Source: an uncultured Bacilli bacterium (GTDB lineage: Bacteria; Bacillota_I; Bacilli_A; RF39; UBA660). Taken from it: DNA of 32,136 nt. Shown piece after piece: positions 1 to 32,136 of the stretch. The notes under the pieces were generated by a model. That model saw nothing but the letters and a program-made list of their open reading frames with translations. It was not told the DNA's origin and made no database searches. The first letter of the stretch is position 1. Every line of letters starts with the position of its first letter. Location of the stretch: the NCBI GenBank assembly GCA_944358795.1, contig CALVRW010000038.1, positions 1 to 32,136 of the forward strand, given 5' to 3'. The translations under genes were made by a program, and so were the position numbers.

Positions 1-122
1 TTGTTTCACACTTCCTTCAGCCCCAACATCACTGTTGATGCGTTGTGCTTCCCTAATACTTCGCAGATACCGACGCGTATAGTGGACTTTCACCACCTAG
101 TTATATGCCATGCACGGCACAC
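1..122 (-). mobile_element. Group IIC intron, 5' end (domain I), cut by window edge
   Basis: Read on the minus strand from position 122, the sequence begins GTGTGCCGTGCATGGC and later carries GGTGAAAGTCC and CTGAAGGAAG. These match, in order, the 5' end of bacterial group IIC introns such as the Oceanobacillus iheyensis intron (remembered, not searched): GUGYG 5' boundary, the GUGAGAGUCC-like segment and the CUGAAGGAAGCG segment of domain I. The intron starts directly behind a 13-bp hairpin followed by five T (see 123-157), which is the known insertion preference of class C introns. The reverse transcriptase gene and the 3' splice site would lie beyond position 1, so intactness cannot be judged. 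Confidence 0.85.
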
Positions 123-157
123 AAAAATACGTTCATTGGTATAACAACGAACGTATT
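123..157 (-). terminator. Intrinsic terminator hairpin used as intron target
   Basis: On the minus strand a 13-bp stem (arms 145-157 and 126-138, one G-U pair, 6-nt loop 139-144) is followed by TTTTT at 127-123, and the group IIC intron begins at the next base. It lies about 120 bases after the rnfD stop codon, so it probably ends the rnfCD transcript and also served as the insertion site of the intron. Confidence 0.8.
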
Positions 158-275
158 CAAAAGAAACTTGGTTATTTATCACCTGTACAATACAGACTTA
201 AATATTCATAAAACAAATATTTTTATTTAGTGTGTACTTGACAGGTACTAGTATCAATCAATCCTATCTTTTTTG

Positions 276-1406
276 TTACGTTAACTGAATATTTACTACA
301 CTTGTATCTATCATTTTCTCTTGTTTCATATTTTGAATTCCAATAAAACATGCGATAAATAAAATTAAGAACCAAGCAATTAAAAAGGCAATCACTGATT
401 TGGTAAAATGGAATCTCGCAATTGCTCCAATATAATCAAATACAGAATTAAAAATAGGAAGGATAAGCATTGCAGTTAAAGAACCATCTGTAAGTGGTGT
501 CATATATCGTAATACGACAATCAATACTCCTAAAAATAATCCATATAATACTTGACCAATTGGTGTAACCGGACTTGTTTCATCATAAGCAGCAATAAAG
601 ATACTACCGAAAACGAATGATCCGGAACAGATTTGAAATAACGGATACCATAATGATAAATGACTAAACTCTCCAATCATAAATGTCATACCAAATACAG
701 TTGCAATTGTGACTAAAGGAATACGCCATTTTAATTCCTTTTTTATCGTTAAATAAATTGCAAGAATCGTACAAAGTAAAATACTGGTTGTCCCTACTCC
801 ACCAGGTACAAATCCAAAGATAAAATCTAATAATGATCCATATGGTTTTACTACCGTATGATAGCTACCTAAATCCGGAATTGTACTAGCCATTCCAAGT
901 GGAGTACCTAATTCTACTTCTAGTGGATTTAAATAATCTAACGTTGGAATAAACGATAAAAGATGTAATCCCATGATAAAGACCCAACCAATTAAAACAG
1001 GAGGTAAATAAACTTTACCAAAGAATTTACGTATTAAATATTCAAAAATAATAACAATACCAGCACCTAATACAACAAATAAAAGTGGTGTATAAAGTGG
1101 TAATACTAAAGTATAAATAATTCCTAGATTTAAACTATGAAAATAGTTTATTTTTTTATTTGGTTCTAATAATTGATGTAAGACTAAATCTACTAGTAAA
1201 GACATAATCATTCCTGATAATACAAATAAGATTGGAAAAAATAATCCAGATAGTCCTACTTGTTTTGATAAAAATGGTAATAACCCATTTTTAATAACAG
1301 AAAATATAATTAAGATACAGAGTAAACAAAATAATTGAATGGAACGTTTTTGATTATTTTTTTCACTGATAACATAAGTACCAGTTCCTACTTGAAACTC
1401 CTTCAT
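276..1406 (-). CDS. rnfD: Rnf/Nqr-type electron transport complex subunit D
   Basis: This 376-residue polytopic membrane protein (about nine to ten hydrophobic segments) resembles RnfD/NqrB, the membrane subunit of the ion-pumping ferredoxin:NAD+ oxidoreductase that carries a covalently bound FMN. The GTPL stretch with Thr168 sits where RnfD proteins have their ATPL-type flavinylation site (family knowledge; position inferred). The AAYDETSPVTP segment at 272-282 corresponds to the conserved ATDPVTSP-like motif. Its start overlaps the rnfC stop region by four bases (ATGA type), so the two are translationally coupled. The usual partners G, E, A and B do not follow within the window; instead there is a terminator and a group II intron. 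The alternative is another NqrB-like protein, but the pairing with rnfC argues for Rnf. Confidence 0.9.
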   Translation of the reverse strand: MKEFQVGTGTYVISEKNNQKRSIQLFCLLCILIIFSVIKNGLLPFLSKQVGLSGLFFPILFVLSGMIMSLLVDLVLHQLLEPNKKINYFHSLNLGIIYTLVLPLYTPLLFVVLGAGIVIIFEYLIRKFFGKVYLPPVLIGWVFIMGLHLLSFIPTLDYLNPLEVELGTPLGMASTIPDLGSYHTVVKPYGSLLDFIFGFVPGGVGTTSILLCTILAIYLTIKKELKWRIPLVTIATVFGMTFMIGEFSHLSLWYPLFQICSGSFVFGSIFIAAYDETSPVTPIGQVLYGLFLGVLIVVLRYMTPLTDGSLTAMLILPIFNSVFDYIGAIARFHFTKSVIAFLIAWFLILFIACFIGIQNMKQEKMIDTSVVNIQLT

Positions 1407-2680
1407 TTACTACCCCCTACCTTTTTTTTCGCTTCTTGTACAATATCCCTTACTTTAATTCTCGATGGACATAAATAGGTACATAATCCACAATCAATAC
1501 ATCGATTTGGTTCTAACTGTTTTAATATCTTAGGATGATTTAAGTGTTCTTTCATTAAGATTGGTGATAATCGAACTGGACAATACTCCACACACTTACC
1601 ACAATGAACACATACTTCACTGATCTCTTTTCCAGTATTTTGCTTTAAAACCAATATACAGTTTAAATTTGATGTTACCACCAAATCAGAACTTGGAAGA
1701 GCTCTTCCCATCATTGGCCCACCAGCAATAAATTGAATCTTCTTATCTTTCTTATATCCCCCAATATGTTCAATTACTTCTTCTACTAGCACACCATTTT
1801 TGACTATCACATTCTGTGGCTTTTTTAATGCATCTCCAGTAAATGTTATCATACGTTCTGTTAATGGATGTTGATACTTTAATGCTTGATAAATCGCATA
1901 AATCGTAGAAATATTATTTACAACAATTCCAACTTCCATAGAATTCTGTTGATAACTTACATGTTTCAAATATTGTACTAATTTTTTTTCATATCCTAAT
2001 GTATAAATATCTGGAACCAATACCAATTTTATTTTTAAATAAGTACCAATAAAATTATTAATCGTATGAATTAATTCCGTATTTGTTTTTTTCACAGCAA
2101 TGATTGCTTCCGGTATTTTATTAATCTCCATAATCGCATCAATTGTCTCTAATATTTCTTCACACTTTGAAATTGCTAAAACAGTATCACAAGTAACATA
2201 TGGTTCTGCTTCTACCGCATTAATAATAAGTGTCTTAATTTTTCTTTTCCCACTATATTTAACATAAGTAGGAAATCCAGTTCCCCCAAGTCCAACTACT
2301 CCACACTCTTTTAATAATTCGATAAATTCTTCTTTACTATATTTAGAAAGATTTCGTTTTACTCCTTTATTTACTTGATACTTTTCTTTATAATCATTTT
2401 CTATTACAATACATTTTTCTAATTTTCCATTTTGATAATACTTTTCTTCAAACCCAACTACTGTTCCACTGATACTAGAATGAATTGGAATTCTAAGATT
2501 TCCCTTTCTTCTAGCAATAATACTTCCCTTATATACATAATCACCTTTTTTTACTAACAAAGTGATATTATCATCATCTTGACTAATAAGAGGAATATAA
2601 ACATAAGCAGGTTTATTATAAATACTAGCTTGTACTTTACTAGACATTTTTTTCCACTTATGTAATTTTACACTCAACAT
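1403..2680 (-). CDS. rnfC: Rnf electron transport complex subunit C
   Basis: RnfC is the peripheral subunit of the Rnf complex that handles electrons between NAD(H) and the membrane part through FMN and two [4Fe-4S] clusters. The 425-residue protein shows the glycine-rich GVVGLGGTGFP at 127-136, NAVEAEPYVTCD at 154-165 and two C-x2-C-x2-C-x3-CP ferredoxin motifs, with cysteines at 357/360/363/367 and 394/397/400/404. The N-terminal part (HSSISGTVVG, 68-76) is the barrel-sandwich-like region of RnfC/NqrA. The start at 2680 is supported by AGAGGTGAAAAT directly before ATG. It is the first gene of a two-gene rnfC-rnfD unit with a TATAAT box about 25 bases upstream of the start codon. Confidence 0.93.
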   Translation of the reverse strand: MLSVKLHKWKKMSSKVQASIYNKPAYVYIPLISQDDDNITLLVKKGDYVYKGSIIARRKGNLRIPIHSSISGTVVGFEEKYYQNGKLEKCIVIENDYKEKYQVNKGVKRNLSKYSKEEFIELLKECGVVGLGGTGFPTYVKYSGKRKIKTLIINAVEAEPYVTCDTVLAISKCEEILETIDAIMEINKIPEAIIAVKKTNTELIHTINNFIGTYLKIKLVLVPDIYTLGYEKKLVQYLKHVSYQQNSMEVGIVVNNISTIYAIYQALKYQHPLTERMITFTGDALKKPQNVIVKNGVLVEEVIEHIGGYKKDKKIQFIAGGPMMGRALPSSDLVVTSNLNCILVLKQNTGKEISEVCVHCGKCVEYCPVRLSPILMKEHLNHPKILKQLEPNRCIDCGLCTYLCPSRIKVRDIVQEAKKKVGGSK

Positions 2681-2702
2681 ATTTTCACCTCTTCTTGTTA
2701 AT

Positions 2703-2708
2703 ATTATA
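2703..2708 (-). promoter_or_regulatory. Probable -10 box for rnfCD
   Basis: A perfect TATAAT on the minus strand lies upstream of the rnfC ribosome binding site. The -35 position falls in a T run and has no good match, so only the -10 element is supported. Confidence 0.5.
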
Positions 2709-2830
2709 CCGAGTTTAGACTAAAAAAAAAAGTATTTTTATGTAATTGCTACAATCAAATTTGATTTTAATTTAATAGATTCTTAGTATACTACCAATCT
2801 ATCTTTTTCATTTCTATATCAATAAATGAT

Positions 2831-2860
2831 AAAACCACAACTTGCAAGCAAGTCATGGTT
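2831..2860 (-). terminator. Terminator-like hairpin downstream of the pilin gene
   Basis: On the minus strand the arms 2848-2860 and 2833-2845 pair over 13 bp with two G-U pairs and only two bases between them, followed by TTTT. It lies about 65 bases after the pilin-like gene's stop codon. It probably ends that transcript; hairpins downstream of DGR variable regions also aid retrohoming in some systems, so a second role is possible. Confidence 0.65.
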
Positions 2861-2924
2861 CGTTAACATTATTCTTCTTCTATTTCTTGTTTCACTATTT
2901 CTTCTAAAAGACAATCAATAGCGA

Positions 2925-3059
2925 CTACTCACTAACTAAGACACCACGAGCCGAGCGATCACTGCTCATGACACCGTTGTTATGGGTCGAGCTAAACACA
3001 CCAGAGTTCACACTATTGAGGCAGCGACCACCGCGGTACACCCAAGGGTGGGACGTGTT
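2925..3059 (-). other. Candidate DGR variable region at the 3' end of the pilin-like gene
   Basis: Codons 467-510 end in C (17), T (17) or G (9), and only once in A, in a window where A-ending codons are very common. GC content rises to roughly half in this segment and drops again at both borders. The encoded peptide follows the RGG...SGVF...G...GV-type pattern at the end of C-type-lectin DGR target proteins. DGRs replace template adenines by any base, mostly at AAY codons, which would produce exactly this excess of NNC/NNT codons. No template repeat or DGR reverse transcriptase is seen in the window, so the call is inference. Confidence 0.6.
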
Positions 3060-4457
3060 AGGCATATATCCATAATCATCATACCAATGTATTGCTGTTG
3101 ATACATAAACTTCTTTCGTCGCATCTCCTAATTTACTAATACTATGATTTTCTCTATTTGTATTATATTTATATTGGTCATAATATTTACTATCTGGAGC
3201 ACTTGTAAATCCACTACTTGCTGTATTAAAACTTCCATCTTGGTTTGCACTATTTGCCATTACATTTTCCCAAGCACCTCCACTCATATCAAAGATTCCG
3301 GTAATATTTCCAGTCGTACTTTGATTATAAGTTTCATTTCCTTTACTTCCATAAGCATTCTTACAGGTGCTCGTACTATCTTCACTAGCACTGTCAGCTC
3401 CACATCCTGTTGTATAACTACTATTATTATTTAAGATAACTTCTCCATTTTTTCCATATTTACTATGGCTTAAATATGCGACTGCTCCCCATTCACTATT
3501 TTTCATCATATGGGAATCATAACTACTTAGTCCATAATTACTTCCCATACTTTTAATTATATTAAATAATGAACTTACATTTTGATTTCTTAATGAAGCT
3601 ACATTTGGTTTGATGGTTGGGTTACTTTGACTTCCAGTTAACTCAAATTTTCCTACCCATATCCCTGATAATTCTGTACTTCCAAAGGTAAACGCTGGAT
3701 GCGTTAACCATTCTCCATTTTTTGTACCCGTACTTTTTGGTGTACTCTTACTTTCAAATTCGATTTTAATTTCTTGTGGTTGGGATTCATTTCCTTCGAC
3801 ATTCCATAGTTGATATTTATATCTTGGTATCCATACATAGTAAGCTAAGATATCGGATTCAGTAATTGCTGTACCAGCACTCGCATTTTTATACTTATCT
3901 CTACTCTCATTTGTTACTGCTACGGCATTTGCCCATCTCTTTTGATCGTAATTATACCAATCACCATTGACGTCAGCTTTTACAGTTTTACCATTACTAT
4001 CAAAATCAACTGGTATTAATCCATCTTGAATCACTGGTTTTTCTACATCAGAAGTATTACTTCCTGTAACACAATCTTTTTCTGTTTTCTTACTTTCATC
4101 TATGGTTACTTCTTCTCTACCATAATCTTTTACAACACAGTATCCATTAATCCAAGCGCGTAATTGAGTTTTCATTTCTTTATCAATATCTAGCGTAAAT
4201 TTTGTAGGTTTTGTTCCTTTCATTGGTAAATTACTATTTTCATCATAATGAAAAGGTGGATTGACATTTTTAATTCCTTCGGTTGCAGCTTTCATTTCTC
4301 CAGCTTTAATCACATTGTATCCAGCATCTCTAGCGGCTCCCTTTTTCGCATCGTTTATCACATTCATAATTAATGGTGTCGCGATTAATGCGATAACTGC
4401 AAGTATAACGATAACTGCAAGTAACTCAATTAATGTAAGCCCTTTTTTATTCTTCAT
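2925..4457 (-). CDS. Type IV pilin-like protein with C-terminal FGE/C-type-lectin-like domain, candidate DGR target
   Basis: The 510-residue protein begins MKNKKG followed by LTLIELLAVIVILAVIALI, the class III signal of type IV prepilins: cleavage expected after Gly6 by a prepilin peptidase and methylation of the new N-terminus, with Glu at mature position 5. After a pilin-like part, residues from about 205 (YYVWIPRYKYQLW) to the end resemble the formylglycine-generating-enzyme-like C-type lectin fold, including GGAWENV and RGGRCLNS near the C-terminus. No catalytic function is implied; such folds often serve as ligand-binding surfaces. The last 44 codons differ sharply from the rest of the gene (see the separate entry). 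The start is supported by AGAGGTATTAAT before ATG and by a good promoter. Substrate or ligand is unknown. Confidence 0.85.
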   Translation of the reverse strand: MKNKKGLTLIELLAVIVILAVIALIATPLIMNVINDAKKGAARDAGYNVIKAGEMKAATEGIKNVNPPFHYDENSNLPMKGTKPTKFTLDIDKEMKTQLRAWINGYCVVKDYGREEVTIDESKKTEKDCVTGSNTSDVEKPVIQDGLIPVDFDSNGKTVKADVNGDWYNYDQKRWANAVAVTNESRDKYKNASAGTAITESDILAYYVWIPRYKYQLWNVEGNESQPQEIKIEFESKSTPKSTGTKNGEWLTHPAFTFGSTELSGIWVGKFELTGSQSNPTIKPNVASLRNQNVSSLFNIIKSMGSNYGLSSYDSHMMKNSEWGAVAYLSHSKYGKNGEVILNNNSSYTTGCGADSASEDSTSTCKNAYGSKGNETYNQSTTGNITGIFDMSGGAWENVMANSANQDGSFNTASSGFTSAPDSKYYDQYKYNTNRENHSISKLGDATKEVYVSTAIHWYDDYGYMPNTSHPWVYRGGRCLNSVNSGVFSSTHNNGVMSSDRSARGVLVSE

Positions 4458-4481
4458 ATTAATACCTCTATTCTCTAACTT

Positions 4482-4510
4482 AGTATATCATTTTTTAAGT
4501 ACACTATCAA
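4482..4510 (-). promoter_or_regulatory. Promoter of the pilin-like gene
   Basis: TTGATA (4510-4505) and TATACT (4487-4482) on the minus strand are separated by 17 bases, a good vegetative sigma-A pattern. The predicted start lies some 20 bases before the start codon. Confidence 0.75.
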
Positions 4511-4567
4511 CCTGCTTTTTTCGACATTCTTTTATCTTTGTATGGAATTATCTACTTTTTAACATAG

Positions 4568-4593
4568 AAAAAGGAAAGGAGCGTTCCTTTCCT
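4568..4593 (-). terminator. Terminator of proS
   Basis: A 9-bp stem (AGGAAAGGA / TCCTTTCCT, 4-nt loop) is followed by five T on the minus strand, 12 bases after the proS stop codon. Confidence 0.85.
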
Positions 4594-4604
4594 AATTTAT
4601 TATT

Positions 4605-6305
4605 TTATTTACTATCTTTTTGTAAAAAATCAGAAATTCTATCTAATACATCTTCTGTATTAACTTCTTCTACTTCTTGATTACTTATTTTAAATTCTAC
4701 AACGTTATCTTTTGCTTTTTTTCCTACTGTAATACGAACTGGTACACCAATTAATTCTATATCATTAAATTTAACTCCTGCTCGTTCATCACGATCATCC
4801 AATACAACAGAAATTCCCTTCTCATTACATAAATCATATAATTGATTAGCAAGTGTTACTTGGCTATCATCTTTATCATTGATTAAGACAATTCCTACTT
4901 GGAATGGAGCGATATTACTTGGCCATAAAATTCCTTTTTCTGTACAATTTTGTTCAGCTACTGCCGCCATAATTCTACCAATACCAATTCCATAGCATCC
5001 CATAACTACAGAATGTAATTTATTAGTTTGATCTAGATATTGTAATCCTAAAGAATCAGAATATTTTGTACCTAACTTAAATGTATTTCCTACTTCAATT
5101 CCTTTTTTAAATACTAATTTATGACCACAGTTTGGACAAATATCTCCTTCTTGTACATTCTTAATATCACCTTCATAATCAACTGTAAAATCGCTTATAT
5201 TTACATTTTTATAGTGATGATCTGTTTGATTTGCTCCTACAATAAAATTTTTCATATAACGAATATCTTGGTCCATAACAATTTTACAATCTAAACCAAT
5301 TGGTCCTGCAAATCCTACTTTTGCACTTGTAATACGTTCTACATCTTCAAAAGCAGCAAGTTCTACTTCATTTACTCCTAATAATTTAGAAAGTTTTAAT
5401 TCATTTACATCACGATCTCCTGGTACCATGACCGCAACAAAGTCATCCCCTGCTTTATAAATTAATGTTTTTACAAACTTATCTTTTCCTTCTCCTAAAT
5501 AACTTGAAATTTCTTCTATTGTTCCAGCATTTGGTGTAAATACTAATTCTTTTGGTAATTCTTTTACTTTTTCTTCTTTTTTATCACAGATACATTTACT
5601 TACTTCTAAATTAGATGCATAATCACAATTTTCACATAGTACTAATACATCTTCTCCAATTTCTGTTACTGCTTGAAATTCTTCTGATAACAATCCTCCC
5701 ATTGCTCCAGTATCAGCAGTTACAATTTTATAGTCTAATTTTACACGATCAAAAATTCTTTTATAAGCATCAAACATTAATTGATAACTATGATCCAATC
5801 CTTCTAATGAAGTATCAAAGCTATAAGCATCTTTCATTAAGAATTCTCTTACACGAATTAATCCAAATCTTGGTCTTGCTTCATCACGAAATTTTGTACC
5901 AATTTGATAAATATTAAATGGCATATCTTTATAAGAACGAATTTTTTCTTTTGCTGCCTGTACAAATAATTCTTCATGTGTTGGTCCTAAAGAAAAACTA
6001 CGATTATTTCGATCTTTTAGTGTGAACATACTATTACCAAAATTCTCTCTTCTACCGCTTTTAATATATACTTCTTCTGGAATTAAACATGGCATTAATA
6101 ATTCATTTGCTCCAGCTAAATTCATTTCTTCTCTTACAATTTGTTCAATATTTTTCATAACGCGTAAACCAAGTGGCATCATCATATAAACTCCAGCACT
6201 TGATTTTTTAATAAAACCACCACGTACTAATAAATTACCACTTTTTGAATCTTCATCTTTTACATCCTCACGTAAGGTATAAAAGAAGCTATTTTTTAAT
6301 TTCAT
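4605..6305 (-). CDS. proS: Prolyl-tRNA synthetase
   Basis: This cytosolic class II aminoacyl-tRNA synthetase charges tRNA-Pro with proline. The 566 residues match the bacterial long form: motif 1 region with PLGLRVMKNIEQIV near residue 45, motif 2 with FRDEARPRFGLIRVREF near residues 137-153, an inserted editing domain of the YbaK type at roughly 230-380, and motif 3 with GCYGIGIGR near residue 440. A C-terminal anticodon-binding domain follows (VGIVLINDKD onward). The start is fixed by AAAGGAGGAAGTTT before ATG. It has its own extended -10 promoter just behind mutL and a strong terminator, so it is probably monocistronic. No T-box leader is visible; the space upstream is only 45 bases. Confidence 0.97.
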   Translation of the reverse strand: MKLKNSFFYTLREDVKDEDSKSGNLLVRGGFIKKSSAGVYMMMPLGLRVMKNIEQIVREEMNLAGANELLMPCLIPEEVYIKSGRRENFGNSMFTLKDRNNRSFSLGPTHEELFVQAAKEKIRSYKDMPFNIYQIGTKFRDEARPRFGLIRVREFLMKDAYSFDTSLEGLDHSYQLMFDAYKRIFDRVKLDYKIVTADTGAMGGLLSEEFQAVTEIGEDVLVLCENCDYASNLEVSKCICDKKEEKVKELPKELVFTPNAGTIEEISSYLGEGKDKFVKTLIYKAGDDFVAVMVPGDRDVNELKLSKLLGVNEVELAAFEDVERITSAKVGFAGPIGLDCKIVMDQDIRYMKNFIVGANQTDHHYKNVNISDFTVDYEGDIKNVQEGDICPNCGHKLVFKKGIEVGNTFKLGTKYSDSLGLQYLDQTNKLHSVVMGCYGIGIGRIMAAVAEQNCTEKGILWPSNIAPFQVGIVLINDKDDSQVTLANQLYDLCNEKGISVVLDDRDERAGVKFNDIELIGVPVRITVGKKAKDNVVEFKISNQEVEEVNTEDVLDRISDFLQKDSK

Positions 6306-6333
6306 AAACTTCCTCCTTTATTGTTATAGTTTG

Positions 6334-6342
6334 ATTATACCA
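6334..6342 (-). promoter_or_regulatory. Extended -10 promoter of proS
   Basis: TGGTATAAT on the minus strand is a perfect extended -10 element (TGnTATAAT) about 28 bases before the proS start codon. The -35 position is poor, as usual for this promoter class. Confidence 0.65.
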
Positions 6343-6350
6343 TAATCTTT

Positions 6351-8153
6351 TTAAAATCCACTACGTTTAAATAGTTTTTCAATATCATAATTAGAGTAAA
6401 AAATCGTTGTTGGTCTACCATGAGGACAATGAAATGGATTTTCACAGTTTTTTAAATCAGCAAGTAATGCTTCTGCTTCTTCCATTGTAATAAATTGATT
6501 TGCTTTAATTGCCATTTTACAACTTAACATTGTCGCAACACTCTCATTGAATTTTTCAATAGAAAAATTCTTTTCACAAGTCACAATTAACTCAATAATT
6601 TTACGAATTGCTTTTTCTTCATGATCTTTTGGTAACCACACTGGATGTGCTTTCACGATAATAGAATTTACTCCAAATTCTTCTACATCAAATTTCATAT
6701 TTTTTAATAAATCAAAATGTTCTTTTAATACGATAAATTCATTTGCCGGTAGTTCGATTGTAATCGGAAACATTAAAGGAATCGAATTGGTACTAGGATT
6801 TCCCATTTCTTTTTTATATCGTTCATAATTACAACGTTCTTTTGCCGCATGTTGATCAATCATATACATTCCTAATTCATTTTGACAAATAATATAGGTT
6901 CCATGAACAATTCCAACCGGATACATCAATGGAAAACGTTCTTTTTTTTCTTCTACATCTTCCTTAAAAAGTTCTTCGTTTTCTTGTTCTTTTTTCTCTT
7001 CTACAACAAGACTTTCATTAACCGGTAAATACTCCTCTTCTTGTTCATAAATATTTCCATCTGGATTATCAAAATGAATTGTTAATTCTTCATATTGAGG
7101 TCTAGGTTTCACCTCTTCTGTGGGTCGTACTTCATCCACTTTTTTCTCTTCTACGATATGTGGAATTAACGTTTTGTGCGCTAATTTATCTTTTATCATT
7201 TGACGAATTAATATCATTAATTCTTCTAATTTACTAAATTTAATATCCATTTTAGTTGGATGGATATTAACATCGACTAAACTAGGATCAACCGTAATAT
7301 TGAGTACTACAATCGGGTATCTTGTATCTGGTTTATAAGAATGATAAGCATCATTGATGGTACGATTCAAATCAGCATTTCTTACAACTCTACCATTTAC
7401 TAATGTAATCATACCATTACGATTTGAACGATGTACTTCTGGTAAAGATATATATCCAGAAACTTCATAATCGCTATCTTCTCCTTTTACTTCTACAATT
7501 TTTTTTACAACTTGAATTCCGTATACATCTTTAATTGTTTTTAGTAGGTTTCCAGTTCCATCTGTACTTAATATAACATTTCCATTATTAATTAACGTAA
7601 ATTTAATATTAGTATGTGACAAAGCGATTTTATTGACATAATCCGTAATATTCGCAAGTTCTGTATATAAGCTTTTTAAATGTTTTAAACGAGCTGGTGT
7701 ATTATAGAATAAATTTTTAATGGACATGATGGTTCCTTTTCTCGCATCCCCATTACGAACTTCTTTTAGTACACCACCATTTATTTCTACAATCGTCCCT
7801 ACTTCTCCTGTTGAAGTACGAAGTTCTACTTCACTAACACTGGCAATACTAGCAAGTGCTTCACCACGAAACCCTAACGTTTCAATATGAAATAGATCTT
7901 CTTCTTCACGAATCTTACTAGTCGCATGTCTTCCAAAACAATTAATAGCGTCTTCTTTTTCCATTCCAGTTCCATTATCGGTTACTTTTACTTCTTTCGT
8001 TCCCGCATCAACAAGTTCAATTTTAATTTCTGTACTTCCCGCATCAATACTATTTTCTACTAATTCTTTTACAACTGAACTACAACGTTCTACTACTTCT
8101 CCAGCCGCTATTTTATTTGCTAAAATTTCATCCATTACTTTTATCTTTGGCAT
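6351..8153 (-). CDS. mutL: DNA mismatch repair protein MutL (endonuclease type)
   Basis: MutL couples mismatch recognition by MutS to strand nicking and removal. The N-terminal GHKL ATPase motifs are visible (ELVENSIDAGS, DNGTGM, GFRGEAL). The C-terminal domain carries the metal-dependent endonuclease motif DQHAAKERCNYE near residue 433 and the CPHGRP motif near 576, so this is a nicking-competent MutL as in Gram-positives without MutH. I chose ATG at 8153 because AGAGGTGG lies four bases upstream and the protein then begins MPKIKVMDE, typical for the family; an ATG 18 bases earlier has no such site. mutS is not in the window. An extended -10 box lies directly upstream, overlapping the end of the preceding gene. 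Confidence 0.97.
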   Translation of the reverse strand: MPKIKVMDEILANKIAAGEVVERCSSVVKELVENSIDAGSTEIKIELVDAGTKEVKVTDNGTGMEKEDAINCFGRHATSKIREEEDLFHIETLGFRGEALASIASVSEVELRTSTGEVGTIVEINGGVLKEVRNGDARKGTIMSIKNLFYNTPARLKHLKSLYTELANITDYVNKIALSHTNIKFTLINNGNVILSTDGTGNLLKTIKDVYGIQVVKKIVEVKGEDSDYEVSGYISLPEVHRSNRNGMITLVNGRVVRNADLNRTINDAYHSYKPDTRYPIVVLNITVDPSLVDVNIHPTKMDIKFSKLEELMILIRQMIKDKLAHKTLIPHIVEEKKVDEVRPTEEVKPRPQYEELTIHFDNPDGNIYEQEEEYLPVNESLVVEEKKEQENEELFKEDVEEKKERFPLMYPVGIVHGTYIICQNELGMYMIDQHAAKERCNYERYKKEMGNPSTNSIPLMFPITIELPANEFIVLKEHFDLLKNMKFDVEEFGVNSIIVKAHPVWLPKDHEEKAIRKIIELIVTCEKNFSIEKFNESVATMLSCKMAIKANQFITMEEAEALLADLKNCENPFHCPHGRPTTIFYSNYDIEKLFKRSGF

Positions 8154-8182
8154 ACATCCACCTCTAATCATTCATATTACTT

Positions 8183-8191
8183 ATTATATCA
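8183..8191 (-). promoter_or_regulatory. Extended -10 promoter of mutL
   Basis: TGATATAAT on the minus strand, overlapping the stop codon of the upstream HExxH gene, fits the extended -10 consensus. No good -35 is present. It would allow mutL to be transcribed separately from the upstream pair. Confidence 0.5.
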
Positions 8192-9088
8192 TATTTTCTT
8201 CTTTTCTTTTTGATAACATCCAATATTATCCAATCTCCTTTGATAACACTGAAATAAAAGATTAAGACTATCCCTAGTAAATACCAATACATCATTCTGT
8301 TCTTTCATCATAAGTCCTAATGATTCCATAAATTCATATGTAAGTTGATAAGAAATTCCTTCATTCCAATCTAATATATTTTCATATAGTTCTTCTTTCT
8401 CTTTTGTTTCTAATAAATAAGACGATACAACTAAAGCAAGGGTATGAGAAATAAGTCGTATCGTTGCTTCTTCATCACAATATGCACTATCTTCTCTAAT
8501 TAACATATCATTTAAATAAAAACTATTATAATGATTTTCTAACGACAGTAACTGTCTTTCTTCTTTTGTACCAATATGGTTCGTAGCTAAAAACGCTTGA
8601 TATAATTGATCCATTAAAAATGGGATAATTTCATGAATATAATAAAATTCATTTGTTTCTCCTTCCACATTAGTCAAATGCATAAATTCATGAATTAGAT
8701 TACTACCATCAATAATTGTTTCTGTAATGGGCAAATAAACACAAAATTGGGCATTTTCATAGAGGCAAGCAGCTACATTTTCTCCGTCAAAAGAACTTGG
8801 TAATTCTGTTTCATTTGGTTGATAAAAATGAATCATGTTTTGCTGAAAAGCATCTTCTAATACGGGTAACAAAGATGGAAAATATTGTGTAAGAAAAGAA
8901 GTAACAAGGGTAATCGTTTCTTCTTTGGAAAAAGTAGTTTGACAACAATCTTCAAACTGTCTAAATTTTAAAATATCAGCACGTTTTTCTTCTTGTATTT
9001 CATAAAGTCGAAGTAAAAAACGAATCAATTCTAATTTCCCATTTCGATTAGAAAATTCAATATTCTGTTTTATCTTTTTTTCTTTCAT
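8189..9088 (-). CDS. Putative zinc metalloprotease-like protein with HEFMH motif (first of tandem pair)
   Basis: I do not recognise this 299-residue protein as a named family. It contains HEFMH at 133-137, a zincin-type HExxH motif, followed 15 residues later by Glu153 within EIIPFLMD, a candidate third zinc ligand. There is no signal peptide or membrane segment, so a cytosolic location is likely. The neighbouring upstream gene encodes a protein of similar size with the same layout (HELSH, then EVIPIF), so the two look like ancient paralogues. They are only four bases apart, and this gene's ribosome binding site (GAAGGTGAG) covers the stop codon of its partner. A peptidase role is suggested by the motif only; it could equally be an inactive or regulatory relative. 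Confidence 0.6.
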   Translation of the reverse strand: MKEKKIKQNIEFSNRNGKLELIRFLLRLYEIQEEKRADILKFRQFEDCCQTTFSKEETITLVTSFLTQYFPSLLPVLEDAFQQNMIHFYQPNETELPSSFDGENVAACLYENAQFCVYLPITETIIDGSNLIHEFMHLTNVEGETNEFYYIHEIIPFLMDQLYQAFLATNHIGTKEERQLLSLENHYNSFYLNDMLIREDSAYCDEEATIRLISHTLALVVSSYLLETKEKEELYENILDWNEGISYQLTYEFMESLGLMMKEQNDVLVFTRDSLNLLFQCYQRRLDNIGCYQKEKKKI

Positions 9089-9092
9089 ACAC

Positions 9093-10037
9093 TCACCTTC
9101 TTTTTTGATACTGTGATTCCACTTTTTTATATTGTTGATTTAGATATTCCATAACAAATGTAAAACTAGTAAGCAATGATTCCATTCCATCACCATGAAG
9201 AGTATCATCATAATATCTGATATTAACACCAATATATTTCATGAGTTGATTAAAAGATTTCAAACCAAGTAATCGAGAAAATTCCATTATTTGATTCATT
9301 GCATGTTCTGGATTGATTAAATAATCTTGATAAAATTTGGATGCGATTAATAAAGAAAGCATATACTTTGTGCGATCAAAATATTCAAAACTATCAACAT
9401 AATCAGGATTCGTTTCTAACAAAAATTCTGTTTCTAATAATTCCTCATAACGTCCATAAATGCTACTAAAAATAGTAGGATGTGATGGAAAATGTTCTAA
9501 TGCATAATGCAAAGCAATAAATTCAGAAAAAATAGGAATTACTTCACCAAGATATCCAAGAGCAAAATATTCATTCAGTCCACCAATCATAAGATGGGAT
9601 AATTCATGAATGATACTACACGTGTCATAAAATTCATTTTGTAAGGGAATATAAATTTCACTTTTCACAACGGGAAGATCAATTTTATTACAACTTCCAT
9701 TTCCTTGATCATATTGTTCTTCTAAATAAGCAGAATCCATATCATAATATTTTATTCGATCATACAGATTTAATTGTTTAAAATATTCATAAAAATTTTC
9801 AGGAAAACATGTATTTAAAATATCAGTAACTAACAAAATTGTATTATCTAAATCCATGGGGAGTTCATCTTGATAAATAATTTGATCATCCATTTTTAAT
9901 TCAGATAAAATTTCTTTTAGTTCTTTTAAAGTTTTATTCAATTCTTCTTTGATAGAACAATGAATCGGATAAAAATATTGATAATATTTTTTATCTGCCT
10001 TTTTTATAGTTTTATCATAAATAAAATTTTCTCGCAT
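9093..10037 (-). CDS. Putative zinc metalloprotease-like protein with HELSH motif (second of tandem pair)
   Basis: This 314-residue protein of unknown function carries HELSH at 144-148 in a hydrophobic helix (SIIHELSHLM), as in zincin peptidases. Glu165 in GEVIPIF and Glu172 in FSEF are candidates for the third metal ligand. The region around the motif aligns with the downstream neighbour at the HExxH and E-[IV]-I-P blocks, while the rest is diverged. It lacks a signal peptide. It follows the uvrC terminator, has a TATAAT box and an AGGTGATAGG site before ATG, and seems to lead a two-gene unit that may run into mutL. Context with repair genes does not by itself define a role. Confidence 0.6.
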   Translation of the reverse strand: MRENFIYDKTIKKADKKYYQYFYPIHCSIKEELNKTLKELKEILSELKMDDQIIYQDELPMDLDNTILLVTDILNTCFPENFYEYFKQLNLYDRIKYYDMDSAYLEEQYDQGNGSCNKIDLPVVKSEIYIPLQNEFYDTCSIIHELSHLMIGGLNEYFALGYLGEVIPIFSEFIALHYALEHFPSHPTIFSSIYGRYEELLETEFLLETNPDYVDSFEYFDRTKYMLSLLIASKFYQDYLINPEHAMNQIMEFSRLLGLKSFNQLMKYIGVNIRYYDDTLHGDGMESLLTSFTFVMEYLNQQYKKVESQYQKRR

Positions 10038-10059
10038 CCTATCACCTGCTTAAGTAGAT

Positions 10060-10065
10060 ATTATA
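10060..10065 (-). promoter_or_regulatory. Probable -10 box for the HExxH gene pair
   Basis: A perfect TATAAT on the minus strand lies between the uvrC terminator and the start codon at 10037. The -35 position overlaps the terminator and is not a clear match. Confidence 0.4.
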
Positions 10066-10077
10066 AAATAAACCAAG

Positions 10078-10105
10078 AAAAAAAGAAAGGTATTTTTTCT
10101 TTCTT
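10078..10105 (-). terminator. Terminator of uvrC overlapping its stop codon
   Basis: A 7-bp AAGAAAG / CTTTCTT stem with a 9-nt A-rich loop is followed by seven T on the minus strand. The first arm contains bases of the uvrC stop codon. The stem is AT-rich, so strength is uncertain. Confidence 0.55.
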
Positions 10106-11897
10106 ACTCTACTTCGTATTGTTGTAAAAACTGATATAGATTTTCTGCTGTCTTACTTGGTAATATCTTACTTAATTCTTCTTTTGATAAAGATTTTAAT
10201 TTTGTAATCGTATGATATTTTTTAAGTAATTCTTTCTTTCTTTTTTCTCCAATTCCTTCAATACTATCTAAAATACTTTCTAATGATCCTTTACTACGAA
10301 TTTGCTTATGATAATGAATCGTAAAATTATGGACTTCATCTTGCATTCTTTCTAAATAGTAAAATAAATTACTACGTTTATTAATATCAATTTCAACAAT
10401 CGGATCAAATGCTAGTAACTTACTTGTCGCATGATGATCGTCTTTTTTAAGTCCTACAACCGGAATAGACATTCCTAAACTTGCGAGTACTTCTCTTGCA
10501 ACATGCATCTGTCCAATTCCACCATCTACAATAATTAAATCCGGACGTTCCAAATCATCTTTTAATACACGAAAATATCTACGATAAATTACTTCTCTCA
10601 TTGTACCATAGTCATCATTATGATCTAATGTAATCTTAAACTTACGATAGTCATTTTTACTTGGAACTCCATTTTTAAATACTACCATACCAGATACATT
10701 ATAAGTTCCAAATAAATTAGAATTGTCAAATAACTCTATACGATCTAATTTATCTAAGTGTAATACTTCTTTTAATTCATCATTAGCTCCACTTGTTTTT
10801 TCTTCATCTTTTTGAATTAATTCAAATTTATTATCTAAAGAAATTTTCGCATTTTCTTTTGCCATTGTAATTAATCGATGTTTTACACCACGCACCGGTT
10901 TTTTAACAGTTACCCCTAAGAAAGATTCTAGTAATTTCTCATCCACTTCTTCTGGTACTAAAATTTCTTTTGGAAGTAATACAGATTTTTCATAAAATTT
11001 TGCGATATATCGTGTAAGTTCTTCTTCTAACTCATCGACAATTGGATAAATATGAGAATGTCTTTCTACTATTTTACCACCACGAATAAAAAACACTTGG
11101 ATTGATAGATAACCTTTTTCTAGATAATAACCAAAAATATCACGATCAACTAAATCTCCAATCTCTACTTTCTGTTTTGTTAAAGTAATATTAATATAAT
11201 CTAATAACTCTTTTAATTCTTTTGCTTTTTCAAAATTGAGTCGCTCACTTTCTTTTAACATCTCATCAGTAATCTTCTTTGTTATTAAAGAATGATCTCC
11301 CTTTAAAAAGCGAATAATATCTTGTTCCATATCATGAATTACTTTTTTATCAATCTTATAGCTACAGTATCCTAAACATTGACCAATATGATAGTATAAA
11401 CATGGTTTCTTATTAAATGTTCGACATTTTCGTAATGGATACATTCGATTTAATAAATTTACTGTTTCTCTAGCTGCCGAAACATTAGGATATGGTCCAT
11501 ATAAACGATTATGTTTATTTTTTTTACGATTGATATTGCGAACAACTGTTAACCTAGGAACCTCTTCTTTTGTGAGTTCAATATAAGGATAACTTTTATC
11601 ATCACGTAATAAAATATTATACTTCGGGTCATATTTTTTAATTAAGTTTAATTCTAAAATTAAGGACTCTGTTTCACTTGTAACAACAACATATTCAAAA
11701 TCGACAATTTCACTTACTAAACGAGCTGTTTTCCCTGTATGTGTACCACGAAAATAAGAACTAAGTCGATTTTTTAATTTCTTTGCTTTTCCAACATAAA
11801 TCACAACCCCAGCCTGATTTTTCATGAGATAACAACCTGGTTGTTGTGGTACTAATGATAATTTTTGTTTAATATGTTCTTTTACTTTCTCATCCAT
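10104..11897 (-). CDS. uvrC: Excinuclease ABC subunit C
   Basis: UvrC makes the dual incisions around bulky DNA lesions in nucleotide excision repair with UvrA and UvrB. The protein shows the N-terminal GIY-YIG nuclease (PGCYLMKNQ, then VIYVGKAKKLKNRL), a UvrB-binding UVR segment (LKESERLNFEKAKELKELL), the RNase H-like second nuclease domain (IELFDNSNLFGTYNVSGMV, DLIIVDGGIGQ) and C-terminal helix-hairpin-helix motifs (IEGIGEKRKKELL). I place the start at ATG 11897, preceded by GGGTGAT; a GTG four codons upstream is an alternative. Length of about 597 residues is normal for the family. uvrA and uvrB are not in the window. Confidence 0.97.
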   Translation of the reverse strand: MDEKVKEHIKQKLSLVPQQPGCYLMKNQAGVVIYVGKAKKLKNRLSSYFRGTHTGKTARLVSEIVDFEYVVVTSETESLILELNLIKKYDPKYNILLRDDKSYPYIELTKEEVPRLTVVRNINRKKNKHNRLYGPYPNVSAARETVNLLNRMYPLRKCRTFNKKPCLYYHIGQCLGYCSYKIDKKVIHDMEQDIIRFLKGDHSLITKKITDEMLKESERLNFEKAKELKELLDYINITLTKQKVEIGDLVDRDIFGYYLEKGYLSIQVFFIRGGKIVERHSHIYPIVDELEEELTRYIAKFYEKSVLLPKEILVPEEVDEKLLESFLGVTVKKPVRGVKHRLITMAKENAKISLDNKFELIQKDEEKTSGANDELKEVLHLDKLDRIELFDNSNLFGTYNVSGMVVFKNGVPSKNDYRKFKITLDHNDDYGTMREVIYRRYFRVLKDDLERPDLIIVDGGIGQMHVAREVLASLGMSIPVVGLKKDDHHATSKLLAFDPIVEIDINKRSNLFYYLERMQDEVHNFTIHYHKQIRSKGSLESILDSIEGIGEKRKKELLKKYHTITKLKSLSKEELSKILPSKTAENLYQFLQQYEVE

Positions 11898-11961
11898 ACG
11901 ATCACCCACATTTCTTTCTTATTATACCATAACTAAAAAAACTCAGTATGAAATACTGAAT

Positions 11962-12510
11962 TTAATTTTGTAAAAATTGATCTTCGTCAATTTTATTCGC
12001 AACATCAACCCAACTAATTTTATAAAATTTATAACGATCATTAAACTGTTCTTTTGTTGTAATTGGAATTTGTAATTGTCGAAATACTTGTTTTAATTCC
12101 TCATAAGCTGTAGGTTGTTCTTTTATATTAGATATTTCTTTGGCAATACTCACAACATATCCGTAATGATATGTTTCATCTAATGTAACAGTATAATTTT
12201 GATATTGATAAATTGCTCTATGACGAAACCATTTTATATCAATATGCATTCCTAAACTTTTTAACAATAACTGCATTGTCTTCACATCTTTTAAAGCAAC
12301 TGGTACAACTAAATCATCAGATGCATAAAAACTTCCCCTAAGTCTTAAGAACGCTAATTCATGGTCAAATACGAAACGAAAATCAACATCACTTTTATAT
12401 TTATAAATGATCTGATTAAAATCTTTCTTCTCTTTACTATTCTCTTCAAAATAAGATTTCAATTCCTTATACTTTAATTGATTAATAAATGTTCTTTTTT
12501 CTACTACCAC
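11962..12510 (-). CDS. CYTH-like (triphosphate tunnel) domain protein
   Basis: The 182-residue protein begins VVEKRTFI and has K-x-K, R-x-R and FLRLRG segments in the middle, then TVTLDE and YVVSIAKEI. This charged beta-strand pattern resembles CYTH / triphosphate tunnel metalloenzymes, whose strands carry Glu, Lys and Arg lining a tunnel for triphosphate or nucleotide substrates. The N-terminal E-x-E-x-K signature is not perfect here, so catalytic competence and substrate are open. The start codon is GTG at 12510, supported by AGGTGAGAAT upstream. It is divergent from yigZ with interleaved promoters. An unknown protein with a convergent pattern cannot be excluded. Confidence 0.6.
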   Translation of the reverse strand: MVVEKRTFINQLKYKELKSYFEENSKEKKDFNQIIYKYKSDVDFRFVFDHELAFLRLRGSFYASDDLVVPVALKDVKTMQLLLKSLGMHIDIKWFRHRAIYQYQNYTVTLDETYHYGYVVSIAKEISNIKEQPTAYEELKQVFRQLQIPITTKEQFNDRYKFYKISWVDVANKIDEDQFLQN

Positions 12511-12533
12511 ATTCTCACCTACTATCTTACTTT

Positions 12534-12561
12534 ATTGTAACACTATTTTGTTATTTGTCAA
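12534..12561 (-). promoter_or_regulatory. Promoter of the CYTH-like gene
   Basis: A perfect TTGACA (12561-12556) and TACAAT (12539-12534) are separated by 16 bases on the minus strand. The promoter interleaves with that of yigZ on the opposite strand. Confidence 0.75.
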
Positions 12562-12574
12562 AATCATGTATAAT
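12546..12574 (+). promoter_or_regulatory. Promoter of yigZ
   Basis: TATAAT at 12569-12574 is perfect; the -35 is weak (TTTTGT with 17 bases or TTGTTA with 15 bases spacing). It lies inside the divergent promoter of the neighbouring gene. Confidence 0.55.
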
Positions 12575-12592
12575 AACATTGGTGATATTGTT

Positions 12593-13192
12593 ATGAAAAC
12601 AATAAAAGAAACTAAAATAACAGAATATACAATTCAAAAATCACGATTTATTACAGTGTTTACGATTGTACATACCAAAGAAGAAATTAGCGAAAAAATA
12701 GAACAAGTAAAAATTGATTATCCTGGTGCTAATCATTATTGTTACGCTTATATCTTAGATCAAGAAAAACGTTGTAGTGATGATGGAGAACCAAGTAAAA
12801 CAGCTGGTATGCCCATGCTGAATGTATTAGAAAGTAATGAATTAAATCATGTCTTATGCATTGTAATTAGATATTTTGGTGGAATTAAATTAGGTGCTGG
12901 TGGACTTGTTCGAGCATATACCAAAGCAGTTACTTCAGCACTTGAACAGAATAATATAGTAGAAATGATGAAAGGATATCAAATAAAAATTAAATTTTCT
13001 TACGATACCCTAAAACAAATAGATTATTTATTAAAAAATATTTTAATCACAAACAAAGAATTTCAAGAATGTATTACATATACCATTCATATAGAACAAG
13101 AACAAAAAGAAACGATTTTAAAAGAATTAAATTCTTATCTATTAGATAGTACAGTGGAAAAAGAAATTTATATGACAAAAGAAATGGACTAA
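12593..13192 (+). CDS. yigZ: YigZ/IMPACT family protein
   Basis: The protein (199 residues from the chosen start) belongs to the YigZ/IMPACT family, whose bacterial members are of poorly defined function, with proposed roles near translation. Diagnostic blocks are KSRFI near residue 16, HYCYAY, DDGEPSKTAGMPML and RYFGGIKLGAGGLVRAY, followed by a ferredoxin-like C-terminal domain. The ATG at 12593 is chosen because GGTGAT lies six bases upstream and the product then begins MKTIKETKIT; an upstream in-frame ATG at 12548 lies before the promoter's -10 box. The gene is monocistronic, flanked by a divergent gene and a strong terminator. Confidence 0.92.
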   Translation: MKTIKETKITEYTIQKSRFITVFTIVHTKEEISEKIEQVKIDYPGANHYCYAYILDQEKRCSDDGEPSKTAGMPMLNVLESNELNHVLCIVIRYFGGIKLGAGGLVRAYTKAVTSALEQNNIVEMMKGYQIKIKFSYDTLKQIDYLLKNILITNKEFQECITYTIHIEQEQKETILKELNSYLLDSTVEKEIYMTKEMD

Positions 13193-13206
13193 ACCATTTC
13201 TTTTTT
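13181..13206 (+). terminator. Terminator of yigZ
   Basis: GAAATGG and CCATTTC form a 7-bp stem around a 6-nt loop, followed by six T. The yigZ stop codon lies in the loop. Confidence 0.85.
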
Positions 13207-13257
13207 CTATCATTGAATAAATATTCAATTTCTTCTCATCATTATGATAGTAGTAAT

Positions 13258-13294
13258 AAAAAATGACACTTAATTCGTATTTGAATTAAATGTC
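13258..13294 (-). terminator. Terminator of the candidate small RNA
   Basis: Arms 13283-13294 and 13265-13276 pair over 12 positions with one mismatch and a 6-nt loop; the minus strand continues with A and then six T. Confidence 0.7.
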
Positions 13295-13368
13295 GTCCAA
13301 ATCTTGGGTAGACATTCAACTTACGAAAACTGAATGTTCCCATTTTATTTTATGCAAGTACTTTTGCT
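13258..13368 (-). ncRNA. Candidate stand-alone small structured RNA
   Basis: Between the yigZ and tsf terminators lies a minus-strand stretch with its own promoter-like sequence and its own terminator, and no open frame of note. The predicted RNA of about 110 nt contains an ACATTCA / TGAATGT stem enclosed by GGG / CCC pairing, a small CCAA / TTGG hairpin and a 12-bp terminator hairpin with six T. Downstream on this strand is only the antisense side of yigZ, so it is not an obvious leader of a gene. I do not recognise a known riboswitch class. No expression evidence is available. Confidence 0.45.
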
Positions 13369-13374
13369 AAATAC

Positions 13375-13403
13375 ATCTTATCATAAACAATTCATTTTTA
13401 CAA
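13375..13403 (-). promoter_or_regulatory. Possible promoter of the candidate small RNA
   Basis: TTGTAA (13403-13398) and TAAGAT (13380-13375) are 17 bases apart on the minus strand. Each box matches four of six consensus bases. Confidence 0.4.
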
Positions 13404-13438
13404 AATACCTATACGAATAATCTAATAAAATTTATATC

Positions 13439-13464
13439 AAAAAAGAGTAACCACTTGATTACCC
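13439..13464 (-). terminator. Terminator of rpsB-tsf
   Basis: An 8-bp stem (arms 13457-13464 and 13445-13452, two G-U pairs, 4-nt loop) begins directly after the tsf stop codon and is followed by six T on the minus strand. Confidence 0.8.
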
Positions 13465-14340
13465 TTATGCATTTTTAATTTGACTCATTACTTCGTCAGC
13501 AAAGTTTTCTTCTTTCTTTTCCATTCCTTCACCAACTTCGAAACGTTTCATAAGTACAATTGTACCACCATTATTTTTAACGTATGTAGCAACATTTACA
13601 TCGCTATCTTTAACAAATGGTTGTTCTTCTAAACAAATTTCTTTATAGAATTTGTTAATTCTTCCTTGTACCATTTTTTCAGCAATATCTGCAGGTTTTC
13701 CTTCATTAATTGCTTGTTCTTTTAAGACAGTTCTTTCTCTTTCTACGTCTTCTGCTGGAACTTCATCTCTTCTTACACAAGTAGGTCTCATAGCAGCAGC
13801 ATGCATTGCTACATCTTTTGCTACTTCTTCACTTGCTCCATCAACTAATGTTAATACAGCAATTTTTCCTCCCATGTGAATGTAAGAACCAAATGATTGT
13901 CCATCTTCTTTTGTAACTTTTTCAAATCTTCTAAAACTTAATTTTTCTCCAATTGTTGCAGTCTTATCTACGATCATTGCTTCAATTGTTTTTCCATTTG
14001 CTTCTAATGCTAAAACATCTTCATTTGTTTTAGGATCGTTTGCTAAAATTGTATCTAAAATTACATCAACTAATCCTGTAAATTCTTCATTTTTAGCAAC
14101 GAAATCTGTTTCAGAATTCATTTCTACAATAACAGCGTTGTTACCATCAATTTTGATAGCAGCAAGCCCTTCAGCAGCAATACGATCTGCTTTTTTTGCA
14201 GCTTTTGAAATTCCTTTTTCACGTAACCAATCAACTGCAGCTTCTAAATTTGCATCACATGCTTCTAATGCTTTTTTACAATCAAGCATTCCAGCTCCAG
14301 TTTTTTCTCTTAGTTCTTTTACTAAACTAGCAGTTATCAT
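13465..14340 (-). CDS. tsf: Translation elongation factor Ts
   Basis: EF-Ts recharges EF-Tu by exchanging GDP for GTP during elongation. The 291 residues begin MITASLVKELREKTGAGMLDCKKAL, the UBA-like N-terminal module and family hallmark, followed by NSETDFVAKNEEF near residues 74-86 and the duplicated core domain (HMGGKIAVLT, HAAAMRPTCV). The start is preceded by AGAGGAGGAAAATAT. It follows rpsB by 50 bases, the conserved rpsB-tsf pair of bacteria, with a hairpin between the two that could lower tsf transcription relative to rpsB. Confidence 0.97.
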   Translation of the reverse strand: MITASLVKELREKTGAGMLDCKKALEACDANLEAAVDWLREKGISKAAKKADRIAAEGLAAIKIDGNNAVIVEMNSETDFVAKNEEFTGLVDVILDTILANDPKTNEDVLALEANGKTIEAMIVDKTATIGEKLSFRRFEKVTKEDGQSFGSYIHMGGKIAVLTLVDGASEEVAKDVAMHAAAMRPTCVRRDEVPAEDVERERTVLKEQAINEGKPADIAEKMVQGRINKFYKEICLEEQPFVKDSDVNVATYVKNNGGTIVLMKRFEVGEGMEKKEENFADEVMSQIKNA

Positions 14341-14353
14341 ATATTTTCCTCCT

Positions 14354-14382
14354 CTAAAATGAAAGATGACTGTAAGTCATCT
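14354..14382 (-). terminator. Hairpin between rpsB and tsf, possible attenuator
   Basis: AGATGACT / AGTCATCT forms an 8-bp stem with a 3-nt loop, followed by the interrupted T tract TTCATTTT on the minus strand. A leaky terminator would set the rpsB to tsf ratio. Confidence 0.5.
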
Positions 14383-14390
14383 CATTACCT

Positions 14391-15437
14391 TTATTTTAAA
14401 GCATCGATTAATTCTGCTTTTTTCATAGTTGAGTAACCTTTAATTTCTTTTGCTTTTGCAAGTTCACGAAGTTCTCCAACTGTTTTTTTAGAATAATCTA
14501 CTACGTCAGCTTTTTCATTTTTTTCATTTTTTTCAGTAGCTTCTACAGTTTTTACTTCTTCTTTTGCAACTTCTTTTGTATCATTTTTTACTTCTTTTTT
14601 ATTATCAACTTTTTTATCTTTGTTAAATGGTTTCTTTTCAAAACGTTTATTACGATCAAATCTTCTTCTATCTTCTTTTTTATGAACTGAATCTACAGCT
14701 TTTTGCATAATTTCTGATGCATTTTTATCATCATCATTTACATAGCTATTCATTTTTAATCCATTTGCTTCACAAATTGCATTTGCCATAACACCTGTAA
14801 TTAATCTTACAGCACGAATTGCATCGTCATTAGCAGGAATTACATAATCTACCATATCTGGATCACAATTTGTATCTACAATACCAAATACTGGAATATT
14901 TAATTTTCTTGCTTCACGAATTGCAATATCTTCTTTTGATGGATCTACAATAAACATAGCATCTGGTAATTTGTGCATATCACGAATACCACATAATAAT
15001 TTATCTAATTTTGCGTATTCTTTTTTAAGTCCAATTACTTCTTTTTTAGGTAATACATCAAATGTACCATCTTTTTCCATGTTTTCAATTTCTTCTAAAC
15101 GTTTTACTCTTCTTCTAATTGTTTTAAAATTTGTTAAAGTTCCACCTAACCATCTTTCTGTTACATAGAAAGATTCACTACGAATTGCTTCTTCTCTAAT
15201 TGCTTCCTGTGCTTGTTTTCTAGTTCCAACAAATAACACTTTTCCACCATTATCAGCAATTTTCTTTAATGCAGCATAAGCTTCTTCAATTTTCTTAGCT
15301 GTTTTTTGTAAATCGATAATATAAATTTCATCTCTTGAAGTATAAATGTACTCTTTCATTTTTGGGTTCCATCTTTTTGTTTGGTGTCCAAAATGTACCC
15401 CAGCTTCTAATAATAAATTCATTGACACAACGGCCAT
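14391..15437 (-). CDS. rpsB: 30S ribosomal protein S2 with long C-terminal extension
   Basis: S2 binds late to the 30S subunit and helps recruit S1 and mRNA. Residues 1 to about 230 are a normal S2 ([60 protein letters not shown]). The protein is 348 residues, about 100 longer than usual: residues 240-315 are a Lys/Glu/Asp-rich linker and residues 317-348 ([14 protein letters not shown]...[10 protein letters not shown]) look like a Rho N-terminal / SAP-type helix-extended-loop-helix module that often binds nucleic acid. That role is inference. The start is fixed by AAAGGAGGAAGAGAAT. A structured 5' leader precedes the gene. Confidence 0.96.
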
Positions 15438-15539
15438 ATTCTCTTCCTCCTTTTGTTAGTCCTCTGTTACTTCTGCTTTTTACACCACCACAAGTGGCAC
15501 TCGGCATAAAAATCCATAACATGTGTATTTGAAAAAGCC
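15438..15539 (-). promoter_or_regulatory. Structured rpsB leader, probable autoregulatory RNA
   Basis: The transcript is predicted to start near 15539 and has about 100 nt before ATG. Its very 5' end GCTTTTT (15538-15532) can pair with AAAAAGC (15481-15475), enclosing GTGCCAC and a CCAC / GTGG hairpin. Leaders that bind S2 regulate rpsB operons in other bacteria, so feedback control by S2 is a reasonable inference. I cannot assign it to a defined family. Confidence 0.45.
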
Positions 15540-15545
15540 ACTAAT

Positions 15546-15574
15546 AATATATCATAATTTATAGAAAGTCGCAA
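15546..15574 (-). promoter_or_regulatory. Promoter of rpsB-tsf
   Basis: TTGCGA (15574-15569) and TATATT (15551-15546) are separated by 17 bases on the minus strand, directly behind the terminator of the upstream gene. Confidence 0.7.
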
Positions 15575-15575
15575 G

Positions 15576-15601
15576 AAAAAAACAAGTAATTCTACTTATT
15601 T
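15576..15601 (-). terminator. Terminator of the 15.6-16.0 kb gene
   Basis: A 9-bp AT-rich stem (arms 15593-15601 and 15580-15588, one G-U pair, 4-nt loop) with seven T on the minus strand. It contains the stop codon of the gene and abuts the rpsB -35 box. Confidence 0.7.
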
Positions 15602-16000
15602 TCTATATATTTTTACCTTCTTTTTTGATTTTGGCAAAGCAAAGTTTTCTACTTGCTCTTGCATTTCTGATATTGTTGGATAGGTTCCCATCTTTTGCTT
15701 CTGTTGATATAAATCAGCTAGAATAGCAAATTCGCCAAGTGAAAATGCTTGATTTGATGGATGAATAAGCATTTTCCCAGTCTGATAATAAGTTTCTAAT
15801 ACTTCTTTGATTTCATTTTTTCCGTTTTTATCTTTCAAAAAAACAACAATATCCCCTGTTTCAATATCACGGCATGACATATAATAAATCGATTGATACA
15901 TATCACCAGAAATATAATTCAAATCAATTTCTAATCTTTTTTCCTCATAATCATAAATACCAAGAAACGCTAAAAAATTATTTTTTTCTTTTTGACTCAT
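15596..16000 (-). CDS. Hypothetical protein
   Basis: I do not recognise this protein of about 134 residues. It is soluble, without signal peptide or cysteine clusters. Residues 20-60 are rich in beta-strand-like sequence (ISGDMYQSIYYMSCRDIETGD) and the end is strongly basic (LPKSKKKVKIYRK), which might suit nucleic acid binding but proves nothing. Two ATG codons are adjacent; I use the second because AGAGGTGG-like spacing fits it better (GAGGTGGT then ATGATG). It follows the small gene at 16057-16365 by 56 bases without a visible terminator, so the two may be cotranscribed. Confidence 0.7.
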   Translation of the reverse strand: MSQKEKNNFLAFLGIYDYEEKRLEIDLNYISGDMYQSIYYMSCRDIETGDIVVFLKDKNGKNEIKEVLETYYQTGKMLIHPSNQAFSLGEFAILADLYQQKQKMGTYPTISEMQEQVENFALPKSKKKVKIYRK

Positions 16001-16056
16001 CATACCACCTCACGTATTATTTACTATAACACTTTTAGTATTGAATGTCCTGTAAA

Positions 16057-16365
16057 TTATGAATTTTTCATATTTTTACATAATTGCTCACACGGTATAT
16101 TTTTTAAACTATTTTCTTTTTCTTTATAAATGTTAAATACTTGTTCTGAATTTCTTACTTGAAACTGATAACTCATATCATCAAGATTCATAGCAGTAGT
16201 AGAATTTACTAAATAAGTAGTATCTCCTAATCCAATTGCATATAATCCTTCTTTTAAATATAAAATTGGAATTTTAATACCACAATCTTCACATACTCCT
16301 ACTTTATCAAAAGCAGTTTCCTCTATTACTCTAATATTATGATGTTGACAAATATTTTTCTTCAT
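16057..16365 (-). CDS. Hypothetical small cysteine-containing protein
   Basis: This 102-residue protein is not recognised. Its N-terminal third carries C6-x-H8-H9 and C25-x2-C28 (VCEDCG), a spacing that could hold a zinc ion as a small zinc ribbon; two more cysteines lie at 92 and 96 (PCEQLC). The centre (LYLKEGLYAIGLGDTTYLV) looks like beta strands. GGGAGG is present ten bases before ATG, slightly long spacing. It is transcribed in the direction of the downstream hypothetical gene and lies after the yqeY terminator. Metal binding is inference from the motif only. Confidence 0.65.
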   Translation of the reverse strand: MKKNICQHHNIRVIEETAFDKVGVCEDCGIKIPILYLKEGLYAIGLGDTTYLVNSTTAMNLDDMSYQFQVRNSEQVFNIYKEKENSLKNIPCEQLCKNMKNS

Positions 16366-16413
16366 TGTATTTTATCCTCCCTTACATTACACATAACAAA
16401 ATAATAATATGCG

Positions 16414-16446
16414 AAAAAAAAGAAATTGTTCCTTTTTTACAATATC
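16414..16446 (-). terminator. Terminator of yqeY
   Basis: GATATTGT and ACAATTTC pair except for one U-U mismatch around a 9-nt loop, followed by eight T on the minus strand, just after the yqeY stop codon. Confidence 0.6.
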
Positions 16447-16450
16447 TTTT

Positions 16451-16894
16451 TTATAAATTATTTAATTTTTCACGAATTGTTTTATTTACAAATCCTAAAT
16501 CAGCTTTTCCTTTTACTTTTGGAGTAATTGCTCCCATTAATTTTCCCATATCTTTCATACTAGTTGGTTTTACTTCATCAAATACGGAATCAATGATTGC
16601 GATTACTTCTTCTTCACTCATTTGTTCTGGCATATAAACATTTAATAAATCAATTTCACTTTGTGTTTGATTAATTAAATCTTCTCTTCCACCTTTTTCA
16701 AATTCAGCAATCGATTCTTTTCTTGTTTTAATTTGTTTTGCAATAATAGTAATAATTTCATCATCTGTTAATTCTCTTTTTTTATTAATTTTTTCTAATT
16801 GAATAGCACCTTTTACCATACGAATCACAGATAATTTTTCTTTTTCTTTGTTTTTCATTGCATCTTTTAAATCATTTAATAATCTTTCTTTCAT
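16451..16894 (-). CDS. yqeY: YqeY/GatB-like domain protein
   Basis: The 147-residue protein is a typical YqeY: an N-terminal helical part with SVIRMVKGAIQ, TDDEIITIIAKQIKTRKESI and a C-terminal half with PEQMSEEEV, MGKLMGAITPKVKGKADLGFVNKTIREKL. YqeY resembles the tail domain of GatB, the amidotransferase subunit that recognises misacylated tRNA; its own function is not settled, though tRNA binding is assumed. It follows rpsU by 47 bases with a hairpin terminator between them, the rpsU-yqeY order being common in Firmicutes. AAGGAGGAACAT before ATG supports the start. Confidence 0.93.
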   Translation of the reverse strand: MKERLLNDLKDAMKNKEKEKLSVIRMVKGAIQLEKINKKRELTDDEIITIIAKQIKTRKESIAEFEKGGREDLINQTQSEIDLLNVYMPEQMSEEEVIAIIDSVFDEVKPTSMKDMGKLMGAITPKVKGKADLGFVNKTIREKLNNL

Positions 16895-16911
16895 ATGTTC
16901 CTCCTTAAGTC

Positions 16912-16937
16912 AAAAAGAGACTAACGATTAGCCTCTT
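16912..16937 (-). terminator. Terminator between rpsU and yqeY
   Basis: A 10-bp stem with one G-U pair (AAGAGGCTAA / TTAGTCTCTT, loop TCG) and a short T run follow rpsU by four bases. As yqeY has no clear promoter of its own, the hairpin may be a partial terminator. Confidence 0.8.
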
Positions 16938-16941
16938 TTCA

Positions 16942-17145
16942 TTAATTATAACGATTCTCCTTACGCGCTCTTTTACGACTATTTCTGATTGCTTCTTTTT
17001 TCGCTTTTCTTCTTTTTACTCCAGGTTTCATATAACCATCTAATCTATCGCGTACTTGTTTTTGGAGGCCATCTTTAGCGTTTCTTTGTTTCAACGTACG
17101 AAGTGCACCGTCAACGTTACCGTTTCTTACAACAACTGTAGCCAT
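16942..17145 (-). CDS. rpsU: 30S ribosomal protein S21
   Basis: S21 is a small basic protein of the 30S platform that helps translation initiation. From ATG 17145 the product is 67 residues: VVVRNGNVDGALRTLKQRN, then DGYMKPGVKRRKAKKEA and a basic tail. GGGAGGGATTATCTA before this ATG fixes the start; a longer frame exists upstream but has no such site and begins within the promoter. It is the first gene of rpsU-yqeY and has a consensus promoter. It lies just downstream of the bacteriocin operon on the same strand. Confidence 0.97.
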   Translation of the reverse strand: MATVVVRNGNVDGALRTLKQRNAKDGLQKQVRDRLDGYMKPGVKRRKAKKEAIRNSRKRARKENRYN

Positions 17146-17176
17146 TAGATAATCCCTCCCTTCTAAAACTACCGAT

Positions 17177-17205
17177 ATTATAACACGGATAGTAAGGGAT
17201 TTCAA
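17177..17205 (-). promoter_or_regulatory. Promoter of rpsU-yqeY
   Basis: TTGAAA (17205-17200), 17 bases, then TATAAT (17182-17177) with an extended TG (TGTTATAAT) on the minus strand: one of the strongest promoters in the window. Confidence 0.85.
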
Positions 17206-17231
17206 CCAAAAATTACGATATTAAAAATATT

Positions 17232-17375
17232 TTACATAGAAAAACTAAAGGAAAACAAAAATTGACGCAATAAAATACCAATTTCTATTCCAATTCGATA
17301 TATAAAATAAAAGAAAATTAGAAAAATACAGAAAAGAAGAAAATATAAAATTGTTTTTTTAATATGGACAAGCAT
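17232..17375 (-). CDS. Small hydrophobic membrane protein, candidate bacteriocin immunity protein
   Basis: This 47-residue frame, below usual length cutoffs, starts MLVHIKKTIL and has one strongly hydrophobic segment at about residues 9-26 (YFLLFCIFLIFFYFI), then IGIEIGILLRQF. Its ATG at 17375 lies inside the 3' end of the 54-residue bacteriocin precursor in another frame (17-base overlap), and AAAGGA stands five bases before it, so translation is plausible. A tiny membrane protein directly behind the precursor genes is where immunity proteins of class II bacteriocins usually sit; the role is inferred from position. It could also be a chance frame in AT-rich DNA, although it stays open over its full length with a good ribosome binding site. 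Confidence 0.5.
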   Translation of the reverse strand: MLVHIKKTILYFLLFCIFLIFFYFIYRIGIEIGILLRQFLFSFSFSM

Positions 17376-17523
17376 TGTTATCCTTTACTCTACGAATCGC
17401 ACTTCCTAAACTCCTACCAACGTCTAAAAAAATATCTAAAATTCTAACAAAGGAAGATACCAATGTTCCTGTAATATTAATTCCACCCCTAATATTTTGT
17501 AGTTGTTCTTTTTCTAATTTCAT
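17359..17523 (-). CDS. Double-glycine leader bacteriocin precursor, peptide 2
   Basis: A 54-residue peptide with the leader MKLEKEQLQNIRGG, which fits double-glycine leaders (L-x-x-E-x-L-x-x-I-x-G-G) cut by C39 peptidases after GG. The predicted 40-residue core starts INITGTLV, has an amphipathic middle (SSFVRILDIFLDVGRSLG) and ends AIRRVKDNNACPY with a single cysteine. The ATG overlaps the stop codon of peptide 1 in an ATGA, so both are made together, as in two-peptide class II bacteriocins. It resembles small Firmicute bacteriocin precursors ending in a GRSLG-AIRR-type segment, from memory and unverified. Function as a toxin, or alternatively as a signal peptide, is inferred. Confidence 0.8.
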   Translation of the reverse strand: MKLEKEQLQNIRGGINITGTLVSSFVRILDIFLDVGRSLGSAIRRVKDNNACPY

Positions 17524-17663
17524 TCTCGGCACTGATATGGTCTTAAAAAACCGTCGATAACACCTATGATAAAAACAATTCCAACAACGATAACAGATGC
17601 CGTACCAACGGATAAACCACCACCATAAATTGTTTTTAACTCGCAGTTTTCTATCTGATTCAT
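17520..17663 (-). CDS. Double-glycine leader bacteriocin precursor, peptide 1
   Basis: From ATG 17663 the peptide has 47 residues: leader MNQIENCELKTIYGG and a very hydrophobic 32-residue core (GLSVGTASVIVVGIVFIIG...RPYQCRE). The leader fits the C39 double-glycine type. The core could span a membrane and carries GxxxG-like spacings (GLSVG, GIVFIIG), a feature used for helix pairing in two-peptide bacteriocins. The ATG overlaps the stop codon of the accessory gene (ATGA), and the stop overlaps the start of peptide 2 in the same way. GGGTGG lies six bases upstream. A longer frame begins at 17720 but lies within the accessory gene and has no such site. Confidence 0.8.
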   Translation of the reverse strand: MNQIENCELKTIYGGGLSVGTASVIVVGIVFIIGVIDGFLRPYQCRE

Positions 17664-18088
17664 AAAAACCACCCTTTCATTTTTTTTAAGTATTCTTTCA
17701 TAATTGTCGTTTTTCCACAAGAAAAGCGTAAGGATATAAATTGATTTTCTGTTTGATATAGATTGGGCTGTAGGTGCAAAAAAAGTTCTACTTCACCACT
17801 TTCTAAAAATCTAGTATTGCGTATTTGATACCGATACTCTTTTTTTTCAATCCATACTTTTTGTTGATTCACTTGAGAAATAGTAACAGGATTCATATGA
17901 ATTACTACGACAATTTCATTTTCTATTTTCTTAGTAACACCAATTACGTGTTCTTGCTTTTGATATGGAATCATCATGATAATATACACAAACAATAATA
18001 AAATAAGTAAAAGAAACAAGTAACAAGTTGCTAGTCTTTCTTCTTTTTGATAGAAATAAAATTCATACTTTTCCTCTAACTGTAACAT
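17660..18088 (-). CDS. Short HlyD-like bacteriocin secretion accessory protein
   Basis: The 142-residue protein has a cytosolic N-terminus, one membrane segment at about residues 23-42 (LFLLLILLLFVYIIMMIP) and an outside part rich in beta strands (KIENEIVVVIHMNPVTISQ, EVELFLHLQPNLYQ). It ends LRFSCGKTTIMKEYLKKMKGW, like the last segment of LcnD/HlyD-type adaptors from bacteriocin exporters. Full adaptors are over 400 residues; here the coiled-coil and lipoyl-like parts are absent. It overlaps the exporter gene by 13 bases and peptide 1 by 4. The role as a miniature adaptor is inferred from position and topology; an immunity protein is the alternative. Confidence 0.55.
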   Translation of the reverse strand: MLQLEEKYEFYFYQKEERLATCYLFLLLILLLFVYIIMMIPYQKQEHVIGVTKKIENEIVVVIHMNPVTISQVNQQKVWIEKKEYRYQIRNTRFLESGEVELFLHLQPNLYQTENQFISLRFSCGKTTIMKEYLKKMKGWFL

Positions 18089-20160
18089 ACTTCTTTTAAT
18101 ACTCCATCTTTTAGTTCCAAAATACGGTCATATAAATAACGATTTTCCAAACGATTACGATGAGAAATTACAATCATCGTTTTACTAGAATACTTCCAAA
18201 ATAATAAACGCATGATTTGATATTCTGATTGCTCATCTAATTGATTCGTTGCTTCATCCAATAATAAAATTTGATATGAATTTAATAGCGCTCGAGCTAA
18301 AATAATTCTTTGTCTTTCACCACCCGAAAAATTACTACTATGATCATCTAACACAGTATGCATTCCTAACTGATACTTTTTTAAAATAGAAGTAATATCA
18401 CAAAGCTTTAGCACTTCTGAAACCATTTGTGGTGTGACAACACGATTCATTAAAATATTTTGATAAAGCGTACCAGAAAATAATACTCCTTTCTGTGGTA
18501 CATAAGTAATTGCTCGTTTTAAATCTTCTTTCCGTATATCACAGATATCTACCCCATCAAAATAAATCATATCTCTATGAACTTTTTCATATTTCATTAA
18601 TAACTTTAATAGTGTTGATTTCCCACTACCACTGGCACCTAATAATAAAATTTTTTCTCCTTTTTTAATCGATAAAGAAATTCCATTTAATAAGGCTTGT
18701 TCTTCTTGATAAGAAAAAGATAACTGATGAAAAGTAATATCCCCTTGAATGTTATATGGTAATAAAGAAACGTTTTCTTCTCTTAACAATAAATAAGAGA
18801 TTCGATCATAAGCATTCTTTGCATCTCCATAATAAATATATAACATCTGAAATTGCGAGATTGCCGATACAAGATAACTGCTTAATAATTGAAAAAATAA
18901 TAAATTTCCCATTGATAATGTACCTTCTATAATAAAAATACAACCAATGAGTAATTGTAATAAAACAACAACGTCACTAACAGTCGATTGTAATAATTGA
19001 TAGTTAGCCGTAAATAATTGATAATTTCTATCTTTTTTAAAATAAGAAAATAAAGTTTCTAAATATAAAGAATGCATCTTTTTCTCTATATGAATCCCTT
19101 GAATATTACTAAGGCCAGATAACAAATCAGATAAAACAGTTGTAATATTTGCCTTTTTCACTTTTACATTATAATTTTTATTTTGATAGGTTTGATAAGT
19201 AAAACGAAATAACAAGAAATAAAATAATAACAATATAAGTTCTATTTCAAACAGTTGAATATTTAAGTGATAGAGTATCATAAGGGAAAGAATAAACATT
19301 ACTAAGTCAAAGGAAAAAAATTGATAACAGATTCCTAAAAAATTCTGTAGCACTGGTAAGTCTTCAATTCTAGAAAGTAATTCACCTACAGTTCGATGTT
19401 GATAGTATTGTTGAGGTTGAGAAAGAAGTCGTTTTAAAACATTGGACGTTAAAAATAATTGTAGTTTGTGATAAAAATTTAAATATAATCTTGTTTTGAT
19501 ATATGTTGTAACATGAAGTAACAAATAAATACAAGCACCTGTAAAAAATAACATATAAAAAAATTGATACTCCATTCGATGCTCTACTGCATCAAACATC
19601 CATTTTGTAAGAAAACTAGAACAAAGAGAATAAAATCCTATCATAAGAGAAAAACAACATAAACGAATTGATTCTTTTTTAAACCGCTGGATAATGAAAT
19701 ATAAAAAAGTTAAAAAGGATGTATTGGTATCTAATTGTTCAATGGGATGAATCGGATAAAATAAAATTGCAATATTGGTCCACTCCTTTTGGAATGTTTT
19801 AAAAGATACTGTTTTAATTCCACAAGCAGGATCAGCAATGGTTAATGTTTCACGTAAAGAATTTATCTGGTAAACAACGACATAATGATAACGTTCTAGT
19901 TTAAGATGCGCAATAAAAGGAACATGTAACTGTTTCTTCTCATCTAATGTAGTTTTTATTCCCCAAGCATGAAAACCAAACTGCTTTGCTGCCTCTATTA
20001 AATCATAAGCACTTGTACCTTTATTTGTTGTATGTGTTAACTGTCGAATCCTTTCCATATTCGCATAACCACCATAATATTTTAAGAGCATGGAAAGACA
20101 AGCAACCCCACAGTCGGTTTCATCTTGCTGTTTTACAAATGGATATTTTTTTAGTCCCAT
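18076..20160 (-). CDS. Peptidase-containing ABC transporter for double-glycine peptides
   Basis: This 694-residue exporter cuts the leader off double-glycine peptides and exports the core with ATP. Residues 1-135 form a C39 cysteine peptidase with Gln11, Cys17 (DETDCGVAC), His92 (RYHYVVVY) and Asp110 (IADPACG). A six-helix membrane domain follows at about 160-440. The ATPase domain has Walker A GASGSGKST (508-516), signature FSGGERQR (from 611), Walker B ILLLDEAT with Asp635/Glu636, and the switch His667. All catalytic residues are present, so it should be active. AGGGGGTGAAGAAGT precedes the ATG. The downstream genes overlap one another to the end of the locus. The substrates are most likely the two GG peptides encoded in the same operon. 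Confidence 0.94.
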   Translation of the reverse strand: MGLKKYPFVKQQDETDCGVACLSMLLKYYGGYANMERIRQLTHTTNKGTSAYDLIEAAKQFGFHAWGIKTTLDEKKQLHVPFIAHLKLERYHYVVVYQINSLRETLTIADPACGIKTVSFKTFQKEWTNIAILFYPIHPIEQLDTNTSFLTFLYFIIQRFKKESIRLCCFSLMIGFYSLCSSFLTKWMFDAVEHRMEYQFFYMLFFTGACIYLLLHVTTYIKTRLYLNFYHKLQLFLTSNVLKRLLSQPQQYYQHRTVGELLSRIEDLPVLQNFLGICYQFFSFDLVMFILSLMILYHLNIQLFEIELILLLFYFLLFRFTYQTYQNKNYNVKVKKANITTVLSDLLSGLSNIQGIHIEKKMHSLYLETLFSYFKKDRNYQLFTANYQLLQSTVSDVVVLLQLLIGCIFIIEGTLSMGNLLFFQLLSSYLVSAISQFQMLYIYYGDAKNAYDRISYLLLREENVSLLPYNIQGDITFHQLSFSYQEEQALLNGISLSIKKGEKILLLGASGSGKSTLLKLLMKYEKVHRDMIYFDGVDICDIRKEDLKRAITYVPQKGVLFSGTLYQNILMNRVVTPQMVSEVLKLCDITSILKKYQLGMHTVLDDHSSNFSGGERQRIILARALLNSYQILLLDEATNQLDEQSEYQIMRLLFWKYSSKTMIVISHRNRLENRYLYDRILELKDGVLKEVCYS

Positions 20161-20212
20161 ACTTCTTCACCCCCTCACCTATATCATTCGATAAAACTTT
20201 TTAAACTCCTTC

Positions 20213-20241
20213 AAAAAAAAGAAATAATTTTACTTATTTCT
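20213..20241 (-). terminator. Terminator of rsmD
   Basis: AGAAATAA / TTATTTCT stem (8 bp, 6-nt loop) followed by eight T on the minus strand; the rsmD stop codon lies in the first arm. It separates rsmD from the bacteriocin operon. Confidence 0.8.
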
Positions 20242-20776
20242 TCTGATATACTTTCACATACTTATTTCCATATTTCTTTTCTTTGATACAAGTAAGAATT
20301 TCTGAGGCGATTTCTTCTTCATCAAATTCACATACTACAATCGCTTCTTCTTTTAATAAATCATAATTTACTAATATTTCTAATATGTTATTAATAAACT
20401 GTTTTTTATAAGGTGGATCTAATAATACAAGATTAAATTGAATGTGTTGTTGTTTTAATTCTTGTAATGCTCTCTGATAATCCATCTGCATCAAATGATA
20501 TGATTCAGTCGCATGAAGTTTCTTTAAATTATTTTGAATTGTTGTAATCGCAATCTTATTATGGTCAACAAAATAAACTTCTTTACTACCATTACTCATG
20601 GCTTCAATCCCTAAATTTCCACTACCAGCAAATAAGTCTAATACAATCGCATCTTTTACATAAGATTGAATCATCGCAAACATCGATTCTTTGACTCGAT
20701 CCATTGTTGGTCTTGTCCCATCAATATCATATCCATCTAATTTTATTCCCCGATATTTTCCACTAATTACACACAA
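20234..20776 (-). CDS. rsmD: 16S rRNA (guanine(966)-N(2))-methyltransferase RsmD
   Basis: RsmD methylates G966 of 16S rRNA in the 30S subunit using S-adenosylmethionine. Visible are the N-terminal VISGKYRG block, the SAM-binding DLFAGSGNLGIEA and the catalytic motif LLDPPY. I place the start at a TTG codon (20776), because AGGAGG lies nine bases upstream and the protein then begins xCVISGKYRG as family members begin MRVISG; a longer frame to 20818 contains the ribosome binding site itself. It follows ylbD and ylbE, as ylbH does in Bacillus, which supports the assignment. coaD, the usual next gene, is absent here; the bacteriocin operon follows instead. Confidence 0.93.
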   Translation of the reverse strand: MCVISGKYRGIKLDGYDIDGTRPTMDRVKESMFAMIQSYVKDAIVLDLFAGSGNLGIEAMSNGSKEVYFVDHNKIAITTIQNNLKKLHATESYHLMQMDYQRALQELKQQHIQFNLVLLDPPYKKQFINNILEILVNYDLLKEEAIVVCEFDEEEIASEILTCIKEKKYGNKYVKVYQKK

Positions 20777-20860
20777 AAAAAACAACCTCCTATGTATAAT
20801 TTTTTTTATTATGTCCAATATAGTAATGTAACAAATAAGTTACAAAATATACTCCCCTTC

Positions 20861-20889
20861 AAATCCTATTTTTTAAATAGGATTTTTTT
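20861..20889 (+). terminator. Terminator-type hairpin oriented to the plus strand, between rsmD and ylbE
   Basis: AAATCCTATTT and AAATAGGATTT form a perfect 11-bp stem with a TTT loop; the T run (to 20889) is on the plus strand. No plus-strand gene lies before it; on the minus strand only TTTG follows. It could stop antisense transcripts or act weakly for ylbDE. Confidence 0.55.
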
Positions 20890-20909
20890 CTATGTTTATT
20901 GTAACATAA

Positions 20910-21131
20910 TTATTTTAAATTAGACATTAAAGATTGCATAATTTCAAATGTTTCTAACATTTTTGTAAAGCGATCACTTGGTCTAAGTTGGTAAGCATCC
21001 TTTACTTCTTCTACAAATGTTTGAAAAGAACTGGGATCTCGATTTAACATTTTATACCAATAAGAATGTTCTTTTAAGTATTGTTGGTAATAAGGGTTAT
21101 TTTTAATCTTGAATTGTAAATCAATCGTCAT
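20910..21131 (-). CDS. ylbE: YlbE-like protein
   Basis: This 73-residue protein matches the YlbE family of Bacilli in its HSYWYKMLNRDPSSFQTF segment (consensus around H-P-x-W-Y-R-x-L-x-R-x-P, from memory) and in size. The function of the family is unknown. Its start codon shares one base with the stop codon of ylbD (TAATG), so translation is coupled. The order ylbD-ylbE followed by rsmD (ylbH) is the Bacillus order with ylbF and ylbG missing. No catalytic or binding motif is visible, and the protein appears soluble and helical. Confidence 0.75.
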   Translation of the reverse strand: MTIDLQFKIKNNPYYQQYLKEHSYWYKMLNRDPSSFQTFVEEVKDAYQLRPSDRFTKMLETFEIMQSLMSNLK

Positions 21132-21502
21132 TAATCTTCAAAATGTTTATAAATCGGTCTAGGTTTATAAGTTTCTTTCTTTGGTTCATCTTTATTACCA
21201 AAATCTTGTAATACGCCTAATACTCTTTGAATACTACTAACACTATTTTGAATACTATCTAAATCAATTTGTTTCACAAAATTAACGATTTCGGGAAGTC
21301 CAATACCTGCACTTGCTGCGGCAACTGTTTTCTCTGTTCTATCTTCTTTCTTATTTAAGTAATCTTTCCAAACTGTATCATCAGTACCATATAAATCATA
21401 CATTTCATAAAACTTTTGCCAGTCCATTTGGCCTGTTCGTACATATTTAACAAGTTGTGGATTTTCTTTTACAAACTTTTTAAATGCTTCCTTATTTGCC
21501 AT
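21131..21502 (-). CDS. ylbD: YlbD-like protein (putative spore coat protein family)
   Basis: The 123-residue protein resembles YlbD of Bacillus: FKKFVKENPQLVKYVRTGQ near the N-terminus, WQKFYEMYDLYGTDD and a C-terminal end PRPIYKHFED. YlbD is listed as a putative coat protein in spore formers (family knowledge), and the sporulation genes nearby fit that, but direct evidence is lacking. The start at 21502 is chosen because AGGTGG lies five bases upstream; an ATG three codons earlier overlaps this site. A glycine/alanine-rich stretch (AAASAGIGLPEIV) and a Gln/Ser/Val helix follow in the middle. It is coupled to ylbE. Confidence 0.75.
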   Translation of the reverse strand: MANKEAFKKFVKENPQLVKYVRTGQMDWQKFYEMYDLYGTDDTVWKDYLNKKEDRTEKTVAAASAGIGLPEIVNFVKQIDLDSIQNSVSSIQRVLGVLQDFGNKDEPKKETYKPRPIYKHFED

Positions 21503-21548
21503 TATAACCACCTAATACAGTATATGCACAAATCATTATTTATACACA

Positions 21549-21575
21549 AAAAGAAAGTAACAATTACTTTCTTTT
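21549..21575 (-). terminator. Terminator of lepA
   Basis: A perfect 12-bp stem (AAAAGAAAGTAA / TTACTTTCTTTT, loop TTG) with a terminal T run on the minus strand, about 50 bases after the lepA stop codon. Confidence 0.9.
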
Positions 21576-21626
21576 CCAATCAGTTAATTTTTTTCTTGTT
21601 TTGCCGTACTTGTTTATCACTTAATA

Positions 21627-23426
21627 TTAATCTTCTTCCATACTAAGTACAGCTAAGAAGGCTTCTTGTGGTACTTCAACACTTCCTACCATCTTCATTC
21701 GTTTTTTACCTTCTTTTTGTTTTTCTAATAACTTACGTTTACGAGTAATATCTCCACCGTAACATTTTGCTAAAACGTTTTTACGTAATGCTTTAATATC
21801 CGTTCTCGCAACAACTTTATTTCCAATACTAGCTTGAATTGGTACTTCAAATTGTTGTCTTGGGATTAATTTCTTTAAACTTTCTACAATTGCTTTTCCA
21901 CGTTTATAAGCAAAATCTTTATGAACAATAATACTTAAGGCATCTACTACTTCTCCATTTAATAAAATATCCATTTTTACTAAATTACTACTTTTATATC
22001 CAATTAATTCATAGTCAAAAGAAGCATATCCTTTCGTTGAAGATTTCAATTTATCAAAGAAATCATAGACAATTTCTGAAAGAGGAATTTCATAGTGAAT
22101 ATTCACTCTTGTTTCATCAAGATATTCCATTGATACATAATTTCCTCGTTTATTTTGACACAATTCCATAACAGGTCCAATATAATTACTTGGTACAAAA
22201 ATATTGGTACGAATATATGGTTCTTTGATATCTGCTATTTTCTGACAATCAGGCATCTTTACAGGACTATCTACCATTATGACACTTTTATCTGTTAGCG
22301 TTACCTCATATACTACCGATGGACTTGTTGCAATTAATCCAATACCAAATTCTCTTTCAATTCTCTCTTCGATAATTTCCATATGTAATAATCCTAAGAA
22401 TCCTGAACGGAAACCAAATCCTAAAGCATTTGATGTTTCTGGTGTAAATTCTAACGAAGCATCATTCAATTTCAATTTTTCAAGAGCTTCTCTTAGTTCT
22501 GGATAACGATTTGTTTCGATTGGATAAAGTCCACAAAAGACCATTGGTTTCATCGGTTTATAACCTGGCAATGCTTCTTTTGCTTCTTCTTTTACTAATG
22601 TAATCGTATCCCCTACTTTTACATCAGATATACTTTTAATACTTGCAGATAAAAATCCTACTTCTCCCGTTACCAATTCCTTTTTTAATACTTCTTTTGG
22701 ATTATGAATTCCTAATTCTACTACATCATAAGTTGCACCTGTTGCCATCATTTTAATTTTATCTCCAACATGAAGTGTTCCATTTACTAAACGAATTAAT
22801 GCGACAACACCTCGATATGGATCATAGTAACTATCAAAAATTAAAGCCTGCAATGGTTCTTTCTGATTTCCTTTTGGTGCTGGAACTTTTTCAATTACTG
22901 CTTCTACCAGTTCTTTCACACCAATTCCATTTTTCGCACTTGTTAAAATGATTTCATCTTCTTCAAATCCTAACGTATCCATTAACTCTTTTTTTACTTT
23001 TTCTGGATCGGCATTTGGTAAATCAATTTTATTAATAACAGGAATAATCTTTAAATCATGTTCTAGTGCTAAATAAAGATTTGCTAATGTCTGTGCTTCA
23101 ATTCCTTGAGCAGCATCTACTACTAATATGGCTCCTTCACAAGCAGCTAAACTTCTACTTACTTCATATGTAAAATCAACATGACCTGGAGTATCAATTA
23201 AATGTAACATATAGTCTTCATTTTTATAATGATACTTTAATTGAACAGCATTTAATTTAATTGTAATTCCACGTTCTCTTTCAATATCCATATTATCAAG
23301 TAATTGATCTTGTTTTTCTCGTTCCGTAATAGCACCCGTTACTTCTAAAATACGGTCAGCAAGGGTACTTTTTCCATGATCAATATGTGCAATAATAGAA
23401 AAATTTCTAATGTTTTCTTGTTTCAT
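21627..23426 (-). CDS. lepA: Elongation factor 4 (LepA)
   Basis: LepA is a ribosome-dependent GTPase, proposed to back-translocate ribosomes and to aid 30S maturation. The GTPase motifs are complete: AHIDHGKST (G1), ERGITIK (G2), DTPGH (G3), NKIDLP (G4), followed by the EF-G-like domains and the LepA-specific C-terminal domain ([40 protein letters not shown]). The start at 23426 is supported by AGGTGATGTGG upstream; three further in-frame codons before it lie over this site. It has its own extended -10 promoter and follows gpr-spoIIP-yqxA as in Bacillus. Confidence 0.97.
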
Positions 23427-23445
23427 CCACATCACCTACTTCATT

Positions 23446-23454
23446 ATTATAACA
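23446..23454 (-). promoter_or_regulatory. Extended -10 promoter of lepA
   Basis: TGTTATAAT on the minus strand about 20 bases before the lepA start. No good -35 is visible. Confidence 0.6.
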
Positions 23455-23486
23455 AACTTATTTCTATTTACCTAGATTTTCATAAC

Positions 23487-23509
23487 AAAAGAAGAGAATT
23501 TCTCTTCTT
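23487..23509 (-). terminator. Terminator of the spoIIP-yqxA unit
   Basis: A 9-bp stem (AAGAAGAGA / TCTCTTCTT, 3-nt loop) followed by a short TTTTGTT tract; the yqxA-like stop codon overlaps the stem. Confidence 0.75.
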
Positions 23510-23852
23510 ATTCTGCCATTAACTTATTTAAAGCTCCAAACGTTCCTTCTATTCCCATTGTTACATACTTACCAATTGTTTCTGACATTGAGTAACCCAA
23601 ATCAGATACTTTATTACTATAATCTTTATTAGAATTTTCTAAATAATCATTAATATCAACTTTTTTTCCTGCTGCTACATCTGCTTCAAACTTTTTTATT
23701 TGTTCACTTGTAAAAGAAGCTTTCTTCTGTTGCTCATATTCATAATATCCTGTTGCTTGAGATGTATAAAGTGTTAAAAAGGTAATGAGTAAAACGGTAA
23801 AACAAAAACGAAAAATCTTTTTATATATTTTTACCTTATCTTCTCGTTTCAA
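23508..23852 (-). CDS. yqxA: YqxA-like small membrane protein
   Basis: The 114-residue protein has one N-terminal membrane anchor (about residues 14-31, CFTVLLITFLTLYTSQ) and a charged outer part ending SETIGKYVTMGIEGTFGALN. In Bacillus, yqxA (about 110 residues, DUF3679, one N-terminal anchor) stands between spoIIP and lepA; size, topology and position all agree, though sequence similarity is limited to what I recall. The start is TTG at 23852, with GGAGGGG five bases upstream, and overlaps the spoIIP stop codon (TTGA). Function unknown; coupling to spoIIP points to sporulation. Confidence 0.65.
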   Translation of the reverse strand: MKREDKVKIYKKIFRFCFTVLLITFLTLYTSQATGYYEYEQQKKASFTSEQIKKFEADVAAGKKVDINDYLENSNKDYSNKVSDLGYSMSETIGKYVTMGIEGTFGALNKLMAE

Positions 23853-24883
23853 TTTATCCCCTCCAAGTATTCTGTAATAACAGACGCTAATACTTCAACC
23901 GTATTACTAACTTCATCAATGGTATTTTCATATCCTCCACATTCTATTAAAATCACATTTCCATTTAAGTCCTGATTATAAACTCCGTTTACACCAGCAC
24001 CTTTTTTCTGCATAATACCACGACTTAATTTTGGATATTTCGCATTAATTAAATCACTTATTTTTTGAGAAACGGCCATGTTTTTTTGATAATTCGGATT
24101 ATTTAATCCAATTACAAATAATACTTTTGCATAATTTTTCCCATTAATTTGAATCGTAGAAGCAGATTTCGGAATCGCATCTCTATGAATATCAATTAGC
24201 AAATCAATTTCAGGATACTTTGAAAGTGTTTGATTCATAAATTGTTTACTTGCTTTGTAAGTATCTTTTACTGTCCATTGATTTAAACTCATAAATTCAT
24301 TGATATTGGTTTCCTCCACAATTGTTCCAATCCCATTATCATTTAATTTTTCTTTTAATAAATACGATGCCATCATAACATTTGGTGTAATATTATAAGG
24401 TTCTAAATTTTTCATACTATAATTTTCTGTTTGATGTGTATTATAAAGATATACTCTAACGTCTTTTACTTTTTCAGGATTCGGATCTTTAATATGTTCT
24501 GTTTCCTTACTAACAGTTTCTTCTGTCTCTTTTACCACATCATTATTTTCATTTTTAACAAATACAGTCTCTTTTTTCAGTGGTTCTTGTTTATAATGAA
24601 AAACTGTCTCTAATGTCTGTTCTGGATTTTGCATATCAATCCCTGTCAATAACTTTGTGGCTTTCGTAAGAAAGCTATTTTGATCTTTTTCGTATAACAT
24701 ATGATGGTTACTATCTTTCATCATAGCTTTTAAAAAATCTTCATTATTATTCGTAAGCTGTACTTTAATTAGTAATCCACTACCAATTTGATAAATCAAA
24801 TAAACAGCTAAAATCAAACCGATATATTTTATCTTTTTAAATGGTTTTTTCTTTCTTCTTTTTGCGATAAATCTTCTTCTCAT
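23849..24883 (-). CDS. spoIIP: Stage II sporulation protein P
   Basis: SpoIIP is a membrane-anchored peptidoglycan amidase/endopeptidase that with SpoIID and SpoIIM drives engulfment of the forespore. The protein (344 residues) has a basic N-terminus (MRRRFIAKRRKKK), a membrane anchor at about 19-36, a variable linker rich in Glu/Lys/Val and a C-terminal amidase domain with YNTHQTENY (His150), DIHRDA (His233) and ECGG (Glu314), which fit the metal-binding and catalytic positions of the SpoIIP family. The start at 24883 follows AAGGTGAT; a longer frame to 24931 has no such site. It is coupled to the yqxA-like gene. An IS element lies about 75 bases upstream, between it and gpr. Confidence 0.95.
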   Translation of the reverse strand: MRRRFIAKRRKKKPFKKIKYIGLILAVYLIYQIGSGLLIKVQLTNNNEDFLKAMMKDSNHHMLYEKDQNSFLTKATKLLTGIDMQNPEQTLETVFHYKQEPLKKETVFVKNENNDVVKETEETVSKETEHIKDPNPEKVKDVRVYLYNTHQTENYSMKNLEPYNITPNVMMASYLLKEKLNDNGIGTIVEETNINEFMSLNQWTVKDTYKASKQFMNQTLSKYPEIDLLIDIHRDAIPKSASTIQINGKNYAKVLFVIGLNNPNYQKNMAVSQKISDLINAKYPKLSRGIMQKKGAGVNGVYNQDLNGNVILIECGGYENTIDEVSNTVEVLASVITEYLEGIN

Positions 24884-24900
24884 CGTATCACCTTCACCAT

Positions 24901-24928
24901 TATATATGTGGAAATACGAAAAACATGT
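24901..24928 (-). promoter_or_regulatory. Possible sigma-E-type promoter of spoIIP
   Basis: ACATGTT (24928-24922) and CATATATA (24908-24901), 13 bases apart on the minus strand, resemble the mother-cell sigma-E pattern. The predicted start would leave a very short leader, which weakens the case. Confidence 0.3.
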
Positions 24929-24959
24929 CACTTTTTCTTAAAAGAAAAAAGTAGCAATG

Positions 24960-24979
24960 CCAATGTTATTAACTTAAGA
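24960..24979 (+). repeat. Left terminal inverted repeat of the IS element
   Basis: Twenty bases identical to the reverse complement of 26464-26483. Similarity fades after this stretch (GATA then differing bases). Confidence 0.85.
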
Positions 24980-25042
24980 AGATAGGAATTTAATATTCTA
25001 TCTTTTTTTGATACAATAAGATAAAGAATAAAAGAGGTAAAG

Positions 25043-26278
25043 ATGAAGTAATCATATAAAAGTGTAAATATCGTAAAAGAAAATCTAGGAAAAAGTGATT
25101 TTGTATCTAAATGTAGAATACATGAGAAAGATTATATAAGAAAAAGAAAAGTTGTTCCACAAGATATTATTTTATACGAATTAAATAAGAGAGGATTAAG
25201 TAGTAAAATGGAAATAATAAATTTCAATAATATTAATGATATTAAAAATATAAGCTCTCCAGGTCTATTAAAACAAAGAGAAAAATTAAATCCAAACGCA
25301 TTCATTTATTTAATGCAAGAAACGTTAAAAGAGTTTTATGTAGGATATCAAAACGAAGTGAAAACATATAAAGGATATGTATTAACAGGAATAGATGGAA
25401 GTGATTTTGAAATTCCAAACACAAAAAGTTCAAGAGAAAAATATAACGGAAAACAACAAAAACAATGTGCAAGAGTAACAGTCTCAACATGTTACGATTT
25501 GTTAAATCATTATACTCTAGATACAATAGTTGAAAAATATGATTATAGTGAAACAGAAATGGCACGAAGACATTATGAAACAATCAATAAAGAACAATTA
25601 TTAGGAAATTTTAAATCAATCAGAATAATGGATAGAGGTTATAGAAATTTAAGTAATATATATAACTATGTAAAAAATGATGATAAGTTTTTAATCAGAA
25701 TAGCATCATCAGTTTATGAAAAAGAAAACCAATCTATGAAGTCAAATGATGAAATTATAGAGATAAAGTATGAGTATAATCGAGCAAAATATTATAAACA
25801 TACTGATCCAGAACTATATGAATATTTAAAAAGTGGAAATACAATAAAAGTAAGATGTGTCAAGATAGAATTAGACACAGGAGAAATAGAAACATTATTG
25901 ACTAATTTAGATAAAAATAAATTTACGACAAACGAAATAAAAGAGTTATATAATTTGCGTTGGCAAATAGAAATAAATTATAGACATCTAAAAAATGATT
26001 TAAAGATTGAAAATATAACCAGTAGCAAAGAAATTTTAATTAAACAAGATATATATAGCCAAGTCTTAGTTTCCAATATGCTTCAAGCATTTATAAATGA
26101 TAACGATGAAAATATTAAACAAGAAAAATATAAAAACAAGATGAAAACAAACACGAATATGTCAGTTGGAATTTTTAAGAATACATTGATTTATATTCTA
26201 TTAGAAGATAATGCCAAGAAACGTTCAGAAATGATGGATAATTTTTGTTTAGCAATAGAAAAATATATTGTTCAATAA
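25043..26278 (+). pseudogene. IS4-family DDE transposase with in-frame stop at codon 3
   Basis: The frame starts at ATG 25043 behind AGAGGTAAAG, reads Met-Lys, meets TAA at 25049-25051, and is then open to 26278. The part between the stop and the next ATG (25208) encodes 52 residues that look like real transposase N-terminus (KENLGKSDFVSKCRIHEK, VVPQDIILYELNKRG). In the part from 25208 (356 residues) the DDE residues are Asp63 (GIDGSD), Asp142 (IMDRGY) and Glu255; the YREK signature Y248-x2-R251-x3-E255-x6-K262 of IS4-type transposases is perfect. Without readthrough or an alternative start the protein would lack its N-terminal 55 residues, so a recent inactivation is likely. A sequencing error is the alternative. 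Confidence 0.75.
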
Positions 26279-26368
26279 AACCTGGAAGAAAGAATCAAAG
26301 AAATAATAATCCAAAAAATAGATATCATATTAATCAAAGAAAAACCTTTTGACAAAATGTGTATCACT

Positions 26369-26398
26369 ACCATAACATAGTTTAAACCTATGGTTTTT
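26369..26398 (+). terminator. Possible terminator of the transposase gene
   Basis: ACCATA / TATGGT (or the inner CATAG / CTATG) can pair ahead of a T run at 26394-26398. The stem is short. Confidence 0.4.
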
Positions 26399-26463
26399 AT
26401 TATGTGTGAAAAAAATAAAATTAACAAAAAACAAAAGAGATATGATTTTATCATAAACATATC

Positions 26464-26483
26464 TCTTAAGTTAATAACATTGG
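26464..26483 (-). repeat. Right terminal inverted repeat of the IS element
   Basis: Exact reverse complement of the left end at 24960-24979. Confidence 0.85.
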
Positions 26484-26509
26484 ATAAAAATCTCTATCTA
26501 TTTTTTAAA

Positions 26510-27520
26510 TTATAAATCGTGTAACACTTGATTTAAACTACTTGCAAGCATTTGACTTAGCTTTTTTATTAGAAAATCTATTTCTTTTGGCGTTACAATT
26601 AAGTTATAACCAACCGGAGTTAATACTTCAAGAAATAATTGTTTTAATTCTTCTTCGGTTAAATATCCGAGTAATCCAAGTAATGCTACTTTATCTTCTT
26701 TAGAAGTTTCTACTTCTTTCTCTAAATAATTTACTGTCCCACTGACAACTAATTTTGAAGATGGTTTTTTATGATTTGACTTTGTATAAGAAAAATGTTG
26801 ATGCATAAATTTTACTGTATCACTTACAACTGTTACGAGATCCACTACTGTTGGAACGCCAATTGCAATAACAGGTACTCCGATTGTTTCTTTACTAATT
26901 TCTTTTCTTTTATTTCCAACACCACTTCCAGGATGAATTCCTGTATCTGTAATTTGGATTGTTTTATTTACGCGAGAAATAGAACTACTTTTTAAAGCAT
27001 CAATTACAATTACAAAGTCTGGTTTTACTTCTTCTACTACACCTTTAATTACAGCAATCGTTTCAATTCCTGTTTCTCCCATTACTCCTGGTGATATTGC
27101 AGAAACATTACGAAAATGGGGATCTACATCTCCAATCTCATATAAATGTCTTGTTACAATCACTTGTTCAATTGCAAGTGGACCCAATGCATCTGGGGTT
27201 GATTTATTATTTCCTAGTCCCACTACTAAAACAACACTATCTTTTTTCATTCCCATTTCTGTTAATAATTGTTTCACTTGTTTTACAACTACTGTTTCCA
27301 CTTTTTCACGATTTTTTGTATCTGTAATATCCGTAAATTCTATCGTTAAATAAGTTCCCTCTTTCTTCCCAATTAAATTTGCTTCCTGATCTGATAAAAT
27401 CATTTTCGTAACTGTAACATTTTCTTCTTGAAAGCTTTCCTGTTTACTTTGATTTCCTACTGAGTCAATCGCAAGATCAGTTCGTATTTCATAATTAGAT
27501 AAATCAATTTCATGTTCCAT
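26510..27520 (-). CDS. gpr: Germination protease GPR
   Basis: GPR is the aspartic-type endopeptidase (family A25) that degrades small acid-soluble spore proteins at germination; it is made in the forespore as a zymogen. The protein (336 residues) shows YEIRTDLA near the N-terminus, which corresponds to the region of propeptide cleavage, then VVGLGNNKSTPDALGPLA, SPGVMGETGIET, DFVIVIDALKSSSISRVN and TDTGIHPGSGVGN, all family blocks. The start at 27520 is supported by GGTGAT four bases upstream. It stands divergent to rpsT as in Bacillus. Its 3' end is 26 bases from the IS element, so any cotranscription with spoIIP has been broken. Confidence 0.96.
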   Translation of the reverse strand: MEHEIDLSNYEIRTDLAIDSVGNQSKQESFQEENVTVTKMILSDQEANLIGKKEGTYLTIEFTDITDTKNREKVETVVVKQVKQLLTEMGMKKDSVVLVVGLGNNKSTPDALGPLAIEQVIVTRHLYEIGDVDPHFRNVSAISPGVMGETGIETIAVIKGVVEEVKPDFVIVIDALKSSSISRVNKTIQITDTGIHPGSGVGNKRKEISKETIGVPVIAIGVPTVVDLVTVVSDTVKFMHQHFSYTKSNHKKPSSKLVVSGTVNYLEKEVETSKEDKVALLGLLGYLTEEELKQLFLEVLTPVGYNLIVTPKEIDFLIKKLSQMLASSLNQVLHDL

Positions 27521-27536
27521 TGTAATCACCACTATT

Positions 27537-27565
27537 ATTTTTACCAAAAATCCCCGTTTTTATTT
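27537..27565 (-). promoter_or_regulatory. Candidate forespore (sigma-F/sigma-G) promoter of gpr
   Basis: GGTAAAAAT (27545-27537) fits the GGnnAnAMT -10 pattern of forespore sigma factors; AAATA (27565-27561) 15 bases upstream fits the -35 partly. In Bacillus gpr is read by these factors. Confidence 0.45.
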
Positions 27566-27591
27566 GCAATTTCTTATAATTATGATAAAAT
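27564..27591 (+). promoter_or_regulatory. Promoter of rpsT
   Basis: TTGCAA (27564-27569), 16 bases, then TAAAAT (27586-27591) with TGA in front, an extended -10. It overlaps the upstream end of the gpr promoter. Confidence 0.7.
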
Positions 27592-27626
27592 AGATGTGTG
27601 CTTAAGAACTGGGAGGTGAAAGAACT

Positions 27627-27890
27627 ATGGCAAATATGAAAAATGCTAAGAAAGCAATCAAAACAATTAAAAAGAAAAAAGAAAGTAATAATGTATTTAA
27701 AGCAAGTATGAGAACTGCAATGAAAAATGTAGAAAAAGCAGTTGTTGCAAAAGATGTTGACGGAGCAAAAGAAGCTTTAAATATTGCAATTAAGAGAATT
27801 GATAAAGCTTGTAGCAAAGGTGTTGTTACTAGTAACTTCGCAGCTCGTAATAAATCTAGATTAACAAAAAAAGTAAATGAAATGAAGTAA
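27627..27890 (+). CDS. rpsT: 30S ribosomal protein S20
   Basis: S20 is a helical primary 16S rRNA-binding protein of the small subunit. The 87 residues show the family pattern MANMKNAKKAIKTIKKKK at the N-terminus, a central helix with VFKASMRTAMKNVEKAV and the C-terminal block KGVVTSNFAARNKSRLTKKVN. GGGAGGTGAAAGAACT precedes ATG. The gene is monocistronic with its own promoter and terminator and is divergent to gpr, the arrangement known from Bacillus. Confidence 0.97.
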   Translation: MANMKNAKKAIKTIKKKKESNNVFKASMRTAMKNVEKAVVAKDVDGAKEALNIAIKRIDKACSKGVVTSNFAARNKSRLTKKVNEMK

Positions 27891-27908
27891 TAGAGATTAC
27901 TTCTTTTT
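27884..27908 (+). terminator. Terminator of rpsT
   Basis: GAAGTAA / TTACTTC, a perfect 7-bp stem with a 6-nt loop, followed by five T. The stop codon is within the first arm. Confidence 0.85.
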
Positions 27909-27923
27909 ATTTTTCTAAAAGTT

Positions 27924-27932
27924 TGTTATAAT
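27924..27932 (+). promoter_or_regulatory. Extended -10 promoter of the transglutaminase-like gene
   Basis: TGTTATAAT stands just upstream of AAGGTGAT and the start codon. No good -35 is present. Confidence 0.55.
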
Positions 27933-27948
27933 AAATTAAGGTGATAAT

Positions 27949-28872
27949 ATGAAAAAGATATTAGCGTATATTGCTTGTGGAATCATCCTACTAGCACTCG
28001 TTTTTTATAATGATTCAATTACAAATTTCATTATGGTAAACTTTATTTATAAACGAGATATTGTAATAGAAGAACCAAATCCATATAAGAAAAATACAAA
28101 GTTTCAGTATGTAACACAAGTATCAGACTTTGAACCAAATAATAAAAAAGATCTTATGAATATTATCTATACGATTTTAAATAACGGATGGAATTCTTTT
28201 ACATTTTTCTGTAATACAGAATATAAAGATTGTACAAAAGATGTAAATGAATTAATTGATAATAAAGAATTACTTTCTAATTTAAATAATTTTGTAAGTC
28301 CTTATAATTCTTATAATCGATTATATGTAAATTATAATAATTTCGGAAAAGTAACGATTGATGTAGAAAAAATATATAATGAAGAACAAATTAAACAAAT
28401 AGATAGTAAAATTGATGAGATTATGAAAACGATTATCAAGCCAACAATGTCAACAGAAGAAAAAATTAAAGCATTTCATGATTATATTATTAATACAACC
28501 GTGTATGATACGATAAATGCAGAAAAATTAAAAAATAATCAAGAAATTGATCGTGCTGAAAATACCCATAATGCTTATGGTCTACTTTTTAATCATAAGA
28601 GTTTATGTGGTGGATATAGCGATGCAATGACAATCTTTTTAGATAAATTAAATCTTCCAAATATGAAAGTATCAACTTATTCTCATGTATGGAATTTAGT
28701 ATATATTAATAATCAATGGTATCATTTAGATGCGACATGGGATGATCCTGTTGTTGATACAAAGGAAAATTTATTACTACATAATTATTTCTTAATACCA
28801 AATGAAGTATTACAACAAAGAGATCCAAATTATCATAAATTTGATTCTTCTATTTATGTAGAAGCACAATAA
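27949..28872 (+). CDS. Membrane-anchored transglutaminase-like cysteine protein
   Basis: The 307-residue protein has an N-terminal membrane anchor or signal (ILAYIACGIILLALVFY, about 4-20) without a lipobox, so the bulk should be outside the cell. The C-terminal half is a transglutaminase-like/CYK3-type domain: KIKAFHDYI near 172-180, the nucleophile Cys220 in SLCGGYSDAM, His246 in SHVWNLV and Asp261 in YHLDATWDD, a complete Cys-His-Asp triad. Such bacterial domains may act as peptidases or cross-linkers on surface proteins; the substrate here is unknown. It is monocistronic and convergent to miaA with a shared terminator. AAGGTGAT precedes ATG. Confidence 0.85.
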   Translation: MKKILAYIACGIILLALVFYNDSITNFIMVNFIYKRDIVIEEPNPYKKNTKFQYVTQVSDFEPNNKKDLMNIIYTILNNGWNSFTFFCNTEYKDCTKDVNELIDNKELLSNLNNFVSPYNSYNRLYVNYNNFGKVTIDVEKIYNEEQIKQIDSKIDEIMKTIIKPTMSTEEKIKAFHDYIINTTVYDTINAEKLKNNQEIDRAENTHNAYGLLFNHKSLCGGYSDAMTIFLDKLNLPNMKVSTYSHVWNLVYINNQWYHLDATWDDPVVDTKENLLLHNYFLIPNEVLQQRDPNYHKFDSSIYVEAQ

Positions 28873-28897
28873 AAGAGTTCAACTATAGAACTCTTTT
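28871..28897. terminator. Bidirectional terminator between convergent genes
   Basis: AAAAGAGTTC / GAACTCTTTT forms a perfect 10-bp stem with a 7-nt loop and T tracts on both strands. Both the transglutaminase-like stop codon and the miaA stop codon touch the stem. Confidence 0.85.
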
Positions 28898-29784
28898 TAC
28901 ATTGTTGTTTTTAAATATTGATATACTTCTTCTACTGTTTCCTGAAAATTTTGAAAATTAACATCAAACCATGTTACTTTCATTTGATTACGAAACCAAG
29001 TATATTGTCTTTTCGCATATTTTCTACTATTCTGTTTTATTTTATCAAGACAGTTCTCTAACGTATCAGTTCCTTCAAAGTAAGGAAATAATTCTTTATA
29101 ACCAATTGGAGTCATCACTGCTTTTGAACGAATATTAGAATCATAAATCTTTTTTGCTTCTTCTAATAATCCTTGTTCTACCATATTGTCAACTCGATGA
29201 TTAATTCTTTGATAAAGAATTTCACGATCTGTAGTAAGTCCAATTGTAATAATTGGATAAACTAATTTTTCTGTAATTTCTTTTGTACTAAATGGTTTTC
29301 CAGTTTCCAAATAATAATTGTAGGCTCGAATCACTCGTTTACGATTATTTTTATGAATCGTCGTATCTGGATCAACAGCTAATAACTTTTGATAAAGTTC
29401 TTCATCTGATAATGATTCATATTGATCATTAAATTTTCCTTCTGTAAAGTGATAATCATAGACTGCAGCTTTGATATATAATCCTGTACCACCTACTAAA
29501 ATAGGTACAATATTTTGTTGTAGTAATGTATCAATTTGTCTTCTACAATCTTTTTGATAATCATAAACAGTATAATCTTCTTCTATTCCTCTTATATCAA
29601 ATAAATGATGCGGAATTCCTTCTTTTTCATCTTCTGTTACTTTTGCTGTTGCGATATCTAACCCTTGATAAATTTGTGTACTATCTGCATTAATTATTTC
29701 TCCATGTAATTTTTTTGCTAATTCAACACTTAATTTGGTTTTTCCTACACCTGTAGGTCCTACAATTATAATGACTGGTTTCAT
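28897..29784 (-). CDS. miaA: tRNA dimethylallyltransferase
   Basis: MiaA transfers a dimethylallyl group to A37 of tRNAs reading codons that begin with U. The 295-residue protein begins with the P-loop GPTGVGKT (9-16), followed by NADSTQIYQGLDIATAK, PHHLFDI, LVGGTGLYIKA and a C-terminal RKYAKRQYTWFRNQ block, all typical. Its start overlaps the stop codon of the upstream unknown gene by four bases, so the two are coupled. mutL, which often precedes miaA in Firmicutes, is elsewhere in this window. It ends in a bidirectional terminator. Confidence 0.97.
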   Translation of the reverse strand: MKPVIIIVGPTGVGKTKLSVELAKKLHGEIINADSTQIYQGLDIATAKVTEDEKEGIPHHLFDIRGIEEDYTVYDYQKDCRRQIDTLLQQNIVPILVGGTGLYIKAAVYDYHFTEGKFNDQYESLSDEELYQKLLAVDPDTTIHKNNRKRVIRAYNYYLETGKPFSTKEITEKLVYPIITIGLTTDREILYQRINHRVDNMVEQGLLEEAKKIYDSNIRSKAVMTPIGYKELFPYFEGTDTLENCLDKIKQNSRKYAKRQYTWFRNQMKVTWFDVNFQNFQETVEEVYQYLKTTM

Positions 29785-30254
29785 TTTGTAACTCCCATTT
29801 GATAACTAATTTCACTACCATCTAAATATTCCGGTATAATTTGTAATGCTTCTTGCATTGAATACGTTTCTAACATTTGATTAAGATACATACGATTACT
29901 TAATAAAGGAATCGTTTTATTATCATAAATTTCATAATTTTTTGGTTCTATTTCTTTAAATGCTTGAATTGCTAGAAAAACTTCTTCTTTACTATAACTA
30001 ATAATTGCTACATTGTAATGAATGAGACTTATTAGTGTTGTAAGGGAAATCGCATAAGATATGAAAGTTGGTTGTTTCTGTAATAGATGCATCATCTCAA
30101 AAAAACGAGTTTGATCAATCTCTTTTAATGACGCAATACAAGTTGCATATTCTGCTTTTTCTAAACAAGTTTCTTTCTCTCTTGCTTCCCACTCATTCCT
30201 AGGTTGATAGGAATTTAATTGATATATAAATTCTTTTAATTCTTGCTGTTTCAT
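29781..30254 (-). CDS. Hypothetical protein coupled to miaA
   Basis: I do not recognise this protein of about 157 residues. It appears soluble or weakly membrane-associated, with a hydrophobic stretch in the middle (SYAISLTTLISLIHYNVAII) that could be a buried helix or a single membrane segment. The rest is helical and acidic to neutral. The ATG at 30254 is chosen because GGAGG stands six bases upstream; two other in-frame ATG codons are too close to this site. The four-base overlap with miaA suggests the two products are made together, but gives no clear function. Confidence 0.65.
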   Translation of the reverse strand: MKQQELKEFIYQLNSYQPRNEWEAREKETCLEKAEYATCIASLKEIDQTRFFEMMHLLQKQPTFISYAISLTTLISLIHYNVAIISYSKEEVFLAIQAFKEIEPKNYEIYDNKTIPLLSNRMYLNQMLETYSMQEALQIIPEYLDGSEISYQMGVTK

Positions 30255-30313
30255 CTTCATCCTCCACATTATTATTATATCATACTCAAGAGAAATGCTT
30301 TTTATATTTCCAA

Positions 30314-30347
30314 AAAGAAAAGAAAATTAACACTTTAATTGTCAATT
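30314..30347 (-). terminator. Terminator of ruvAB
   Basis: AATTGACA / TGTTAATT (8 bp, one G-U, 7-nt loop) followed by TTCTTTTCTTTTT on the minus strand, a few bases after the ruvB stop codon. Confidence 0.6.
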
Positions 30348-30352
30348 CTTTT

Positions 30353-31351
30353 TTATTTTTTAGGAACTTCAATTCCAAAATGTTCATAAGCTTTCTCTGT
30401 AACCATTCTACCTCTTGGTGTTCTTTTTAATAATCCAGTTTGTAGTAAATATGGTTCATAAACATCTTCAATCGTAGTTGCTTCTTCTCCAATAGAAGAT
30501 GCAACTGCTTCTAACCCAACTGGTCCTCCATTAAAACGTTCAATAATACTCTTTAATAAATTATAATCAGTATCATCAAGTCCTAAACTATCTACTTTTA
30601 ACTTATCAAGCGCAAACTTTGTAATTTCTAACGTCATATTACCATCACCCATAACAAGTGCATAATCTCTTACTCGTTTAAATAATCGATTGGCAATACG
30701 TGGTGTTCCTCTACTACGTGTTGCAAGTTCAATCGCTGCTTCATCATCAATTGGTGCATCTAATACACGACTTGTTCGTTTTACAATTTGCGTTAATTCT
30801 TCTACTGTATAAAAGTTTAATTTCGCAACAATTCCAAAGCGATCACGAAGTGGTCCTGTCAAATCTCCTGCTCTTGTTGTTGCTCCAACTAACGTAAAAG
30901 GTGGTAAATCGATTCGAATATTTCTACTACTTGATTCACTTCCTACCATAATATCTAAAGTAAAATCTTCCATTGCTGGATATAAAATTTCTTCAATTTG
31001 TCTTGGCATACGATGAATCTCATCGATAAATAAGACATCTCCTTCTTCTAAACTAGAAAGAATCGATGCTAAATCTCCACTTTTTTCTATAGAAGGCCCA
31101 CTCGCAGTTTTAATATTTGTTCCCATCTCATTTGCAATAATATAAGAAAGCGTTGTCTTACCAAGACCTGGAGGTCCATATAAAAGAACATGATCTAATG
31201 TCTCTTTACGCATTTTTGCTGCTTTCATAAAAATAACTAAATTTTCTTTTACTTCACTTTGTCCTATATATTCATCAATCGACTCCGGTCTAATACTATC
31301 ATCGATTACTTCATCCTGTAATACTTCAGGTGTTACAATTCTATTATCCAT
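30353..31351 (-). CDS. ruvB: Holliday junction branch migration helicase RuvB
   Basis: RuvB is the AAA+ motor that drives branch migration of Holliday junctions with RuvA. The 332 residues show [11 protein letters not shown] (21-31), Walker A GPPGLGKT (59-66), Walker B LFIDEIHR with Asp110/Glu111, the sensor region [18 protein letters not shown], and the C-terminal winged helix ([14 protein letters not shown]). Length is normal. It follows ruvA by 13 bases, so ruvAB is one unit. ruvC is absent from this stretch, as usual in Firmicutes, which use RecU. queA and tgt, frequent neighbours, do not follow. Confidence 0.98.
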
Positions 31352-31364
31352 AGAAAACTCCTTT

Positions 31365-31907
31365 CTATAATAATTTTAATGCCTCTTTAATTTGTTTTTC
31401 AATTGCCATATCTGCATCAATCTTCGGTAAAATCTTTTGAATATTTTGTGCTTTATAACCAAGTGCTTTTAATGCTTCTACTAATTCTGTATAATCTACC
31501 TTTTTATTATCAGAACTACTTACTAATTTTCCTTTTAAATCTAAAATAATCTGTCTTGCTACTTTCTCTCCTACTTTTGGAAATTTTTTTAAATAAGAAA
31601 TATCTTCTCGTTCAATTGCATCAACAATTCCATCTACTGATCCAATAAACATACCTTGTGCCATTTTACAACCGACACCTTTAACATTAATTAATTTTAA
31701 AAATAATTCTTTTTCTTCTTTTGTAGGAAACCCATATAAACTATTTTCATCTTCTCTTACATATTGATAAACATAAATTGTTTTCTCTTCTCCAATATGA
31801 TATTTTTCTGGTGTTGCCATCGCTACCAAAAAACCAATTCCTTGATTTTCAATAACAAGATGTGAAAGTCCTATCTCTGTTATTTTACCTTTTATATATG
31901 CATACAT
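31365..31907 (-). CDS. ruvA: Holliday junction binding protein RuvA
   Basis: RuvA binds the four-way junction and loads RuvB. The 180-residue protein starts [13 protein letters not shown] with an OB-fold domain, then two helix-hairpin-helix motifs ([34 protein letters not shown]) and a C-terminal RuvB-binding domain ([18 protein letters not shown]). It is somewhat shorter than the usual 190-205 residues, through a short linker before domain III. GGTGATAGT precedes ATG, and a near-consensus promoter stands directly upstream. Confidence 0.97.
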
Positions 31908-31922
31908 ACTATCACCATTACC

Positions 31923-31951
31923 AGTATATCAAAAACACGAACATTTGTCTA
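31923..31951 (-). promoter_or_regulatory. Promoter of ruvAB
   Basis: TAGACA (31951-31946), 17 bases, then TATACT (31928-31923) on the minus strand, five of six matches in both boxes. Confidence 0.75.
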
Positions 31952-31955
31952 TGAT

Positions 31956-31986
31956 TAAAAAGAAAAGAGTAAGAACTCTTACTCTT
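31956..31986 (-). terminator. Terminator of the partial gene at the right edge
   Basis: AAGAGTAAG / CTTACTCTT (9 bp, 4-nt loop) followed by TTCTTTTT on the minus strand. The stop codon of the gene lies at the base of the stem. Confidence 0.85.
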
Positions 31987-32136
31987 ATGAACATTGCATA
32001 CTTGTTTTTAAGATTGCTGTTCCAATTGCTCCTCCACTTCCGTTAAAATATAATGGATAATTAAATTGTGAAACTGTCTTAGGAAGTGTAAAATCAATAT
32101 ATGCCATTGTTGGTCCTGAAGTATTTGATTGAACTG
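31985..32136 (-). CDS. 3' end of an unknown protein gene, cut by window edge
   Basis: Forty-nine C-terminal residues are visible in an open frame ending at TAA 31985: it contains SGPTMAYIDFTLPKTVSQF, then YPLYFNGSGGAIGTAIL and ends KTSMQCS. The terminator directly behind and the sensible composition of this frame show it is a real gene end, while the other two frames are stop-broken or of poor composition. The Ser/Thr/Gly/Asn-rich beta-like sequence would suit a surface or secreted protein, but no family can be named from this fragment. Confidence 0.6.
   Translation of the reverse strand, partial: VQSNTSGPTMAYIDFTLPKTVSQFNYPLYFNGSGGAIGTAILKTSMQCS

Follow-up and report, generated by a model that had tools for sequence, protein, structure and literature searches.

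A conserved class IIb-like two-peptide export operon with a competence-type promoter in a family of uncultured Bacilli

Class IIb bacteriocins such as lactococcin G, the plantaricins and carnobacteriocin XY are encoded in a five-gene architecture, in which two precursors with GxxxG-containing cores, the hallmark of two-peptide bacteriocins, are accompanied by an immunity-like membrane protein, a C39 exporter and an accessory protein (PMC6957408). CibABC, present throughout its species Streptococcus pneumoniae, and CabABC of S. mitis each comprise two GG-leader peptides with GxxxG-type motifs and a small membrane protein, and are linked to competence genes (PMC13059744). Alternative sigma factors drive competence operons in S. 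mutans, where SigX recognizes a CGAATA-type -10 box and also raises bacteriocin expression, though indirectly (PMC4497675), and in S. aureus, where SigH has this role (PMC3486894). In Mycoplasma, the Mbov_0121 exporter and MAG1140 (NF045998 and NF045999) form a pair at a conserved chromosomal place, in which a C39 ABC exporter is followed by a TM-plus-beta accessory protein.

Here we analyzed a window of 32,136 nucleotides, contig C38 of the 1.17-Mb genome of an uncultured member of the Bacilli, in which the initial annotation had described a local two-peptide bacteriocin operon. A class IIb-like export operon is indeed well supported by the architecture, the leaders, the C39 exporter, the paired GxxxG cores and the conservation of the peptides beside the exporter, but the operon is not local: it is a core feature of a whole family, and its promoter is common to natural-competence genes. 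The initial annotation had been silent on the promoter, on the family-wide conservation, on the GxxxG motif in both cores and on how the membrane ORF resembles peptide B. We consider it probable (about 0.6) that the locus is a class IIb-like secretion operon for two peptides that belongs to the family core genome, is regulated with competence and works like pneumococcal CibABC.

Compared with class IIb systems, the operon differs in its competence-type promoter, in its near-universal vertical inheritance and in the C-terminal cysteine of both peptides, and no three-component regulator was seen. Unlike CibABC and CabABC, it encodes an exporter and an adaptor of its own, is spread over a family of more than 140 genera, hardly diversifies and includes a membrane protein that resembles peptide B; the likeness to these systems is one of shared features. 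In contrast to the indirect effect of SigX on bacteriocin expression in S. mutans, the common promoter here lies directly before the peptide operon.

Architecture of the operon and its export genes

The five ORFs of the operon all lie on the minus strand, span positions 17232 to 20160 and overlap by exactly 13, 4, 4 and 17 bases (Table 1), as the initial annotation had given. Two adjacent precursors with GG leaders and GxxxG-type motifs in both cores are combined with a dedicated C39 exporter and an accessory protein, and membership in class IIb is, as far as sequence allows, supported by this locus structure.

Table 1. Positions of the operon genes, promoters and conserved neighbor in the window
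Feature	Position	Strand	Description
Exporter gene	18076-20160	minus	694 aa; C39 peptidase, TM and ATPase domains
Accessory protein gene	17660-18088	minus	142 aa
Peptide A precursor (pepA)	17520-17663	minus	47 aa; 15-aa GG leader (17619-17663), 32-aa core
Peptide B precursor (pepB)	17359-17523	minus	54 aa; 14-aa GG leader (17482-17523), 40-aa core
Peptide C, leaderless membrane ORF	17232-17375	minus	47 aa
rpsU (ribosomal protein S21), conserved downstream neighbor	16942-17145	minus	outside the system
rpsU promoter, sigma-70-like	17177-17205		match 11/12
Operon promoter, sigma-H/cin-box-like	20179-20212	minus	GAAGGAGTT (20204-20212), 12-nt spacer, TCGAATGATATAG (20179-20191)

In profile searches, the exporter matched Peptidase_C39, ABC_membrane and ABC_tran far above the cut-off. 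Comparison of 18 exporters showed that the C39 residues Q11, C17, H92 and D110 and the residues of the Walker A, signature, Walker B and H-loop motifs are invariant, thus bearing out the earlier statement that the peptidase and ATPase residues are intact. Among solved structures, the exporter is closest to the bacteriocin exporter 4ry2 (PCAT1) and to ComA.

The AlphaFold model of the accessory protein (mean pLDDT, 87.6) combines a single long TM helix with a small beta domain and a helix at the C-terminus. Its structure gave weak matches to HlyD, MexA and BesA and none with an E-value of 0.001 or lower, although a beta-barrel of the HlyD/MexA/BesA type is suggested; the protein is thus probably a miniature adaptor of the HlyD or membrane-fusion type. 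In 48 of the 64 loci with pepA, the accessory position held an ORF of 90 aa or more, the accessory gene being missing from about a quarter of the loci. As for the Mycoplasma pair, the window proteins scored 280 bits against NF045998 (cut-off, 500) and 21 bits against NF045999 (cut-off, 35), both below the threshold. Genomes of another family (f15) harbor an exporter with an NF045999 protein but, in the loci read, without adjacent GG peptides, and we regard the Mycoplasma pair as a distant parallel.

Peptides A and B and the membrane protein C

The core of peptide A is hydrophobic and ends in GVIDGFLRPYQCRE. Among 33 relatives, the GG motif, G38, P42 and C45 were invariant and G34 was kept in at least 90%, the consensus of the end being GxIDGYxRPxxC or GxIDGxxRPLxC; the GxxxG motif of the window's peptide A is GVIDG. 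The core of peptide B is cationic and amphipathic, with GRSLGSAIRR and a near-terminal cysteine. Here the GG motif, G36, G40 and C52 were invariant among 34 relatives, and the consensus is GRSLGxxIRRxxxxxxC or GRSLGSAIRRxxxxxxC, GRSLG being the GxxxG motif. With a maximal hydrophobicity of 0.91 for A and a hydrophobic moment of 0.73 for B, the description of the one core as almost a pure membrane helix and of the other as amphipathic with GRSLG was confirmed. One locus (L080) encodes two A-B pairs, none of which has a C-terminal cysteine; the joint absence of both cysteines is compatible with a bond between the cysteine of A and that of B.

The cores had also been thought to look new. This holds for the window, whose peptides stayed below every family cut-off, but not for all relatives: pepA products matched class IIb models, and those of two loci passed the cut-off (21.5 bits) of TIGR03949, the NCBIfam model for class IIb bacteriocins of the lactobin A/cerein 7B family, with 23.6 bits (L043) and 32.8 bits (L044), the match covering the leader and the first helix. 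The profile search did not return the window's pepA among the TIGR03949 matches above 21.5 bits, the family-model search found no close model for pepB, and neither peptide matched a solved structure. Mean core identity among relatives was 38 to 39%, the exporter reaching 32% and the accessory protein 20%, showing that the peptides are conserved and not diversified, unlike typical bacteriocins.

Peptide C has no leader and repeats the GxxxGxxxR motif of peptide B. Its family profile matched B over the C-terminal portion (probability, 87.6%; E-value, 3.5e-6), while no match to peptide A was obtained. Because the first choice of C candidates had partly used a B-derived model, candidates were selected again by position alone, as TM ORFs whose start falls within the stretch from 45 nt upstream to 60 nt downstream of the pepB end, which guards against circularity. 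Such an ORF was present in 34 of 61 loci, and 30 of these 34 contained GxxxGxxx[RK], compared to 0.35 expected on shuffling. About half of the loci lack peptide C, which is therefore dispensable in some of them, and 12 of the 61 have neither C nor the accessory gene, indicating that the locus has no universally present immunity gene. Peptide C is a candidate membrane-anchored mimic of B and, most simply, would be an immunity protein; if so, it would be unusual in visibly resembling the peptide that it perhaps neutralizes.

Inheritance of the operon and its promoter shared with comEA

Nearly every sampled genome of the window's GTDB family had a full-length exporter of this kind; the public genomes of the family are MAGs of uncultured Bacilli or Mollicutes. 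Peptide B was detected in 357 of the 386 genomes of the family, in 242 of the 252 of high quality and in 144 of the 150 genera. The initial annotation had tied its reading to conservation of the peptides beside the exporter in relatives, and with an iterated profile both A and B were found after the exporter, each in 64 of 66 loci, almost every locus carrying one A and one B; this recurrence argues that the operon is more than a chance arrangement. The exceptions are a locus at a contig end (L024), one in which an insertion carrying a serine-recombinase-like gene splits pepA (L052) and one with a divergent pepA below the threshold (L026). Public genomes were also scanned independently, and the loci obtained in this way, which had no part in model building, matched with E-values mostly between 1e-13 and 1e-25. 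Outside the family, the other genomes of a 296-genome sample of the class yielded only leader-length matches to peptide B, in genomes of two families (f4 and f18), which were discarded. By its genome size and affiliation, the family probably corresponds to the RF39-like group described previously (PMC10868615); a literature search for RF39 together with bacteriocins or double-glycine peptides returned nothing relevant.

The surroundings are conserved as well, rpsU, in the same orientation, being the next gene in 29 of the 45 loci with room for it and ylbF-ylbG-rsmD lying upstream of the operon in a core clade. Exporter distances correlated with those of LepA (Mantel r, 0.49; p = 2e-4), also when the congeneric pair was left out (r, 0.39; p = 0.006), and the well-supported clades of the two trees agreed without strong conflict. 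Judged from these comparisons, the operon is vertically inherited and belongs to the core genome of the whole family. Between two congeneric genomes, dN/dS was about 0.10 for A, 0.06 for B, 0.12 for the exporter, 0.29 for the accessory gene and 0.31 for peptide C, thus below 1 throughout. Two-peptide bacteriocins are normally patchy and fast-changing, while here one pair is near-universal and conserved across over 140 genera of these uncultured Bacilli, whose genomes measure about 1 Mb and keep few dispensable genes.

The exporter gene is preceded, 18 nt before its start codon, by AAAGGAAAT-N12-TCGAATAATAT. Across the family, AAAGGAAAT-N12/13-TCGAATAATATA is common near the exporter start codon and conserved in most loci; the promoter box of the operon is TCGAATGATAT. 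Unlike rpsU, the exporter has no sigma-70-type promoter directly before it according to the promoter-match search. The operon promoter resembles the sigma-H consensus of Bacillus subtilis. The genome encodes a full-length SigH-like factor beside mrnC- and rlmB-like genes, the same neighborhood as that of B. subtilis sigH. The streptococcal cin-box, CGAATA, is likewise similar to the operon promoter (PMC4497675). The bipartite AGGAA(W)T and CGAAT boxes, set a constant distance apart, together with a SigH-like factor encoded in that genome, conform to the sigma-H/SigX type, and we infer that SigH reads the operon promoter.

We searched the genome by pattern only, using AGGANWTN{12,13}NCGAATNAT and the reversed pattern as a control. 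The pattern occurred four times and the control not at all; the four sites precede this operon, comEA-comEC, comK and a 260-aa ORF without a family match. A relaxed pattern gave 8 sites in one relative (G007) and 10 in another (G026), downstream of which lie this operon, comEA, comK (in G007) and PDDEXK_2 nuclease genes. ComK is encoded in 23 of 24 family genomes and ComEA in 36 of 38. A model trained solely on exporter promoters scored the regions upstream of comEA above those of 434 control ORFs (p = 3e-7). The promoter varies from lineage to lineage, and that of comEA varies along with that of the exporter. The similarity of exporter and comEA promoters within genomes exceeded that of permuted pairs with z = 7 (26 genomes; phylogeny not modeled), compared to z values of -1.5 to 2.3 for control pairings with rpsU, yqeY, rsmD and ylbF. 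About half of the 26 genomes carried this signal of co-variation, with 7 ranking first; in three genomes (G020, G021 and G014) the -10 regions of exporter and comEA are identical, and in G026 the promoter is nearly so. For comK, the pattern was found only in few close relatives and the exporter-trained model failed in general, so that it was dropped as a family-wide partner. Co-regulation with DNA uptake genes, as known for the Cib and Cab systems, is seen here on promoter evidence only; the match suggests that the peptides are made when cells are competent.

Possible roles of the secreted peptides

In the reading that we favor, a CibABC-like one, a SigH-like alternative sigma factor would transcribe the operon together with comEA-comEC at competence. 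The exporter would cut both GG leaders and, with the help of the miniature adaptor, export an almost pure membrane helix (peptide A) along with a cationic, amphipathic one (peptide B). The mature peptides would probably pair via their GxxxG faces in a target membrane and permeabilize neighboring cells, freeing DNA for uptake by ComEA and ComEC as CibAB does in pneumococcus. Where present, peptide C would probably protect the producer by occupying the site for the GxxxGxxxR face of B.

With the peptides strongly conserved and half of the loci devoid of the candidate immunity gene, a non-lethal role in DNA uptake is a serious alternative. The peptides, made with the competence proteins, might be an exported part of the uptake apparatus, a surface or membrane factor, and not killers, in line with their near-universal, single-copy and strongly conserved occurrence, with the promoter common to comEA and with the lack of a universal immunity gene. 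We nevertheless hold this to be unlikely, as the layout, the GG leaders and the pairing of GxxxG cores are typical of class IIb bacteriocins, peptide C fits immunity and no competence system is known to need such peptides. That the pair is an obligatory secreted component of transformation, a DNA uptake or envelope-opening factor with C as the membrane-bound counterpart gating B, we likewise regard as rather improbable. The class IIb features would also fit an ordinary bacteriocin for general competition in the gut, and since SigH in Bacilli also serves stationary-phase genes, the promoter likeness might reflect a common stationary-phase sigma factor. This is doubtful, given that the pattern is rare in the genome and has comEA-comEC and comK as its other identifiable targets, and that near-universal vertical inheritance and low diversification would be unusual for such a weapon.

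Two further roles appeared less plausible still. With ComA among the solved structures closest to the exporter and a link to competence, the exporter could act in the manner of ComA and one or both peptides could be pheromones signaling competence. There are, however, always two long, hydrophobic and strongly conserved peptides, while pheromones usually diverge between species, and no histidine kinase or response regulator lies beside the operon in the window, making this role quite improbable. We give the least credence to sporulation-linked killing (cannibalism): SpoIIP-like and GPR-like ORFs, recognized by eye in the window, ORFs resembling SpoIIIAH and GerE that flank the operon in several relatives and the SigH-type promoter would agree with it, but the identifiable promoter partners are competence genes and the SpoIIIAH-like ORF has no family match.

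The link through the promoter points to competence-coupled predation, a phenomenon known mainly from streptococci, as a possibly old and general trait of this family, and to natural transformability of its members. The operon promoter could serve as a marker promoter for the competence regulon, including the PDDEXK_2 nuclease genes of relatives, and the peptides are testable. A gene for a PilB/ComGA-like ATPase was observed near the operon in two loci (L031 and L035).

Nuclease-like genes under the operon-type promoter

In two genomes, G007 (L289, L294, L297 and L301) and G026 (L298, L302 and L306), several nuclease-like genes were found to be preceded by the sigma-H/cin-box-like promoter of the exporter operon, and those at L294 and L302 matched PDDEXK_2 above the cut-off. 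The promoter common to the operon and these genes suggests that recombination-type nucleases belong to a competence regulon in G007 and G026. In the window's own genome, the promoter that precedes comK and comEA also stands before a 260-aa ORF without assigned family (L186, G000:C49, 1680-2462).

Interrupted and tandem peptide genes

At L052 (G016:C13:14000-33000), an inserted element interrupts pepA directly behind ...GVIDGL and harbors a 552-aa serine-recombinase-like ORF on the strand opposite to pepA; a pepB is still present at another place in the genome. Another locus (L080, 6451-7040) displays two A-B peptide pairs in tandem, with the C-terminal Cys absent from all four peptides.

Genomic neighborhoods

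In the mycoplasma-like family f15, where TGA is an amino-acid codon, a C39 exporter and an NF045999 accessory occupy a conserved position adjoining ybeY-, cdd- and era-like genes, and no GG peptide was found adjacent to them (L166-L170). In several relatives (L026, L027, L032, L033, L037, L046 and L055), SpoIIIAH-like, GerE-like and other sporulation-type ORFs are next to the operon.

Further ORFs of the window
Feature	Position	Strand	Remark
IS4-type transposase-like ORF	25208-26278	+	read by eye
510-aa ORF	2925-4457	-	type IV pilin N-methylation signal, weak ComGE match
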